Assembly: GCA_913055805.1 (NCBI GenBank)
Contig: CAJXLF010000005.1
Span: forward strand, 1 to 64,000
Length of the DNA: 64,000 bases
Direction: 5' to 3'
Source: an uncultured Salinisphaerales bacterium
Lineage (GTDB): Bacteria; Pseudomonadota; Gammaproteobacteria; Nevskiales; CAJXLF01
This document shows positions 1 to 64,000 of the stretch, in pieces. Under the pieces are notes generated by a model. It saw only the letters and a list, made by a program, of their open reading frames with translations. It was not told the origin of the DNA and did not search any database. The position numbers and the translations under genes are program-made. Position 1 is the first letter of the stretch. Every line of letters starts with the position of its first letter.

Positions 1-119
1 AGCGACCGAAGCGCATTGTGCTGATTGATGCGCTGCCGAAAAACGCCAGCGGCAAGATCCTCAAACGTGAACTTCGTGCCCGATTCGATGGGACTGAGAA
101 ACCACCTCGGCTAGGGTAG
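1..119 (+). CDS. acyl-CoA synthetase / AMP-dependent ligase, C-terminal fragment
   Basis: The window opens inside this gene; the reading frame starts at base 3 and ends at TAG 117-119. The 38 visible residues contain LPKNASGKILKREL, the C-terminal A10 motif of ANL-superfamily adenylating enzymes, whose lysine (in SGKILKR) contacts the acyl-adenylate. The enzyme therefore most likely activates a carboxylic acid to its CoA thioester. Substrate and full length cannot be judged. The next gene lies on the opposite strand, so the two converge with only about 50 bases between stops. Confidence 0.85.
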   Translation, partial: RPKRIVLIDALPKNASGKILKRELRARFDGTEKPPRLG

Positions 120-172
120 TAGCGCGACAGGGTTAGATCGGGCGTCGGAAACGGGCTCAGGGTGTATGCGCC

Positions 173-1270
173 CTACTGCGACAGTGGGCGTTCGCGCAGG
201 AAGCTGAACATTTCCTCATTCCACGCCTGCGGCCACAACGCGTGGCGCGCTGTGCCGATGGACAGCCAGCCTGTCGGGCCGTCGCTGTTGTAATCGCAAC
301 GGGCATCGCAGGCATCAATCTCGTTCCCCTGGATGTTGACGATGACGGGGCGGTATTCCACCTTTGGAAGAAACCGGCTCATCTTGGCGCTGAGCTGCTC
401 ACTGCCGGTCGTGCAGATGCCTATGACGTCACAATCGTTATGAATGGTCATGATCGGCCGCAGGTTGTTGCCGAAGGGGGTCTGGGCGCAGGGGTCATCC
501 ACATCCGAGAAAGGGTCCGGGTTGGAATAGATGGCGCTGGCCGCGATGCCCCGCGTGTTCAGGGCGTAGAGCATGGCCATGGCCGCGCCGTTTGAAATGC
601 CGGACATATAGCGGCGGTTCGGATCGACAATGCCGCGCGATTCCACAACTTCTATGAAGTGATCGATGGTGGCGGCATCGACGTTCATGCCGGGGTCATT
701 GCGGTCGAAGTTGCGGTACCAGTTGTCAAAACCCCAGGCATGATCGTCCGGGAAGGGGTAGTGATGCCCCTTGTCGCGGCCTTCCACCATCAGGAGGATG
801 AAGCCCGGACGTGACGCATCGCCGGTGAGGTCGGCGGTTTGGAAGTCAGAGTCGAAACCGATGATGAGTGTTTGTGGATCGCCAGGAAGAATCGAGCCGC
901 CCAGTAAGGTTATCAGTGGTAACGGTGACTCTTCCGAGGCATGCGCGGGGACTTGCAGACAGGCTTCGCGCGGCGTGCCCATGGCATCTTCCCAGGTCAG
1001 GTGCTCGCCACCCTTGAGTGGGCAGGTCAGTTCCACCGGATACAGCGAAGCCATTAGGCCCTGCAATGAAGTGGCTGTCGGAAAGGGATGATTGCCATAG
1101 ATGCCGTTGCAGTTCTCACCAGATGCGGGTTGCGGCGCGACCGCTGTGCCGCTGGCGCCGCCATGGCCAGGCGGCAGTACGGCGCTGTTACCGGAGTCGC
1201 CGCCACAGCCTGCCAGGACCAGCAGCGCCGCCAGATTGGCGAACCACAAATGGTTACGCGAGATACTCAT
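173..1270 (-). CDS. secreted esterase lipoprotein, PHB-depolymerase/feruloyl-esterase type
   Basis: A 365-residue alpha/beta hydrolase. The N-terminus is a lipoprotein signal: a hydrophobic stretch ending L-A-G-C with the lipidated cysteine at residue 22, then a Gly/Ser/Pro-rich linker to about residue 50. The nucleophile elbow is G224-I-S226-N-G228, the G-x-S-N-G form of poly(3-hydroxybutyrate) depolymerase-like esterases. D279 and H343 (in H-A-L-W-P) fit the remaining triad positions. It probably hydrolyses an ester outside the inner membrane; the polymer or lipid substrate is not readable. It lies 5 bases downstream of the SDR gene on the same strand, so the two are probably co-transcribed. 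Confidence 0.85.
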   Translation of the reverse strand: MSISRNHLWFANLAALLVLAGCGGDSGNSAVLPPGHGGASGTAVAPQPASGENCNGIYGNHPFPTATSLQGLMASLYPVELTCPLKGGEHLTWEDAMGTPREACLQVPAHASEESPLPLITLLGGSILPGDPQTLIIGFDSDFQTADLTGDASRPGFILLMVEGRDKGHHYPFPDDHAWGFDNWYRNFDRNDPGMNVDAATIDHFIEVVESRGIVDPNRRYMSGISNGAAMAMLYALNTRGIAASAIYSNPDPFSDVDDPCAQTPFGNNLRPIMTIHNDCDVIGICTTGSEQLSAKMSRFLPKVEYRPVIVNIQGNEIDACDARCDYNSDGPTGWLSIGTARHALWPQAWNEEMFSFLRERPLSQ

Positions 1271-1275
1271 ATATT

Positions 1276-2238
1276 TCAGAATTGTTCATTCACCAACGAT
1301 TCGCTCCTGGCCCACAAGGCTGCGGCTTTTACAGGGTCAAGAGCATAAGAGCGCACCCCGCTGCCAAACGCATTGGCCTCGATATCGCTTGATACCACAT
1401 GGCAATCCTCGCAGTAGCGGCCGCCTACCTGATCCGCATCGGCGACGACGCCGGCCCAGATGGATGTGGCGGCGCCCTGGGGGATGGATTTGAACTCAAA
1501 TGGGGGAAGGCCCTGCGCGGCGCGCCAGGCATTCATTCCCTTGAACATGGCCTCGGTCTGTTCGTCTTCCATGTGGCGTACCAGTTCAGTCCGGATAATG
1601 CCGGGGTGCACCGCAGTAGCCCTGACGCCGCTTGCACGGTGCCGCCGATCGAATTCTGCCGCAAAGAGCGCATTCGCCGTTTTTGAGCGTCCGTACGCCA
1701 GCATCGGATCATAGTCAGTCGTCAGGAAGTTCGGGTCGTCGAGATCGACGTCCGATATCCGGTGGGCCGCGGACGATAATACGACGACCCGGGAACGATT
1801 TTTCAGAAGTGGAGCGATGCGGTTGATCAGGACAAAATGACCCAGATGGTTCGTTCCGAACTGCATCTCGAAGCCGTCAGCAGTCCGGCTGAAGGGGCAG
1901 GCCATGACGCCCGCATTGGCGATGACAAGGTCGAAGGACTCGCCGGCGGCGAGCAATTGGTCGGCGCAGGTGCGTACGCTGGCGAGTGAGGCGAGGTCCA
2001 GTTCCACCAGCGTGAAGGTTTTCTGGTTCACCGACTTTGTTATCTCCGTGCTCGCGGCACCGGCTTTCTCCAGGTCGCGTGCCGTGCCCACCACCTGCGC
2101 ACCATGGGCGACCAGCGCACGGGCAGTTTCCCGACCGAGGCCGGCGGATATGCCCGTAACGAGAACGCGCTTGCCGCCGAGATCAATGCCGGAAAGGACT
2201 TCGTCCGTGGTTGATGTGGCTCCAAAGGGGGCTGACAT
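1276..2238 (-). CDS. SDR-family oxidoreductase
   Basis: A 320-residue classical-type short-chain dehydrogenase resembling retinol-dehydrogenase/WWOX-like members. The nucleotide motif TGISAGLG is at residues 28-35, NAG at 108-110, the catalytic serine in VVVLSSAAH near 155, and YGRSK (Tyr182, Lys186) completes the catalytic set. It should interconvert an alcohol and a ketone or aldehyde with NAD(P)H. Upstream lies the CoxG-like gene, 39 bases away on the same strand; downstream is the esterase lipoprotein. The run looks like one catabolic transcript, but the substrate is unknown. Confidence 0.88.
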   Translation of the reverse strand: MSAPFGATSTTDEVLSGIDLGGKRVLVTGISAGLGRETARALVAHGAQVVGTARDLEKAGAASTEITKSVNQKTFTLVELDLASLASVRTCADQLLAAGESFDLVIANAGVMACPFSRTADGFEMQFGTNHLGHFVLINRIAPLLKNRSRVVVLSSAAHRISDVDLDDPNFLTTDYDPMLAYGRSKTANALFAAEFDRRHRASGVRATAVHPGIIRTELVRHMEDEQTEAMFKGMNAWRAAQGLPPFEFKSIPQGAATSIWAGVVADADQVGGRYCEDCHVVSSDIEANAFGSGVRSYALDPVKAAALWARSESLVNEQF

Positions 2239-2277
2239 GGCTGGCTCCTGACGTCTGTTGGTGCGTAATACCGGGCG

Positions 2278-3024
2278 TCAGTTCGATGCCCGCTGACGGC
2301 CGAGCAGATAACCGATGGCGAGGACAACAAGCAGCAGCACCGCGCTATTGAAGTCTGCCGACGTGCCGCCGAGTAATCCGGCGCCGGCTTCGGCAGTCGA
2401 TTCCACGAAAGCGCGCCAGGCCAGCACCAGGGCCACGCAGGCGATGCCCAGTGCGGCCCAGGCGATCCCCCGGCCGCCACCGGCGCCGGCCGGGCGTGCG
2501 GGGGCGCGCACAACACGCCGGGGAGCGGTAGTCCCTGGCGCTGTAGTGGCAGCAGGCGCCGGTTGACCGGCAGCCGCTGTTTCCGGCACAGGCGCAAGCT
2601 GATTTGCCAGTTCCTTGAAGAAGGCCGCGGACAACGTTTTCGCCGTGGCGTCGATCATCCGGCCCCCCAGTTGCGCCAGCTTGCCGCCCACCTGGGCATC
2701 AACGGTGTAGGACAGGATGGTTTCCTCGCCCTCTGCCGCCAGCCGGACTATTGCATTCATGCGGGCAAACCCGGCAGGGCTCTGGCCTTCGCCGGTGAGG
2801 CGGTAGCCGTTGGGCGGGTCAAGCTCGCTCAGCGTCACAGCGCCGTCGAAACGGGCGGCAATCGGGCCGACCTTGACGAGCGCTACAGCCGTCATTTCAG
2901 TATCTGAATGCATTTCCAGCTCTTCGCAACCGGGTATGCAGGCGTGCAGAATCTCGGGGTTGTTCAGCGCGGCCCAGACGGCTTCGCGACTGGCTGGAAT
3001 GCGTACTTCGCCGGTTATGTCCAT
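2278..3024 (-). CDS. CoxG-like SRPBCC protein with C-terminal membrane segments
   Basis: A 248-residue protein. Residues 1-150 match the CO dehydrogenase subunit G (CoxG) SRPBCC fold, beginning MDITGEVRIPASREAVWAAL with the typical IPGCEELE stretch. A Pro/Ala/Arg-rich linker follows (about 150-185), then two hydrophobic segments (about 185-206 and 222-241), so the domain is probably tethered to the inner membrane. CoxG proteins assist molybdenum hydroxylases, but no CO dehydrogenase or xanthine-oxidase-type gene is in the window, so that partner role is not supported here. It may simply bind a hydrophobic ligand. Confidence 0.8.
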   Translation of the reverse strand: MDITGEVRIPASREAVWAALNNPEILHACIPGCEELEMHSDTEMTAVALVKVGPIAARFDGAVTLSELDPPNGYRLTGEGQSPAGFARMNAIVRLAAEGEETILSYTVDAQVGGKLAQLGGRMIDATAKTLSAAFFKELANQLAPVPETAAAGQPAPAATTAPGTTAPRRVVRAPARPAGAGGGRGIAWAALGIACVALVLAWRAFVESTAEAGAGLLGGTSADFNSAVLLLVVLAIGYLLGRQRASN

Positions 3025-3099
3025 GTTGGAATTCCTCCCTGTTTCTCCTGAAACGTCATCTGCCTCATACAGGGGGCAGGTGAGTCAGGACGCAGGCAG

Positions 3100-4155
3100 T
3101 CAGATATGTCGTGCAAGGAAATCTCCGATAGCGGGCCGCACTATGTGCGCCTTGTCGTGGCAGCAGTGGCCGCTGTCGCCGAAAATCATGGTCTCGACCA
3201 GATCCTTCCTGATGTCGGCGATAAGCTTCTCGGCGTTGTACAGCGGCGTCACCTGGTCCAGGCCGCCGTGTATCACCAGCGTCGGCACATTAATGCGTTC
3301 CGCATGGCCCTTCAGGTTCAGGAAAGAAAAGTACTCCTGCGCTTCCGTCGGGGTGGCCTTGCCAGAAATGAAGGTGAGCGCGGCGCGGGTGGCCGGGGTG
3401 TGCTCGTCCATTGGCAGCAGGTCATAGGCGACACCCCAGGCCACGAGCACCTTGATGCGGCGATCCGCCGAAGTGGCCCGCGGCGCAAAGTAGCCACCCA
3501 TGCTGCGTCCCACTATGCCGAGGCGACCGGTATCCACTTCCTCGCGGCTTTCGAGATAGTCAATCGCGGCGCTGACCGCGGCCTCGAAATCCGGGATCGA
3601 ACGCATCTTGAAGACCGTTTCACCTTGTCCCGGGCCGTCGAAGGAAAACGTCGCCAGGCCGCGTTTTACGCATATGTCACTGACCGAAAGATAGTCTTCC
3701 TTGGTGGTGTCGAGGCCGCCGATGAGAATGACGACCGGCGGCTTTTCCTCGCTCTCGGGTACGCGCAGGTAGCCTGTGATATCAATGCCGCGGAAGGGGA
3801 AGCTGACGATCTCGACCGGTGGGCCAAGCAGCGGTGCAGCACGCCTGAAGGCGTCGGTTTTGGCCTGGTGTATTTTCTCCTTGTAGCCCTCATCCTCGAA
3901 ATACATGTACTGCGCGTAGTGGTAATACAGCGAGGCGCGGAAGAACTCCCCGGCAGCCGTCACCCCGGCGTCCTTTGACATCGCCTCGTCGCCACGGCGT
4001 TCGGCCTCGGCTGCATAGGCGCTCCAGACGCGGGGCCAGTCTGCCCAGTTCCTTATTTCGTTGCGGATGTTGATCAGGTCCCGATAATGCACGCCATCGG
4101 CGAGGAACCGGTCGATCCCCTTGTCGATCATGATTTGCGGTGAGTCGGTAGCCAT
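3100..4155 (-). CDS. alpha/beta hydrolase (FrsA / dihydropseudooxynicotine-hydrolase type)
   Basis: A 351-residue hydrolase with a helical N-terminal cap (about 1-115) followed by an alpha/beta fold. The nucleophile is G216-R-S218-M-G220; D300 (HGGLD) and H330 (SGH) are plausible acid and base. The cap-plus-core arrangement resembles FrsA-like esterases and C-C bond hydrolases acting on ring-cleavage products. It has no signal peptide and is cytoplasmic. It lies between the CoxG-like gene (75 bases downstream) and a TetR gene, all on the minus strand. Substrate not identifiable. Confidence 0.85.
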   Translation of the reverse strand: MATDSPQIMIDKGIDRFLADGVHYRDLINIRNEIRNWADWPRVWSAYAAEAERRGDEAMSKDAGVTAAGEFFRASLYYHYAQYMYFEDEGYKEKIHQAKTDAFRRAAPLLGPPVEIVSFPFRGIDITGYLRVPESEEKPPVVILIGGLDTTKEDYLSVSDICVKRGLATFSFDGPGQGETVFKMRSIPDFEAAVSAAIDYLESREEVDTGRLGIVGRSMGGYFAPRATSADRRIKVLVAWGVAYDLLPMDEHTPATRAALTFISGKATPTEAQEYFSFLNLKGHAERINVPTLVIHGGLDQVTPLYNAEKLIADIRKDLVETMIFGDSGHCCHDKAHIVRPAIGDFLARHI

Positions 4156-4282
4156 GTATTTTCCGTTCGCCAGGAAGTGCCCTGTAATGGGTTGGTGAAC
4201 TTATTGTTTCTGTTGCCGGGCCGCGTTTGAAATAGTTTGTCTTTATGCGAGCAATGCGTGCCCGGCATGGCTGCTCAAGGGT

Positions 4283-4308
4283 GGGTCAACCCCGCATGGG
4301 ATTGACCC
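4283..4308. repeat. hairpin between TetR and hydrolase genes
   Basis: GGGTCAA (4283-4289) and TTGACCC (4302-4308) form a 7-bp inverted repeat, with further CCC/GGG pairing inside. It lies just after the TetR stop on the minus strand but has no T-run, so it could be a weak terminator, a processing site or an operator. Confidence 0.4.
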
Positions 4309-4325
4309 CGGGTGACTAAATGGGC

Positions 4326-5033
4326 TCAGTGGAAGATGGCGCTGATCATCAGTTGCCAGTATTTCTCTACGGTTTTGGAATCCTGCAGGGAGAAGCCGAA
4401 AGTTGTGTGCATTTCCTCCTTGAGAGAGGAGGGCGTGGTGGCGATGCCAATCAGCATGTAATAAATCAGATTGGGGTCGCCTTGCAGCATGTCTCCGTTT
4501 TTCTGAGCCTGACGGATTTGCGGCAGTATGCGTTTTCTGATCGGTGACAGAATATTGTCGATGAGCCAGGCAAGCCGCTCGCTGGAGCCATGGTTTTCCT
4601 GCAGCATGAAATGATGGAACGCTGTATGTTCGATCGTAAAATTCAGCAGGGCACGGCCTTCCATCTTGACGCGGTCAGCGGCTGACATATCAGGCGAGGA
4701 GCGTATGGTTTCATCCCATACCGTGGTCATCTGAGAGAAAGCGTCAATCGCTACGGCACGCCAGAGTTCATCCTTGTTTTTGAAATGATACGGAATCAGG
4801 GTGAAATCGACGCCGGCACGTTGGCCGATTCGGCGCATGCTTGTGCTCTCGAACCCGTTTTCCGCAAATTCAATAAGGGCAGCATCCAGCAGTGCCCGGC
4901 GGGTATCGATCGAGCGCTGCTGTTCACGCCGGACACGTTTCACTTTCTGCCCTGCAGCGCGGGCTGAGGTTGCTGGCGCCTTCCTGCTCCCAGCGTTTTC
5001 CGATGTGATTTTTTTCTTTGCCTGACGGGCCAT
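4326..5033 (-). CDS. TetR/AcrR-family transcriptional regulator
   Basis: A 235-residue regulator. A basic N-terminal extension (Lys/Arg/Ala-rich, residues 1-38) precedes a TetR HTH at about 40-90 (RRALLDAALIEFAENGF, then RIGQRAGVDFTLIPYHFKNK). The remainder is the ligand-binding and dimerisation domain. It is transcribed in the same direction as the hydrolase and CoxG-like genes downstream and separately from the thiolase operon, which ends in a terminator at 5210-5251. Its target cannot be read from the 230-base upstream gap. Confidence 0.9.
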   Translation of the reverse strand: MARQAKKKITSENAGSRKAPATSARAAGQKVKRVRREQQRSIDTRRALLDAALIEFAENGFESTSMRRIGQRAGVDFTLIPYHFKNKDELWRAVAIDAFSQMTTVWDETIRSSPDMSAADRVKMEGRALLNFTIEHTAFHHFMLQENHGSSERLAWLIDNILSPIRKRILPQIRQAQKNGDMLQGDPNLIYYMLIGIATTPSSLKEEMHTTFGFSLQDSKTVEKYWQLMISAIFH

Positions 5034-5209
5034 CCTGATAGCCTTTTTCGCTAAACCATTCGTGGTGTCACTGCTTGAGTCGGCCCTGCTGTACCTGGTG
5101 AGGCGGGCTGTTTACGAGTTGCACAGGTCCGGAAACCAGCAGGCGTTAAATTACCGGCCAAGTTTAGGCTTTGGTCCTTCCATGGGCAAATACCGTTGCC
5201 GCGAGATGG

Positions 5210-5251
5210 AAAAGCCCCCGGAACAAGCCGGTATACAGCTGTCCCGGGGGC
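5210..5251 (-). terminator. intrinsic terminator of the DUF1302-DUF1329-thiolase operon
   Basis: Read on the minus strand, 12 bases downstream of the thiolase stop, a 12-bp GC-rich stem (GCCCCCGGGACA paired with TGTTCCGGGGGC, one G-T pair) with a 14-base loop is followed by TTTT. It marks the end of the four-gene operon. The remainder of the 5034-5263 gap shows no further gene. Confidence 0.75.
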
Positions 5252-5263
5252 CGGACGGGATAC

Positions 5264-6448
5264 TCAGGCGATCTCAAACAGACCCGCCGCACCCATGCCG
5301 CCGCCCACACACATGGTGATGACCGCGTATTTGACGCCGCGTCGCTTGCCTTCGATCAGGGCGTGACCCACCAGGCGTGCACCGGTCATGCCGTAAGGAT
5401 GGCCGATGGAAATGCCGCCGCCGTTGACGTTGTACTTTTCCGGATCAATGCCCAGGTGGTCGCGGCAATACAGGGCCTGGCAGGCAAAAGCCTCGTTGAG
5501 TTCCCACAGGCCGATATCGTCAACCGTGAGGCCATGCTGTTTGAGCAGTTTGGGAACGGCGTAGATGGGTCCGATGCCCATTTCCTCGGGTGCGCAGCCC
5601 GCCACTGCAATGCCGCGGTAGATGCCCAGCGGACTCAGGCCACGCTGCTCAGCCAGCTTGGCGTCCATCACCACGCAGGCAGATGCGCCGTCGGAGAGCT
5701 GGCTTGCATTGCCGGCGGTAATCACCCCGCCTTCCACCACCGGGTCCAGTTTCTGCAGATCCGCCAGAGTGGTGGAAGCGCGGTTGCCCTCATCGTGCTT
5801 CAGGGTGACTTCTTCGTAGGTGACCGCCTTGGTTTCGCGGTCCATTATGGCTTTGGTTGTGGCCAGGGGAACAATTTCGTCATCGAAACGGCCGGCTTGC
5901 TGCGCGGCAGCCGTGCGCTGCTGGGAACTCAGGGCGTACTCATCCTGGGCCTCACGCTGGATGCCGTAAGTTCTGGATACATGCTCAGCAGTATGCAGCA
6001 TGGGCATATAGGCGTGCTCAGCCCGGGCGACCACGTTGGGGTCCACACTCTTGCCTACCCACTCGGCGTACTTCAACTGGATTTCGGAAATATTCTCTTG
6101 ACCGCCCGCCACGACCACCTGCATGCCGTCCACGATGATCTGCTTGGCGGCCGTAGCAACCGCCATCAATCCCGAGGAACACTGGCGGTCCATGGTCTGG
6201 CCCGAGACAGTGCTGGGCAGGCCCGCGGCCAGTGCGGCCAGGCGGCCGAGGTTGAGGCTGGCGCTGCCGGCATTGAGCGACGAACCGACGATGACGTCAT
6301 CTACCTCGGAGCCATCGACGCCGGCACGCGATACCGCATGCGAGATAGCATGGCCCATCAGGGTCGGTGATTTGGTGTTGTTGAAAGCACCCTTGAAGGC
6401 CTTGCCTATAGGGGTGCGGGCAGTGGATACGATAACGGCTTCTTTCAT
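5264..6448 (-). CDS. acetyl-CoA C-acyltransferase (thiolase)
   Basis: A 394-residue biosynthetic/degradative thiolase. The ATG at 6448 is preferred over a TTG 21 bases earlier because AAGGAG lies 10 bases upstream and the family begins MKEAVIVSTARTPIGK. The acylated cysteine is C90 (MDRQCSSG), with the histidine in GGGISIGHPYGMTG and the second cysteine in CVGGGMG near the C-terminus. It cleaves 3-oxoacyl-CoA with CoA, or condenses two acyl-CoAs. It is the last gene of the DUF1302-DUF1329-DUF1329 operon (39-base gap), which links that envelope system to acyl-CoA metabolism. Confidence 0.93.
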   Translation of the reverse strand: MKEAVIVSTARTPIGKAFKGAFNNTKSPTLMGHAISHAVSRAGVDGSEVDDVIVGSSLNAGSASLNLGRLAALAAGLPSTVSGQTMDRQCSSGLMAVATAAKQIIVDGMQVVVAGGQENISEIQLKYAEWVGKSVDPNVVARAEHAYMPMLHTAEHVSRTYGIQREAQDEYALSSQQRTAAAQQAGRFDDEIVPLATTKAIMDRETKAVTYEEVTLKHDEGNRASTTLADLQKLDPVVEGGVITAGNASQLSDGASACVVMDAKLAEQRGLSPLGIYRGIAVAGCAPEEMGIGPIYAVPKLLKQHGLTVDDIGLWELNEAFACQALYCRDHLGIDPEKYNVNGGGISIGHPYGMTGARLVGHALIEGKRRGVKYAVITMCVGGGMGAAGLFEIA

Positions 6449-6487
6449 GTCTAATAGACTCCTTTGCAAATGATAGGGCTGATGTGG

Positions 6488-7846
6488 CTACTTGAGCGCC
6501 CGCTTCTGGATGGCATTCGGTTCAAAGTCCACATCGTCGAAGGTGACTGAGTAATCGTTCGGCTTGTCCTCGTTGGCCATTGAAGTGAGGAAGTAACGGC
6601 CGGAATTGAAGTGATAAATGACCTCGGGCACGCCTATGGCCGACTGAATATTGGAAAGATAGATGGTGTGTCCTTCCTGCATCTGCATCAGCCCGCCGCG
6701 CGCGTCGTAGTTGTCCACAACGGGCGGGTACCAGGCGTCCTCGTCCATATAGAAAACGCGCCGGTGAAAGGTGTGGTTGGTGCCTTCGCGGATGCTGGCC
6801 TCGACCACCCAGACACGGTGTTTCTCGTAACGCGGCAGATCCTGATTGATGTGCCCGGGTGCCGCCATATCGGCGAACTTGACGCTGTCACCGGAAATCT
6901 TGTTGGAGTTGTAGGGCACGATCATTTCGCGCTTGCCGAGCAGCTTCCAGGTGTAGCGTTCGAGCACGCCGTTGAACATGTCCACCTGGTCGTAGAACTG
7001 ATGGCCGTCGGAGCCCTCATAGGGGTTGTCGCAGCACACATTGGGCGCGCGCCGCAGCCGTTTGATCGCCGGGGAATACAACCAGGCCTGGCGGCCAGCT
7101 GCACGGGTGCCTGCGCGTTCATGCACCAGCAGCATAAGCCCTGCCATACGCGGTGGCTCGATGGTCTGTGAGAAATATTTGAAGAACAGTGCGCTGTCTT
7201 CCAGCAGGGGTACTGGGTCCTGTTCCGGCGGCAGCGCATAATAGTTTTTCAATTCCTCGATGATCTTGGTGAGCTGGAACTGGCCATCGCGCTGCACGAT
7301 CATCTGGTTGTTGTAACGGCGTACATCCGAGCCCCGGTAGCGTACCCTGTGATTCCAGATCACCTCGGCGCCGGATTGCGGGATGGGATAAGTGAAGCCG
7401 ATCTTGCAGTTATCGGGAGTGTCTACGTCCAACAGATCGCAGTTGGTCGCATTCCATTTGGTCCACTCGTAGATAAAGTCCGGAAACGATACCGAGCGAT
7501 GGCTCGGGTAGACGTTCATCTTGTAGCTGTCGTAGTTCTGCAGCAGATACTTGTGCCCCTCGCTGAGCATGGCCTCGTATTCGGCCATGTTCGCCTTGGT
7601 AATGGTGAACAGCGGCTTTTCTGCATCAATCACCGGGTCCGAGGGATATGCGCCTGACAACTCGCCTTTCTGCGGCGCCGGCGTCCATTCCGGAATGCTA
7701 CCGTCTTCGTTGCCGGCCTTTTCCGCACCCACCGGGGTCAATTCAGTCCCCAGCCTGGCCGCCTCCTCGGGCGATACCTTGGCTATGACCGGGTATGCGG
7801 CAAGGCAGGCCATTGCGGCCAAGGAAATGCTCATAAACTTGTGCAT
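6488..7846 (-). CDS. DUF1329 exported protein, copy A
   Basis: A 452-residue protein from ATG 7846. That start is preferred because GGAG lies 6 bases upstream and the family starts at the signal peptide; an ATG four codons earlier (7858) overlaps the RBS. The signal peptide MHKFMSISLAAMACLAAYPVIA probably ends at VIA|K. DUF1329 members are exported proteins that usually neighbour DUF1302 barrels and have been likened to LolA/LolB-type lipid carriers; the biochemical role is not established. Residues 1-198 are identical to copy B at DNA level, and the C-terminal part has diverged. It lies between copy B and the thiolase in one operon. Confidence 0.88.
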   Translation of the reverse strand: MHKFMSISLAAMACLAAYPVIAKVSPEEAARLGTELTPVGAEKAGNEDGSIPEWTPAPQKGELSGAYPSDPVIDAEKPLFTITKANMAEYEAMLSEGHKYLLQNYDSYKMNVYPSHRSVSFPDFIYEWTKWNATNCDLLDVDTPDNCKIGFTYPIPQSGAEVIWNHRVRYRGSDVRRYNNQMIVQRDGQFQLTKIIEELKNYYALPPEQDPVPLLEDSALFFKYFSQTIEPPRMAGLMLLVHERAGTRAAGRQAWLYSPAIKRLRRAPNVCCDNPYEGSDGHQFYDQVDMFNGVLERYTWKLLGKREMIVPYNSNKISGDSVKFADMAAPGHINQDLPRYEKHRVWVVEASIREGTNHTFHRRVFYMDEDAWYPPVVDNYDARGGLMQMQEGHTIYLSNIQSAIGVPEVIYHFNSGRYFLTSMANEDKPNDYSVTFDDVDFEPNAIQKRALK

Positions 7847-7859
7847 GGGAGTCTCCATA

Positions 7860-7966
7860 TCAGAACTGGTACTTCACGAAGAAACGGGCGTTATCGCGGT
7901 CAGCCAGGAGGTTGGCTTTGCCGCCGTCAGTGAAGAACTGGTAACCAAAGTTGAACGACAGGTTGG
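7860..7966 (-). pseudogene. relic of the DUF1302 gene 3' end
   Basis: These 107 bases are identical to 9363-9469, the last 35 codons and TGA of the DUF1302 gene, but have no start or upstream coding sequence here. They mark the left edge of the tandem duplication and lie in the intercistronic gap between the two DUF1329 copies. The segment is transcribed with the operon and leads into the RBS of copy A exactly as the real DUF1302 end does for copy B. Confidence 0.93.
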
Positions 7967-7990
7967 TGCAAAATGATATGGCTGATACGG

Positions 7991-9349
7991 TTACTTGAGC
8001 GCCCGCTTCTGGATGGCATTCGGCTCAAAGTCCGCGTCGTCGAATTTGACAGACCAATCGTTTGGTTTGTCTTCGTTGGCCATCGCGGTAATGAAATATC
8101 GGCCTGAATTGAAGTGGTAGATAACCTCGGGCGTACCTAACGCCGTCTGTATGTTCGAGACGAAAACAGTATGGCCCTCCTGCATCTGCATCAGCCCGCC
8201 GCGTGCGTCATAGTTGTCAACCGCCTGCGGATACCAACTATCTTCATCCACGTAGAAAACGCGCTTATGAAAGATATGATTGGTCCCCTCGCGGATGCTG
8301 GCCTCGACCACCCAGACACGGTGTTTCTCGTAGCGTGGAAGGTCCTGGTTGAGGTGTCCCGGCGCAGCTAGGTCGGCAAACTTGACGCTGTCGCCTGCAA
8401 TCCTGTTGGAGTTGTAGGGCACGATCATTTCGCGCTTGCCGAGCAGCTTCCAGGTGTAGCGTTCGAGTACGCCGTTGAACATGTCCACCTGGTCGTAAAA
8501 CTGGTGGCCGTCGGTGCCCTCGTAGGGGTTGTCGCAGCAGACCGTCGGTGCACGCCGCAGGCGCTTGATCGCCGGGGAATACAACCAGGCCTGACGCCCC
8601 TCGGGACCGGCGCCGGAGCGCTCATGCGCAAGGAGCATCAAGCCGGCCATGCGCGGAGGCTCGACGGTTTGAGAGAAATACTTGAGGAAGAGGCCATCCC
8701 CTTTCAGTAACGGCATGGGGTTCTTGTCTGGGGCCACAGCGTAGTAGAGCTTGGCTTCCTCGATGATCTTGGTGAGCTGGAACTGGCCATCGCGCTGCAC
8801 GATCATCTGGTTGTTGTAACGGCGTACATCCGAGCCCCGGTAGCGTACCCTGTGATTCCAGATCACCTCGGCGCCGGATTGCGGGATGGGATAAGTGAAG
8901 CCGATCTTGCAGTTATCGGGAGTGTCTACGTCCAACAGATCGCAGTTGGTCGCATTCCATTTGGTCCACTCGTAGATAAAGTCCGGAAACGATACCGAGC
9001 GATGGCTCGGGTAGACGTTCATCTTGTAGCTGTCGTAGTTCTGCAGCAGATACTTGTGCCCCTCGCTGAGCATGGCCTCGTATTCGGCCATGTTCGCCTT
9101 GGTAATGGTGAACAGCGGCTTTTCTGCATCAATCACCGGGTCCGAGGGATATGCGCCTGACAACTCGCCTTTCTGCGGCGCCGGCGTCCATTCCGGAATG
9201 CTACCGTCTTCGTTGCCGGCCTTTTCCGCACCCACCGGGGTCAATTCAGTCCCCAGCCTGGCCGCCTCCTCGGGCGATACCTTGGCTATGACCGGGTATG
9301 CGGCAAGGCAGGCCATTGCGGCCAAGGAAATGCTCATAAACTTGTGCAT
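7991..9349 (-). CDS. DUF1329 exported protein, copy B
   Basis: A 452-residue paralogue of copy A with the same signal peptide and the same start logic (ATG 9349, GGAG 6 bases upstream; the ATG at 9361 follows the DUF1302 TGA by one base). The N-terminal ~198 residues are identical to copy A; the rest differs at about 43 positions, mostly conservative, clustered just after the identical tract and at the C-terminus. The conserved core, including CCDNPYEG, DGHQFYDQVDMFNGVLERY and REGTNH, is kept in both, so both copies look functional. It is probably the copy in the original position, directly downstream of DUF1302. Confidence 0.9.
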   Translation of the reverse strand: MHKFMSISLAAMACLAAYPVIAKVSPEEAARLGTELTPVGAEKAGNEDGSIPEWTPAPQKGELSGAYPSDPVIDAEKPLFTITKANMAEYEAMLSEGHKYLLQNYDSYKMNVYPSHRSVSFPDFIYEWTKWNATNCDLLDVDTPDNCKIGFTYPIPQSGAEVIWNHRVRYRGSDVRRYNNQMIVQRDGQFQLTKIIEEAKLYYAVAPDKNPMPLLKGDGLFLKYFSQTVEPPRMAGLMLLAHERSGAGPEGRQAWLYSPAIKRLRRAPTVCCDNPYEGTDGHQFYDQVDMFNGVLERYTWKLLGKREMIVPYNSNRIAGDSVKFADLAAPGHLNQDLPRYEKHRVWVVEASIREGTNHIFHKRVFYVDEDSWYPQAVDNYDARGGLMQMQEGHTVFVSNIQTALGTPEVIYHFNSGRYFITAMANEDKPNDWSVKFDDADFEPNAIQKRALK

Positions 9350-9362
9350 GGGAGTCTCCATA

Positions 9363-11870
9363 TCAGAACTGGTACTTCACGAAGAAACGGGCGTTATCGC
9401 GGTCAGCCAGGAGGTTGGCTTTGCCGCCGTCAGTGAAGAACTGGTAACCAAAGTTGAACGACAGGTTGGACTTGTAGCGGACTTCCAATCCGAGATCGCC
9501 GATCTTGCGGCCCTCGACAAAATTGGAGGCCAGGCCGGGTGAAGTGCCTTCCACGTCATGTTTGAGCAAAATGATCGGTTGCAGGCTGATACCGGGCATT
9601 ACCGACTCGTAGCGAATCAGGGCCAGGATGACGTAACCGGCTGACCATTCGTCCGGGAACAGATCGAGATCTTCCTGATGAGGATTGAAGCGCAAACCGT
9701 CCGGCCCGAAAGAGCAGGCCTGGTTGGTCGAGCATGCCTGACGTGAGCGGTCGGCGCCGGAGCCGTCCGCACCGGCCGAAGCGTGCAGGAAGGTACCGGG
9801 AGCCTCCAGTTGAAGCACGTCCAGGGCCGGGATGTCCGGCACCCAGGTGGCGCCGGTTTCAAACAGCAGAATGATCTGGTCGGTTTTTATCAGTTTCGAC
9901 AGTGGATGGGTGGCGCCCATGATGTAGGTGCCGCCAAGGTTGAACTGGTAGGTGTCGAAGTACTCCCAGCCGCGGATATAGGAATTGCCCGGATTGGTGC
10001 CGAGCACACCGCCGCGGTAGGGAATGATGAAGTTCGGGAAGTGACGCCCGGAGCCGGCCAGATGACCGGCGAAGAGGTCGTAGGTGTCATTGAAGCTGCC
10101 GGGAGTCCCGTTGGCATCAACAACGTGGTCACTCGAAAGATAGGTAATAGTATTGCCATTGGGGTCGACACCGAAGCCAACAGTCGAGCCGGCACAACCA
10201 GCCTCGGGAAGATGGCAGTTGGTAGTGGTCGGTCCGAAACCCGCCAGGGCGAGATCCTCTATATCCACCTGCAGCGGTGCGTCGGGGCGGTAAGCCACCT
10301 CGCCCTGCAGGGCGATGTCTCCAAAGGTGGTGTTGAAGCTCAAACCCCACATCTGGATGTCTTCGGGGTATTCCAACTGCACCCTGAATTCATCAAACCT
10401 CACTGCATCGCTGGTTGCGCCGTTCGGGTCATTGGGGCTGAGCACGGCATGAACAAACGGTATATCGGGACATGCCGTAAGGAATTCCACGGTGTTGGTG
10501 GTATGTTTGGCGCAGCCCTCAGGGACCGAATACACACTTACGAACGGCGTACGCGCGTGGTAATTCATGAAATAGAAGCCGAACTCCGTGCCGTTGTTGA
10601 TGTTGTCGGCGTAATAGCGCAGCTGGATGCCGTATTGGCCGGAATCCTTCGCCTCGTTATCCGGCATGCGTATTGCAGATGCCGTGGTATTGGTCAAGGC
10701 GGAAAACGGGTTGTCGAGCAGGTTTCCAACACGATCCGGGTCCTCTGCATTGGAGCCGAAGCCCAGGTTCAGGGTACGCACGGCATTGTTGGTTCCGATG
10801 TCAATCGGCGAGAAAAACGAACCTGGCGCCGGTAATTCTGTCGGCCGCCATTCAAGCTGATAAAAGCCGGACAGTGACAAGGAACTGGTAAGTGAAGTAT
10901 TCAGCGAGATCATGTTGACCGGCGTGAATACTTCTTCCAGCACCATGCCTACCCGGAACAGGTTGTTGGCGTTGGCGGGGTTGGCCTGATTGAGGGAATC
11001 GAAGACCAGGACCGTGGACTCGCCCCAGTTGATGGTTTGGCGACCGATGCGAAAATCCAGCGAACGGCCGCCGACCGGCAGGGGCAGCTCGCCGTAGAAG
11101 TTCAGGTCCAACACCTGCAGGTCCTGACCGATCTGTTTCAGTGTCTCCTTGTCCCTGCGCTGGTTTTTCACCACGCCACCTTTGCCGTAGACGATGCCGC
11201 AGGGCCCTCCTGTGGGGTTGCGTTCCGGCGGACATGGCTGCGAGTCAGTGCGCGCTGTGAACAGTGAGAAGGTGGAAAAGTTGATCGGTAACCCGACCGG
11301 CAGCCCCGGAAACAGAAGCTCATCGCCCAGGGTTGAGACATAACCGACCTCATGCAGATTATCCCTGGTGATGCGGTTGGGATGAAATTCCTCGAAATCG
11401 TTGTTGACGAAATCGTGGAAGAACAGGGCGCGTGCGAACAGGCCGAAATCGCCGAAGGACAGCGTGAGGTCTTCGGTGATCTTGAGCGGCGCCTGCACCA
11501 TGTCGTACTTGTCGTAATTAAGGTTGCCGTCATCGGCATTGGTGCTGAACTGGCCAGGACCAGAGACGAGTCGTTCCGACACAAAAACCTGGTCCCGGTA
11601 CATGCCCTGACAAGACTGGTAGAGGATGCCGCCATCCGGCGTGCGGCCGCAAATATCCGGGTTGATGTTGGTCTTGCCGACCAGATCATCCGACCGCTCC
11701 TCCATGCGCCAGGCTGCGCCCAATGTAATCGAGGTATTCAGTACACCGCTGACTTCCTCGCCTGCGAGGTTGAAGCTGAAGCTGTAAGCATGACTGTCGG
11801 TTGAATATCCCGCGGCTGCTGTCAGTAACACAGACCCGAGCAGTCCGAGAATGTAATTTCTGTCTCTCAT
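9363..11870 (-). CDS. DUF1302 outer-membrane protein
   Basis: An 835-residue protein from ATG 11870; AGGAGG lies 4 bases upstream, so this start is preferred over an in-frame one at 11921. The signal peptide (MRDRNYILGLLGSVLLTAAAG...) probably ends after SHA, followed by alternating, aromatic-rich strands and a C-terminal F (FVKYQF), the usual terminal residue of outer-membrane beta-barrels. DUF1302 proteins are predicted barrels encoded beside DUF1329; a porin or lipid-transfer role is suggested by context only. It is the first gene of the operon with the DUF1329 pair and the thiolase. Its last 107 bases are also present as a relic at 7860-7966. Confidence 0.88.
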   Translation of the reverse strand: MRDRNYILGLLGSVLLTAAAGYSTDSHAYSFSFNLAGEEVSGVLNTSITLGAAWRMEERSDDLVGKTNINPDICGRTPDGGILYQSCQGMYRDQVFVSERLVSGPGQFSTNADDGNLNYDKYDMVQAPLKITEDLTLSFGDFGLFARALFFHDFVNNDFEEFHPNRITRDNLHEVGYVSTLGDELLFPGLPVGLPINFSTFSLFTARTDSQPCPPERNPTGGPCGIVYGKGGVVKNQRRDKETLKQIGQDLQVLDLNFYGELPLPVGGRSLDFRIGRQTINWGESTVLVFDSLNQANPANANNLFRVGMVLEEVFTPVNMISLNTSLTSSLSLSGFYQLEWRPTELPAPGSFFSPIDIGTNNAVRTLNLGFGSNAEDPDRVGNLLDNPFSALTNTTASAIRMPDNEAKDSGQYGIQLRYYADNINNGTEFGFYFMNYHARTPFVSVYSVPEGCAKHTTNTVEFLTACPDIPFVHAVLSPNDPNGATSDAVRFDEFRVQLEYPEDIQMWGLSFNTTFGDIALQGEVAYRPDAPLQVDIEDLALAGFGPTTTNCHLPEAGCAGSTVGFGVDPNGNTITYLSSDHVVDANGTPGSFNDTYDLFAGHLAGSGRHFPNFIIPYRGGVLGTNPGNSYIRGWEYFDTYQFNLGGTYIMGATHPLSKLIKTDQIILLFETGATWVPDIPALDVLQLEAPGTFLHASAGADGSGADRSRQACSTNQACSFGPDGLRFNPHQEDLDLFPDEWSAGYVILALIRYESVMPGISLQPIILLKHDVEGTSPGLASNFVEGRKIGDLGLEVRYKSNLSFNFGYQFFTDGGKANLLADRDNARFFVKYQF

Positions 11871-11939
11871 GTCCCCTCCTATGCACTGCGTTTCCCCCGT
11901 GGTGTGCCCTTTGATACGCACCCGTCCAGGTTCCTTTAA

Positions 11940-12000
11940 TTTTCAACAACTGTATAATTTATTAGCACAATGGAATATTTAATTCAACAGTTGATGAAAA
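11940..12000. promoter_or_regulatory. inverted-repeat operator pair and promoter of the DUF1302 operon
   Basis: TTTTCAACAACTG (11940-11952) and CAGTTGATGAAAA (11988-12000) are inverted repeats matching at 12 of 13 positions. Between them, on the minus strand, lie TTGAAT (11987-11982), a 17-base spacer and TAATAA (11964-11959), a good sigma-70 promoter for DUF1302. On the plus strand TATAAT at 11953-11958 could serve the divergent TetR gene. The arrangement is typical of a TetR repressor controlling itself and the divergent operon. Confidence 0.7.
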
Positions 12001-12001
12001 T

Positions 12002-12643
12002 ATGAATACCGGCAAGCCACGGGCTCGGGGGCGCCCGGCCAAAGACCTGCAAGTCGCACCGGAGCAGTTGTTGCGACAGGTATTCAGGATGTTTGCGAGG
12101 GAGGGGTATGAAGGCGCATCACTGCGGATGCTGGCGGCAGATGCGGGGGTCAACTACACACTGTTCCGCCACCACTTTGGCACCAAGGATGCGCTTTGGC
12201 GTGCTGCCGTAGAGTCCGAAATGGCGCCTCTGGTCCGTCAGCTCAGCCAGATTCTGGACGGTTCCAGAGAGCCAGAGGATCTTATTGCCGCATTGCGCAA
12301 GAACATCACGGCTGTCTTGACGTTAGTAGCGAGTAATCCCGAACCCGCCGGCGTGCTGTTAAAAGATTCCACGGATGATGAACGGTGCCAATGGCTGTAC
12401 GAGCATTTCCTGGGCCCATATCTGAACCGGGTTGAGCAGGCTTACGAGGAGGCCCGTGAACTTCAGCTGATCCGCGAGGTTCCGTTCGACAGCCTGCACG
12501 GAATGGTTATGGGGGTAGCCCGCATGATGGTCGATCCGGGTCCGCTGGCTCCGCGGATGAAACCAATCCTGGAGGATCCGGAGAAACTGCGTGCTTACAT
12601 CGAAGGTACGGTGGCCACGTTGTTTGACGGGCTTGCGCTTTGA
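12002..12643 (+). CDS. TetR-family regulator, probable repressor of the DUF1302-DUF1329-thiolase operon
   Basis: A 213-residue TetR regulator with an Arg/Gly/Pro-rich start and an HTH at about 20-65 (RQVFRMFAREGYEGASLRMLA, AGVNYTLFRHHFGTKDALW). The ATG at 12002 follows immediately after an inverted-repeat arm and has no clear Shine-Dalgarno, so translation may be weak. It is divergent from the DUF1302 operon across 131 bases holding the inverted repeats. It probably senses a lipid or acyl-CoA ligand, which is inference. It converges with the LysR gene, with one base between stops. Confidence 0.9.
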   Translation: MNTGKPRARGRPAKDLQVAPEQLLRQVFRMFAREGYEGASLRMLAADAGVNYTLFRHHFGTKDALWRAAVESEMAPLVRQLSQILDGSREPEDLIAALRKNITAVLTLVASNPEPAGVLLKDSTDDERCQWLYEHFLGPYLNRVEQAYEEARELQLIREVPFDSLHGMVMGVARMMVDPGPLAPRMKPILEDPEKLRAYIEGTVATLFDGLAL

Positions 12644-12644
12644 T

Positions 12645-13517
12645 TCAGCGTGACTCACCGAAAAACTCGGTAAGAATGTCAACCAGGACCCGTACCTTGC
12701 GGGAAGGAAACGCACCCGGCGGGCGTACGACGAACATGCCGGCTTCCGGGGGTGAGTAGCCGGACAATAAAGGCACAAGTCCACCCGCTTCTATGTGGGC
12801 TTCAATCAGGAAGTCCGGTAGGGCGGCAATGCCCACACCGGCCAGGGCGGCAGCCAGCAGGGCTTCTCCGTTGTCGGCAGTAAAACGTCCGTGTGGATGC
12901 ACGGTGATGCGTTTCCCCTGGTCGATCATCGGCCAGACAGCCCCCTTCGGCATCACTGCCATATGACTGGCCAGGGCATCGGGTGTAGCCGGCGTGCCGT
13001 GGGTGGCAAGGTAGACCGGGCTGGCAACGAGTTGACCCCGGAATGTGCAGATGCGTCGGGCTATGAGACTCGAATCGGGCATGAAGCCGAGTCTCACCGC
13101 GCAGTCGAAACCCTCCCCGACGAGATCGACGAAGCGATCGGTGTAGGAAGTATCCAGATGTAGCGAGGGGTGGCGGCGCGCCAGCTCGGCGAAGACGGGT
13201 GCAAGTTTGGTTGTCCCGAAAGATTGGGGTGCGGCAATGCGCAGCGAGCCGCGCACCTCGCCATCAGGCGACAGGGTTTCCTGGCAGCTATCGAGTTCTG
13301 CTACGACGCGTATCGCGTGCTCACGCAAGGTCGCCCCGGCCTCGGTGAGGGCCGAACCCCGCGTGGTCCGGAACAGCAGTTGGGTGCCGAATGCGTCTTC
13401 CAGCCGGGTCAGTCGTCGGCTGACAATCGACTTGGACAGCCCAAGGCGGCGGGCAGCCGAGGCGACGCCGCCGGTATCCGCGACCTCAACGAAAGTTCGA
13501 AGATCCTCGAGATTCAT
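12645..13517 (-). CDS. LysR-family transcriptional regulator
   Basis: A 290-residue LysR regulator: HTH at residues 1-60 (TFVEVADTGGVASAARRLGLSKSIVSRRLTRLE), then the LysR substrate-binding domain from about 90. It is divergent from the DoxX-azoreductase pair across about 100 bases, the usual arrangement for a LysR activator with that target. The intergenic region contains A/T-rich T-N11-A-like sequences but no clear single operator. Likely signal: an electrophile or quinone, by analogy with similar azoR clusters. Confidence 0.9.
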   Translation of the reverse strand: MNLEDLRTFVEVADTGGVASAARRLGLSKSIVSRRLTRLEDAFGTQLLFRTTRGSALTEAGATLREHAIRVVAELDSCQETLSPDGEVRGSLRIAAPQSFGTTKLAPVFAELARRHPSLHLDTSYTDRFVDLVGEGFDCAVRLGFMPDSSLIARRICTFRGQLVASPVYLATHGTPATPDALASHMAVMPKGAVWPMIDQGKRITVHPHGRFTADNGEALLAAALAGVGIAALPDFLIEAHIEAGGLVPLLSGYSPPEAGMFVVRPPGAFPSRKVRVLVDILTEFFGESR

Positions 13518-13623
13518 AGCGTTCCTATTTATGCAACTCTGAAAGCCATTTTTCGCGTCTAGTGTAGCTGATAATGAAGCTATAGGCTGATATTTGCACG
13601 ATCAGTTACGGAGCTACAAAACC

Positions 13624-14022
13624 ATGCGTGACGCATCAATCACGGCCGTCGGCCGCGTACTTCTTGCCGGACTGTTTCTCAGTGCCGGCTTGTCAAAACT
13701 CGGCACCGCCGAGGCTACCATTGCCTACATCGCATCGGCCGGTTTGCCACTGCCAACCCTGGCCTACGCCATTACGCTTGTGGTCGAGATCGGCGCCGGC
13801 GCCTTGCTGATGTTCGGATTTCACGCGCGTCTGGCGGCTGCTGTATTGGCGTTTTTTGTTGTCGCCGCCGCGGTCTTCTTTCACAACGATTTCGCCGACG
13901 AAAACCAGATGGTTCACTTTTTCAAGAATCTGGCGATTACCGGCGGGTTGCTGCAAATCGTCGTATCGGGCGCAGGCCAGTTCAGCCTGGATGCACGGTT
14001 CCGTACGCCCGGACACATCTGA
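13624..14022 (+). CDS. DoxX-family membrane protein
   Basis: A 132-residue DoxX-like protein with about four transmembrane segments (VGRVLLAGLFLSAGLSKLG; LAYAITLVVEIGAGALLMFGF; AAVLAFFVVAAAVFF; a last hydrophobic stretch near NLAITGGLLQIVV). The ATG at 13624 with GGAG about 10 bases upstream is preferred over a TTG at 13594. DoxX-type proteins of this length are often encoded with quinone or azo reductases. It is 15 bases upstream of the azoreductase and probably co-transcribed. Confidence 0.85.
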   Translation: MRDASITAVGRVLLAGLFLSAGLSKLGTAEATIAYIASAGLPLPTLAYAITLVVEIGAGALLMFGFHARLAAAVLAFFVVAAAVFFHNDFADENQMVHFFKNLAITGGLLQIVVSGAGQFSLDARFRTPGHI

Positions 14023-14037
14023 GTTAAGAGGTTTGCA

Positions 14038-14646
14038 ATGAAACTACTGCATGTCGATTCCAGCATCTTCGGTGATCACTCTGCGAGCCGGGAACTCTCG
14101 GCCGCAATTGTTGCGACGCTGACTAAGACTGATCCTTCTTCGGAAGTCACTTACTATGACCTGGCCGCCGAGCCGGCCGGGCATCTCACCCTCGGCGAGT
14201 TCATGGCGTTTGGTGGCTCGCAGCCCCAGGATGAGGCGACGAAGCTGGATACTGAGAGAAATGCGAAGATGCTTGATGACTTTCTGGCGGCGGATGCCAT
14301 CGTCATCGGCGCCCCGATGTATAACTTCTCCCTGCCTTCACAGCTAAAGGCCTGGCTTGACCGCCTGGGTGTGGCCGGCAAAACCTTCCGTTACACGGAG
14401 AACGGCGTGGAAGGTCTGGTGAAGGGCAAACGGGTGATCATTGCCTCTTCACGTGGTGGTTTCTATAGCGAGGGTCATCCCACCGCTTTCCTGGACCACC
14501 AGGAGAGTTACCTCAAGGGTATGTTCTGCTTTGTGGGTATCACGGATATTACGATCATCCGGGCAGAAGGGCTTGGAATCAGTCCGGAAAGTCGCAAGAC
14601 TGCTCTCGAGGCCGCCGTGGCCGAGGTCAAAAAGCTCGCCGCCTGA
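14038..14646 (+). CDS. azoR: FMN-dependent NADH-azoreductase
   Basis: A 202-residue flavodoxin-fold enzyme of the AzoR family: N-terminal KLLHVDSSIFGDHSASRELS phosphate-binding loop, then APMYNFSLPSQLKAWLDRL and SSRGGFYS, which bind FMN and form the active site. It performs two-electron reduction of quinones or azo compounds with NAD(P)H, in the cytoplasm. It sits downstream of DoxX and divergent from LysR, which supports a role in electrophile or quinone detoxification. Confidence 0.93.
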   Translation: MKLLHVDSSIFGDHSASRELSAAIVATLTKTDPSSEVTYYDLAAEPAGHLTLGEFMAFGGSQPQDEATKLDTERNAKMLDDFLAADAIVIGAPMYNFSLPSQLKAWLDRLGVAGKTFRYTENGVEGLVKGKRVIIASSRGGFYSEGHPTAFLDHQESYLKGMFCFVGITDITIIRAEGLGISPESRKTALEAAVAEVKKLAA

Positions 14647-14677
14647 TTCGGCGCCGGCGGAAGTTGCTGGAGGAATA

Positions 14678-14962
14678 ATGGAAGCATCTCGAGTTGTGGA
14701 GTTCCAGCTTCGTAGTAATCTGAGGCCCGGCCCAGCGCATACCCGCACATACGATTTTTCTCTGGCTGAGCAATTATCAACGCGGGAATTGCAGGTGCTC
14801 AGTCTCGTTGCCGAGGGCATGAATAACGAGAATATCGCTAGGAGATTAAGTATCAGAAAACCCACTATTGGCTCTCATCTGCGCAACATCTTTGGGAAAT
14901 TAGGCTGCAACAATCGAACTGAGGCCGCGGTTAAGGCAATCAGGCTGGGCATAATCAAGTAA
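14678..14962 (+). CDS. stand-alone LuxR/GerE-type HTH regulator
   Basis: A 94-residue protein from ATG 14678, preceded by GGAGG 4 bases upstream; the open frame extends further left but overlaps azoR and is not used. Residues about 28-90 form a LuxR_C_like HTH: LSTRELQVLSLVAEGMNNENIARRL followed by KPTIGSHLRNIFGKLGCNNRTEA. No receiver or autoinducer-binding domain is present, so it cannot sense directly by a known domain. It is 17 bases upstream of the ketosynthase III gene and probably in its operon. Confidence 0.88.
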   Translation: MEASRVVEFQLRSNLRPGPAHTRTYDFSLAEQLSTRELQVLSLVAEGMNNENIARRLSIRKPTIGSHLRNIFGKLGCNNRTEAAVKAIRLGIIK

Positions 14963-14979
14963 GCGCTTTGCGAGTGAGC

Positions 14980-15963
14980 ATGGTTTTCTACATTCACGGC
15001 ATTGGACACTACCATCCCGAAAACGAGATCACGAATAAATTTCTTGAAGAGCTGGATATCGGCACCAGCCATGACTGGATAATGGAGAGAGTAGGCATAA
15101 CCTCACGCAGGACAGCGCTGCCTCTGGACTACATCCGCGAAACACGTAACAGCGATCTGAGGGCAGCGAACGAGGCTGCCGAGATTTCGCTTGCGGAAAC
15201 CGGGAAACTGGCAGGGGAGATGGCACTTAAGCGTGCCGGGATTGAGCCTTCCCAAATCGGCCTGATGCTCGCCGGATCATCTGCTTCGGATACACAGACA
15301 CCAGTAGAAGCTGCCCGCATAGCCAGGGAACTCGGTATCGAGGCGCCCGTTATGGACGTGAACTCAGCCTGCACCAGTTTCTTTGCGGCCTTGCATCTGA
15401 TGTCCATGATGCATGCGAGGAAGGTGCCCGAGTACGTGATGCTGGTACAGCCTGAAGCTGTCAGCAGGACAGTAAATTTCAACGACAGGAATAGTGCGGT
15501 GTTGTGGGGAGATGCGACTACCGCAGTTGTACTGTCTGCTAAAGTCCCGACGAGGGCGAGGATCAGTGGCTGCGAGCTGGTATCCGATCCCAAGGGCGCC
15601 GACAATATTGTCGTGCCCCGGGCAGGCTATTTCAGTCAGAACGGAAGTGCGGTACAGAAATTCGCCATCAAGAAGACACTTGAACAGATTCAGCGTCTGA
15701 GAAAACGAGCACAGTCAGGCAGGCCTCTGCAGTTTGTCGGTCATCAGGCAAATCTACGAATGCTTGAGAACGTATGCAAACTCGCGGGTATAGCGACAGA
15801 ACATCACCATAAGAACGTGGATAAGTTCGGTAATACTGCCGGCTCATCATCAACGGCAGTCTTATCCATGCGCTGGGAAGAATGGCGACCTGGAGACCAG
15901 GTGGCTGTAACCGGAGTTGGGGCGGGCCTGAGCTGGGGCGGGTATTTGCTCAGTTTCCTTTAA
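14980..15963 (+). CDS. 3-oxoacyl-ACP synthase III-like ketosynthase
   Basis: A 327-residue KASIII/thiolase-fold enzyme. The ATG at 14980 is chosen; in-frame TTG and GTG codons lie just upstream. Catalytic cysteine in DVNSACTSFFAAL, histidine in VGHQANLRML and asparagine in FGNTAGSSS make a complete Cys-His-Asn triad. The dimerisation and acyl-loop region (DWIMERVGITSRR) is typical. It stands alone, without ACP or FabD/FabG neighbours, which argues against housekeeping fatty-acid initiation and for a specialised condensation (alkylquinolone, pyrone, resorcinol or olefin type). The exact product cannot be inferred. Confidence 0.88.
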   Translation: MVFYIHGIGHYHPENEITNKFLEELDIGTSHDWIMERVGITSRRTALPLDYIRETRNSDLRAANEAAEISLAETGKLAGEMALKRAGIEPSQIGLMLAGSSASDTQTPVEAARIARELGIEAPVMDVNSACTSFFAALHLMSMMHARKVPEYVMLVQPEAVSRTVNFNDRNSAVLWGDATTAVVLSAKVPTRARISGCELVSDPKGADNIVVPRAGYFSQNGSAVQKFAIKKTLEQIQRLRKRAQSGRPLQFVGHQANLRMLENVCKLAGIATEHHHKNVDKFGNTAGSSSTAVLSMRWEEWRPGDQVAVTGVGAGLSWGGYLLSFL

Positions 15964-16143
15964 TGAACATCACTCCAAATACGTCTCTGGCCTTGAATGG
16001 GGAAGTAAGACGCGTTGTGCCAGAAATGTGTCAACGCGAAGTGCGCTGAGATGTCATTGAAGTGTCAGTGAAATACGGTTTGGCAAAGGCAGGCGCCGTA
16101 AGTAACTGGTTTTAAATGACCTGTGAAATGCCAAATCGCCTCA

Positions 16144-16163
16144 TAATGCTGAGGTCGGTGGTT
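16144..16163 (+). repeat. tRNA-half-like direct repeat (candidate att site)
   Basis: AATGCTGAGGTCGGTGGTTC, 18/20 identical to 17384-17403. Flanking bases (CTCAT before, TAGTCTATC after) can be folded as a degenerate tRNA anticodon-loop and T-arm, but no 5' tRNA half precedes it. It lies 15 bases beyond the integrase stop. Confidence 0.55.
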
Positions 16164-16178
16164 CTAGTCTATCCGAAT

Positions 16179-17234
16179 CTAGGCAAGCCGTTTTGCAAGA
16201 TCTTCAGCTCGAGGATGGTAATAACGCATAAGCATGCGCGGGTCTTTGTGGCCCGTGACCTTCGTTAACTCCGCCAATTGAAATGTCTGTGCCAATCGAG
16301 ATGTCGCTTCATGCCGCAAGTCATGGAAGCGTAGATCAGCTAGAAACTTCTCGTCGGGACGTATACTGGCTTCCTTGCATTCCTGGACATACTTTCCACG
16401 GGCACGGGATACCGCACGCTCGAACGCTCTGGTGACCGCATCCTCGCGCAGGTGAAATACCCTGCCAGTGGAAGTGTCACCACCACAAGCATCTCTCAAG
16501 GCCTGAAGTACCTCGGTCGCCTTTGTTGAAAGTGGAACATCACGCGGGCTGCCATTCTTGGTTGCCGGAAGATGCGCAACGCGGCGCTCCAAATCGATAT
16601 TTTCCCAGCGAAGATTGACGATCTCGCTGCGTCGCATAGCAGTCTCTACGGCCAGATGGAGGATGGAGGGGAGGAGGGTAGAGCCGGTGGCCTTGATAAT
16701 ACATTCGAGTTCATCCGTCCCTTGTTGACTTGTACTTATGCGTCTCGATCTGGAGTCATTCGGTTTAGGTTTGCGGACGAGTTCGACAGGATTGGCCAGC
16801 GATTCCATGCCCCATTCCTTACGCGCAATATTGAATACATGGGACAGCAGTTGTAAACGACGCAATACCGTTGCAGCCTTGTATTCCTTTAACCAGGCAT
16901 CGCGCAAGTGGGCAATATCAGAGCTTCTGATCGATGCCATTGTGCGGGTTGCTAGTTCTTCATTGGCCAGTATTCGTAGACTCGAAGTTTCAGTGATGAC
17001 ACTTTTTTTCGTAGGCGTAATTTCTTTCCCGTAACGTACAAGGGCCTCGAGCAAAGTTGTCTCTTCGGCTTCCGATCTGCTAACCCAGATGCCACGAGAC
17101 ATTTCAGACTCAATCATTGAAGCCCAAGCGCTAGCTTCGTTCTTGGTGTTAAAGGTTTTCTGCTGGTGCGGGAAACCTTTTCTGCGAATTTGCGCTTCCC
17201 ACTGGTATGGTCCACGCTTTCGAATTGTTGCCAT
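16179..17234 (-). CDS. tyrosine-type site-specific recombinase (phage-type integrase)
   Basis: A 351-residue integrase from ATG 17234 (MATIRKRGPYQWEAQIRRKG); a longer frame begins at 17300 but the family starts here. An N-terminal arm-binding domain (about 1-60) and a core-binding SAM-like domain (about 70-165) precede the catalytic domain. The catalytic set is complete: Arg in ETAMRRSEIVNLRW, Lys in ATKNGSPRDVPLS, H-x-x-R in HDLRHEATSR, His in VTGHKDPR, and Tyr in MRYYHPR. It appears intact. It sits next to tRNA-Ala(CGC), a classical target, but no excisionase or cargo genes are present. Confidence 0.93.
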   Translation of the reverse strand: MATIRKRGPYQWEAQIRRKGFPHQQKTFNTKNEASAWASMIESEMSRGIWVSRSEAEETTLLEALVRYGKEITPTKKSVITETSSLRILANEELATRTMASIRSSDIAHLRDAWLKEYKAATVLRRLQLLSHVFNIARKEWGMESLANPVELVRKPKPNDSRSRRISTSQQGTDELECIIKATGSTLLPSILHLAVETAMRRSEIVNLRWENIDLERRVAHLPATKNGSPRDVPLSTKATEVLQALRDACGGDTSTGRVFHLREDAVTRAFERAVSRARGKYVQECKEASIRPDEKFLADLRFHDLRHEATSRLAQTFQLAELTKVTGHKDPRMLMRYYHPRAEDLAKRLA

Positions 17235-17306
17235 CAGTAGTAGATTGCTGTTTGTAAATAACTGTGGCAATATTGTGGCAAATAATACTTGCAAGCGCAA
17301 AATTTG

Positions 17307-17335
17307 TTGTCAGATTGTATTGTAAGTATTTGAAT
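17307..17335 (+). promoter_or_regulatory. possible tRNA-Ala promoter
   Basis: TTGTCA (17307-17312), a 17-base spacer and TTGAAT (17330-17335) lie 12 bases before the tRNA start. The -10 is a moderate match. The region also forms the upstream region of the divergent integrase gene. Confidence 0.4.
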
Positions 17336-17347
17336 ATATTCATTTGT

Positions 17348-17423
17348 GGGGCTGTAGCTCAGTTGGGAGAGCGTGTCGTTCGCAATGCTAAGGTCGGCGG
17401 TTCGATCCCGCCCAGCTCCACCA
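17348..17423 (+). tRNA. tRNA-Ala (anticodon CGC) with an impaired anticodon stem
   Basis: A 76-base cloverleaf with encoded CCA. Acceptor GGGGCTG pairs with CAGCTCC (one G-T), the D stem GCTC/GAGC and T stem GGCGG/CCGCC are perfect, and the loop TTCGCAA gives anticodon CGC (alanine, codon GCG). The anticodon stem TGTCG/TGCTA has a T-C mismatch at 29:41 and two G-T pairs (28:42 and 31:39), which is unusual. The altered side lies in the repeat shared with 16144-16163, so recombination may have changed it. It may be poorly functional. Confidence 0.8.
17384..17403 (+). repeat. direct repeat inside tRNA-Ala (candidate att site)
   Basis: AATGCTAAGGTCGGCGGTTC covers the 3' side of the anticodon stem, the variable loop and the 5' side of the T arm. 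It matches 16144-16163 at 18 of 20 positions. Confidence 0.55.
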
Positions 17424-17445
17424 TTCATACTATAAGTTGATCGCC

Positions 17446-17862
17446 ATGTCTGAAGAGCAAGGAATTCCCGAAATCAAGCTGGATGCCGGACAGTTATACC
17501 GGGAAGAAAGTATTACCGATCGCCGTGCAGGCGTTATTCGTTGCCTCATACCCGTGAAAAGTGATGGCAGTGATGACAGCAGCCGCGAAACGCTCTATGA
17601 AGGCCAAACCACCATTCTCACCCCGATGGGCAGCTTGCCGGTGAATTTCCAGATCGAGGCGAGCAATCTTGCCGAAGCAGTAGAGGGGTTCGCCCAGGCC
17701 GCACGGCAGGGTATTAATGACACCCTTGAAGAACTCAAGCGACTGCAGCGTGAGGCGCAATCCTCCATCGTGGTTCCTGGCCGTGGCGGTCAGGGAGGTG
17801 GTATGCCGGGCGGGAGTATGCCAGGTGGGAGCATGCCTGGCGGTGGCATCCAGATGCCCTGA
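17446..17862 (+). CDS. conserved hypothetical protein with Gly/Met/Pro-rich tail
   Basis: A 138-residue soluble protein from ATG 17446 (a TTG at 17437 is less likely). Residues 1-108 resemble an uncharacterised gammaproteobacterial family with the pattern KLDAGQLYREE...DRRAGVIRCLIPV...GQTTILTPMGSLP, rich in beta strands, followed by a helical stretch. The last 28 residues are a low-complexity repeat of M-P-G-G-S/G. No signal peptide or enzymatic motif is visible. It lies between two tRNA genes and may share their transcript. Function unknown. Confidence 0.8.
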   Translation: MSEEQGIPEIKLDAGQLYREESITDRRAGVIRCLIPVKSDGSDDSSRETLYEGQTTILTPMGSLPVNFQIEASNLAEAVEGFAQAARQGINDTLEELKRLQREAQSSIVVPGRGGQGGGMPGGSMPGGSMPGGGIQMP

Positions 17863-17883
17863 GCAGGGCCTTAACAGTTATTC

Positions 17884-17960
17884 GGGGCTATAGCTCAGCT
17901 GGATAGAGCAGCCGCCTCCTAAGCGGCAGGTCGCAGGTTCGACTCCTGCTAGTCCCACCA
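17884..17960 (+). tRNA. tRNA-Arg (anticodon CCT)
   Basis: A 77-base cloverleaf with encoded CCA. Acceptor GGGGCTA/TAGTCCC (one G-T), D stem GCTC/GAGC, anticodon stem GCCGC/GCGGC perfect, loop CTCCTAA giving anticodon CCT for codon AGG, and T stem GCAGG/CCTGC. It appears fully functional, in contrast to the nearby tRNA-Ala. The 279 bases from here to 18239 hold no gene; a run CGGGT...ACCCG followed by T-rich sequence at 18172-18215 could be a weak terminator or leader structure. Confidence 0.96.
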
Positions 17961-18239
17961 ACATTGCTTTCGTCCAGGGTAGTTCCGCCTGCCGTGTCTC
18001 ACCTGCGACGGCGTCGCAGATCGCCAGGGCTTGGCGCGCAGTTTCATGCCCCGAAGCTGATTTCCCGGTGCTAATCAGTTCTATCTCCCTGGCTTTTCAG
18101 CTGTCTGCCTTCCAGACTTTCCCGGTCCTGTAAGAAAATACTGACAATTGGTTTTAGGTGGTTTATGGTGGACGGGTTCTGTAAGTTTTTTTACCCGGTC
18201 TTTTTTGTATGAACTGGGAATTCACATGGAGGAGGGACG

Positions 18240-19433
18240 ATGCTGAGGGACATTCTTAAGCTTATTTTTCTGACGTTCTGTCTGACGACAGTTGCGGTGT
18301 CCGTGACTGCCTGTTCTGACAGCGACGACGATGACTTCATCCTGAACGGTGGTGATGGCGACGGCGACGGGGACGGCGACGGCGACGGAGACGGAGACGG
18401 AGACGGTGGTGATGCTGCCAGTTTCTGCCTGCCTGGCGACCCGACCGGTCAGCTTTGTGCCGAGCAGCTGTGTCTGATTCCTGTTCTGGGTGAGCAGATT
18501 GTCAGTGCTGCCGGTGGCGCCTGCACTGGCGGTGGTGAAGGCGGCGATAGCCCACTGCCTGTAGACCCGGCTCAGTTATGCGCTATCCCCACTATTGGCG
18601 AACAGATCGTCAGTGCGTTGGGTTCCACCTGTATTGATGGTGGCGATGGCGATGGCGATGGTGACGGGGATGGCGACGGTGACGGCGGAGATGTCTGTTT
18701 GCCAGGTGATCCGACGGGTATGGCTTGTCTGTCTCAGCTTTGCGCAATTCCGACCCTTGGGCCGGCCATTGTCGAGCAGGCAGGTGGTAGCTGTGGTCCG
18801 GGCGGGGATGGTGCCGGCGGGCTTCCTGTTGATCCGGCGCAACTCTGTGTGATCCCGGTTATCGGTCCGCAGATCGTTAGTGGCCTCGGCGGTGTATGCG
18901 TAGGCGGTGATGGTGACGGCGATGGCGATGGTGACGCAGGTGGCGACGTCTGCCTGCCGGGCGATCCCACCGGCATGGCCTGTCTGTCTCAGCTTTGCGC
19001 AATTCCGGAAATTGGCGCACAGATCGTGTCAGCGGCCGGAGGTAGCTGTGGTGATGGCGGTGATGGCGCCGGTGGCAGCCCGATTGACCCGACCCTGCTC
19101 TGTGCAATTCCGGAAATCGGCCCAGCCATAGCTGGTCCTCTCGGCGGCGTATGTACCGGTGGTGGTGATGGCGGAGGTGACACCTGCCTGCCGGGTGATC
19201 CGACTGGCATGGCCTGCCTGTCGGCACTTTGCGCTATTCCAACACTGGGGCCGGCCCTCGTTGGGGCGGCTGGCGGTAGTTGCGATGGCGGCGGTGGAGG
19301 CGGTGGCGGTAGTCCGCTTGATCCGTCGGCACTGTGCTCCATTCCAGCACTCGGCCCACCTCTGGCGGAAGCTATTGGCGGCGCACCCTGCGGCAATGCC
19401 AGCAGTGTGTTCCTGCCATCGGTCAGCCAGTAA
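18240..19433 (+). CDS. Gly-Asp-linker, cysteine-repeat lipoprotein (no recognised family)
   Basis: A 397-residue protein with a strong RBS (GGAGGAGGG before ATG 18240) and a lipoprotein-like signal ending V-T-A-C at about residue 25. The mature part has four pairs of modules. Type A begins CLPGDPTG, has four cysteines and ends with AGG-x-C; type B begins P-(V/I/L)-DP, has LC-(A/V/S)-IP and ends GG-x-C. Modules are joined by linkers of up to nine GD repeats, plus Gly-rich stretches. Paired cysteines imply disulfides, and acidic GD runs could bind calcium. No enzyme motif is seen and no function is assigned. A strong terminator follows. Codons in the linkers are GGCGAC/GGTGAT hexamer repeats. 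Confidence 0.88.
   Translation: MLRDILKLIFLTFCLTTVAVSVTACSDSDDDDFILNGGDGDGDGDGDGDGDGDGDGGDAASFCLPGDPTGQLCAEQLCLIPVLGEQIVSAAGGACTGGGEGGDSPLPVDPAQLCAIPTIGEQIVSALGSTCIDGGDGDGDGDGDGDGDGGDVCLPGDPTGMACLSQLCAIPTLGPAIVEQAGGSCGPGGDGAGGLPVDPAQLCVIPVIGPQIVSGLGGVCVGGDGDGDGDGDAGGDVCLPGDPTGMACLSQLCAIPEIGAQIVSAAGGSCGDGGDGAGGSPIDPTLLCAIPEIGPAIAGPLGGVCTGGGDGGGDTCLPGDPTGMACLSALCAIPTLGPALVGAAGGSCDGGGGGGGGSPLDPSALCSIPALGPPLAEAIGGAPCGNASSVFLPSVSQ
18349..18412 (+). repeat. hexanucleotide (GGNGAY) coding repeat
   Basis: Tandem GGCGAC/GGAGAC-type hexamers encode the first Gly-Asp linker. Similar tracts lie at about 18637-18694 and 18906-18942. Because the unit is a multiple of three, length changes by slippage would keep the frame and alter linker length only. 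Confidence 0.85.
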
Positions 19434-19452
19434 GCTGGTTTAACCGGCAACT

Positions 19453-19481
19453 AAAAGCCCCGCTTCGGCGGGGCTTTTTTT
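19453..19481. terminator. bidirectional intrinsic terminator
   Basis: Stem AAGCCCCGC / GCGGGGCTT with a TTCG tetraloop and a seven-T run on the plus strand; four Ts follow on the minus strand. It lies between the convergent ends of the repeat lipoprotein and the ABC permease and can serve both. Confidence 0.93.
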
Positions 19482-19486
19482 ATGAC

Positions 19487-20248
19487 TCAGGTCTTGAGTT
19501 TGTAGCCGGTTTTGAATATCCACCAGATCAACAGCAGGCAACTCAACATGAACAGCAGGGTCATGCCGAAGCTGACGGCAACGCCGACGTCCGATACCCC
19601 ATAGAAGCTCCAGCGAAAGCCGCTGATCAGGTAAACCACCGGATTGAACAGGCTGATTTTCTGCCAGATGCCCGGCAGCATGTCGATGGAATAAAAGCTG
19701 CCGCCCAGGAAAGTCAGGGGTGTGACAATCATCAGGGGTACGATCTGCAACTTCTCGAAACCATCTGCCCAGATGCCGATGATGAAGCCGAACAGGCTGA
19801 AGGTGACAGCAGTTAGCACCAGAAAACCGATCATCCAGAAGGGATGCAGGATTTCATAATCCACAAACAGGCGGGCGGTAAGCAGGATCAATATGCCCAG
19901 CATGATGGATTTGCTGGCGGCCGCACCCACGTAGCCCAGCACCACTTCTACATGCGAAACCGGTGCGGAAAGGACTTCATAGATAGTGCCGGAGAACTTC
20001 GGAAAATAGATGCCGAAACTGGCATTGGAGATGCTTTCGTTCAACAGCGACAACATGATCAACCCGGGGATGATGAAGGCGCCGTAACTGATGCCGTCGA
20101 TCTCCACCATGCGCGAGCCGATGGCGGCCCCGAAGACTACAAAATAAAGCGAAGTGGACATCACCGGAGAGGCGATGCTCTGCATCAGGGTGCGAAAGGT
20201 GCGGGCCATTTCAAACTTGTAAATGGCGCGGATGGCATAAATATTCAT
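19487..20248 (-). CDS. ABC-2 type exporter permease
   Basis: A 253-residue ABC-2 family permease with about six transmembrane segments (e.g. [69 protein letters not shown]) and a C-terminal [15 protein letters not shown] helix. Length and gene order match the E. coli YadG-YadH pair. It overlaps the ATPase stop by four bases (ATGA), so translation is coupled. The substrate is unknown; such pairs export lipids, polysaccharides or drugs. Confidence 0.92.
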
Positions 20249-21171
20249 CGTTTCTCCCTGACCAGGTTGACGAAGATTTCCTCCAGCGAACTCTCGCTGG
20301 TATGCAGGTCCTTGAAATCGATATCGTGCGCATTGAGACGGCGCATGAGGGCGGCTATCCCCGTGTGCTCGCTCTGAATGTCAAAGGTGAACACCAGCTC
20401 CATGCCATCGGCCGACAGTTCCAGGGGTTCATTGGCCAGTTCGTCGGGGATGGCTTGCAGCGGGCATTGCAGATGCAGGGTCAACTGCTTCTTACCGAGT
20501 TTGTCCATGAGGGCATTCTTTTCATCGACCAGAATCAGTTCGCCATGATTGATGACGCCAATACGGTCGGCCATTTCCTCGGCTTCTTCAATGTAATGCG
20601 TGGTAAGAATGATGGTGACGCCGTTTTCGCGCAGCCCTCTGACCATTTCCCACATGTCTCGCCGCAACTCCACATCGACGCCGGCGGTAGGTTCATCCAG
20701 GAAAAGAATTTCGGGTTCATGCGACAGGGCCTTGGCGATCATGACCCGGCGCTTCATGCCGCCGGAAAGCTCGAGAATGCGTGCGTCCTTCTTGTCCCAG
20801 AGAGACAGGTCGCGCAGAACCTTTTCCACATAGTCATGGTTGCGCGGTTTGCCGAACAGGCCGCGGCTGAAATTGACTGTGGCCCATACGGTTTCAAAGG
20901 CGTCTGTAGAGATTTCCTGGGGCACAAGGCCAATCAGGGAGCGCGCGGCGCGATAATCGCCCATCACATCATGACCGCCAGCAAAGATACTGCCGTCAGT
21001 CGGATTGACGATGCCGCAAATGGTGCTGATCAAGGTTGTTTTGCCGGCCCCGTTGGGGCCGAGCAGGGCGAATATTTCACCCTTGCGTATTTGCAGGTTG
21101 ATTCCTTTCAGGGCCTGGAAGCCGGAATCGTAGGTCTTGTTCAGATTCTGGATATCTATGATTGGCTGCAC
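20245..21171 (-). CDS. ABC exporter ATP-binding protein
   Basis: A 308-residue ATPase. Walker [10 protein letters not shown] at about 38-46, signature LSGGMKRR at 135-142, Walker B ILFLDEP at 155-161, and the H-loop in [16 protein letters not shown]. It is the same length as E. coli YadG. It powers the permease encoded immediately downstream with a 4-base overlap. It begins about 90 bases from the monooxygenase gene that lies on the same strand upstream. Confidence 0.94.
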
Positions 21172-21261
21172 GCAATCTCCTTATTCGTTTCGCCGGGCAG
21201 TTGAATTCAGCTGGTCACTCAGGAGGCCGTGGCTCCCGTAGCCGGCGAGTGTAGCCGGTTT

Positions 21262-21573
21262 TCAAAAATCGAGATGACCGGCTTCATGTGCGACTTCGTA
21301 ATAAGCGGGTTCCACTTTTTCCACCAGTTGCAGCACCTTGACGCGATGTTGCTCGAATTGTTCGCTTGCGATCCAGGCTTTGTGATGCTCGACCGTATCG
21401 AACACTGTCATCATGACTGCCGTGTTACCGCCCAGGCCTTTATGCAGACGACTGCCGCGCCAACCGCTGATCCTGTGGCTGAAAAGCTGAATGGCCGAAG
21501 TCTGCAGTTCAATGAATGCGTTGAGTTTGCCCGGCTTCACGGTAAAGACATTAATCAGCACAACAGGTTTCAT
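21262..21573 (-). CDS. antibiotic-biosynthesis-monooxygenase (ABM) domain protein
   Basis: A 103-residue ferredoxin-like ABM-fold protein (MKPVVLINVFTVKPGKLNAF ... GWRGSRLHKGLGG ... AWIASEQFEQHR). The start ATG 21573 overlaps the stop of the upstream flavin-reductase gene as ATGA, so translation is coupled and a longer frame to 21849 is rejected. Such proteins act as small cofactor-free or heme/quinone-directed monooxygenases. Co-expression with a flavin reductase under a SoxR-type promoter suggests a role with redox-cycling quinones or antibiotics. Confidence 0.85.
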   Translation of the reverse strand: MKPVVLINVFTVKPGKLNAFIELQTSAIQLFSHRISGWRGSRLHKGLGGNTAVMMTVFDTVEHHKAWIASEQFEQHRVKVLQLVEKVEPAYYEVAHEAGHLDF

Positions 21574-22142
21574 GCAGCCCTCCCATAGGGTGTGATCTCT
21601 CTGGCGCTCTTCAGCGCGGTGGCCCACCATTGCAGCTGCGACAGCATGTTGTCCATGGACTTGTTGTATCTCAGCGGCGATTTCAGGTGACCGTTTTCGT
21701 CGAACTGGTTCCAGACGTCTGCGAAGCTCACGCTGTTGCGAATGCCAACCGCATGCAGTTCCGCGAACACCAGGCGCAGATGCTCGACTGCACGCAGCCC
21801 GCCGGAAATGCCGCCATAGGATACAAAACCGACCGGTTTGGCCCGCCATTCCTCGTTCACAGAATCAATCATGGCTTTTAAGGGAGCCGGATAACTGTGG
21901 TTGTATTCAGGGACGACTACCACGAAGGCGTCGGCCTGGCCCACTTGTTTTTGCAGATTCGCCACCGCCGCGTTTTCCCCGGACGTCATTCGCACCGGCA
22001 GATCCATGGTGACAGGGTCGAGTACATCTACTTCAAAACTGTTGCGCTGCCATATGCGTCCAGCGGCCCATTCAGCGACAGATTCGCACAAGCGCCCTTC
22101 GCGTGTGCTGCCATATATCAGGCCTATACGTGTCTTTTGCAT
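21570..22142 (-). CDS. NADPH-dependent FMN reductase family protein
   Basis: A 190-residue flavodoxin-like reductase. N-terminal GLIYGSTREGRLCESVAEWA phosphate loop, then VVVPEYNHSYPAPLKAMIDS and GFVSYGGISGG contribute to FMN binding. It reduces flavins or quinones using NADPH. It is the first gene of a two-gene unit with the ABM protein, divergent from soxR, with a 19-bp-spaced promoter carrying a SoxR-type palindrome directly upstream. Confidence 0.9.
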   Translation of the reverse strand: MQKTRIGLIYGSTREGRLCESVAEWAAGRIWQRNSFEVDVLDPVTMDLPVRMTSGENAAVANLQKQVGQADAFVVVVPEYNHSYPAPLKAMIDSVNEEWRAKPVGFVSYGGISGGLRAVEHLRLVFAELHAVGIRNSVSFADVWNQFDENGHLKSPLRYNKSMDNMLSQLQWWATALKSAREITPYGRAA

Positions 22143-22179
22143 CTTGCGACTCCTTCACATTTGCCAAACACTGTGGAGA

Positions 22180-22210
22180 AGGGTAAAACCTCAAGTAATG
22201 TTTAGGTCAA
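22180..22210 (-). promoter_or_regulatory. SoxR-type promoter of the flavin-reductase operon
   Basis: On the minus strand, TTGACC (22210-22205) and TACCCT (22185-22180) are separated by exactly 19 bases, the long spacer that MerR-family activators correct by DNA untwisting. The spacer is covered by the palindrome ACCTCAAGTAATGTTTAGGT (22188-22207), closely related to the SoxR operator half-site CCTCAAGT. Confidence 0.85.
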
Positions 22211-22220
22211 GGGGGTGTTC

Positions 22221-22685
22221 ATGATCGGAAAAATTAATCCTGAAGACTGGGGCAAGGAACTGACCGTCGGTGAAGTGGCTGAGCGTAGCGGCGTGGCGGT
22301 TTCCACCCTGCATTTCTACGAGTCGAAGGGCTTGATTCGTAGTTGGCGCAATGCAGGCAATCACCGCCGTTACCCGCGCGCTGTCCTGCGTCGCGTCGCT
22401 CTGATCAAGGTGGCGCAACGCACGGGTATCCCGCTTGCTGAAATCAAGCAGGCGCTGGATACCTTGCCCAAGGGGCGCATGCCCACAGCCGCTGACTGGA
22501 AAAGATTATCGAAGAAATGGCGAGGGGATCTGGATGACCGGATACAGCGCCTGACGGCGATGCGCGATCAGCTCACGGATTGCATAGGCTGTGGCTGTCT
22601 GTCCGTGGATGCCTGTCCGCTACGCAATCCCTGGGACGAGCTGGCGGAGCAGGGCGCCGGTCCGAGATTGCTTGACCCGGATTAG
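22221..22685 (+). CDS. soxR: redox-sensing transcriptional activator SoxR
   Basis: A 154-residue MerR-family protein from ATG 22221 (AAGGGGG upstream; a GTG two codons earlier is possible). The HTH ([27 protein letters not shown]) is followed by a dimerisation helix and the [2Fe-2S] site [12 protein letters not shown] (C-x2-C-x-C-x5-C), which identifies SoxR. There is no soxS in the window; the divergent flavin-reductase/ABM genes are the evident targets, as in non-enteric bacteria where SoxR responds to redox-active compounds and acts directly on detoxification genes. Confidence 0.95.
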
Positions 22686-23305
22686 GCAGCAGGAGGCTGT
22701 ACCAGTTTCAGCAGAGACTGCATGCTGCCGGCAAAGTCGATCTCCATGTCGAGGTCATACAGCGTATGCAGGCCAATCACCAGGGTGACAAGCCAGAAGC
22801 CCAGCTGCTGCGGCGTGATGTCATTCCTGATCTCACCCTGCGTTTGTAGCCGCTGACAGATGCCGCCCAGGCGATCCATGCTGGCGCGGACATGTTCCAT
22901 ATACTGATCGCGTATGGCGCTGGAACGTGCGCAGGCATCCAGTAGCTGGTAGGGCCTGACGCCCCCGTTCCGGGTCAGCGGGTAATCGCCGCTGATCAGG
23001 GCCTTGATAAAACGGTTTACCAGGTCGCCAAGATTTTCGATGGGCTGCGCCTCGTCCGTGCCCAGCAACGTATCGAGTACGCCCTGGCCGACACGCTCCA
23101 TGACCGCGGCCGCCAGTTCATCACGGTTCTTGAAATGCACATAGAAAGCGCCTCGGGTATATCCGGCATGGGCGCAGATTTCGTCCAGACTCGCGTCGAT
23201 GCCCTTTTTTGAAAAGACTTCAGTCGCGGCGCGAATGAGAGCTGCGCGGGTTTCCTGTTTGGCAGCTTCCCGGGCGCGTGCGTGTCGGCTGGGTTTTGCA
23301 TTCAT
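22682..23305 (-). CDS. TetR-family regulator of the SDR-BVMO-patatin operon
   Basis: A 207-residue TetR regulator from ATG 23305 (upstream in-frame ATGs at 23323 and 23356 would run into the operator region). HTH at about 15-60: [43 protein letters not shown]. It is divergent from the SDR gene across about 100 bases holding three CATACxA-type palindromes, so it very likely represses both directions. It overlaps the soxR stop by four bases at its 3' end (convergent). Confidence 0.92.
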
Positions 23306-23320
23306 ATCGAATCCCGTTGA

Positions 23321-23388
23321 CATACCACTTCGTATGTGAGTAAATAATATCAACATACGAACTCGTATGTCACATACATTTTCGTATA
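23321..23388. promoter_or_regulatory. three operator-like palindromes for the TetR regulator
   Basis: Site 1 CATACCACTTCGTATG (23321-23336), site 2 ACATACGAACTCGTATGT (23353-23370; perfect 8+2+8 palindrome) and site 3 CATACATTTTCGTATA (23373-23388) share the CATAC-N6-GTATG plan. Centre distances are 33 and 19 bases, about three and two helical turns. They fill the gap between the divergent TetR and SDR genes and reach to within 14 bases of the SDR start. Confidence 0.85.
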
Positions 23389-23401
23389 TTAAGGAGCGGC
23401 G

Positions 23402-24235
23402 ATGTCCAGAAAAGAGTTATCCGGCCTTGTCGTAGCCATTACCGGCGGTGCACGTGGTATTGGCCTGGCAACGGCGAAGGCGCTGGCGGCAGAAGGCGCG
23501 AAAGTCAGCATCGGGGATGTGGATGCGGATCTGGCCGAACAGGAAGCCGCGGCGTTGCATGGTTTTGGCTGCGCTCTTGATGTGCGGGACCGGACTTCAT
23601 TTGCAGCCTTTATCAACGCCACAGTGGGTGCGCTGGGACCTGTGGACGTGCTGATCAATAACGCCGGTATCATGCCGATGGGGGCTTTCCACGAAGAAGA
23701 ACCGGCGCTGGCCGATGCGCAAATAGATATCAACTTCCGGGGTGTGATTACCGGCGCTCAGCTGGTACTGCCGGAAATGCTGGAGAGAGGTTCGGGGCAT
23801 GTTATTAACGTAGCCTCTCTGGCCGGACGCTTCGCGATTCCCGGCGCGGCCATTTATGCCGGGACCAAGTTTGCCGTCGTTGGCCTGACGGAGTCGCTGG
23901 CCGCCGAGTACCGGGATAGCGGCATTGCATTTACAGCGATCATGCCTTCAAAGGTGCGTACCGAGCTGGCATCCGGAACCGAGGAGGCCGGCCGGGGTAT
24001 TCCGGCGGTCGATCCTGAAGACGTGGCACAGGCCATTGTCGACAGCATCCGCAGGCCGCAACTCTTTGTTGCGGTGCCCCGCTACCTGGAAGCGGCGTCT
24101 GCCCTGTATCGCCTCATGCCGCAATCCGTTACCCGGGCCGGGCGTCGTGTCCTGGGTGATGACCGGATATTGAAAAAACTCAACCGGGCAGCGCATGAAA
24201 GCTATGACCTGCGAATCAAACGGCTTGTGAGGTAA
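23402..24235 (+). CDS. SDR-family oxidoreductase
   Basis: A 277-residue classical SDR: TGGARGIG at 14-21, NNAG near 88-91, serine in NVASLAGR, and YAGTK for the catalytic Tyr/Lys. A strong RBS (AAGGAG) precedes ATG 23402. The C-terminal extension after about residue 215 carries a hydrophobic/basic helix as seen in membrane-associated SDRs. It is the first gene of a three-gene operon with a Baeyer-Villiger enzyme and a patatin: the SDR could produce the ketone that the monooxygenase turns into an ester. Confidence 0.92.
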   Translation: MSRKELSGLVVAITGGARGIGLATAKALAAEGAKVSIGDVDADLAEQEAAALHGFGCALDVRDRTSFAAFINATVGALGPVDVLINNAGIMPMGAFHEEEPALADAQIDINFRGVITGAQLVLPEMLERGSGHVINVASLAGRFAIPGAAIYAGTKFAVVGLTESLAAEYRDSGIAFTAIMPSKVRTELASGTEEAGRGIPAVDPEDVAQAIVDSIRRPQLFVAVPRYLEAASALYRLMPQSVTRAGRRVLGDDRILKKLNRAAHESYDLRIKRLVR

Positions 24236-24237
24236 AC

Positions 24238-25722
24238 ATGTCCCTGAATATTCACGACTGCATCATTATCGGCGCCGGTATCAGCGGCATAGGCACGGCC
24301 ATCAAATTACGCGAGGCGGGTTTCGATGACATCGTTTTACTGGAGAAAGCCGAAGAAGTCGGCGGCACCTGGCGCGACAACACTTATCCCGGTTGTGAAT
24401 GCGATGTGCCTTCAGCCCTGTATTCCTATTCCTTTGCGCAGAATCCTGACTGGAGTCGGACTTTTGCCGGCCAGGCCGAGATCCAGGACTATGTGCTGCA
24501 GGTCGTGGAGCAGTATGGCATTCGGCCCTATATCCGCTTCCAGCAGCCGGTTGAGCATGCCCAATGGGATGAGGCAGCCGGTTACTGGGTGGTGCGCACG
24601 TCCGACAACACCTGGTATGGCCGTACAGTGGTTTCCTGCGGCGGCTATTTGCATGAACCTGTCATTCCGGATATTCCCGGACTCAAGGATTTCAAAGGCA
24701 AGCTGTTTCATTCCTCGCGCTGGGACCATGCGCATGACTTGACGGGTGAACGCGTGGCCGTGATTGGCACGGGCGCCTCGGCCATACAGTTTGTACCGGA
24801 GATACAGCCGAGGGTTTCCAGGCTCAGTATTTTCCAGCGCACGCCACAATGGGTCCTGCCCAAGCCCAATCGCCGCATCCCTGAACTGGAACGCAGGGCC
24901 TTCGGACTGGGCTGGTTACTCGGCAGCTGGCGCAAGATGATCTACGGAGGTTTCGAGAGTTTCGGCATCGGCTTCCGGCGCCCGGCGCTTCTGCGTCAGT
25001 TCCAGAAGATCGGACTCTGGCACCTGAAGAAGTCCGTGCCCGATGCGCAATTGCAGGCCAAACTCACACCTGACTACACCCTTGGATGCAAGCGCGTATT
25101 AATGTCCAATGATTATTACCCGGCTCTGTGCCAGGACAATGTCGATCTGTTTACGGCAGCCGTGCAGGAAGTGCACGGTAGTGTGGTGGTCGGTGCTGAT
25201 GGCAGCGAAGCCGAGGTGGATACCATTATTCTGGGCACGGGCTTTCATGTGACCGAGCCGCCTATCGCGGAAAGGATCTTTGACGCTGAGGGGTGTTCCT
25301 TGTCACAGATATGGAAGGACCGGATGCAGGCCTATCGTGGAACCACCATCGCGGGTCTGCCGAACGCCTTCATGGTGCTGGGGCCCAATCTGGGTATAGG
25401 CCATAACTCTGCGTTTGTGGTGATCGAGGCCCAGATCCAGTACATCGTCAGCGCACTGAAGACGATGCGGCAAAAAGGGCTCTCACGCATTGAGGTGCGT
25501 GAAGAGGTTCAGGTCAGTTACAACGAAAAGCTGCAGCGTGATCTGCAGGGCACAGTGTGGAACACCGGAGGATGCTCGAGTTACTACCTGGATCGTAACG
25601 GCTTTAACTCGGTGGGTTTTCCCTGGAGCACTTTCAGGATGCGTAGCCTGTTGAAAGAGTTTGACCTGGAAAGTTATCACAGCGAGTGTTCATCTCAGGC
25701 AGTGATGGGGAAGGCAGCATGA
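24238..25722 (+). CDS. flavin-containing Baeyer-Villiger-type monooxygenase
   Basis: A 494-residue enzyme with an N-terminal FAD site GAGISGIG (12-19), EKAEEVGGTWRDNTYPGCECDVPS typical of BVMOs, the fingerprint FKGKLFHSSRWD (about 151-162; the last position is D, not P) and the NADPH site GTGASA. It inserts oxygen next to a ketone to form an ester or lactone, using NADPH and O2. It lies two bases after the SDR gene and overlaps the patatin gene, giving an order of alcohol oxidation, ketone-to-ester oxidation and ester hydrolysis. The substrate is unknown. Confidence 0.92.
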   Translation: MSLNIHDCIIIGAGISGIGTAIKLREAGFDDIVLLEKAEEVGGTWRDNTYPGCECDVPSALYSYSFAQNPDWSRTFAGQAEIQDYVLQVVEQYGIRPYIRFQQPVEHAQWDEAAGYWVVRTSDNTWYGRTVVSCGGYLHEPVIPDIPGLKDFKGKLFHSSRWDHAHDLTGERVAVIGTGASAIQFVPEIQPRVSRLSIFQRTPQWVLPKPNRRIPELERRAFGLGWLLGSWRKMIYGGFESFGIGFRRPALLRQFQKIGLWHLKKSVPDAQLQAKLTPDYTLGCKRVLMSNDYYPALCQDNVDLFTAAVQEVHGSVVVGADGSEAEVDTIILGTGFHVTEPPIAERIFDAEGCSLSQIWKDRMQAYRGTTIAGLPNAFMVLGPNLGIGHNSAFVVIEAQIQYIVSALKTMRQKGLSRIEVREEVQVSYNEKLQRDLQGTVWNTGGCSSYYLDRNGFNSVGFPWSTFRMRSLLKEFDLESYHSECSSQAVMGKAA

Positions 25723-26642
25723 AAAGGGCTTTGGTTCTCGGGTGTGGCGGGGTCGCGGGCGCGGCCTGGGAAATCGCTACCCTGGAAGCACTGGAAAAGG
25801 AGCTGGGCTGGGATGTGCGCGATGCCGATGTTCTCATCGGCACTTCCGCCGGGGCAGTGCTGGCCGCGCTGCTGGGTGCCGGCGTCAGTGTGGCGCGTCT
25901 CGCGGCCTGTCAGCGCGGCGAGGTGGATGAACACTGTGTATGGAATCACGATACCGATACAGGAGGCGCTTATCCGCCTTTGCCCAAGTTGGGGTTTACC
26001 GGCGCCAGGCTGTTATGGAAAGGCCTCAAAGGCGAGGTGTCGAGTCTGTCCGCGCTTTGTGGCGTGTTGCCCAAGGGCGGATTCGACATGACGCCTTTCC
26101 GTAATCTCATTGATTCGGCTGTGCCTGTGGGAGAATGGGCGCCCCATCCGGCGACCTGGATTGTTGCGGTCGATGTTGAAAGCGGCAAGCGCGTGGCTTT
26201 CGGCGGGTCGGATGCACCGGCTGTGGCGCTCAGCGATGCAGTCTGTGCGTCCTATGGTGTGCCGGGCTGGTGTCCGCCCGTGCATCTTAATGGTCGACAG
26301 TACATTGATGGGGGTGTCGCGTCTCCGGTTTCCGCGGACCTGCTGGTAGATACTGACATCGAGGAAGTCATCATTCTGGCCCCTATGGCTTCCAGCCGGC
26401 CGGATTCACCCAGTTCGGCCATGGAGAAGATAGAGCGGCGCGTCCGTCGTTACATGACGCGGATCGTGGACAGGGAGGTGGCCCTGTTGAAGTCATACGG
26501 CAAACGCGTCATTCGTCTGGAGCCGGGGCCGGCTGACCTGCAAGCCTTTGGCTCGAACATGATGGATCCCAGGCGCCGGCGGCAGGTTTTTGATACTGCG
26601 ATGGACACGGCGCCGGGTCTGCTGAGAGACGCCCTGGCCTGA
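25719..26642 (+). CDS. patatin-like phospholipase/esterase
   Basis: A 307-residue patatin-like hydrolase from ATG 25719, which overlaps the BVMO stop as ATGA. The glycine-rich oxyanion loop GCGGVAGA is at about 10-17, the nucleophile is in GTSAG, and the catalytic aspartate is in DGG (IDGGVASP), so the Ser-Asp dyad is complete. It should hydrolyse acyl esters, possibly the ester product of the BVMO or membrane lipids. There is no signal peptide. It is the last gene of the operon. Confidence 0.92.
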   Translation: MKRALVLGCGGVAGAAWEIATLEALEKELGWDVRDADVLIGTSAGAVLAALLGAGVSVARLAACQRGEVDEHCVWNHDTDTGGAYPPLPKLGFTGARLLWKGLKGEVSSLSALCGVLPKGGFDMTPFRNLIDSAVPVGEWAPHPATWIVAVDVESGKRVAFGGSDAPAVALSDAVCASYGVPGWCPPVHLNGRQYIDGGVASPVSADLLVDTDIEEVIILAPMASSRPDSPSSAMEKIERRVRRYMTRIVDREVALLKSYGKRVIRLEPGPADLQAFGSNMMDPRRRRQVFDTAMDTAPGLLRDALA

Positions 26643-26726
26643 ATCGGGTAATCATGCTTGCCCCTGCCCGGGCCTCTTGCCTGGCTTTGTACTACCATCG
26701 CGGCATTCACTTTCGAGAGTTCCAAG

Positions 26727-27254
26727 ATGGCAATATCCGATTCCCTGCAGAAAGGCGCCGACCTGGTGCGGCGTAGTGGCCTGCCCATAGACGCGCTGGC
26801 CGAAAAGCTGAAGCCGCGTGTGATGAAGCTGGCGGTCGAGAAAAGCATCGCCTTCGTGCGGCGTACCGGTTTTCGCGCCAGGGTGATGGAGCGCGGCCAT
26901 GTGGTCTGTGAAATGCCGCTCAAGGGCAACGTCAATCACATAGGCACCATGTACGCAGGCGCTTTATTCACCCTGGCCGAAGTGCCGGGCGGGGCCTTGT
27001 ACCTGACCACCTTTGATACCAAGCGTTTCATACCCATCGTGACCGAGATGAGTATCAAGTACCTGAAACCGGCAAAAGGTACGGTTTCTATCGAAATCAA
27101 TATGCCGGACGAACGTATTGCCGAACTGGAAGCCGAGGCGGCAGCCAACGGCAAGGCTGTATTTGAACTGGAAGGTGAGCTGAAAAACGCCGATGGCGAG
27201 GTGGTGGCAGTCAGCCGTGCGGTGTACCAGCTCAGAAGCAAGCGGGCAGCCTGA
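26727..27254 (+). CDS. hot-dog-fold thioesterase (DUF4442/PaaI type)
   Basis: A 175-residue protein from ATG 26727. The hot-dog core includes GNVNHIGTMYAGALFTLAEVPGG (helix region with the general acid/base acidic residue E) and the following strands (RFIPIVTEMSIKYLKPAKGTVSIE). It is likely to hydrolyse acyl-CoA or to bind it. It is 84 bases after the patatin gene on the same strand and possibly in the same transcript, but could have its own promoter. Confidence 0.85.
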   Translation: MAISDSLQKGADLVRRSGLPIDALAEKLKPRVMKLAVEKSIAFVRRTGFRARVMERGHVVCEMPLKGNVNHIGTMYAGALFTLAEVPGGALYLTTFDTKRFIPIVTEMSIKYLKPAKGTVSIEINMPDERIAELEAEAAANGKAVFELEGELKNADGEVVAVSRAVYQLRSKRAA

Positions 27255-27325
27255 AACGGCTGACTGTCAGTCTGCCGTCTGCCGGTGCTGAACAGTTGAT
27301 GCCTGTGGCACCGGTTGGCCGCTGT

Positions 27326-27949
27326 CTAGGCGGCTGCAGGTTTGGCAATTGCCCGCCAGATCATCTCGAACAGAATCTCTGCCCTGTCCGCGAGAGCGGT
27401 CTCCTCCCGTCGCACGATATGCATCTGGATCAGGCGCATGAGCACGCCATATACGTAGTCAAGCAGAATGGCCGGTTCAACTTCGTCGGTGAGGATGCCT
27501 TTTTCCACGCCTTCATTGAGTACATGCAGGAAGGTCTGCGTCAGTTCCTTCTGCTGGAAACTCTCGTCCTTGCGCCAGGTGCGGCCATAGACCGATCCAT
27601 GAATCATTTCTGCGACCTTGGGATTACGGTCGAAGAAATCCAGCACCACCCAGAATACTTTGCGCAGGCGGTCCTTGTAGGTCTCAATGCCCTTGAGGTG
27701 GTCGACCATGCGAGTGGCAAGTTTGCTGAGCCAGAAGTTCAGGCAGGCGCGTTGAATGGCGTCCTTGCTGCCATAGTACTTGTAGATGGTCTGTAGTGAG
27801 GCGTTGGCCTCGCGAGCGATTTCGTCCAGTCCCACTCTATGGAATTCGCGCCTCGAGAACAGCTGCAGTGCAGCATCCTCAATACGCTGACGCACCTGTG
27901 GTGAGAGATTTTCCAGGTCATGGGTGGGTGTGCGGTCGCGGACTTTCAT
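27326..27949 (-). CDS. TetR-family regulator of the beta-oxidation genes
   Basis: A 207-residue TetR regulator: HTH at about 20-65 (IEDAALQLFSRREFHRVGLDEIAREANASLQTIYKYYGSKDAI), ligand domain beyond. It is divergent from the thiolase/FadJ-like genes across 187 bases with two TGTA-N8-TACA sites. By position it is a fatty-acid-responsive repressor of the kind that controls fad genes in gammaproteobacteria lacking FadR; the ligand is probably a long-chain acyl-CoA (inference). Confidence 0.9.
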   Translation of the reverse strand: MKVRDRTPTHDLENLSPQVRQRIEDAALQLFSRREFHRVGLDEIAREANASLQTIYKYYGSKDAIQRACLNFWLSKLATRMVDHLKGIETYKDRLRKVFWVVLDFFDRNPKVAEMIHGSVYGRTWRKDESFQQKELTQTFLHVLNEGVEKGILTDEVEPAILLDYVYGVLMRLIQMHIVRREETALADRAEILFEMIWRAIAKPAAA

Positions 27950-27968
27950 CGAGTGCGGCTTTCCATTG

Positions 27969-27984
27969 TGTAATATAAATTACA
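27969..27984. promoter_or_regulatory. palindromic operator next to the TetR gene
   Basis: TGTAATATAAATTACA has perfect 6-base arms (TGTAAT/ATTACA) around a 4-base centre, and lies 19 bases upstream of the TetR start on its non-coding side. It fits an autoregulatory operator. Confidence 0.65.
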
Positions 27985-28093
27985 TATTAGCAGGGGGTAA
28001 GCATTATTTCTAGCACGCCTTGACAGTGCAAGACAATCAGAGCCTATAATTCGGTCCGATATATCTATAAAAGCATACTCATTTCTCGGGTGG

Positions 28094-28109
28094 TGTACAG
28101 AAATTTACA
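28094..28109. promoter_or_regulatory. second TGTA-N8-TACA site upstream of the thiolase gene
   Basis: TGTACAGAAATTTACA matches the site at 27969 at 11 of 16 positions and keeps TGTA/TACA outer arms. It lies 27 bases before the thiolase start, where a repressor would block transcription. Confidence 0.55.
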
Positions 28110-28136
28110 TTTGCTTTATCAATCATTGGAGTTGTT

Positions 28137-29342
28137 ATGAGCGAGGCAATTATTTACGACGCGGTACGCACACCGCGTGGTAAAGGCAAAAAAGACGGTT
28201 CTTTACATGGCGTTACGCCGATTCATCTGCTGAAGAACCTGTTCGATGCCGTGCAGGAGCGCAATGCGCTGGATACCAGCCGTGTGGATGACGTGGTACT
28301 GGGTTGCGTGACCCCGGTAGGTGAGCAGGGCGCCGATATTGCCCGTACCGCCGTGCTGTATTCTGGCTGGGATCAGTCGGTAACCGGCGTGACCCAGAAT
28401 CGTTTCTGTGCTTCCGGGCTGGAGTCGGTGAATCTGGCCGCCATGAAGGTTATGTCGGGCATGGAAGACCTGGTTGCTGCCGGTGGCGTGGAATCCATGA
28501 GCCGCTGGCCGATGGGTTCCGATGGTGGCGCCATGGTCATGGACCCGCGTGTCAACGCGGCCATGGACTTCGTGCCGCAGGGCATCGGTGCCGACCTGAT
28601 TGCCAGTATCGAGAACTTCAGCCGCGAGGATGTCGACAATTTTGCCGTGCGCTCGCAGCAGAAGGCGGCCGAAGCCAAGGCCGAAGCGCGTTTCAACAAT
28701 TCCGTGGTGCCGGTCAAGGATGTGAACGGCCTGGTCGTGCTGGATCATGACGAAACCGTGCGTGGCGAAACCACAGCTGCCAAGCTGGGTGAACTGAAGC
28801 CGTCCTTTCAGATGATGGGCGAAATGGGCTTCAACGCCACCGCGCTGCGCAAGTACCCGGAAGTCGAGTCGATCACGCATGTGCATCATGCCGGTAACTC
28901 TTCCGGTATTGTGGACGGTGCGGCGCTGACCCTGATCGGCAGCGAGAGCATCGGCAAGGAACTGGGCCTGAAACCGCGCGCGCGTATTCGTGCGCTGGCC
29001 ACGCAGGGTTCCGAACCCACCATCATGCTGACCGGCATTGCTCCAGCGACGCGCAAGGCTTTGGCCAAGGCCGGTATGCAGGCCAGCGATATTGATCTAT
29101 GGGAAATCAACGAAGCCTTTGCCGCGGTGGTGCTGCGGGCCGTACGTGACCTGGATATCGATATAGACAAAGTCAACGTCAACGGCGGTGCCATTGCCAT
29201 GGGCCATCCGTTGGGCGCCACAGGGTCGATTCTGGTCGGCACCATCATTGATGAACTGGAACGCCGCGATCTGAACACCGGCTGCATCACCCTTTGTGTG
29301 GGTGGCGGCATGGGGATCGCCACGATTGTAGAGAGGATTTAA
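28137..29342 (+). CDS. acetyl-CoA C-acyltransferase of fatty-acid beta-oxidation
   Basis: A 401-residue thiolase: acyl-cysteine in [11 protein letters not shown] (about residue 88), His in [14 protein letters not shown], second Cys in CVGGGMG. It removes acetyl-CoA from 3-oxoacyl-CoA. It is followed after two bases by the multifunctional hydratase/dehydrogenase, the fadI-fadJ order (thiolase first). Its length (401) lies between E. coli FadA (387) and FadI (436), so the subfamily is not settled. Confidence 0.94.
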
Positions 29343-29344
29343 CA

Positions 29345-31519
29345 ATGGCTGCGACAGAGAAAGAAGTCATGAACGAAGCCAGTGCCAAGGAAAATAGTGC
29401 AGTTCGTCAGGACCTGGATGCCGACGGCATCCTGACCCTGACCATGGATATGCCCGGCCGCAGCATGAATGTGCTGAACGAGCAGTTGACCGAGCCGTTT
29501 GCCGAAGCGATCGAACGCATTGAAAGCGACGACGCGGTCAAGGGTGTGATCATTACCTCCGGCAAGAAGGAATTCCTGGCCGGTGCGGATATCGACGGTA
29601 TTTTCAAGATTACCGATCCCGGGGAGGCCTATGAGGCGGCCCGCGCCTATCAGGGCTTCCTGCGTCGTCTGGAAACCTGCGGCAAGCCAGTGGTTGCGGC
29701 GCTGAACGGTACTGCCCTCGGTGGTGGTCTGGAAATGGCATTGGCCTGTCACTATCGCGTGGCGGTGAATAATCCCAAAGCCAAGTTCGGCCTGCCGGAA
29801 GTGAAACTGGGCCTGCTGCCCGGTGGTGGCGGTACCCAGCGTCTGCCACGTCTGATCGGCATCCAGAACTCCTTGCCGCTGATGATGGAAGGCAAGGAAC
29901 TGAGCGCCGAAAAGGCCAAGGGTGCCGGCATTATCAACGCACTGGCCAGCGATAACGACGACATGATGAAGCAGGCGCGGGAGTGGTGTCAGGCCAATCC
30001 CAAGGCTACCGCGCCCTGGGATGCTAAAGGCTTCAAGTATCCGGGCGGCGATGCCAAGCATCCGGCTGTGGTGCAGGTGCTGGCCATTGCGCCCTCCATG
30101 CTGCGCGACAAGACCAAGGGCAACTTCCCGGCGCCGGAAAATATCTTGGCTTCCGTGGTCGAGGGCTCGCTGGTCGATTTCGACACCGGTCTGGATGTCG
30201 AGGCCCGTTACTTTGCCGACCTCGTGGTCAGCCAGGTATCGAAGAACATGATCAACACCTTCTGGTATCAGCTGAATGCCCTGAACAAGGGTGATTCACG
30301 TCCCAAGGGCTTTGATCGTTCTGAAGTAAAGAAACTGGGCATTCTCGGCGCTGGCATGATGGGCGCAGGTATTGCCTATGTATCGGCCAAGGCCGGTATC
30401 GAGGTGGTGCTCAAGGACGTCAGCCAGGAAGCGGCTGACAAGGGCAAGGCCTATTCCGAAGGTCTGCTGGACAAGGGCATGAAGCGTGGTCGGGTCACCA
30501 ACAGCCAGAAGGAAGAGCTGCTGGGTCGTATCAAGGCAACTGACAAGGTCGAAGACCTGAGCGGCTGTGATCTGATCATCGAGGCGGTTTTTGAAGACCG
30601 TGATCTCAAGGCCAGCGTGACGAAGGAAACGGAAGCGGTGATGGACGCAAATGGCGTATTTGCTTCCAATACCTCGACCCTGCCGATTACGGGTCTGGCC
30701 GAAGCCAGTATCCGCAAGGACAAGTTCATAGGTCTGCACTTCTTCTCGCCAGTCGACAAGATGCCGCTGGTGGAAATCATCGTGGGTGAGGAAACCTCCG
30801 ATGAAACCCTGGCCCGTGGTTTCGACTATGTGCAGCAGATCAAGAAAACGCCGATTGTGGTCAATGACTCGCGTGGCTTCTACACCTCGCGCTGCTTCGG
30901 TACCTATGTCAACGAAGGCGTGGCGCTGCTGGCCGAGGGTCAGAATCCACGCGCTATCGAGGTGGCAGGTCTGCAGTCAGGTATGCCTGTTGGTCCTTTG
31001 GCACTGCAGGATGAGGTGTCGCTGTCACTGGCGCTGCATGTCATGACCCAGACTCGCAAGGATCTGGGCGACGACTACAGGGAGCCGCCAAGCGAGGCGA
31101 CCTTGCGCAAGTTTGTCGAAGAGCTGGATCGCCCGGGCAAAAAGGCCGGCAAGGGCTTCTACGACTATCCGGAGGGTGGCAAGAAGAAGCTCTGGCCGGG
31201 ACTGGCTGAACAGTTCCCGCCAGCAGCCGAAAAGCTCTCGCAACAGGAAATGATCGATCGCATGCTGTTTGCGCAGGCCAATGAAACGGCACGCTGCGTA
31301 GAAGAGGGCGTGGTCGAGAAAACCGGCGATGCCAATATCGGCAGTGTCTTCGGCTGGGGCTTTGCTCCGCATCAGGGTGGCACACTGCAGTTCATCAATG
31401 CATATGGCGTGAAGAACTTCGTGGAACGCTCACGCGAACTCGCGGCCAAGTATGGCGAGCGCTTTGAGCCTGCTGCCATTCTGGTGAAGATGGCCGAGAA
31501 GGGCGAAACCTTCGCCTGA
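29345..31519 (+). CDS. FadJ/FadB-like enoyl-CoA hydratase / 3-hydroxyacyl-CoA dehydrogenase
   Basis: A 724-residue fusion enzyme from ATG 29345. The N-terminal crotonase domain (about 20-200) has [12 protein letters not shown] and [22 protein letters not shown], with the catalytic glutamates. The dehydrogenase part begins at about 330 with the NAD motif [18 protein letters not shown] and continues with [15 protein letters not shown], holding the catalytic histidine. It performs two central steps of the cycle. The C-terminal domain carries [15 protein letters not shown]. It is cotranscribed with the thiolase; FadE follows after 113 bases. Confidence 0.95.
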
Positions 31520-31632
31520 TCGACTCTCGGGGGAGACGATCTGTGGGCTGCACTCCCAAGGCCAGCTGCAAGGCTGCTGGAGGGGTGTGGCCCATTTCTT
31601 TTTTGATTATTGATTGAACGGAGAATTCAGCC

Positions 31633-33870
31633 ATGTTCAAGGCCATGATGAATACCATGCGGGCCAACAAGATGTTGCCGCAGATTTCGGATACCGAGCG
31701 CCTGGCGCTGGAGTCCGGCGATGTCTGGGTGGATGGACAGCTATTCTCCGGCAATCCCGATTGGCGCAAGATGATGGCCGAAGGCTATTTGCGTCTGTCG
31801 GCGGAAGAGCAGGCCTTTCTGGACGGGCCCTGCAATGAACTCTGCGCCATGGTCGATACCTGGGCACAGAGCCGGCGCGCGCATGTGGATGAAAAGGCGC
31901 TGGCCTTCATGAAGGAAAACGGCTTCCTGGCGCTCAATATCGACAAGCAATGGGGTGGGCTGGGCTTTTCGCCGGCCGGTGTGGCGGCGGTCATGGCCAA
32001 GACGCTGGCCGTTGGTTCCGCCGGCAGTTTCATCGTGATCCCCAATTCCATTGGGGGCGCAGAACTCCTCCAGCACTACGGTACAGACGACCAGAAGCAG
32101 CAATATCTGCCCCGGCTAGCAAAAGGAGAACTGATTCCCTGTTTTGGTCTCACTGAACCCACTGCCGGTTCGGATGCCGCCTCTATCAAGGCCGATGGCG
32201 AAGTCTTCAAGGACGACGACGGCGAGATCAAGATTCGCCTGAATTTCCGCAAGCGTTACATCACGCTTGCTCCGGTAGCTGATTTTGTCAGTCTCGCCGT
32301 ACGCCTGCGCGATGCCGACAACCTGCTGGGCAAGGGCAAGGATGTCGGTATCAGTGTCGTCATTCTGGAGCGCAGCATGCCCGGCATGCAGATGGGTGAA
32401 CGTCACTGGCCCATCGGCGATCCCTTCTACAACGGCCCCATCGTTGGCAAGGACGTAGTGGTGCCGGCCGACAATATTATCGGTGGCCGTCAATGTGCCG
32501 GCGAAGGCTGGCGCATGCTCATGGAGGCGCTGGCCGGGGGGCGGGCTGTGTCCTTGCCTGCTACCGCCAATGCCGGCCTGCGTCTGGCCGCCAGCGTCGT
32601 CGGCGCCTATTCCATGGTGCGCCAGCAGTTCGGCATGCCCATTGGTCAGATGGAAGGCATCGAGGTGCCTGTTGCACGCACGGCCGCCATGACCTATCTC
32701 ACCACTGCGGGGCACAATTACTGCCTGCATGCGCTGGGCAAGGGCATTGCACCACCGGTGGTGTCTGCCATTCTCAAGCACCAGAGCACCGAGCTTTCGC
32801 GCGAAGCGCTGATAGATACCATGGATGTATTTTCGGGCTCGGGTGTCATGCAGGGACCCAATAATATTCCGGGTCTGGGTTTCCAGGCCTCTCCTGTGGG
32901 CATCACAGTCGAAGGCGCGAACATCATGACGCGCACGCTGATCATCTTTGGTCAGGGCGCCACGCGCTGCCACCCCTACGCACAACAGGTGCTGGCGGCG
33001 GTGGATGCCGAAGATGTGGCGGCCTTCCGCAAGAACCTGCTGGGCTGGATCGGTCACATCGGCATGACCTTCATGCGCAGCCTGGTACGCGGTCTCACCC
33101 GCGGCTACAGCGCCGGCTCGCCGGTGGCCGGTCCCACGGCCACCTACTTCCGCCGCCTGGGCTGGGCCTCTTCAAGGTTTGCGCTGCTGACCAACCTGGC
33201 CATGCTCACCATGGGCAGCAAGCTCAAGGCCCGTGGCCGTCTGACCGGCCGCTATGCCGATGTCCTGTCCTGGATGTACATGGGCTTTGCCACCCTGCAG
33301 CGCTGGGAGGCCGAAGGCCGCCAGGAAGCAGACCTGCCGGTGGTACGCTTTGCCATGGATACCGCCCTGCAGCGTATCCAGGAAGGCTTTGAAGGCATCT
33401 ACGCCAACTTTGATGCCCCGGTGATTGGCCTGTGGCTACGGACCATTGGCCGCGTCCTGCTGCGGATCAACCCGATCGGCACTGGTCCTACGGACAGCCA
33501 GTACCAGGAAACGGCCAGAACCATTCAGAGCCTGAACCCGACCTATGACCGTATTACCGACGGTGTTTTCCGTCCGGCGGCGGACAAGGCCGGTGCGGGG
33601 CGTCTGCTGGAGGCTTTCCGACTGGTCTGTGAAGCCCAGCCGGTGCTGGGCAGGATTGCCCAGGCGCAGAAGGCGCGCAAGCTGCCGCGCGGTCATGTGG
33701 AAGACGTGGCGCAGGCGGCGGCGGATGCCGGCATCATCACGACCGAGGAACTGGCGCTGGTCAATAAGCAGCGTGAGGCCCGTCTGGCCGCCATCGAGGT
33801 CGATGTGTTTCCGTTCGAGCTGATTGCGGGTGCGCTGAAGGCGAATGAACAGATGCCTGAGGCTGCCTGA
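31633..33870 (+). CDS. long FadE-type acyl-CoA dehydrogenase
   Basis: A 745-residue acyl-CoA dehydrogenase of the long FadE type (E. coli FadE is 814). The N-terminal domain reaches the FAD/substrate motif CFGLTEPTAGSDAAS at about 170-185; the central C-terminal helical domain includes SGVMQGPNNIPGLG, and a 240-residue C-terminal extension (DUF1974-like) follows. It performs the first FAD-dependent step of beta-oxidation on long-chain acyl-CoA. A weak RBS (GGAG) precedes ATG 31633. It is followed by an enoyl-CoA hydratase gene in the same direction. Confidence 0.94.
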   Translation: MFKAMMNTMRANKMLPQISDTERLALESGDVWVDGQLFSGNPDWRKMMAEGYLRLSAEEQAFLDGPCNELCAMVDTWAQSRRAHVDEKALAFMKENGFLALNIDKQWGGLGFSPAGVAAVMAKTLAVGSAGSFIVIPNSIGGAELLQHYGTDDQKQQYLPRLAKGELIPCFGLTEPTAGSDAASIKADGEVFKDDDGEIKIRLNFRKRYITLAPVADFVSLAVRLRDADNLLGKGKDVGISVVILERSMPGMQMGERHWPIGDPFYNGPIVGKDVVVPADNIIGGRQCAGEGWRMLMEALAGGRAVSLPATANAGLRLAASVVGAYSMVRQQFGMPIGQMEGIEVPVARTAAMTYLTTAGHNYCLHALGKGIAPPVVSAILKHQSTELSREALIDTMDVFSGSGVMQGPNNIPGLGFQASPVGITVEGANIMTRTLIIFGQGATRCHPYAQQVLAAVDAEDVAAFRKNLLGWIGHIGMTFMRSLVRGLTRGYSAGSPVAGPTATYFRRLGWASSRFALLTNLAMLTMGSKLKARGRLTGRYADVLSWMYMGFATLQRWEAEGRQEADLPVVRFAMDTALQRIQEGFEGIYANFDAPVIGLWLRTIGRVLLRINPIGTGPTDSQYQETARTIQSLNPTYDRITDGVFRPAADKAGAGRLLEAFRLVCEAQPVLGRIAQAQKARKLPRGHVEDVAQAAADAGIITTEELALVNKQREARLAAIEVDVFPFELIAGALKANEQMPEAA

Positions 33871-33954
33871 TGCTGAATTCTGGTGCTTTCGGAGGAGGCG
33901 CGTTCGCCTGTGTCTGCCGATACTCTTGCCATTGATTTCCAGACGGAGCCCAGT

Positions 33955-34746
33955 GTGAGCAACTTTGAGACTTTACTGTTTGACCGGCATGACAATGTTG
34001 TATCAATCAGTCTGAATAACCCGAAAGCGAAGAATGCGCTGACCCACAAAACGGTGCAGGAACTTGCCGAGGCGCTTGCCCGCGCCGCTGCAGATGACAC
34101 TGTGAGCGCGGTTGTACTGACGGGTGAGGGTGGCGCTTTCAGTGCCGGCGCGGACATCTCGGTCATCAGCAGTGAACAGGAGCACCCGATTCGCATAGAA
34201 GATGACATCAAGCGCTATTTCAAGGTGCCGGTGGAGATTATTGCCGGCATGGAAAAGCCGGTGATAGCGGCGATTGAAGGACCAGCGGCGGGCATTTCCA
34301 TGTCCTATGCCCTGAGTTGTGACCTGGTGGTCATGGCCGAGAACGCTTTCATGATGTCGCCATTTGCCAATATCAACCTGGTGCCGGATGGCGGCGCAAC
34401 CTGGTTGCTGGTGAATCAGCTGGGTTACCGGCGGGCCTATGAGTTCTTTGCCGAGTCACAGCGCTTGCCTGCGGCGGAATGCCGCGACAAGGGGTTGGCC
34501 AACCGCGTGGTAGCCGATGGCGCAGCCAGGGATGAAGCCATTGCCTGGGGCAAATCATTGGCTGAGAAAGCGCCGATGGCGCTGGGCTTTACCAAGCGCA
34601 TCCTGCGTGCGGCTGAAAACCAGACCTTGAGCGAGACACTCAACCTTGAGGCGGCCTATCAGACCATCTGTTCAAACAGCGAAGATGCGAAAGAGGCTAT
34701 GAAGGCCTTTTTCGAGAAGCGTAAACCGGTGTTCAAGGGTTGCTAG
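33955..34746 (+). CDS. enoyl-CoA hydratase/isomerase family protein
   Basis: A 263-residue crotonase. Start at GTG 33955 (VSNFETLLFDRHDNVVS) with GGAG 6 bases upstream fits the family; an alternative GTG at 33910 with a stronger GGAGGAGG 11 bases before it would add 15 residues. The oxyanion-hole segments GGAFSAGADISV and PAAGISMSYAL are present, but the second-glutamate region reads NLVPDGGATWLLVN, with D in place of the usual E, which is seen in isomerases and other non-hydratase crotonases. A strong terminator follows. Confidence 0.9.
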   Translation: MSNFETLLFDRHDNVVSISLNNPKAKNALTHKTVQELAEALARAAADDTVSAVVLTGEGGAFSAGADISVISSEQEHPIRIEDDIKRYFKVPVEIIAGMEKPVIAAIEGPAAGISMSYALSCDLVVMAENAFMMSPFANINLVPDGGATWLLVNQLGYRRAYEFFAESQRLPAAECRDKGLANRVVADGAARDEAIAWGKSLAEKAPMALGFTKRILRAAENQTLSETLNLEAAYQTICSNSEDAKEAMKAFFEKRKPVFKGC

Positions 34747-34759
34747 TCAGCATGCCACA

Positions 34760-34793
34760 TAAAAAAAGGCCTCTCTCGAGAGGCCTTTTTTAC
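34760..34793. terminator. bidirectional intrinsic terminator
   Basis: AAAAAAGGCCTCT / AGAGGCCTTTTTT with a 4-base loop, in the 55-base gap between the convergent enoyl-CoA hydratase and acyl-CoA ligase genes. U-runs of six occur in both directions. Confidence 0.93.
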
Positions 34794-34801
34794 AGGCTGG
34801 A

Positions 34802-36493
34802 TCAACTCTCCCAGATGACTTTTTTTCTGGCGCTGTACCAGGCTTCGATGTTTGGCGCATAGTGCTCTTCAATCACATTGCGCTTGATCTTCATGGTAGG
34901 CGTAAGGAAGCCGTTCTCGATAGTCCAGTTGTCCTTGACCACAACCATGAACTGTACATGTTCATGCGGGTCCAGCGTGGCATTGACTTCATCCAGGATT
35001 TCACTGAATTCCTCGGTGAGGCCGGCCTCATCGAGTGTGCCTTTGGCCCGTTCCGCCAGGGCATCCTCAGATAGAAGAACCTGTGCATAGGGTTGTGGCT
35101 GGTTCGCACCGGCCACGCAGACGACTTCGATCTTGGGGTGGTGGCAGAGTTTGTTCTCGATCGGCACGGGGGCAACATATTTACCCTTGCTGGTCTTGAA
35201 CAGTTCTTTCACACGCCCGGTGATTTTTAGACGGCCATCGTCGTCAATTTCACCCATATCACCGGTACGCAGGTAACCTTCTTCGGTAATGTCCTCCGCC
35301 GTCTTTTCCGGATTTTTGTAATAGCCCATCATGGTGCCCGGGCTCTTGACCAGAATTTCACCGTTCTCGGCAATTTTGGTCTCCACGCCTTCCTGGGCAT
35401 GGCCGACAAAACCGACGCGGCTGCGGCCAGGCATGGAGCAATGTGAATAGGCGAAGTTTTCGGTCATGCCGTAACCTTCGAGCAGTTCCAGCCCCAGGCC
35501 GCGATACCACTCGATCACACTGGCAGGCAGAGGCGCTGAACCGGTGGCGGCAATCTTTACGTTCTCCAGACCCAGCTGCTTGAGAATCTTCTTCTTGATG
35601 ATGCCGCGCAGAACGGGAATACGCATGAGCCTGTGATATTTCTCTTCACCAATCTTGTCCATCACCGCAAGCTGGAATTTCACCCACAGACGCGGCACGG
35701 AATGGAAGAACGTCGGACTGGCGCGGCGCAGATCGGCAGCGAAGGTGTCCAGCGACTCGGCAAAATACACATGGGCGCCATAACGCAGTGTGTTGGCCTC
35801 GATGGCGGCACGTTCGTAGACGTGGGCGAGCGGCAGGTATGAAAGCACGCGGTCGTTCGGCCCAACATCCGTCAGATTCTTGACCAGGTTGGAGGTGGCG
35901 CAGATGGAACCGAAATTGATCATCACGCCCTTGGGTTTGCCGGTACTGCCGGAGGTATAAACGATGGTTGCCAGTTCATCCAGTCCGCGGCGCGGTTGGC
36001 CTTGCAGAGGCTCCTGTTTTTCAATGACGTCGTACCAGTCCTGGCACTCGGCTGGTAGTTCGTTTTTCTGCGGACACAGCGGCAGGCTGATGGTGGGCAT
36101 GTCGGCAGGCACACCGTCTTTCATCATGCCCCAGTCGTCGAGTTTGCCGATAAACAGCAGCTCGGAATCACTGTGATCCAGGATATAGCGGACCGTTTCG
36201 GCATTCAGGGTCGGATAAAGCGGCACGCTGACATGGCCGGCCATCCAGATGGCGAGGTCGGCAATGATCCAGTGCGCGCAGTTCTTGGAAACCAGGGCAA
36301 TCTTGCTGTTTTCCGGCAGGTCGAGCGATTTCAGGTAGCTCGCCATGCGGCGAGCTTCATTACCCACCTCGGCCCAGGTGTAGTCAGTGGTCTGGCCACC
36401 GCTATGCGGTTGCGTCATGTAGACGTTATTCGGCGTGGTTTCTTCCCAATGATATAGGCCATCCAGTCCTGTCGGATGTTCTGGTAAAGACAT
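34802..36493 (-). CDS. long-chain fatty-acid--CoA ligase
   Basis: A 563-residue ANL-superfamily ligase from ATG 36493, with GGGGAG 6 bases upstream; a longer frame to 36577 lacks one. The AMP-binding P-loop is IVYTSGSTGKPKG, followed by YGMTENFA and the hinge region RTGDMGEIDDDGRLKITGR; the C-terminus carries the A10-region lysine in LTPTMKIKR. It activates fatty acids to acyl-CoA for the beta-oxidation genes to the left or the P450/reductase group to the right. Confidence 0.93.
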   Translation of the reverse strand: MSLPEHPTGLDGLYHWEETTPNNVYMTQPHSGGQTTDYTWAEVGNEARRMASYLKSLDLPENSKIALVSKNCAHWIIADLAIWMAGHVSVPLYPTLNAETVRYILDHSDSELLFIGKLDDWGMMKDGVPADMPTISLPLCPQKNELPAECQDWYDVIEKQEPLQGQPRRGLDELATIVYTSGSTGKPKGVMINFGSICATSNLVKNLTDVGPNDRVLSYLPLAHVYERAAIEANTLRYGAHVYFAESLDTFAADLRRASPTFFHSVPRLWVKFQLAVMDKIGEEKYHRLMRIPVLRGIIKKKILKQLGLENVKIAATGSAPLPASVIEWYRGLGLELLEGYGMTENFAYSHCSMPGRSRVGFVGHAQEGVETKIAENGEILVKSPGTMMGYYKNPEKTAEDITEEGYLRTGDMGEIDDDGRLKITGRVKELFKTSKGKYVAPVPIENKLCHHPKIEVVCVAGANQPQPYAQVLLSEDALAERAKGTLDEAGLTEEFSEILDEVNATLDPHEHVQFMVVVKDNWTIENGFLTPTMKIKRNVIEEHYAPNIEAWYSARKKVIWES

Positions 36494-36639
36494 GTTTTCT
36501 CCCCCGAGAGAATCAAGATTGCGCAGTAGAGTCTTGCTTTGTGACAACCCCGCCTGCGCAGTGACTGTTCCGGCCAAAGCCGGGTTATCAGGTGCTTAGT
36601 TTACCTGTAGCGGCTGCCCAGCCCAAGAAATTACTCCAT

Positions 36640-37962
36640 TCAGACGATACGCCGCAGGTTGATCGGCAGCTTGTCGCGCGGGATGGGCAGGGTCCTGAAA
36701 TCGTAGCGCACGCGGTAATCTGCGGGCACGGACCACTCGTAGTTCAGCAGTATCTGGTGCAGAGCCGCCATGACTTCCATTTCACCGAAGTGCAGGCCGA
36801 TGCATTTATGCGCGCCGCCGCCGAACGGAACCCACTGGAACGGATGTTGTTTGTCTTCTTCGCGGCCCGGCGCAAAGCGCTCGGGGTCGAAGTACTCCGG
36901 CTCCTGCCAGTATTCCGGCATCTTGTGAGCAAACCATGGGCTGATGGTCACCAGCTGGTTGGCCGGGATTTCGAATCCCTTGAATTCACAGTCCCGGGTG
37001 GTCCGTCTGGGCATGCTGGGAACAGGGGCGCACAGTCGCAGGGTCTCTTTCATGACCCGTTTCATGTTCTGCAGACTGGCCAGATCTTCATACGACAGCT
37101 GTTGCTTGCCCAGTGCGCGGCTCTCCTCGCGTAAACGGGTCTGCCAGTCCGGGTGGCGGGCAAGCTGGTAGAGCATGTTGGTGAGGGTGATAGTGCTGGT
37201 GTCGTGTGCGGCCATCAGCAGAAAAATCATGTGATTGATGACATCTTCGTCATCGAACAATTCGCCCTGGTCGGTTTCGGCATGACACAGACGACTGAAC
37301 AGGTCGTCCTGGCTGGAGCGTCTTTTCTCGGGTAGTTCGCGGCGGAACCAGTCTTCCAGCAAGCGACGGCTTGTGATGCCCTGTCGCCAGCGTGTGAATG
37401 GCAGGGGATAGCGGATAACGCTGGCGCCGGCGCGCACCAGGTAGACAAAGGCGGTCTTGAGTCGCTCTGCTTCGGCCCCGGGAGGATGGCCCAGGAAGAC
37501 TTCGCTGGCGACGTTGAGGGTCATGTCCTTCATGGCTGGCAAGACTTCGAAATGCGCACTCTCGCGCCAGCTGCCAATATCATGCGCTATGCGGGGATTC
37601 ATGATGTCCAGATAGCCTTCCAGCGCCTGTTTCTGGAAGGCCTGTTGCATGATGCGCCGGTGCATGCGGTGCTCATCAAAATCGAGCAGCATCAGGCCTC
37701 TGGGGAAGAAAGGGCCGATCAGGACATTCCAGGCGGCGTTCTCGAAGAGATCGCCGCGGTTCTGATAAACAAACTGATTGGCGTCGGGACCCAGCAGGAC
37801 AACGAAATTATTCCCGAACATGCGCATCCAGGAGACTTCGCCATAACGCTCATAGCGCTCCTTGACCACATGGTCCATGTTGCGAAACAGGTCAAGGCTG
37901 TAGCCGACCAGCGGCCAGCCGGCGTCGCCGGGAATGGATTTGCTCATGGTCGCTGTGGTCAT
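36640..37962 (-). CDS. cytochrome P450
   Basis: A 440-residue P450: I-helix AAHDTSTITL (oxygen-activating Thr), ExxR in KETLRL, and the heme loop FGGGAHKCIG with the proximal cysteine. It hydroxylates a lipid-like or cyclic substrate with electrons from an unidentified redoxin (none encoded here). Its start overlaps the TetR stop by four bases, so it is translated from the regulator's transcript. Sequence features suggest a fatty-acid/retinoid-type CYP, but the family cannot be fixed. Confidence 0.94.
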   Translation of the reverse strand: MTTATMSKSIPGDAGWPLVGYSLDLFRNMDHVVKERYERYGEVSWMRMFGNNFVVLLGPDANQFVYQNRGDLFENAAWNVLIGPFFPRGLMLLDFDEHRMHRRIMQQAFQKQALEGYLDIMNPRIAHDIGSWRESAHFEVLPAMKDMTLNVASEVFLGHPPGAEAERLKTAFVYLVRAGASVIRYPLPFTRWRQGITSRRLLEDWFRRELPEKRRSSQDDLFSRLCHAETDQGELFDDEDVINHMIFLLMAAHDTSTITLTNMLYQLARHPDWQTRLREESRALGKQQLSYEDLASLQNMKRVMKETLRLCAPVPSMPRRTTRDCEFKGFEIPANQLVTISPWFAHKMPEYWQEPEYFDPERFAPGREEDKQHPFQWVPFGGGAHKCIGLHFGEMEVMAALHQILLNYEWSVPADYRVRYDFRTLPIPRDKLPINLRRIV

Positions 37963-38597
37963 GATGTTACTCCCGGTTTTTGCAGGCTCTCCGGCTGAGG
38001 GCCCAGCAGCGGGCCCAGCACGGTTTCCAGCGTGGGTTTGATCAGTTCCTCCAGGCTGCGCCCGTGCACCAGTTGATTGGCTGAATGCAGGGTGAACAGG
38101 CCATGTGAGCAGGTCCAGATGATATGCGTCAAAGTGCGTGCGTCGGCCTGCACGAGGCCGGCGTCTATGGCCTGCTGAACCACGCCAACCATATGATCAA
38201 AAGTTGCCTGGCGCTCCGCCATCAGCTCCTGCACGGTTTCCAGATCGGGCTGGTTGAGCGAGTAGATCAAACGATATTCGGCCGGGTGATGCAGCACGTA
38301 ATGCACGCCGGCATAAGCCATGGCGTAAATGCGCGCCAGCGGTCCCCGGTCATGAGGGTCACTGGCAATGAGATGTTCACGGAACCGGACCACGCAGTCG
38401 ATGCGCAGGCGGGTCAGCAGTTCTTCCTTGTCCCTGAAGTAGCGGTAGATCAGGGTGTGACTGATGCCCAGTCGTGTAGCCACATTTCTGAAGGTTACAG
38501 CCGGATAACCGCCTTCTGCGTAAATCTGCAAAGTGGCAGCGCAAATGCGCTGACGCATCTGCTCAACATCGGAGTCTGAAAGGGCAGGTCGGGCCAT
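37959..38597 (-). CDS. TetR-family regulator co-transcribed with the P450
   Basis: A 212-residue TetR: HTH at about 15-60 (QRICAATLQIYAEGGYPAVTFRNVATRLGISHTLIYRYFRDKEEL). It overlaps the P450 gene by ATGA and lies directly downstream of a 27-base palindrome (38603-38629), so it probably represses its own operon, including the P450. The ligand is likely the P450 substrate (inference). Confidence 0.92.
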   Translation of the reverse strand: MARPALSDSDVEQMRQRICAATLQIYAEGGYPAVTFRNVATRLGISHTLIYRYFRDKEELLTRLRIDCVVRFREHLIASDPHDRGPLARIYAMAYAGVHYVLHHPAEYRLIYSLNQPDLETVQELMAERQATFDHMVGVVQQAIDAGLVQADARTLTHIIWTCSHGLFTLHSANQLVHGRSLEELIKPTLETVLGPLLGPQPESLQKPGVTS

Positions 38598-38602
38598 TAA
38601 AC

Positions 38603-38629
38603 TGAACTTAGTTAAATTAACTTAGTTCA
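38603..38629. promoter_or_regulatory. 27-base near-perfect palindromic operator
   Basis: TGAACT-x-AGTTAA-x-TTAACT-x-AGTTCA: 12 of 13 arm positions pair around a central base. The site starts 5 bases upstream of the TetR start codon on the minus strand and shows TAACTTAGTT direct-repeat character, as expected for cooperative binding of two dimers. Confidence 0.75.
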
Positions 38630-38742
38630 TTAATAACAGCGATGTGTCCGAATGGCAAGAACGGGAGTGCTGGGTGAAATGCCGGCTGCTGCCTTGGCAG
38701 CAGCCGGCACTCGGATTGGCGGCAGTCAGGCGGAGGCTGCTG

Positions 38743-40728
38743 CTAGAGATAGGATCCCCTGAGCAGATAGGCCAGCGCCATGCCTTCCTTGCTGAGTTTC
38801 TGCTCGTCCTGGCGGATGCCCTTGGCTGCCGAAGACGAAGGGAACAGGGTAAAGGCACGCCCCAGGATACTGTCATTGAGCTTGGGCCAGAGGGCGTAGC
38901 TCAGTTCGGCGGCCTGACCCAGCACGGTCTTGACGCGTTTGGTGCGGTGAACCGCGGCGTCCAGCACCAGATCAGTCGCCGCATCCACCGACCAGGCCGG
39001 AGCGTAGTCGTAGAGTTTGGTCGGCGCAATCATGGGCGTACGCACCAAAGGCATGTAGATGGTGCTGATTTCTACGTTATGCAGCTTCACCTCAGCCGAG
39101 AGGCAGCGCGAAAAGGCGTCAAGGGCGGCCTTGCTGGCGACATAAGCTGCAAAACGCGGTGCGTTGGACAGGACGCCAATACTGGAGACATTGATGATCT
39201 GGCCACTCTTCTGCGCCACCATGGAGGGCAGTAGAGCGTTGATCAGGCGTACGCAGCCGAAATAGTTCAGCTGCATGGTGCGCTCGTAGTCGTGGAAGCG
39301 GTCCAGCGATTCGAGCACGGCGCGGCGGATAGAACGGCCTGCGTTATTAACCAGAATGTCGACCCGGCCCAGGTCCTGCAGCACCCTGACGGCAAGCTCG
39401 TCGATGGCTTCCATATTGTTCAGGTCGCAGGAGTAGGCGTAGGCGTCACCGCCATGTGCGCGGATGGTCTCTGCCAGTTCCTCCAGTTTGTCCAGGCTGC
39501 GGGCTACAAGTACGACGATGGCGCCATTGGCTGCAAATTTCTTGGCTGATTCCAGGCCGATACCGCTGGAAGCACCGGTAATGACCACGACCTTGCCACT
39601 GAGGCGCGCACTGGCCCGGCGGCTGCGGCGCGGCCAGTCCATATGGGTTTCCCAGTACTGCCAGAGGTTCTCTGCATAGTCCTTCAGTGCCGGGCATTTA
39701 ATGTCGGTGCCCTTGAGCGCAGCGCGTGTCTGGCGATCGTCGAAGATTGCCTGATTACGGATGTATCCAAGTGCTGAAACGGGGATGCCAATGGCGCGCG
39801 ACATCTGACGTTTGGCAATGTCCAGGGGCAGGGCGCCGGCCGTCTGGCGCAGACCGCTCTCCACAATTTCCGGTAACTGGGGTACGTGGAATTTCTTGGC
39901 GAAACCGGGGCCATGGGCGGCATCAAACAGGATTTCGATAATGCGGCCTACCGAATCCTGTGGTTTCTGTACCAGATGGAAGGCCTGGCCGTCATGGCCG
40001 TCCTGATGGGCTATTTCGACCATGGCATTGGCTACGTAGTCCACCGGTGCAACCGGGATGTTGCCGCCGTCTATGCCGAGCAGCGGCAGCCATTTCGGAA
40101 CCTTGTTGCGGATCTGCTTGATCAGCGGGAAGAAGTAGTACGGCCCGTCAATCTTGTCCATCTCACCGGTTTCTGAGTGGCCGACAACGGCGCCGGGGCG
40201 GTATACGCGCCAGGGCACGGTGCTTTCTTCGCGGACGATCTGCTCGGACTGGAACTTGGTGCGGAAGTAGGGATGACTGGTGTCCTGTGCCTCATCGAAC
40301 ATCTTTTCAGTGAAGGTGCCTTCCCACTGACCGCCGGCCACGGCAACTGAGCTGACATGCTGTAGCCGGACTTCGCCACCCAGCTCATTGGTGAATTCGA
40401 CGACGTTGCGGGTGCCTTCATTGTTGATCTGGTCACCGGTCTCGTCATCCATGTTCATGTCGTAGACGGCAGCCAGGTGGAAAACGTGATTGATTTTTCC
40501 TCTGAGCTTCTTGCGCGTGGTTTCATCTGTAAGGCCGGGCGTGGTGACGTCGCCCCAGACGGCCACCAGTTGCTTGTCGGAGGCTCCAAGGCTGGAACGC
40601 AAATCCTCGAATTTTTCCTTCGAGCCCTTGCGCACCAGGGCGTACACGACAGCTGCCTCGCGCTGCAGCAGGCGTTCAACTACAAACCGGCCGATAAAGC
40701 CGGTGGCTCCCGTCACGAAATAATTCAT
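38743..40728 (-). CDS. dual-domain fatty acyl-CoA reductase (alcohol-forming, Marinobacter type)
   Basis: A 661-residue protein, the same length and domain order as the alcohol-forming fatty acyl-CoA reductase of Marinobacter (Maqu_2220). The N-terminal extended-SDR/thioester-reductase domain (TGATGFIGRFVVE at 7-19; YFRTKFQSE with catalytic Tyr/Lys) reduces acyl-CoA to aldehyde; the C-terminal classical SDR (TGASSGIGLES; NNAGRSIRRAVLES; YVASKAALDAF) reduces aldehyde to alcohol. Products feed wax esters. RBS GGAGG precedes ATG 40728. No wax synthase gene is in the window. Confidence 0.93.
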   Translation of the reverse strand: MNYFVTGATGFIGRFVVERLLQREAAVVYALVRKGSKEKFEDLRSSLGASDKQLVAVWGDVTTPGLTDETTRKKLRGKINHVFHLAAVYDMNMDDETGDQINNEGTRNVVEFTNELGGEVRLQHVSSVAVAGGQWEGTFTEKMFDEAQDTSHPYFRTKFQSEQIVREESTVPWRVYRPGAVVGHSETGEMDKIDGPYYFFPLIKQIRNKVPKWLPLLGIDGGNIPVAPVDYVANAMVEIAHQDGHDGQAFHLVQKPQDSVGRIIEILFDAAHGPGFAKKFHVPQLPEIVESGLRQTAGALPLDIAKRQMSRAIGIPVSALGYIRNQAIFDDRQTRAALKGTDIKCPALKDYAENLWQYWETHMDWPRRSRRASARLSGKVVVITGASSGIGLESAKKFAANGAIVVLVARSLDKLEELAETIRAHGGDAYAYSCDLNNMEAIDELAVRVLQDLGRVDILVNNAGRSIRRAVLESLDRFHDYERTMQLNYFGCVRLINALLPSMVAQKSGQIINVSSIGVLSNAPRFAAYVASKAALDAFSRCLSAEVKLHNVEISTIYMPLVRTPMIAPTKLYDYAPAWSVDAATDLVLDAAVHRTKRVKTVLGQAAELSYALWPKLNDSILGRAFTLFPSSSAAKGIRQDEQKLSKEGMALAYLLRGSYL

Positions 40729-40875
40729 GGCTATCCTCCGTCCAGAACCGGCTGTTCAGCCGGTGCCGCTATTCTTGGGTGTTAAGTTTGATACTGCCTA
40801 TATCCTAGCTCTACAAACACTGAAAAGCTTGTTAACAGCGCTTGTAAAAATCGCTTGCCCGTTTTCAGGCAATGA

Positions 40876-41679
40876 TCAGGCCGTGTGGCAGCGTTCCATC
40901 CGTATCTGATCAGATTTCAGAAAGCGGGTGGGAGACAAACCGAAAAGCTCTACAAAGGTACGGTTGGCATGTGACAAATCGTGGAAGCCGGCGGCATGAG
41001 CCACTTCCGTGATTGTAATGCCCGGGCGCCAGAGTTCGGCGGTTTTCCAGGCCATCGCCCAGCGCAGATAACTCACGGGACTGCAGCCCAGCTCTTTTTG
41101 CACCAGGCTGCGCAAACGTGGTTGGGAGAGGTTAACGGCACGGGCAAGGCTGGCGACGGAGAGTTCTTCGCGATGTGTTTGCTCAATGCTGCGCAGGATT
41201 TTCTGGATGCGTACATCCCGGGGCCTGGCGGGCGGGCATTCCGCGGTGAGTGTATCGATGATGTCCTGATAGAACGCAACTGCCGTGTCTGCACTGAGCG
41301 GGGTGTCTCGCATGCCGGCAACCATATCGAGCAGGCCTGCCGCAATCCGGGGTGCGGGTTTGCCCAGGCCTCTGAGCGGCAGAGTTGACCTGAGACGTGC
41401 ACAGGCGTCGCTGGTGATGTCTATATCGAACAGAAAACCATCGCCGCCATTAAAGGCCATGTGCTGGCGCCGGCTGTTGGCTGACAACAGGGCTATATGG
41501 CATTCCTCGGGTGGCAGGTCGTCTACCTGCAGGGTAACGGGTTTTTCGGCATTGATGATCAATGTGGTGGACAGGCGCTGGTAGTGACGGTCCCGTATGG
41601 ACTGCTGGAAGCAGTTGCTTCGCATGACGAAACTGCGTGGCCAGTAATAAATTTTTGTGGGGCAGTCGAGAGCGCTCAC
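40876..41679 (-). CDS. AraC-family transcriptional regulator
   Basis: A 267-residue AraC regulator: N-terminal ligand/dimerisation region (1-160), C-terminal double HTH from about 168 (RSIEQTHREELSVASLARAVNLSQPRLRSLVQKELGCSP...ITEVAHAAGFHDLSHANRTF). Its start overlaps the TetR gene stop by four bases, so the two regulators are co-translated. It lies 147 bases upstream of the reductase gene on the same strand and may activate it. Confidence 0.92.
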   Translation of the reverse strand: MSALDCPTKIYYWPRSFVMRSNCFQQSIRDRHYQRLSTTLIINAEKPVTLQVDDLPPEECHIALLSANSRRQHMAFNGGDGFLFDIDITSDACARLRSTLPLRGLGKPAPRIAAGLLDMVAGMRDTPLSADTAVAFYQDIIDTLTAECPPARPRDVRIQKILRSIEQTHREELSVASLARAVNLSQPRLRSLVQKELGCSPVSYLRWAMAWKTAELWRPGITITEVAHAAGFHDLSHANRTFVELFGLSPTRFLKSDQIRMERCHTA

Positions 41680-42338
41680 TTTTCCCCGTAGCGTTGCGCG
41701 CCGATCATCAGGGCACGATATATGAGGACCATTTCCTGGGCCAGCTCTTCCGGAGTCAGTTGGCTGTCAGTCGTGAGCCACTCCACCACCAGTTCGACAG
41801 TGGCGCCCACCATGGCGATGGAAGGCAGATAGTAATCACGCCTGGGCAACAAACCCGAGCTGGCCAGGGTATCTGAATACTGCTGAATGATTTCCGCAAA
41901 GCGGTGGATTACGCGGCGCCGCTGCAGTTCCATTTCGCGGCTGACACCTACAGTTTCCAGGCAGAGAATGCGGGCCTGACGCTGGTCGCTGAGCAGGGAT
42001 TGCACACCGGTACGAATGGCGTGTGTAACGCGCTGGGTCATGTCGATGGATTCTTCCGCCAGGGCGTGGGCAATATCCCGGCCGATATCCTCGACAATCT
42101 TCTGGAACAGGGCGGACAGCAGGGCTTCACGGCTGCCGAATTGTTCGTAGAAATGTCTGGTGGTGACACGCGCCGTTGAGCAGATCAGTTCAATGGGAGA
42201 ATTGCTGTAGCCGCGTTCGGCAAACAGATCCAGGGCGGCCTCGAGCAGACGTTGCCGGCGTTCGGCGCGTAGCTGTTCAGGGGTCAGACCCTTGTAGCGT
42301 CTCGGTTTGTTTGTGTTGCCGTTCCTGGAAGCACTCAT
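41676..42338 (-). CDS. TetR-family regulator (co-encoded with AraC regulator)
   Basis: A 220-residue TetR regulator: HTH at about 30-75 (LLEAALDLFAERGYSNSPIELICSTARVTTRHFYEQFGSREAL). Coding overlaps the AraC gene by ATGA. It is divergent from the acyl-CoA-binding protein/acyl-CoA dehydrogenase group, with the palindrome AGAAAAG-ATTT-CTTTTCT (42396-42413) between them, just upstream of the -35 of that group. Confidence 0.92.
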   Translation of the reverse strand: MSASRNGNTNKPRRYKGLTPEQLRAERRQRLLEAALDLFAERGYSNSPIELICSTARVTTRHFYEQFGSREALLSALFQKIVEDIGRDIAHALAEESIDMTQRVTHAIRTGVQSLLSDQRQARILCLETVGVSREMELQRRRVIHRFAEIIQQYSDTLASSGLLPRRDYYLPSIAMVGATVELVVEWLTTDSQLTPEELAQEMVLIYRALMIGAQRYGEK

Positions 42339-42395
42339 GCCGTGCCTTGTACTGACTTTGACACCTGGCCTGAATCTTACACTATCCGGCTAATA

Positions 42396-42447
42396 AGAAA
42401 AGATTTCTTTTCTGTTTATTGACAGCCCGGATAACGCGGATTAGATT
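42396..42447 (+). promoter_or_regulatory. promoter of the ACBP gene with adjacent palindrome
   Basis: TTGACA (42419-42424), a 17-base spacer and TAGATT (42442-42447) form a near-consensus sigma-70 promoter 50 bases before the ACBP start. A 7-4-7 palindrome AGAAAAGATTTCTTTTCT (42396-42413) ends 5 bases upstream of the -35 and is a candidate site for the divergent TetR. Confidence 0.8.
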
Positions 42448-42496
42448 TGACAAGAATTATTTCCTGTTTTGCAGGTCTTGTCTTGAGGAGCATTCA

Positions 42497-42775
42497 ATGA
42501 GCGATATTCAACAGGCATTTGAAGACGCTGTCGAGAAGGTGCGTACTGCACCGGGCGATGGCGATTTCAAGCCTTCCAATGATTATAAATTACGTATGTA
42601 TGCATTGTACCGTCAGGCAACTGACGGTGATGTGACTGGCAAGCGTCCGGGTATGCTGGATCCGGTTGGCCGTTTCAAGTACGACGCCTGGGCAAAGCTC
42701 AAGGGCACCGGTGCCGAGCAGGCCATGCGCCAGTACATCGAAGAAGTGAACAAGGTCGAGGCGAAGTACGCCTGA
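42497..42775 (+). CDS. acyl-CoA-binding protein (ACBP)
   Basis: A 92-residue ACBP from ATG 42497 with GAGGAG 9 bases upstream; the open frame extends further left but the promoter lies there. The four-helix fold carries YKLRMYALYRQATDGDVTG and PVGRFKYDAWAKLKG, the acyl-CoA-binding residues. It buffers or delivers long-chain acyl-CoA. ACBPs are common in eukaryotes and patchy in bacteria; here it heads an operon with two acyl-CoA dehydrogenases and lies near the fatty acyl-CoA reductase. Confidence 0.94.
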   Translation: MSDIQQAFEDAVEKVRTAPGDGDFKPSNDYKLRMYALYRQATDGDVTGKRPGMLDPVGRFKYDAWAKLKGTGAEQAMRQYIEEVNKVEAKYA

Positions 42776-42818
42776 ACAATTCGCTTTCCTACCGTTTTAA
42801 CTGTTAATGAGGAATCTC

Positions 42819-44126
42819 ATGGCGAGAGATATACAAGGTTGGGGGCTGGCCTGGCTGAACAGGTTCGCAGGCAGTGCTGTTGTGCAGAGAATGAAACTGA
42901 ACAAACCGGCAGAGAAGGCGCTGTATCAGGCCAGTAAAACCGGTTTCAAGACAGCGGGTGCCGCTAACAGGGCTTTCAAGTCGGTTCAGAAGCTGGTCAA
43001 GCCGGCCCGGCTGGACAAGGCCCGGCCACGCGATCTGTTTGACCTGACGCCGACAGACGAACAGGCCATGATCCAGGACACCATGCAGCGTTTTGCCGAG
43101 GAGCGTCTGCGCCCGGCAGCCTATGATGCCGACAATGCCTGCGAAGCACCGGCGGCGTTGCTGCATGAAGCCAACGAACTCGGCCTGGCCATGATGGCAG
43201 TGCCGGAGGAGATGGGCGGTGCGGCCACCGAGTATTCCGCAGTGAGTGGCGTTCTGCAGGCAGCCGCCCTGGCCCAGGGGGATATGGGGCTCGCGCTTGC
43301 CTGTCTGGCACCGGTCTCCGTGGCCAACGCCCTGTCACGCTGGGGAACAGCCGAGCAGCAATCCGCCTATCTGGCCAGCTTTCTGGACGAAAAGCCGCCG
43401 GCGGCGGCATTGGCCGTCACCGAACCCGGTGCATTGTTTGATCCCTTTGTGCTCTCCACCACGGCAACCGCATCGGACGACGGTTTTGTATTGAATGGGG
43501 TCAAGTCGCTGGTGCCATTGGCCGCCTCTGCCGAGCTATTCCTGGTGGCCGCCAAGACCGACAAGGGACCCGCGCTTTTCATACTGGAGTCCTCGACGCA
43601 GGGCGTCAGTATTGAGGCCGAGCCTGCTATGGGCTTGCGCGCCGCCAGCCTGGGGCGTTTGCTGCTCAAGGATGTGAAAGTCCCGGCTGCCGCGATACTG
43701 GGCGGCAAGGACAGTTTCGACTATGCCGAGATGATTGCATTGTCCCGACTCGGTCTGTGCGCCCTGGCCGTGGGGCTTGCGCAGGCCGTGCTGGATTACG
43801 TCATTCCCTATGCCAATGAACGCAAGGCTTTCGGTGAACCGATCAGTCATCGTCAAGCGGTTGCTTTCATGATCGCCAATATCGGTATCGAACAGGAAAG
43901 CATGCGTCTGCTCACACTGCGGGCTGCTTCCCGTGCCGACCAGGGCAAAAGCTTCATTCGAGAGGCGGCGTTGGCGCGCAGGCTGTGTGCGGATAAAGGC
44001 ATGGCCATTGGTAATGATGGTGTGCAGGTGCTGGGCGGACATGGTTTCGTCAAGGAACATCCGGTGGAACGTTGGTATCGCGACCTGCGAGCGGTGGGCG
44101 TGATTGAAGGCAGCATGCTGTTATAA
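42819..44126 (+). CDS. acyl-CoA dehydrogenase, short at the C-terminus
   Basis: A 435-residue acyl-CoA dehydrogenase from ATG 42819 (GAGGA 5 bases upstream; ATG 42807 is less likely). A 70-residue N-terminal extension precedes the dehydrogenase fold. The catalytic glutamate region reads VGVIEGSMLL and the protein stops there, lacking the following Q-I-x-R-x-x-I-A-R segment normally involved in FAD/dimer contacts. It lies 16 bases upstream of the second dehydrogenase gene, which keeps that segment, so the two may form a heteromer in which one subunit is partial. Confidence 0.88.
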   Translation: MARDIQGWGLAWLNRFAGSAVVQRMKLNKPAEKALYQASKTGFKTAGAANRAFKSVQKLVKPARLDKARPRDLFDLTPTDEQAMIQDTMQRFAEERLRPAAYDADNACEAPAALLHEANELGLAMMAVPEEMGGAATEYSAVSGVLQAAALAQGDMGLALACLAPVSVANALSRWGTAEQQSAYLASFLDEKPPAAALAVTEPGALFDPFVLSTTATASDDGFVLNGVKSLVPLAASAELFLVAAKTDKGPALFILESSTQGVSIEAEPAMGLRAASLGRLLLKDVKVPAAAILGGKDSFDYAEMIALSRLGLCALAVGLAQAVLDYVIPYANERKAFGEPISHRQAVAFMIANIGIEQESMRLLTLRAASRADQGKSFIREAALARRLCADKGMAIGNDGVQVLGGHGFVKEHPVERWYRDLRAVGVIEGSMLL

Positions 44127-44142
44127 AGGCAGGGGACATAAA

Positions 44143-45351
44143 ATGATCAATCTTGAAACTCCGAAAAAATTTGGCGTCCTGATTAATCAGGCGCATCAGG
44201 TGGCTTCCGAAATTTTTCGCCCGAATTCGCGTAAATACGATCTGGCGGAGCATGCCTATCCCAGGGAACTGGACATGCTCGGCGCCCTGCTTGACGGCAT
44301 GAACGAGGGCAGTGACCGGGGCGCAGGCGCCGGTGGCGTACGCCGCGAAGAGAACGGTGACAATGCCGAGGTACGTAACGCCAGTAATCTGTCTACCGTT
44401 CTGGGCGTATTCGAAATGTGCTGGGGGGACGTGGGTCTCTTGCTCAGTATGCCGCGTCAGGGTCTGGGCAATGCTGCTATCGCCTCGGTAGCCAATGAAG
44501 AACAGCTCGAGCGTTTTGACGGGCGTTGGGCCGCCATGGCCATTACCGAACCGGGTACCGGCTCGGATTCGGCCAATATACGCACCACAGCCACGCTGGA
44601 CGGTGATCACTACGTCCTCAATGGCGAGAAAATCTTCGTGACCTCGGGCGACCGTGCTGATCTGGTTGTGGTGTGGGCAACGCTGGACCGCGATGCAGGG
44701 CGGGCCGCGATCAAATCCTTCGTGGTGGAAAAGGGTACGCCGGGCATGGAGGTGGTGCGCCTGGAGCATAAGCTGGGTATCCGTTCATCCGACACGGCCA
44801 CCATCAGTTTCAGTAACTGTCGTGTGCCCAGAGAGAATCTTCTGGGCACGCCTGAAATTGACACCAAGAAGGGTTTTGGCGGTGTCATGCAGACATTCGA
44901 CAACACCCGTCCCCTGGTCGCTGCGATGGCTGTCGGTCTGGCCAGGGCGGCGCTGGAGGAGACTCGCAAGCATCTGGAAAAGGCGGGTGTGCAAATCAGT
45001 TATGAGCGGCCTGCCAATAGCCAGTCTGCCGCGGCAGCCGAGTTTCTGCGCATGGAGGCGGATTGGGAAGCTGCCCGCCTGCTGACGCTGGAAGCGGCCT
45101 GGATGGCAGATAATTCACGGCCCAATTCGCTGCAGGCCTCGATGGCCAAGGCCAAGGCAGGCCGCATGGTGGTGGATGTCACCCTCAAGTGCGTCGAGCT
45201 CTGCGGCAGTATCGGCTACGCAGAACACGAGCTGCTGGAGAAATGGTCACGGGATGCCAAGATTCTGGATATCTTCGAGGGTACACAGCAGATTCAGTTG
45301 CTGATTGTGGCGCGCAGACTGCTGGGTCTGTCTTCGTCAGAACTGAAATAG
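44143..45351 (+). CDS. acyl-CoA dehydrogenase
   Basis: A 402-residue acyl-CoA dehydrogenase from ATG 44143. It has the canonical MAITEPGTGSDSANIRT and the C-terminal catalytic EGTQQIQLLIVARRLLG, so the active site is complete. It is the partner gene of the C-terminally short dehydrogenase, 16 bases downstream in the same operon as ACBP. Substrate not determined; probably long-chain or branched acyl-CoA by context. Confidence 0.93.
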   Translation: MINLETPKKFGVLINQAHQVASEIFRPNSRKYDLAEHAYPRELDMLGALLDGMNEGSDRGAGAGGVRREENGDNAEVRNASNLSTVLGVFEMCWGDVGLLLSMPRQGLGNAAIASVANEEQLERFDGRWAAMAITEPGTGSDSANIRTTATLDGDHYVLNGEKIFVTSGDRADLVVVWATLDRDAGRAAIKSFVVEKGTPGMEVVRLEHKLGIRSSDTATISFSNCRVPRENLLGTPEIDTKKGFGGVMQTFDNTRPLVAAMAVGLARAALEETRKHLEKAGVQISYERPANSQSAAAAEFLRMEADWEAARLLTLEAAWMADNSRPNSLQASMAKAKAGRMVVDVTLKCVELCGSIGYAEHELLEKWSRDAKILDIFEGTQQIQLLIVARRLLGLSSSELK

Positions 45352-45371
45352 CGAAACGGTCCGGTATTGTG

Positions 45372-45416
45372 CCCGGTCCCGCGAAACCGGCGGGATCGGG
45401 CGCTAATCCGTTAGCG
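45372..45416. repeat. two tandem hairpins between convergent genes
   Basis: A stem of 11 (CCCGGTCCCGC/GCGGGATCGGG, 45372-45400) followed directly by a 6-bp stem with TCCG loop (CGCTAA/TTAGCG, 45401-45416). No U-run follows, so this looks like a non-canonical or factor-assisted convergent stop between the dehydrogenase and kinase-like genes. Confidence 0.5.
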
Positions 45417-45418
45417 GA

Positions 45419-46084
45419 CTATTCCGGGTCATAACCGCCATGTTCGCCCAGGAAAGCCCAGCGATTCAGGCACATGTAGTCCCGGCGCGATTTCTGGCGG
45501 ATACCGAGCCGGTACAGTAATGTCACCAGAGGATTGGGGGCATGCAGATACTGGGGCATGAGATTGAAGTCATAAACAATCAGCCGCCAGTCGTCATCTT
45601 CCTGCCGCACCATGATATTGCTGTCGTTCATGTCGAGGTCATGCAGGCCGGCCGCATTGGCCGTTTCTATAATCTGCCGGCCGCGTTCCAGAATGCGCTC
45701 TGGCAGATAACCCAGTTCCCGTATTACATCGATCAATGGGCGGCCCTGCACGAATTCCTGCACGAAGGCGGGTGAATATCCGTCTTCTTCACTCAAAACC
45801 CGCAAAGGCTCAACCGTGAACTCCCGCAAGCCCGGGACGGCGCGGAACGCGGCATTGCGATCATATTCAAATTGGGCAATATCCACGCCGTAACGTCTGC
45901 GGAATTTGTCCACGAATTTCGAGCGGTAGAACTTGATCGCTACCTTGCGATTTTTGTAGGTACCGGCGTATCCCATGGAACGCGCGCCGCGTCCAAGTAT
46001 TTCACCTACCTGCAGTTCATCCGGAACGCGGATCTGCAGATTTTCGTCCTCGTGATATTTGAAACGTTCGCGTTTGAAGCCCAT
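45419..46084 (-). CDS. YrbL-like protein-kinase-fold protein
   Basis: A 221-residue small kinase-fold protein similar to PhoP-regulated YrbL. The glycine loop GRGARSMGYAG, a VAIK-type lysine (KVAIKFYR), the HDLDMNDSNIMV loop matching the catalytic HxDxxxxN pattern, and DFN in place of DFG are visible. It might phosphorylate a protein or small molecule, or be a pseudo-kinase. It stands alone on the minus strand, convergent with the dehydrogenase operon. Confidence 0.8.
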   Translation of the reverse strand: MGFKRERFKYHEDENLQIRVPDELQVGEILGRGARSMGYAGTYKNRKVAIKFYRSKFVDKFRRRYGVDIAQFEYDRNAAFRAVPGLREFTVEPLRVLSEEDGYSPAFVQEFVQGRPLIDVIRELGYLPERILERGRQIIETANAAGLHDLDMNDSNIMVRQEDDDWRLIVYDFNLMPQYLHAPNPLVTLLYRLGIRQKSRRDYMCLNRWAFLGEHGGYDPE

Positions 46085-46143
46085 ATCCTGTCTTGTAGGT
46101 GATTCCCCGCACAGTATGCGTAAAGACGTCCCTGTGAGCGAAT

Positions 46144-46926
46144 TCAGCGCAGGCCGAAAAACGTATTGGCGGTATCCGTGGTTTCTGCAGCGATCTGCTC
46201 CAGAGGCTTGCCCAGTACGCCAGACAGGGTCTGTGCAACAGCCACCAGGTGCATGGGCTCGTTACGACGACTCGCCGGCTTTGGTTTCAGGGTGCGGGGC
46301 AGCAGATAGGGAGCGTCGGTTTCTATCATCAGGCGGTCAGCGGGCACGTCGCCGATGAAGTCCCACAGATGCCGGCCGCGCCGCTCGTCACAGATCCAGC
46401 CGGTCACACCGACATAGAGGTCCTGGTCCAGGTAGTCATGCAGTTCCTTGGCATTGCCAGTGAAACAGTGCACTACAGCCCGGGGTAAATGCGGCAGGTA
46501 TTCCTTCAGTATGGGCAGGAACCGGTGGTGGGCGTCGCGTTGATGCAGAAAAACGGGTTTGCCCATTTCTACTGCAAGTTCCAGCTGGGCGTGAAAGGCC
46601 TTTTCCTGGGTGGAGTGCGGTGAAAAGTCCCTGAAAAAATCCAGACCCATTTCACCGGTGGCGACGATTTCCCTGTGTGTGGCCGCTTCGGCCAGTACTT
46701 GCAGGCCTTCGCGCGTGGCCTCGGCCGCGTGGTGAGGGTGTATGCCGGCCGTGGCAAACAACCGGCCCGGATGCGCCTGTGCCAGTTCCAGGGCCCTGGG
46801 CACGCTTTGTACACAGCTGCCGGTCACAATGATCTTGCTAATGCCGGCATCCGAGGCACGCTGCAGCACTTCGCTGCGGTCAGCATCAAAACTGTCGTGA
46901 CAGAGATTGGCGCCGATATCGATCAT
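46144..46926 (-). CDS. tatD: TatD-family metal-dependent deoxyribonuclease
   Basis: A 260-residue TatD nuclease, the same length as E. coli TatD and with matching blocks (IDIGANL at the start, STAGIHPHHA-type AGIHPHH, GEMGLDFFRDFS, CFTGNAKE, WICDERRG, IETDAPYLLPR). The metal-binding His/Glu/Asp residues in these blocks are retained. It is a 3'-5' exonuclease/endonuclease of DNA quality control. The minus strand has TATAAT at 46963-46958 just upstream of the gene. Confidence 0.95.
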   Translation of the reverse strand: MIDIGANLCHDSFDADRSEVLQRASDAGISKIIVTGSCVQSVPRALELAQAHPGRLFATAGIHPHHAAEATREGLQVLAEAATHREIVATGEMGLDFFRDFSPHSTQEKAFHAQLELAVEMGKPVFLHQRDAHHRFLPILKEYLPHLPRAVVHCFTGNAKELHDYLDQDLYVGVTGWICDERRGRHLWDFIGDVPADRLMIETDAPYLLPRTLKPKPASRRNEPMHLVAVAQTLSGVLGKPLEQIAAETTDTANTFFGLR

Positions 46927-47061
46927 GCTGTGTTTCCTGGCGAATGACAGGGGCGCGATTATAGTGGATGAGGGCTTTCTACACAGAACGCTTTCGCGAG
47001 GCGGGGTTCTTGCTACAATCGCCGCTTATTCGAAATCCGCTTCTGCAAGACTGTTCACTAC

Positions 47062-47751
47062 ATGAGTTCACATTTCACATTTTCCACCCGGCGAATGCTG
47101 CTGCCGGTTATGGGCCTGCTGCTGTTGAGTAACGCCGCCTGGGCCGACTCGCGCTATATCATTGACGAACTATCAGTAAACATGCGCAAGGGCATGGGTA
47201 CCGACTACGCCATTAACGCCATCCTCAACAGTGGCGACAATGTCACCGTGCTGTCTGACGACGCGAAAAGCGGATATAGCAAGGTGCGCACAGCCGATGG
47301 CAAAGTGGGTTACATCCTGACACGTTTCCTCAGCCGTGAGGCGCCCGGACGCATCCAGGCCGAGCGCATGCGTTCTGAACTGGAAACCCTGAAACAGAAG
47401 AACGCCGAGCTGCAGCAGTCACTGGAAAGCCAGCAGGCAAACATGGGGCAGATCGAATCGCAGAAGACGCAGGTCTCGGAGGAACGTGACAAGCTGCAAT
47501 CCCGGCTGGACTGGATTGAGGAAGCTTCGGCAAATACCGTGCAGATTGCCGAGGAGAATCAGAAGTTGCGGGAGCAGTTGCTGGCGATTGAATCCGAAAT
47601 CACCAATCTGCGTCAGGAAAACCACGAAATGAAAACCCTGCATCAGGGGCAGAAAGTCGGCGCCATTATTCTTGGCATTGGTCTGGTGATCGGCTGGCTG
47701 TTTGGCCGCTTCCGCCGTAGCAGCGGAGCCTGGAGCAGCGGCGGGCTCTAG
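47062..47751 (+). CDS. SH3-domain protein with coiled coil and C-terminal membrane anchor (TIGR04211/YgiM type)
   Basis: A 229-residue protein: signal peptide (ends around AWA|DSRY), bacterial SH3 domain at about 30-95 (YIIDELSVNMRKGMGTDYAINAIL...), a long coiled coil (100-195) and a final transmembrane helix (VGAIILGIGLVIGWLFG). It is thus a periplasmic SH3 domain held at the inner membrane. An extended -10 (TGCTACAAT, 47011-47019) lies upstream; no Shine-Dalgarno is seen, so the leader is short. Confidence 0.92.
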   Translation: MSSHFTFSTRRMLLPVMGLLLLSNAAWADSRYIIDELSVNMRKGMGTDYAINAILNSGDNVTVLSDDAKSGYSKVRTADGKVGYILTRFLSREAPGRIQAERMRSELETLKQKNAELQQSLESQQANMGQIESQKTQVSEERDKLQSRLDWIEEASANTVQIAEENQKLREQLLAIESEITNLRQENHEMKTLHQGQKVGAIILGIGLVIGWLFGRFRRSSGAWSSGGL

Positions 47752-47775
47752 GCTTCCGTCACTGGCGGTATATCC

Positions 47776-49647
47776 ATGGATTCACATCTGAGTCACGTCC
47801 TGGTCATGGTGGTGGCGCTCGGCGTAGGCGCCCAGTGGCTGGCCTGGCGCTACCGCGTGCCCGCCATCGTGCTGCTGGCCCTATCCGGTCTTTTTGCCGG
47901 CCCAGTATTCGGCTGGATCAATCCCAGTGAGGATATTGGGCCCTTGCTGCGTCCCATTATCGGCCTTTGCGTGGCAGTAATTCTGTTTGAAGGCGGTTTG
48001 AGTCTGCGCTTTCATGAATTGCGCGAGGCGGCATCAGGCATCAAGCGTCTTTGCAGTATTGGTGCCGCCTTTGCCTGGCTTGTCGGCAGTCTCTGTGCCT
48101 ATAGTTTCGGCCAATTATCGCTGCCGGTATCCATGGTGTTCGGTGCGATTATTGTGGTGACCGGGCCGACCGTGATCATTCCCATGCTGCGTCAGGCGGG
48201 CCTGAACCGGCGGACGGCCTCCTATCTGAAATGGGAGGGGATTCTCAACGATCCCGTTGGTGCCCTACTCGCCGTACTGATGGTGCAATACTTTGTTTTC
48301 AGTGGTGATGCCGCTACATCCGACCAGGTCTTCGTGACCATGGGCTGGGGTGTTTTGGCGGCCCTTGCGCTGGGTACAAGCGGCGCCTGGCTTTTGGGGC
48401 AGACATTCCAGCACAACTGGGCGCCTGATTACCTCAAGGCGCCCCTGAGCCTGGGCCTGGTCCTGGTCGTTTACGTGGTGGCCAATACGGTGCAGCACGA
48501 AGCAGGTCTGTTGGCGACTACGGTTATGGGCGTTGTGATGGGCAACATGGATTTGCCTAACATGGAATCAATGCGCCGCTTCAAGGAATACATCACCATT
48601 CTGATGGTGTCCTCGGTATTTGTATTGCTTACGGCCGATCTGGAGCCCGAGATTCTCCTGCATCTGAACTGGCATGCGGTTGCCCTGGTCGTGGCCGTGC
48701 TGTTTCTGGTGCGACCCATGGCGGTCCTGCTGGCAACCAGCTTCACCGATATGGCCTGGCGGGACCGCATCCTGGTTTCCTGGATAGCGCCCCGCGGTAT
48801 TGTGGCGGCAGCCGTGGCAGGTGTATTCGGTCCGGAACTGGTAGATGCCGGCTATCCGGATGGCGATCTGCTTGTGCCACTGATTTTCTCGGTTATCTTT
48901 GCCACTGTGCTTCTGCATGGCTTCACAATTACCTATCTGGCCCGCTGGCTGGGTCTGGCCAATGATCCTCATGGCGTGCTGATTGCAGGGGCTTCACCCT
49001 GGTCAACCGAGTTGGCCCGTTATCTGAACAAGGAGCTCGGCATCCAGGTATTGCTGGTTGATTCCTCCTGGCATCGTCTGCGGGAGGCGCGCCTGGCAGG
49101 TGTACCTGTTATTTACGGGGATGTGCTGTCCGAGAACGTAGTCAACTCCCTGGAGCTGACCGAAATCGGCTGTGTACTTGGAGCTACCAGTAATGACGCC
49201 TATAACTCGCTGGTCTGCAACCAGTTCACCGCGCAAATGGAAGGCCGTCAGGTGTTTCAGTTGCCGATGTACAGCGATGACAGCAATGGCGCCCGCGGCA
49301 CCACGCGTGCGCTGGCAGGCATAGCCGCCTTCAGCGAGAATGCCCAGTATGAGGAATTGTGGCGCTGCCATTTCCAGTCCTGGAAGTTTTTCAAGACCCG
49401 TATCACCGAAGGGTACAGTTACGAGGATTTTCAGCGAGACTGCCCGACCGGCGCCATGCTGATCGGCACCTTGAGAGAGGATGGTTCATTCCGTTTCTAT
49501 TCCCGCCTGAGTCCTACTCGCCCGCGTGCTGGCGATACCGTGGTGTTCTATTCCAAGAGCAAGCTCATGAGCAGGGGCGGGCGACGGCCCAGTCACAAGC
49601 CGGTGGACGCTGACGGTGAAGCGGACGCCGAGGTGCCGCATGGCTGA
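47776..49647 (+). CDS. CPA1-type cation/proton antiporter with C-terminal TrkA-N domain
   Basis: A 623-residue membrane transporter. The first 380 residues hold about 12 transmembrane segments typical of NhaP/CPA1 exchangers (AIIVVTGPTVIIPML; WEGILNDPVGAL, with the conserved ND pair). A TrkA-N nucleotide-binding regulatory domain follows from about 395 (GVLIAGASPWSTELARYL), then a long cytoplasmic tail. It probably exchanges Na+ or K+ for H+. Its stop overlaps the next gene's start. Confidence 0.92.
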   Translation: MDSHLSHVLVMVVALGVGAQWLAWRYRVPAIVLLALSGLFAGPVFGWINPSEDIGPLLRPIIGLCVAVILFEGGLSLRFHELREAASGIKRLCSIGAAFAWLVGSLCAYSFGQLSLPVSMVFGAIIVVTGPTVIIPMLRQAGLNRRTASYLKWEGILNDPVGALLAVLMVQYFVFSGDAATSDQVFVTMGWGVLAALALGTSGAWLLGQTFQHNWAPDYLKAPLSLGLVLVVYVVANTVQHEAGLLATTVMGVVMGNMDLPNMESMRRFKEYITILMVSSVFVLLTADLEPEILLHLNWHAVALVVAVLFLVRPMAVLLATSFTDMAWRDRILVSWIAPRGIVAAAVAGVFGPELVDAGYPDGDLLVPLIFSVIFATVLLHGFTITYLARWLGLANDPHGVLIAGASPWSTELARYLNKELGIQVLLVDSSWHRLREARLAGVPVIYGDVLSENVVNSLELTEIGCVLGATSNDAYNSLVCNQFTAQMEGRQVFQLPMYSDDSNGARGTTRALAGIAAFSENAQYEELWRCHFQSWKFFKTRITEGYSYEDFQRDCPTGAMLIGTLREDGSFRFYSRLSPTRPRAGDTVVFYSKSKLMSRGGRRPSHKPVDADGEADAEVPHG

Positions 49648-50290
49648 ATGGCCTGAACCTGGCGGTCAGCGCGGGCTGATGCTTGAAGGGCCGGCGGGCA
49701 TGCTGGAAGTTCTGGCGGAAACGCCTCAGAGCGATGCACGTGGCCTGTTGCTTGTGTGTCATCCACACCCCCGGTTTGGCGGCACCATGAATAACAAGGT
49801 GGTGCATACGCTGGCCAGGGCAGGACTGTCCGCGGACTGGGCTGTTTTGCGTTTCAATTTTCGTGGTGTGGGCCGCAGTGAAGGCAGTTTTGCTGATGGT
49901 AAGGGCGAGCTGGCGGATGCAGCGGCTGTTCTGGACTGGGGGCGGCAACGCGCACCAGGTGCGTTGGCGCTGGCCGGATTCTCTTTTGGCGCGGCAATTG
50001 CTTTGCTATTAAGTGAGCAGGTCAGTCCGGATCGGCTGGTGACCATAGCGCCTCCTTTACGTTATTTTTCGGAGCTTGAATGGGGCAGGGAAACTTTGCC
50101 GCAACCTGACTGTCCGTGGTTAGTCGTTCACGGCGATGAAGATGACGTTGTGGACTGCCAGGATACCCTGCAACGATTGCAGGAATCAGAGAAACAACCT
50201 CAGGTGGAAGTGATGGCGGGAGCCGGGCATTTTTTCCACGGACGCTTGACTGAGTTGCGTCAGATCGTGGAGCCTTTTCTGGCATCTTAG
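49640..50290 (+). CDS. alpha/beta hydrolase (small esterase/acyltransferase type)
   Basis: A 216-residue hydrolase from ATG 49640, which overlaps the antiporter stop by 8 bases (ATGGCTGA). LLLVCHPHPRFGGTMNNKVVHTLA is the characteristic block of this family; RFNFRGVGRSEGSF and the nucleophile elbow GFSFGAAIA follow, and the H in GHFFHG is the triad base. No signal peptide. Function unclear; it may act on an acyl ester in the cytoplasm. Confidence 0.88.
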   Translation: MAEWPEPGGQRGLMLEGPAGMLEVLAETPQSDARGLLLVCHPHPRFGGTMNNKVVHTLARAGLSADWAVLRFNFRGVGRSEGSFADGKGELADAAAVLDWGRQRAPGALALAGFSFGAAIALLLSEQVSPDRLVTIAPPLRYFSELEWGRETLPQPDCPWLVVHGDEDDVVDCQDTLQRLQESEKQPQVEVMAGAGHFFHGRLTELRQIVEPFLAS

Positions 50291-50319
50291 CCCAGCCTGT
50301 AATGTACCGGGGAATAGTG

Positions 50320-51039
50320 ATGGCAGTGCGTAAAATTTCGCTTCTGTGCCTGGTTTGGCTGTTTATGCCATACCCGGCACAATCCAGCCCGGCCCTGTCC
50401 CCGGGCGCAGGGCAGCATGCCAGCCATCTTGTCGTAGGCGCTTTTTCCAGTGGTGACCTCGTTTCCTGGGAAAAACATGGTTTTAACGGCGAAACCCGTT
50501 ATCAACTGGTCAGGCACAAGGACACACAGGTTCTGGAGGCACAGTGCCGCAATAGTGCTTCGGGCCTGGTGCGCAAGCAAAAGATTGATCTCAATACCAC
50601 GCCGCTCATGCACTGGTCCTGGCGGGTCGATAATATTTACGAAGACATTGACGAGACTCGGCGTGAAGGCGATGACTACCCGGCGAGCCTGTATGTGGCG
50701 GTGCAGACAGGGCTGACCATCCTGAGTGTGAGGGCGCTGCACTATGTCTGGTCAAGCAATCAACCCCAGGACAGCAGTTGGCACAGCGCCTACACCGATA
50801 ATGTCATACAGGTGGCGGTGCGTTCCGGGCAGGACGCCAGGGCGGGGCGCTGGTATACGGAAGCGCGTAACGTGAAGGAAGACTTCAAACGTTACTTCGA
50901 CCTCGACGTTGAGCAGATCGACAGCATTTCGCTGATGAGCGACTGCGATAACAGCGAAGGCGAGGGTCGTGCCTTTTATGGCGATATACTTTTTGGCCCG
51001 GACTCGGGTTCGTTACTGAGTCTGGAAAGTCCCGAATAA
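50320..51039 (+). CDS. DUF3047 exported protein
   Basis: A 239-residue protein from ATG 50320 (GTG or ATG 50302 possible). It begins MAVRKISLLCLVWLFMPYPAQSS, a signal peptide with cleavage near AQS|S, followed by a beta-rich domain (W-rich segments WEKHGFNGETRYQLVRHKD, LMHWSWRVDNIYEDIDE, NVKEDFKRYFDL) typical of the DUF3047 family, whose function is unknown. It is 30 bases after the hydrolase gene and 18 bases before the TerB-like gene; all three may share a transcript. Confidence 0.88.
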   Translation: MAVRKISLLCLVWLFMPYPAQSSPALSPGAGQHASHLVVGAFSSGDLVSWEKHGFNGETRYQLVRHKDTQVLEAQCRNSASGLVRKQKIDLNTTPLMHWSWRVDNIYEDIDETRREGDDYPASLYVAVQTGLTILSVRALHYVWSSNQPQDSSWHSAYTDNVIQVAVRSGQDARAGRWYTEARNVKEDFKRYFDLDVEQIDSISLMSDCDNSEGEGRAFYGDILFGPDSGSLLSLESPE

Positions 51040-51057
51040 CCAGAGACTGGATTGGGA

Positions 51058-51501
51058 ATGGGTCTGTTCAAATCCCTGGCCGAGGCGATTGGCCAACCGA
51101 CGCAGGATGAGCGTCAGGCAATGACGCCTGAATTGGCCGCCGCCGTGTTGCTGTTGGCCGTTGAGCGTGCGGATTTCGACAAGAATCCACGGGAGCGAGA
51201 GATCATCAGGCGGGACCTCGCCCGGCATTTCCAGTTGGCGCCCGGAGAGCTGGAAGCTTTGCTGGAAAGAGCCGAAAGCGAAACCGGCGAAGCGGTTTCC
51301 TTCTATGAGTATGTGCGGCAACTGAACGATTCGCTGGACGTGCAAAGCAAGAACGAGATTTTCCGCACGCTCTGGCGGGTGGCTTACGCCGACGGGGAGC
51401 TTGATCCCTACGAGGAGCAATTACTGCGCCGCCTGGCGGACATGCTTTACCTGCCGCACAAGGATTTTGTGCGACTCAAGCTGGAAGTGGTTGAAGCCTG
51501 A
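51058..51501 (+). CDS. TerB-like (tellurite-resistance-type) domain protein
   Basis: A 147-residue all-helical protein from ATG 51058 (a TTG at 51052 is less likely). It is composed of a TerB-like metal-binding helical bundle: AVLLLAVERADFDKNPREREIIRRDL and WRVAYADGELDPYEEQLLRRLADML, with Asp/Glu residues matching the metal-coordinating pattern. No other ter gene is near. Convergent with the DUF4426 gene, which ends at the next base. Confidence 0.88.
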   Translation: MGLFKSLAEAIGQPTQDERQAMTPELAAAVLLLAVERADFDKNPREREIIRRDLARHFQLAPGELEALLERAESETGEAVSFYEYVRQLNDSLDVQSKNEIFRTLWRVAYADGELDPYEEQLLRRLADMLYLPHKDFVRLKLEVVEA

Positions 51502-51939
51502 TCAGTCAGTGTAGAACTGGTGCTGAAAGCTCAGAGGCAGCGGCTGCTGACTCCCCTCGGGTGTGATCTTCAGAATGAAATTGATGCGCTCCCGGTGGGT
51601 CACCGGGAAATGGCTCAGGCTGTATATGGAGCCGGCGTCTTCCACCTGCTGCCATTGCATGCTGCGTACCTGACCCACCAGATTGCGAAGTTCCCCATCA
51701 ATGGAAACCGGCACGCTGCTGTCTTCGTCAAGCCTGCGGGTGTGAATCATGACAAAGGCACGCTTGCCGCTGCGGGGAATGTCATAGGCACGGGCAACTT
51801 CGGGCGTCAGGTCGGAAGTGAGCATGGCGGCGTAATGCACTTCGTAATCCTGATAGACCTGCTTTTGCTCGGCCGCCGCCGGCAAGGCCAGCATGAGGGC
51901 GAGGCACAGGGCCAAGAGGCTTATGGGTCGTGATCTCAT
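51502..51939 (-). CDS. DUF4426 exported protein
   Basis: A 145-residue protein with a clear signal peptide (MRSRPISLLALCLALMLALPAAA|EQ). The mature domain is beta-rich and of unknown function. It lies three bases downstream of metW, the same neighbour it has in Pseudomonas, so it is a reliable member of the proC-yggT-metXW transcript. Confidence 0.92.
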   Translation of the reverse strand: MRSRPISLLALCLALMLALPAAAEQKQVYQDYEVHYAAMLTSDLTPEVARAYDIPRSGKRAFVMIHTRRLDEDSSVPVSIDGELRNLVGQVRSMQWQQVEDAGSIYSLSHFPVTHRERINFILKITPEGSQQPLPLSFQHQFYTD

Positions 51940-51942
51940 CTC

Positions 51943-52545
51943 TTAGTCCGGCTTGCGCAGTTCATACAGGGCAATTTCGCCTAACAGGTTGGGCCATAGC
52001 CGCGCGCCCAGCGTAGAGCGATGGCGGAAGTCGACCACGCTGCGCTGGATGACTTCTATGCCTTTCTGGTGACATAGCTGATCAAAGTCACGCACGGTGC
52101 AAAGGTGGATGTTCGGTGTGTTGTACCACTGATTGGGCAATGATCTGGACATCGGCATACGGCCATTCAGTCCCAGTCCGAGGCGGCAGCGCCAGTGCCC
52201 GACATTGGGGAAGGTAACCAGCACACGCCGGCCCACGCGCAGCATGTCGTCCAGCAGTTCATCCGGGCGCCGCAGCACTTGCAGTGCCTCGGTCATGATC
52301 ACATAGTCGAAGGCGCCCGAGGCAAAGCTGCTGAGTCCCTTGTCGAGGTCGGTCTGGATAACGTTGACACCTTTGCCGACACAGGCGATCAGTTCATCCA
52401 CATCGATTTCAAGGCCGTAACCGCTGACCTGGCGCGTGTTCTGCAGATGATGCATCAAGGTGCCATCACCACATCCCAGATCAAGTACACGCGTACCGGG
52501 CTTTATCCAGCTGCTGATAATGGCGAAATCCGCGCGCAAGCTCAT
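51943..52545 (-). CDS. metW: MetW, methionine biosynthesis methyltransferase-like protein
   Basis: A 200-residue protein with a SAM-binding Rossmann motif ([15 protein letters not shown]) and the MetW blocks [19 protein letters not shown] and [22 protein letters not shown]. It works with MetX in O-acylhomoserine formation; its exact role (methyltransferase-like partner) is not settled. It overlaps metX by ATGA. Confidence 0.95.
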
Positions 52546-53690
52546 GCGCCTACCTCCGCTGCAATGCCGTTCAGATAAGTACGCAGCAGTTCGATGTAAT
52601 CTGGCTGGGTCAACAGAAAATCATCATGCCCGAGATCGGATTCGATTTCGGCGTAGGAGACGTCCTTGCCGGCTGCAATCAGGGCATCGACGATTTCCCG
52701 CGAACGCTCGGAGGCAAAACGCCAGTCGCTGGTGAATGATACGACCAGACAACGCGCCAGAATGCCGCTGAAAGCGGCAGCCAGATCATCGCTGTGTTCC
52801 CGAGCCGGGTCGAAATAGTCCAGCGCCTTGGTCATCAGCAGATAGGTGTTGGCATCGAAGCGGTCGACAAAACTGCGCCCCTGGTATCTCAGATAGCTTT
52901 CCACCTGAAATTCCACATCGAAACCGAAATTCAGCTTGCCATCGCGCAATTCGCGGCCGAATTTGGCGCGCATGGCGCTGTCGGACAGATAGGTAATATG
53001 TCCCAGCATGCGCGCCAGCATCAGCCCGCGGCGTGGCGCGGTACCCTTTTCTTCGTAACGGCCCTCGTGAAAATCCGGGTCGGAGACGATGGCCTGGCGG
53101 GCTATTTCATTAAAGGCAATGTTCTGGGCCGACAGTTTGGGTGCGGCGGCGATCACCAATGCATGGCGCAGCTGATCCGGAAATTCTATGGCCCACTGCA
53201 GGGCTTGCATGCCTCCCAGGCTGCCGCCAGCCACGGCCGCCCATTTGCTGATTCCCAGAGACTGGCCCAGCAGATTCTGCGCGCGCACCCAGTCACGCAC
53301 GGTGACAACCGGGAAATCCGGTCCGTAGAGTTTGCCGTTGGCGGGGTTGATGCTGCTGGGGCCGGTCGAACCTTTGTAGCCACCCAGGTTGCTGCTGCAG
53401 ACAACAAAAAACCGGTTGCTGTCGATCGGTTTGCCCGGGCCAATGCAATTCTCCCACCAGCCGGGCTTTTTGCTGTCGTTACTATGGTAGCCCGCGGCGT
53501 GATGGTCGCCGGAGAGCGCCGGACAGATCAGGATGGCATTGCTCGCTGTGGCATTCAGCTGTCCGTAGGTCTCGTAGACTATTTCGCAACCTGACAGTTC
53601 CCGGCCGCAGTCCAGCGCCAGTGTCTGCTCAATGGTCAGCCGTTGTGGGGCAACCAGCCCCACGGAGTCCCTGGGAAATTCGTCGGTCAT
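52542..53690 (-). CDS. metX: homoserine O-acyltransferase MetX
   Basis: A 382-residue alpha/beta-fold acyltransferase: nucleophile in [15 protein letters not shown], oxyanion/hydrolase motifs [11 protein letters not shown] and CIGPGKPID, with His in LGHDDFLL. It acylates homoserine at the start of methionine synthesis. Whether it uses acetyl- or succinyl-CoA cannot be read safely; Pseudomonas MetX enzymes use succinyl-CoA. It is translated in overlap with metW and one base after yggT, in the five-gene operon. Confidence 0.95.
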
Positions 53691-53691
53691 C

Positions 53692-54246
53692 TCAGTACAG
53701 CGGCAGGGCGAGAGGAATCAGACGGCGGACGACCTGCAACGCCAGAATGACGAACAGCGGAGAGAGATCCAGTCCGCCGATGGGCGGGAGATACTGACGC
53801 ACCGGACGCAGCAAGGGTTCGTTAAGGCTCCATAGCAGTGCGGTAGCCGGTGTATGCACGCCCTGGCTGATCCAGCTCATGAGTGCCTGAACCAGGATGG
53901 TGACGGTGTAGATATTAATCAGCAGTACTACCAGGTTCAGGATGGACGAGAGCAGTAGTATGCCCAGGCCAGCCTTGTAACCCGCAATGCTCAGGGCTAA
54001 TTGCAGGTTGATCAGTGTAAGTATCCAGGCCAGCAGCAAGGCGGCTATATCCAGTCGTCGCCAGCGTGGAATGAATTTCAGCAGATCCATGGGAGGCTGG
54101 GTAATCTGCCAGATAAACTGAACCAGCGGGTTGTAAAAGTCAGTACGTAACCACTGCAGCAATACGCGCAGTAATAACGCAGCGTTATACAGGCCGAACA
54201 ATGTGTTCAGCAGGAATAGCAGGGCATTGTCTACATTAGAAGTCAT
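53692..54246 (-). CDS. yggT: YggT-family membrane protein
   Basis: A 184-residue protein with two YggT repeats, each of two transmembrane segments ([20 protein letters not shown] ... [53 protein letters not shown] ... [21 protein letters not shown]). It is a membrane protein linked to osmotic/turgor and division genes in other bacteria. It sits between proC and metX as usual in the group. Confidence 0.93.
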
Positions 54247-54257
54247 AGGGTTTCCGG

Positions 54258-55097
54258 TCAGGCAGAGCCTGGTTCATCACTTCCCAATTGGTCCGCAAGT
54301 TCTTTTGCCCGGCGGGCAGCGGCCTTGGCCGCACGTTGTACAACTGCGCTCAGATCGTCGTCCGTAAATTGCCGGATGGCCTGTTCGGTTGTGCCCCCCG
54401 GTGATGTTACCTGTCGCCGCAGTTCAGCCAGATCACTGTTGCTCTCCAGCGCCATGCGGGCTGCCCCCAGTGCTGTCTGCAAGGTCAGCAAACGGGCGCT
54501 TTTCTCTTCGAGGCCGAGAGACACCCCCGCATGCTGCAAAGCCTCCATGAACAGGAAGAAATAAGCAGGTCCGCTGCCCGAGATGGCGGTGATGCTGTCC
54601 AGCAATTCTTCGTCATCCACCCACAGAGTCAGGCCGGCTGCCCGCAGCACAGCTTCAGCGCCGGCCCGGCCATCGGCATTGACCGCGTCGCAGGCGTATA
54701 GACCGGTTGCACCGGCCTGGATCAATGCCGGGGTGTTGGGCATGGCGCGAACAATCACGGGATAGCCGCCCAGCCAGCGGGCGAGATCGCCTGTACGGAT
54801 ACCAGCGGCAATGCTTACCACAACCGGTTCCCTGCTCTGAACAAAGTCAGACCACTGTGCGGCAACGGATGCCATGAGCTGGGGTTTCACGGCCAGAACC
54901 AGAATATCGCATTGTGCGGGTTGTTCAGCCGATGGTTCGTTGCAGCTTATGCCAAAGTGGCTGCCGAGCCATTGTCGGCGCTCAGGATCCGGTTCCATGA
55001 CCTGCAGGGCAGCAGGGTCGTGGCCATCTGCCAACAGCCCGCCGATGAGGCTGGCCGCCATGTTGCCTCCGCCAATGAACAGAACTTTACTTTGCAT
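54258..55097 (-). CDS. proC: pyrroline-5-carboxylate reductase ProC
   Basis: A 279-residue enzyme from ATG 55097 (an ATG three codons earlier, 55106, is possible). The N-terminal Rossmann motif FIGGGNMAASLIGGL, the conserved IVRAMPNTPALIQAGATGLYA and the C-terminal dimer block SGSGPAYFFLFMEALQHAGVSLGL...TSPGGTTEQAI identify ProC. It reduces pyrroline-5-carboxylate to proline with NAD(P)H. It is the first gene of the proC-yggT-metXW-DUF4426 run. Confidence 0.95.
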   Translation of the reverse strand: MQSKVLFIGGGNMAASLIGGLLADGHDPAALQVMEPDPERRQWLGSHFGISCNEPSAEQPAQCDILVLAVKPQLMASVAAQWSDFVQSREPVVVSIAAGIRTGDLARWLGGYPVIVRAMPNTPALIQAGATGLYACDAVNADGRAGAEAVLRAAGLTLWVDDEELLDSITAISGSGPAYFFLFMEALQHAGVSLGLEEKSARLLTLQTALGAARMALESNSDLAELRRQVTSPGGTTEQAIRQFTDDDLSAVVQRAAKAAARRAKELADQLGSDEPGSA

Positions 55098-55308
55098 GCC
55101 TTTCAATAACTCTTCGTCTTTCTCGCTGCTTCCGGGACAGCGGCCGTTGTGGGGGCTTATGATACGAATACCGAGGATGAGAGTACATTTTATCTATTGA
55201 TTTTTCCGGGAAATTTAGCAGTGCACGTTGAGGCTGGCACGGGCGGCACGTAGAATTCCGCGGCTACATTGGTTTTCCCGAGCCTGACAGGCTCAATCGG
55301 GCGGCAAC

Positions 55309-56919
55309 ATGCTACTGGAACAGTTTGATAGTGAACGACTGAGGCGGCTGGAGAAGAATGACCCGGCGCTCGAAACGCTGCTGTCTGACTATGCAAACGC
55401 GATTGAAAACGCCAGTGTCTATGATGTGGCCGTGCGCAGCCCGCTGGAGTGGGCGCCGGTGCTGTCAGGCCGCCTCGGTAATCAGCTGTATATCAAGCGC
55501 GAAGACCTGCAATCGGTTTTTTCCTTCAAGTTGCGAGGCGCCTATAACAAGGTTGCTCACCTCGACGAGGCTCAACGTGCCCGCGGCGTCATTTGCGCTT
55601 CTGCCGGTAATCATGCGCAGGGTCTGGCGTTGGCCGGTGCACGGTTGGGTATCCCGGCCACAATCGTCATGCCGCGCACCACGCCGCCCATCAAGGTGGA
55701 GTCGGTCCGCGCGCTGGGTGGCAATATCGTGCTGCATGGCGACAGTTTCGATGAGGCCAGCGAAGAAGCCCATCGACTGACACAAGAGCAGGGGCTGGCC
55801 TATGTGCCGCCTTATGATGATCCGCAGGTCATTGCCGGCCAGGGTACCGTCGGGCGTGAAATTCTCGAGCAGATAGACGCACATGGCCTGGAAAACCTGG
55901 ACGCTGTGTTCATACCGGTGGGTGGAGGCGGTCTGCTCGCCGGTGTGGCGGCCTGGATCAAGCAGCGACGTCCGGAAGTGAAAATCATCGGCGTGGAAGC
56001 TGAAGACTCAGCCTGTCTTTATCGTGCAATGGAGGCGGGTGAGCGCGTCACATTGGCGCAAGTCGGCCTGTTTGCTGATGGCGTGGCCGTGCGGCAGGTC
56101 GGAGAGGAGCCGTTTCGCCTTGCCCGGCACTTGGTGGATGCCATGGTGCTGGTAACGGTGGATGAAATCTGCGCGGCGATCAGCGATATATTCCGGGATA
56201 ACCGTTCACTGGCTGAGCCGGCAGGGGCACTGGCAGTGGCTGGCGTCAAGCGCTATGTGGAAATGACAGGTGTCCGGGAGCAGACGTTTGTCGCCATCGA
56301 AAGTGGCGCCAATGTGAATTTCGACCGTCTGCGGCACATTGCGGAACGGGCCGAGCTGGGTGAGCACCGTGAGGCGCTGCTGGCCGTCACCATACCCGAG
56401 AGGCCGGGCAGTTTCCGCCAGTTTTGCGAGATCATCGGGCGCCGCTCGGTGACCGAATTCAACTACCGCTATGCCAATGCCAGCCAGGCGCATATTTTCG
56501 TGGGCGTGGGTTTGCGCGACGGGGTGGCGGAGAAGGAAGCATTGATTGAGCGGCTACGCAGGGCCGATTATCCGGTTGTGGATATGAGCAACAACGAAAT
56601 GGCCAAGGTACATGTGCGCTACATGGTGGGTGGACGCTCGCAGCATGTGGACGACGAAATCGTGTTCCGTTTCGAGTTTCCTGAACGTCCGGGTGCGCTG
56701 CTGGACTTCCTCAACAGTATCGGCGGGCGCTGGAATATTTCGCTATTCCATTACCGCAACCATGGTTCGGCCTATGGCCGCGTGCTGGTCGGGTTGCAAG
56801 TGCCGGAGGCCGAGCACGACGACTGCCGCGCGTCTTTCGACGAGCTGCATTACGAGTACGAGGAAGAAACCAGCAATCCTGCCTACCGCTTCTTCCTGGA
56901 TTCGCCACAACAAGGATAG
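55309..56919 (+). CDS. ilvA: threonine ammonia-lyase, biosynthetic (IlvA)
   Basis: A 536-residue PLP enzyme. The Schiff-base lysine is in SFKLRGAYNK (K74), the phosphate loop SAGNHAQG and the glycine loop VGGGGLLAG follow, and two ACT-like regulatory domains occupy the C-terminal third (AVTIPERPGSFRQFCEIIG and FRFEFPERPGALLDFLNSIGG). It deaminates threonine to 2-oxobutyrate for isoleucine synthesis and is probably feedback-inhibited by isoleucine. Slightly longer than E. coli IlvA (514). It is divergent from proC. Confidence 0.96.
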   Translation: MLLEQFDSERLRRLEKNDPALETLLSDYANAIENASVYDVAVRSPLEWAPVLSGRLGNQLYIKREDLQSVFSFKLRGAYNKVAHLDEAQRARGVICASAGNHAQGLALAGARLGIPATIVMPRTTPPIKVESVRALGGNIVLHGDSFDEASEEAHRLTQEQGLAYVPPYDDPQVIAGQGTVGREILEQIDAHGLENLDAVFIPVGGGGLLAGVAAWIKQRRPEVKIIGVEAEDSACLYRAMEAGERVTLAQVGLFADGVAVRQVGEEPFRLARHLVDAMVLVTVDEICAAISDIFRDNRSLAEPAGALAVAGVKRYVEMTGVREQTFVAIESGANVNFDRLRHIAERAELGEHREALLAVTIPERPGSFRQFCEIIGRRSVTEFNYRYANASQAHIFVGVGLRDGVAEKEALIERLRRADYPVVDMSNNEMAKVHVRYMVGGRSQHVDDEIVFRFEFPERPGALLDFLNSIGGRWNISLFHYRNHGSAYGRVLVGLQVPEAEHDDCRASFDELHYEYEEETSNPAYRFFLDSPQQG

Positions 56920-56944
56920 CGCGCGGCGCCCCTGCTTATTATCT

Positions 56945-56964
56945 CCGGCCCGTCTCCGGGCCGG
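56945..56964. repeat. hairpin at a convergent junction
   Basis: CCGGCCC (56945-56951) and GGGCCGG (56958-56964) form a 7-bp stem with a 6-base loop, between the ilvA stop and the DUF1302 stop. It has no U-run but may stop both convergent transcripts. Confidence 0.5.
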
Positions 56965-56986
56965 TCTGCGGCACGCCGTGACGTAC

Positions 56987-59104
56987 TCAGAAATTGTAAA
57001 TCAGGCTGATGCCCAGATTATCGCGATCCCGGCGCAAATTGCGTTCGTCGCCATCGTGATACTGGTAAATGATGTTGCCCGAAAAATCGCTGCCCAGTTC
57101 AAAGAACAGACCAGGCGCCATCATGCGGGTATCTTCCACATAGTTTTGCATGGGCGAGGGTGATATTCCCTCAATATCCTCAAACCAGATCAGGGTCGGG
57201 TAGAGGTTCACATCCTTGCCAAACAGGTTGAAGACGTTGTTGTAGGTGATGCGCAGCAGTGTGCGCACGCCCCAGGCAAAGTCCTCGGCAAAACCTTCAG
57301 TCTGCTGGGTGGGGTTGATGGACAGGGTATTGACCGGCTGGCCAGCAGGTTGTCCTGTGCCGTCTGAACCGGGCGTGGGGTGGCTGAAGTCCCCGGCGCC
57401 CTGGAAAGCCAACTCCGTCGGGTCCGGCAAGTCCCTGACATGGGTGAAGCCAGCTTCCACCAGCCAGATTATCTGATTGGCTTTGATTGGGTTGCTGGAG
57501 GAGAATATGCGTACGCCGGTCAGAACAAATTGATCTACCTTGAAACGTTCATAACCGGGAATGTATTCACCGGGCAAGGGTGTCTGGTTGCGGTATTCAG
57601 TAAGCAGAGCGGGGAATACTGAACGTGCGCCAGGTATGGTGAACAGCGTTGCGCCCGGGATTACACCAACGCCGACAGGAATATCTTCGGCTGGCACAGA
57701 GTTCTGCAGCGCGGTGAATACCACGTCGCTTTGTAATACCTGGAGGGGCAGGTTGTCCCGGTATGCGTATTCGCCCGATACCGACCATTTGCCCAGTGTC
57801 GTGTTGAAGCTGGTGCCGAAAAGCCGGATATCTTCAGGAAAATCCTGAAACAGACGCATCGTATCCACCGGGGTGGGTTCGAGGCCAACTGGGTTGAACG
57901 CACCATTGAAGCCCTGACATGCGGCCAGTGCCGAGACAAGGTCACCGGGTATCGCCGCATCCCTTGTACATGAGCGATCACCGGCATGAGCGCTGGCATA
58001 AGGCAGGCGGCTATGATAGTTCGCGTAGTAGAAGCCCAGTTCGGTGCCATTGAGAAGATCTTCCGCATACCAGTTCAACCTGAGGCCGTATTGGCCGCCA
58101 TCCTCCGGGGCGGCGAAGCGCTCGTTGGGAATAAACAGGGTGCGGGTAGCGGAACTTATCAGCCGGGCATTGCCCTCGGAGACATACTGTTTATTGGGGT
58201 CTTCGGCAAACTGGCCGAGGCCGAGTATGGCGTAGTCGCCGCCACCCGCCACGTCGTTAACAGAAAGAAAGCTGCCGGCCGGATCGGGCCGCACCGGTTC
58301 CCAGTCGTATTGGTAGAAGGCCTCCAGGGAGAGGGATTCGGTCAAGGTGGCGGAAGCGACCGCCAGACCGACAGGAATATTGATTTCGCCGATGGAAAAC
58401 CCGGGCATGCGTGCCAGGCCGGCATCCAGGGGGTTGATGACATCCAGGGTGTTGAACAGGTGCAGATTCGCTTCGCCCCAGCGCAAACGCTGCTGGCCCA
58501 GGGTGAGGCTCAGTTCACGATCGAAAACCGTGAATAATCCGTTAATGAAGGCCTCGCGTACTTCGGCGTTCTTGGCATAGCGCTCTTCAACTTCGCGGCC
58601 ACGATCCGTGTGGCGCGGTTGCAGCCGGGTGTTGTTATGCGTTTCTTCGAAATCGGTGTTGATCGGATCGTAGAAGCCGATGCCGGAGAACTTGAAAATG
58701 AAATTGTCCCAGGTGGCCGTGATCTTGGTGCTGAGCTTGGTGACCGCGGCAACCGGATCGTACTGGTCGTAGTTCATGTTGCCGTTGTCGGTGTTGTGCA
58801 GGGTGTAGCCGCCTTCGGCATTCACCAGACGCCGGATGGGTTCGACACTGCCATCCAGGCCGAGGCAATCCTCGGGCGCGCAGAGATTCTGTTGGCCAGG
58901 GACGTTGAGCTTGCCCAGCAAGGCATTATCGCGTTCTTCCATACGCCAGGCGGCGCCGATGGAAACGCGGTTTTCAATGGAAAAATCGATTCCTGCCCAG
59001 GAATAGTCCCAGGCAGATGCTGATGTGGCCGCCAGACAGGCCACAGGAATGGCGACAACAGGCCAATACAGGCGCCGTGTCCTGAATAGAACTCCCCCCG
59101 ACAT
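56987..59104 (-). CDS. DUF1302 outer-membrane protein, second paralogue
   Basis: A 705-residue relative of the protein at 9363-11870. The start ATG 59104 has GGGAGG 10 bases upstream. The signal peptide (VVAIPVACLAATSASA|WDYSW) and the mature barrel with the N-terminal block FSIENRVSIGAAWRMEERDNALLGK (shared in pattern with TLGAAWRMEERSDDLVGK of the other copy) and terminal F (LIYNF) support an outer-membrane barrel. It lies downstream of the YCF48-MMPL operon but behind a terminator, so it has its own transcription. Confidence 0.88.
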   Translation of the reverse strand: MSGGVLFRTRRLYWPVVAIPVACLAATSASAWDYSWAGIDFSIENRVSIGAAWRMEERDNALLGKLNVPGQQNLCAPEDCLGLDGSVEPIRRLVNAEGGYTLHNTDNGNMNYDQYDPVAAVTKLSTKITATWDNFIFKFSGIGFYDPINTDFEETHNNTRLQPRHTDRGREVEERYAKNAEVREAFINGLFTVFDRELSLTLGQQRLRWGEANLHLFNTLDVINPLDAGLARMPGFSIGEINIPVGLAVASATLTESLSLEAFYQYDWEPVRPDPAGSFLSVNDVAGGGDYAILGLGQFAEDPNKQYVSEGNARLISSATRTLFIPNERFAAPEDGGQYGLRLNWYAEDLLNGTELGFYYANYHSRLPYASAHAGDRSCTRDAAIPGDLVSALAACQGFNGAFNPVGLEPTPVDTMRLFQDFPEDIRLFGTSFNTTLGKWSVSGEYAYRDNLPLQVLQSDVVFTALQNSVPAEDIPVGVGVIPGATLFTIPGARSVFPALLTEYRNQTPLPGEYIPGYERFKVDQFVLTGVRIFSSSNPIKANQIIWLVEAGFTHVRDLPDPTELAFQGAGDFSHPTPGSDGTGQPAGQPVNTLSINPTQQTEGFAEDFAWGVRTLLRITYNNVFNLFGKDVNLYPTLIWFEDIEGISPSPMQNYVEDTRMMAPGLFFELGSDFSGNIIYQYHDGDERNLRRDRDNLGISLIYNF

Positions 59105-59214
59105 GCTTTGTCCTCCCGCACAGGCAGTTTGAATGAGCTTACCCAGCTCTCTGGACGCTTCAGCGTCTCTTGGTTTCGATGTTACGAGTTAATAAGAAAC
59201 ATGTCTAATCATGA

Positions 59215-59252
59215 AATAAAAAAAAGCGGAGGCAGTTGCCTGCCTCCGCTTG
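59215..59252 (-). terminator. intrinsic terminator of the YCF48-MMPL operon
   Basis: Read on the minus strand, a 12-bp stem (AAGCGGAGGCAG/CTGCCTCCGCTT) with a GCAA loop followed by a T-rich tail (TTTTTTTTATTTC). It lies 20 bases after the MMPL stop. Confidence 0.95.
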
Positions 59253-59272
59253 GCTTTCTGATTTGAAAGTTA

Positions 59273-61663
59273 CTAGTCAGCAGAGTCTGTAATTAACCCC
59301 TGTTTCCGGGCCTTGCGGACTTCTTCATCCGACACGAAATGCGCCAGGGCCGGCAGGACCAGAATGGCGCCGAACATGTTGGCCGTAAACATGAATACCA
59401 GCATGATGCCCATGTCGGCCTGGAACTGCAGTTCGGACATGAGCCAGGTTGACACGCTCAGGCCCAGCGCAATACCTGTGAAGATTACCGCCTTGCCGGT
59501 CTTGTGCAGGGTTTCGTAGAAAGCCTGCTCCAGAGACTTGCCGCTCTTCAGTCCCTCCGCAAGTTCGCTGTAAATATAAATGCCGTAGTCCACACCAATA
59601 CCCGCAGCGAGAGCCACAACAGGCAGGGTGGCGACCTTCATGCCGATGCCCAGGGTGGCCATGACGCCATAGGCCATGAAAGACACCAGCGACAGGGGCA
59701 GCACCACGCAGAGGATGCCGGAGAGGGTGCGGAATGAAAGGAATATGAAGGTGATGATCACGGCGTACACCCACATCACGACCCGTACTTCTTCGGCTTC
59801 TACCACTTCATTGGTGGCCGCCATCACGCCCGCATTGCCTGAAGCCAGGCGGAAGGAGACTTCGGTACCTTTGTTGGCTTCCTCGAATTCCTTCACCTTG
59901 TTGACGATGTGCTTGAGCGTGTCAGCCTTGTGATCCTCGATGAAGATGAACAGCGCCAGGGCGTCGCAATCGTCGTTGAGCATGCCGGTGGTGGTCGGTA
60001 CCAGCGCGGTAGCCTGAGCCAGGGCATAACGGTTGCGGGGAATAAGCTCAGCATTCAGACGGCCTTCGCTCAGTCCGCTGTAGACCAGTTTCGCCAGCAC
60101 CTGCAGCGACATGACAGATTGCACGCCTGCGGTATTGGTCATATGCCAGGAGAAGCGATCGATTTCCTCCATGATGGGGTAGTCGATACAGGCGTCCGGC
60201 TTGGTTTCCGCGATCACCTTGAACACGTCCACGCCGAGGGTGTAGTTGTCGACGATGGTGTAAGAGTCCTGGTTGTAACGCGAGTCCGGACGCAGCTCGG
60301 GCACGCCGGGCAGGGTGTCGCCGGTCTGCAGATCCGGGTACTTGTACATGGCCCAGCCGAGTGCCACCGCGCAGATCAGCAGGGTCACAATCGCGGGTTT
60401 GCGATGGGTGACCTTGGCGATCAGTTTCCACAGGCCATCGCCCATCTGCTCGCGCTTGAGCTGTTTCTTGCGGAACTCCTCGATGTTGCCGATTTTCATG
60501 TAGGTGAGCCAGATCGGCATCAGCACCTTGTTGGTAATGATGATGGCGGCGACACCGAAGGCGGCGTTCAGGGACATTTCCTGAATACTGTCGATCTGTA
60601 TCAGGTAGATGGTGGCGAAACCGGCTACGTCCGTGATCAGGGCGACGGTGCCGGGGATGGCCAGGCGCCTGAAGGTATTCACCGAGGCGTCAAAGCCGTT
60701 TTTGCCCTGGTCGACTTCACTTACCCAGGCATTCACATATTGCACGCCATGGCTCACGCTCACGGACAGCACCAGGAATGGCACCAGAATGGCGAACGGG
60801 TCGACCCCCTTGCCGGCCAGTGTGAGCAGGCCGAATTCCCAGATGACGGCAATAATCGAGCAGCCCATGGGCAGCAGGGAAAGCTTGAAGGTACCCGTGT
60901 ATGCCCACAGCAGCAGGGTGGTCATGATCAGCGCCAGCCCGAAGAAGCCCACCACCTCGACCGCGGCGTCGGTCATGTCACCCACCACCTTGGCGAAGCC
61001 GATGATATGCACGGTGGTGTTTTCGTCTTCGTATTTGGCGCGAATTTCCTCAAGCGTATTGGCAACATCCTGGTATTCGAGCTTTTCGTTGGTGACAGGA
61101 TCGAATTCCAGCAGTTCAGCCATGACCATGGCGCCGTCCTGGTTTTCCGATACCAGGCGTCCAATGATCTGCGCCTTACCGACATTGGACTTGATGCGTT
61201 TGAACATCTCCGGCGTCGGTTCATAGTCCGCGGGTATGACGTTGGCGCCTGACAGCCCGCCCTCGATGACTTCTACATAAGTCACGTTCGGCGTAAAGAT
61301 CGACATCACACGCGCACGGTCGACACCGGGAATGAAGAAGACGTCATCCGTCGCCTTCTGCATTTTTTCCATGAATTCCTTGTTGTAGATGTCGCCGTTC
61401 TTGTTCTGCAACGCCACGATGATGGTGTTGGCGCCGCCGAAGTCCTTGTAGTACTCCGTAAACGTCTGCATGTAGGGGTGCTCAAGGGGCACCATCTTCA
61501 GCCAGCCGGCATCGACCTTGGTCTGTGATGCTTCGTAACCGAACCATGCTGTCAGGACGAGCAGAATGGCAAGCGTGATGATGCGCTTGCCAAAGATGAT
61601 GGGCTCGACCAGTTTGAGAATGAACTGGGTTGCGGTGTTGTTACCGCTGGATGCCTTAGCCAT
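59273..61663 (-). CDS. MMPL/RND-family inner-membrane exporter
   Basis: A 796-residue RND-like membrane protein with two repeats of a large periplasmic domain and six-helix membrane block. The first membrane helix (RIITLAILLVLTAWFGYEAS), the cluster near 230-400 and the final cluster (TLPVVALAAGIGVDYGIYIYSEL; FTGIALGLSVSTWLMSEL; LVFMFTANMFGAILVLPALAHF) give roughly 12 helices. The acidic GIGVDYGIY segment matches the proton-relay region of MMPL/HpnN lipid exporters. It is preceded by the YCF48 gene (11 bases). Likely cargo: a lipid; unproven. Confidence 0.93.
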   Translation of the reverse strand: MAKASSGNNTATQFILKLVEPIIFGKRIITLAILLVLTAWFGYEASQTKVDAGWLKMVPLEHPYMQTFTEYYKDFGGANTIIVALQNKNGDIYNKEFMEKMQKATDDVFFIPGVDRARVMSIFTPNVTYVEVIEGGLSGANVIPADYEPTPEMFKRIKSNVGKAQIIGRLVSENQDGAMVMAELLEFDPVTNEKLEYQDVANTLEEIRAKYEDENTTVHIIGFAKVVGDMTDAAVEVVGFFGLALIMTTLLLWAYTGTFKLSLLPMGCSIIAVIWEFGLLTLAGKGVDPFAILVPFLVLSVSVSHGVQYVNAWVSEVDQGKNGFDASVNTFRRLAIPGTVALITDVAGFATIYLIQIDSIQEMSLNAAFGVAAIIITNKVLMPIWLTYMKIGNIEEFRKKQLKREQMGDGLWKLIAKVTHRKPAIVTLLICAVALGWAMYKYPDLQTGDTLPGVPELRPDSRYNQDSYTIVDNYTLGVDVFKVIAETKPDACIDYPIMEEIDRFSWHMTNTAGVQSVMSLQVLAKLVYSGLSEGRLNAELIPRNRYALAQATALVPTTTGMLNDDCDALALFIFIEDHKADTLKHIVNKVKEFEEANKGTEVSFRLASGNAGVMAATNEVVEAEEVRVVMWVYAVIITFIFLSFRTLSGILCVVLPLSLVSFMAYGVMATLGIGMKVATLPVVALAAGIGVDYGIYIYSELAEGLKSGKSLEQAFYETLHKTGKAVIFTGIALGLSVSTWLMSELQFQADMGIMLVFMFTANMFGAILVLPALAHFVSDEEVRKARKQGLITDSAD

Positions 61664-61674
61664 TGCGTGTCCCC

Positions 61675-62727
61675 TTACCAGTCGAAGGTGCCGACGCCGT
61701 TGCGTCCCACCACATAAAGTTTGTTATTCACCAGGATTGCATCGGAGAGGGGTGCGTCGAATTCGTTGGGCACCTTCTCAAGCTTGTTGTTGTCCAGGTC
61801 GCCGCGCACGATGGTGCCGTTCACTCCCACCAGCACCACGGAGGCGGGTGCAAAGCTGGAACCGCCGAACAGGCTCTGTATGACGGGGTTATCGATCAGG
61901 CGCCAACCCATCGGAGCCAGTACATCCGCATCGGTTTGTGTGGTGACGTCGTATTCGCTCCACTGCTCGACGTTTTCGGTCGCCAGGCCGGCAACATTGT
62001 CCGCCAGGTAAGTATTGCCGCGCAGACCAAAGGCAACCATGCCGGTTTCACCGTAGGGCAGGGCATTGAACCAGGACCCGCTGTATGGCGAAGTCAGCAG
62101 TTCCCAGTTTTCGCCGTTATCGCTGGAGCGCGCCAGCAGGCTGCGTTCGCCTGCCAGGAAGAGGCTGCCGTCGCCGAGTCGCAGGATGACATTCAGATGC
62201 AGTCCAAGGTCGAAGACCGGATTTTCCATCTCCTCCCAGGTTGAACCGCCGTCACGGGTGCGAATGGCCCGGCCGTTGGCACCGATGACCATTCCGTTTT
62301 GCTCATCCAGGAACAGAACGTCGTAGAAGGGCTTGCCCCACTCCGCGTCGAAGTGCTGCAGAGTCCAACTCAGACCGCCGTCGTCGGTGCGCAGGACAGT
62401 GCCGTCATGGCCGACTACCCAGCCAGTCTTGCTGTTCAGCATGCGCAGGCGATTCAGCATTGCCCTTACCGGTACTTCCAGTTGCTGCCAGTCCTGTCCG
62501 TCCTCGGAAATCAGGATGTGTCCGCGGTCACCCACGACAATGAAACGTTCGCCCGTGTGGTGGATATCCAGCAAGGTGGATTCGATGGCCTTCGGCATGA
62601 TTTCGGCCGGCTGGGGAACCAGTGTGCGGTCATCCGCCTCCGGTTCTGCCTGGGCACCCGTTGGCGCCAGCAGGCACAGACCGATAAGTACGCTGGACCA
62701 ACCGGTCAGCGAAATAGAGCGCTGCAT
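61675..62727 (-). CDS. exported YCF48/BNR-type beta-propeller protein
   Basis: A 350-residue protein from ATG 62727 (longer frame to 62790 rejected). The signal peptide (MQRSISLTGWSSVLIGLCLLAPTGAQA|EP) precedes six to seven propeller repeats with the D-G-G-x-S/T-W motif (EDGQDWQQLE, DDGGLSWTLQ, RDGGSTWEEM, DNGENWELL). YCF48 proteins (photosystem assembly Hcf136 relatives) form propellers that help to fold or recruit membrane protein partners. It lies next to the MMPL gene and is probably a periplasmic partner. Confidence 0.9.
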   Translation of the reverse strand: MQRSISLTGWSSVLIGLCLLAPTGAQAEPEADDRTLVPQPAEIMPKAIESTLLDIHHTGERFIVVGDRGHILISEDGQDWQQLEVPVRAMLNRLRMLNSKTGWVVGHDGTVLRTDDGGLSWTLQHFDAEWGKPFYDVLFLDEQNGMVIGANGRAIRTRDGGSTWEEMENPVFDLGLHLNVILRLGDGSLFLAGERSLLARSSDNGENWELLTSPYSGSWFNALPYGETGMVAFGLRGNTYLADNVAGLATENVEQWSEYDVTTQTDADVLAPMGWRLIDNPVIQSLFGGSSFAPASVVLVGVNGTIVRGDLDNNKLEKVPNEFDAPLSDAILVNNKLYVVGRNGVGTFDW

Positions 62728-63127
62728 GTTTTTCCCCTTGGTTTTGAGTTTTGACGACTCGCTCCTGATGGCCCAGTGTAATCGCGCCACAGTAGTCTCC
62801 TCTGCTTTTGCTTATAGTCTTGCGTAAATCATTCTAGTCGCGATAATCATTACAGTCATCACTGTCATGATTATATTTTGCAGAGACTAACATAAGTCAT
62901 ATTGGCCGCAACATCGGCAATGTATTTTTTGTTGCGGAGTCTGTTAGTATTCCGGCCTAACGGTTGGAGAAATAAGACAAAACCCTGGCAGCCTATGTAT
63001 TCTTGCAAGCGTCAGGGGAATGTTCGGTAATCAACCAGCAGGAAGGTTGCCGGTCAGATAACAACAAGTCCCGGATTTTCATTCCGGGCAAACAATTTCG
63101 GGCCGGTTGGTGTGAGAGGGGGAGAAG
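62728..63127. other. 400-base intergenic region between divergent genes
   Basis: No gene seen. It holds a 32-base near-palindrome at 62843-62874, a 6-bp hairpin CCCGGA/TCCGGG at 63070-63088 just upstream of the sensor gene, and an unpaired AT-rich stretch. The hairpin-rich leader (62985-63090) was compared with known riboswitch plans and did not fit one. Confidence 0.7.
62843..62874. promoter_or_regulatory. 32-base near-palindrome upstream of the YCF48-MMPL operon
   Basis: ATAATCAT-x-ACAGT-x-AT-x-ACTGT-x-ATGATTAT: 14 of 16 arm pairs match. It lies about 115 bases upstream of the YCF48 start, in the divergent region shared with the sensor gene. It is long enough to bind a dimer pair; no cognate regulator is encoded adjacent. 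Confidence 0.6.
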
Positions 63128-64000
63128 ATGAATTTGCGACCCTTGTTTCTGGCAGTCGCGGGCGGTATTGCTATTGGCGCCCTGTTGTTTCTTGTGCGCG
63201 GCACACAAAGCGTAGACCTCGAGGTTCATGCCCAGGTGCAGCAGCACATGCGTGATCTGAAGCAGCTTGATGCCAAATTCAATGAGGAAATCGTCAAGGC
63301 GCGCCTTTTTGTGGACGTGGAGTCCGAGGCGTTGCTGAATATGATTCCGGAAGTGGAAGAAGCGCCGAAGGTGCTTACCGAAGGTGACTACAGCCTGCGC
63401 GGTATCAGCCCGGAGGTAGATGCGGCGCTGGATGCCTACCTTCAGGCCATGGCGGAAAAAGTGGAAACCGCCGAACATTATGAATTCCAGAACCTGCGCC
63501 TGATTAACAGTCTGGAAATTATCCCGCGTGTTTCCGACGAGTTGCTGGAAGGTCTGGCTGCGGAGGAATTCCTCGATTCCCGCATCCAGGTTCTGCGTCT
63601 GCTGAAAGAGGCCATGACCTATGGCGTGTTGCCGGAACCACCAAACGAAGCTGTGTTTGAAGAACTGGTCTACCAGTTCAGCAAGGTGCCCAGCGATATT
63701 CCGGATGAGTACCGCGGCAGTTATGTGCAGCTTTCTTCTACAGGTAATGACCTGCTCAACGACAAGCGTAATGTGGACGCCAGCCTCAAACAGCTGACCG
63801 GTTATCCCACTGACCAGCGGCTTGAGGAGTTGCAGGCCACCTATGGCGCCTTCCACGAGGCGCGCCTGGCCGAGTCGCAGCGCTATCGCCAGATTCTGGT
63901 GATTTATGCTGTTGTCCTGCTGCTGGTGCTGGCCTATCTGGGTCTGCGTCTGCGCAAGAGTTATCAGGATCTTGACCGTGCCAACGACGAGCTGAAAAAC
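63128..64000 (+). CDS. membrane sensor protein with DAHL-type periplasmic domain (partial)
   Basis: The first 291 residues of a gene that continues past the window. ATG 63128 has GGGGGAG just upstream. One transmembrane helix (LFLAVAGGIAIGALLFLV, about 5-22), a 230-residue all-helical periplasmic domain with DAHL-like composition, and a second helix (ILVIYAVVLLLVLAYLGLRL, about 256-275) end in a coiled RKSYQDLDRANDELKN linker, typical of the start of a histidine kinase or GGDEF output. The output domain is outside the window. It is divergent from the YCF48-MMPL operon. Confidence 0.85.
   Translation, partial: MNLRPLFLAVAGGIAIGALLFLVRGTQSVDLEVHAQVQQHMRDLKQLDAKFNEEIVKARLFVDVESEALLNMIPEVEEAPKVLTEGDYSLRGISPEVDAALDAYLQAMAEKVETAEHYEFQNLRLINSLEIIPRVSDELLEGLAAEEFLDSRIQVLRLLKEAMTYGVLPEPPNEAVFEELVYQFSKVPSDIPDEYRGSYVQLSSTGNDLLNDKRNVDASLKQLTGYPTDQRLEELQATYGAFHEARLAESQRYRQILVIYAVVLLLVLAYLGLRLRKSYQDLDRANDELKN

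Follow-up and report, generated by a model that had tools for sequence, protein, structure and literature searches.

The locus described here lies on contig CAJXLF010000005.1 of an uncultured Salinisphaerales bacterium, within an analysed stretch of 64,000 nt (the window), to which all coordinates refer. On the minus strand, a DUF1302 gene is followed by two DUF1329 genes, the upstream copy A and the downstream copy B, and then by a thiolase gene. In minus-strand order the features are:

9363..11921, minus strand: intact gene for an outer-membrane-type DUF1302 protein (Pfam PF06980, E 3.5e-163)
8756..9469, minus strand: identical block, copy 1, with 107 nt of the DUF1302 end, the signal peptide and the N half of A (714/714)
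7991..9361, minus strand: DUF1329 copy A, upstream copy (PF07044, 395 bits), probable start at 9349 (GGAG-6-ATG)
7991..8755, minus strand: diverged C half of A, 80% identical to B (dS 1.12, dN 0.098)
7967..7990, minus strand: 24 bases after the stop of A, ending at the join with the remnant, about 20/24 matching the 24 bases of B
7860..7966, minus strand: non-coding remnant of the DUF1302 3' end (Pfam, frame reading), without an in-frame start and carrying part of the translation start region of B
7253..7966, minus strand: identical block, copy 2, with the DUF1302 remnant and the N half of B, the likely recipient (714/714)
6488..7858, minus strand: DUF1329 copy B, downstream copy (PF07044, 391 bits), probable start at 7846
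6488..7252, minus strand: diverged C half of B, 80% identical to A, with possible older exchange tracts at codons 300-320 and 346-357
5264..6469, minus strand: thiolase gene downstream of B (PF00108 and PF02803; acetyl-CoA acyltransferase)

Both copies match the DUF1329 profile over its full length and far above the cut-off (395 and 391 bits versus 23.1), and in both the likely start is codon 5, where GGAG is followed by ATG (9349 and 7846). The C-terminal end of the intact DUF1302 protein aligns with those encoded by its own paralogue and by the DUF1302 genes of G004, a genome of the same order but a different family. In Pseudomonas putida, a DUF1302-DUF1329 pair has been linked to the use of Tween 20 (PMC10866462), and in Castellaniella to that of monoterpenes (PMC6394551); DUF1329 was proposed to be a periplasmic partner of the DUF1302 barrel (PMC10866462, PMC6394551). 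The present locus shares with AmeABCD (PMC6394551) and PP_0765/PP_0766 (PMC10866462) the adjacency of the two families and a secreted LolA-like protein. It differs in that two DUF1329 genes stand behind one DUF1302 gene, and in that a thiolase gene adjoins instead of COG4447 and RND genes; in fact, no RND or COG4447-type match was found among the ten genes scanned between 173 and 12643, so that the arrangement is not an operon of the AmeABCD type. The region around the thiolase gene (173-5033) encodes an SDR, a CoxG-like protein, an FrsA-like esterase and a TetR regulator, which together with the thiolase suggests that the cluster serves the breakdown of a hydrophobic substrate.

The most conspicuous feature of the locus is the repeated block. 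Realignment of 7253-7966 with 8756-9469 (offset 1503) yielded 714 identical bases out of 714, exactly as a previous reading made from the sequence alone had reported. Besides codons 1-202 with the signal peptide, the block takes in the ribosome site and 107 bases from the end of DUF1302, and within it not a single difference is found over some 200 third codon positions and the 107 non-coding bases. Judged from the sequence, chance cannot account for so long an identical run, because in the other half of the gene 40% of the third codon positions have changed. The same reading had expected a sharp step rather than a smooth gradient of identity; a gradient was sought and none was found, as identity changes from one base to the next and drops to 30/50 in the first 50-base window past the block. 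The locus thus displays one mark of interlocus gene conversion, a sharp-edged block of identity between paralogues that includes silent sites and exceeds that of the flanks. No homology was detected beyond either outer end of the duplicated units, the window holds no other repeated 77-mers, and further copies of the block are absent from the genome, the next best match being a paralogous DUF1302-DUF1329 pair on contig C1 (72%). A search of viral contigs gave no match.

The remainder of the two genes presents a very different picture. Over the 762 coding bases of the C halves, A and B are 80.1% identical, and only 59.8% identical at third positions. The proteins differ at 43 positions, all within codons 203-456 and without indels, and these counts had been given correctly before. 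That a duplication of uniform age could not produce both halves had also been claimed, and the comparison with the family bears this out: in 90 family pairs with C halves that are 79-88% identical, the N halves are 64-86% identical and never 100%. The N-half identity must therefore be younger than the C-half divergence. A single old duplication with a much slower N half has, in our judgement, practically no chance of being correct. Nothing was found to support it, the N half not being the more conserved half in the family (where N identity exceeds 70%, the C half in fact averages 4 points higher), and it is refuted by the identity of all silent sites and of the 107 non-coding bases.

The C halves themselves have remained under constraint. 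Their dN/dS is about 0.09 (dN 0.098, dS 1.12), which points to purifying selection on both and supports function, though not a different function for each. A relative-rate test between A and B was not significant (13 versus 22, p 0.175). In a C-half tree, A and B are sisters (SH-aLRT 99), followed by the G004 gene and then by the C1 paralogue from the same genome. With the two C halves as sisters and the G004 relative outside, A and B would thus both descend from one gene after the split from G004. Synonymous distances are near saturation for A, B, the G004 gene and the C1 paralogue, which indicates that the pair is old. Being sisters and diverged, the two copies may both have existed before the exchange, in a comparison whose relatives come from outside the family. 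Conversion with a third paralogue was considered as well and rejected, the N and C halves being equally distant from that paralogue.

The best available reading, which we consider probable, is that of an old tandem pair followed by a recent one-way copying from A to B within the genome, repeated or one-sided versions included. More specifically, a tandem DUF1329 pair behind one DUF1302 gene would have been old and diverged to about 80% identity, after which a recent non-reciprocal homologous exchange would have copied the 5' part of A, together with the adjoining DUF1302 end, over the 5' part of B. The exchange tract would stop at codon 202 at one side and at the upstream end of the unit at the other. 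We infer the direction from A to B, a single recent event and earlier, smaller exchanges; A is taken as the source because the stretch of DUF1302 found in the block is the end of the intact gene that directly precedes A.

The remnant in front of B is central to the argument. The 107-base non-coding relic of the DUF1302 3' end, noticed in the sequence-only reading, was recovered independently by the Pfam DUF1302 model, which matches 7863-7967 as a separate hit with 25.5 bits, above the cut-off. Moreover, the homology of the units runs about 24 bases past the stop codons (7967-7990 versus 6464-6487, some 20/24 identical as read off the alignment). These matching bases fit the duplication of an old unit that would have consisted of remnant, gene and 24 bases and in which A later overwrote the front of B, perhaps repeatedly. 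As a separate observation, the match of the 24 bases exceeds the expectation from the silent-site divergence of the C halves. The block ends exactly at the non-homologous join, with little or no microhomology. One homologous end and one non-homologous join are thus present, and an old duplication junction would look alike. It is awkward for the old pair, nevertheless, that a non-coding remnant as old as a dS of 1.1 should have decayed. Since the remnant has not decayed and the block is exact up to the join, there would have been more than one exchange, or else the remnant came in with the recent event. Elsewhere in the order, DUF1329 genes also occur in tandem (L046, L049, L048, L117, L124), with members that are much more diverged; between the other tandem pairs, in six genomes, no DUF1302 remnants were seen apart from one short candidate match in G061 (C34).

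The main rival takes the opposite course, in that a locus with one gene would have received the diverged C half and the 24-base tail from a relative, entering by homology on the codon 202 side and by illegitimate joining on the other, by which the 714-base block was duplicated around the insert. This type of event is documented: additive homology-facilitated illegitimate recombination has been reported in bacteria (PMC3240628) and was proposed for genes with a constant 5' and a variable 3' part (PMC5361080). An import accounts directly for the pristine remnant and for the extension of the block right up to a non-homologous join that shows little or no microhomology. In addition, the C halves of A and B are nearly as far apart (83% amino-acid identity) as they are from the G004 gene (80 and 76%). 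However, the C halves are each other's sisters, and their GC3 equals that of the neighbouring genes, by which a foreign origin judged from composition was rejected. The silent sites, moreover, suggest a long co-residence of the copies, though patchy transformation could mimic this. We consider an import rather unlikely. In sum, the sister C halves, the normal GC3 and the silent clustering favour the old pair, whereas the pristine remnant favours a recent event with one homologous and one non-homologous end that brought the remnant along, or the additive insertion of a foreign C half. Of the earlier proposal that a recent exchange had overwritten the 5' half, including signal peptide and RBS, the exchange stands as the best reading; perfect identity, the choice between conversion and C-half import, and the proposed specialisation of the C halves are not established.

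The silent differences between A and B within the C half are clustered beyond what regional constraint explains (p about 0.005). Regional constraint was modelled from 1398 unrelated pairs, and control pairs give 1% at the 0.01 level; a first value of p 0.0014 had ignored this constraint and was superseded. Likewise, a runs test on third positions of A and B versus three outgroups gave p 0.0055 or less, versus 0.07-0.20 for pairs that are not expected to convert. Candidate tracts of older exchange lie at codons 260-265, 300-320, 346-357 and 447-455. We regard this clustering, which repeated exchange between resident copies would be expected to produce, as moderate evidence of their long co-residence. 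A comparable patch is found in a neighbouring DUF1329 pair of genome G026:

L125 (G026:C2:179000-198000), genes 11175-12533 and 6114-7454: identity patch at codons 251-350

Here identity is 92-99% within the patch, 53-89% before and 71-85% after it (run probability 0.0027), and the patch is likely another partial conversion, one that affected a different stretch of the gene.

The nature of the assembly sets the terms on which the repeat is to be read. Where the contig ends of the genome share sequence (L158-L197), most overlaps are exactly 77 bases long, and a search for a 16S gene found none; from this we recognise the product of a short-read de Bruijn assembler run at k=77. Contig C14 carries N at both ends. 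In a k=77 graph rebuilt from the window, the block is one collapsed edge with one in-branch, one out-branch and a loop, hence two ways in and two ways out. The loop has a single path through all edges, so the order is forced, provided that all edges stem from one molecule. The k-mers that span the junctions presumably derive from real reads, and the junctions of the repeat are probably real. An assembly effect, in which slightly different N halves, or a loop that only some of the population carries or that occurs in more copies, were merged at k=77, is a possibility that we regard as unlikely, and less probable than the import. The 77-base overlaps, the simplicity of the loop and the lack of a 16S gene in the genome, the N-filled ends of C14 aside, speak for it. 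Short-read assembly may hide small differences between the N halves, and metaSPAdes indeed collapses bulges into a consensus (PMC8021871), which could mask scattered differences. On the other hand, merging cannot mask a divergence of 20%, and an N-free graph contig needs reads over each of the four branches, so that neither the remnant junction nor the two C halves should be artefacts. Perfect identity, the presence of exactly two copies and their presence in all cells are not proven on a short-read, k=77 basis. The locus thereby illustrates what short-read assembly can and cannot prove about repeats.

Returning to the old pair with its recent exchange, the half-gene homogenisation is a clear case of an already known kind of event. 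It shares with gene conversion and concerted evolution of bacterial paralogues (tuf, fla and others; PMC6053082) the local identity that includes silent sites, but here only half a gene and a fragment of its neighbour are involved, while the other half is strongly diverged. The C-terminal displacement of T6SS effectors and Rhs proteins (PMC5361080) is similar in its constant 5' part, its different 3' part and its combination of one homologous with one non-homologous end, whereas here both genes are complete, the C halves are homologous and there is no toxin or immunity logic. The locus offers a clean case from nature in which tandem paralogues have been homogenised over half of the gene.

The consequences at the protein level can be outlined with the AlphaFold model of copy A (mean pLDDT 87), which contains a LolA-like domain at about residues 158-455. 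This part matches LolA3 (9tp6, Z 20.7) and the solved DUF1329 protein 4z48 (Z 18.3) and thus has a LolA-like fold. According to the model, the part that A and B have in common would run from the signal peptide through the N-terminal domain into the LolA-like domain, of which it takes in roughly the first 45 residues, while the rest of that domain is diverged; in 17 of the 43 changes, hydrophobic or aromatic residues replace one another. Both proteins may be secreted LolA-like carriers that work with the single DUF1302 barrel, and it is plausible that they carry different cargo on that one barrel. As a matched carrier pair that differs only in the LolA-like core, they are useful for testing binding by the core. 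The broader notion that DUF1329 carriers diversify by partial swapping, in which the N-terminal part is repeatedly exchanged and the lipid-binding C parts are kept different while docking on one DUF1302 barrel, is speculative and in our view improbable.

A second DUF1302 gene lies within the window (56990-59044, minus strand), with no adjoining DUF1329 gene among the matches listed for the genome. In the 3.4 Mb genome (G000), DUF1329 genes number about 20 and DUF1302 genes 22, the remnant not counted, and in genome G018 the DUF1329 and DUF1302 searches returned 22 and 23 matches, respectively.
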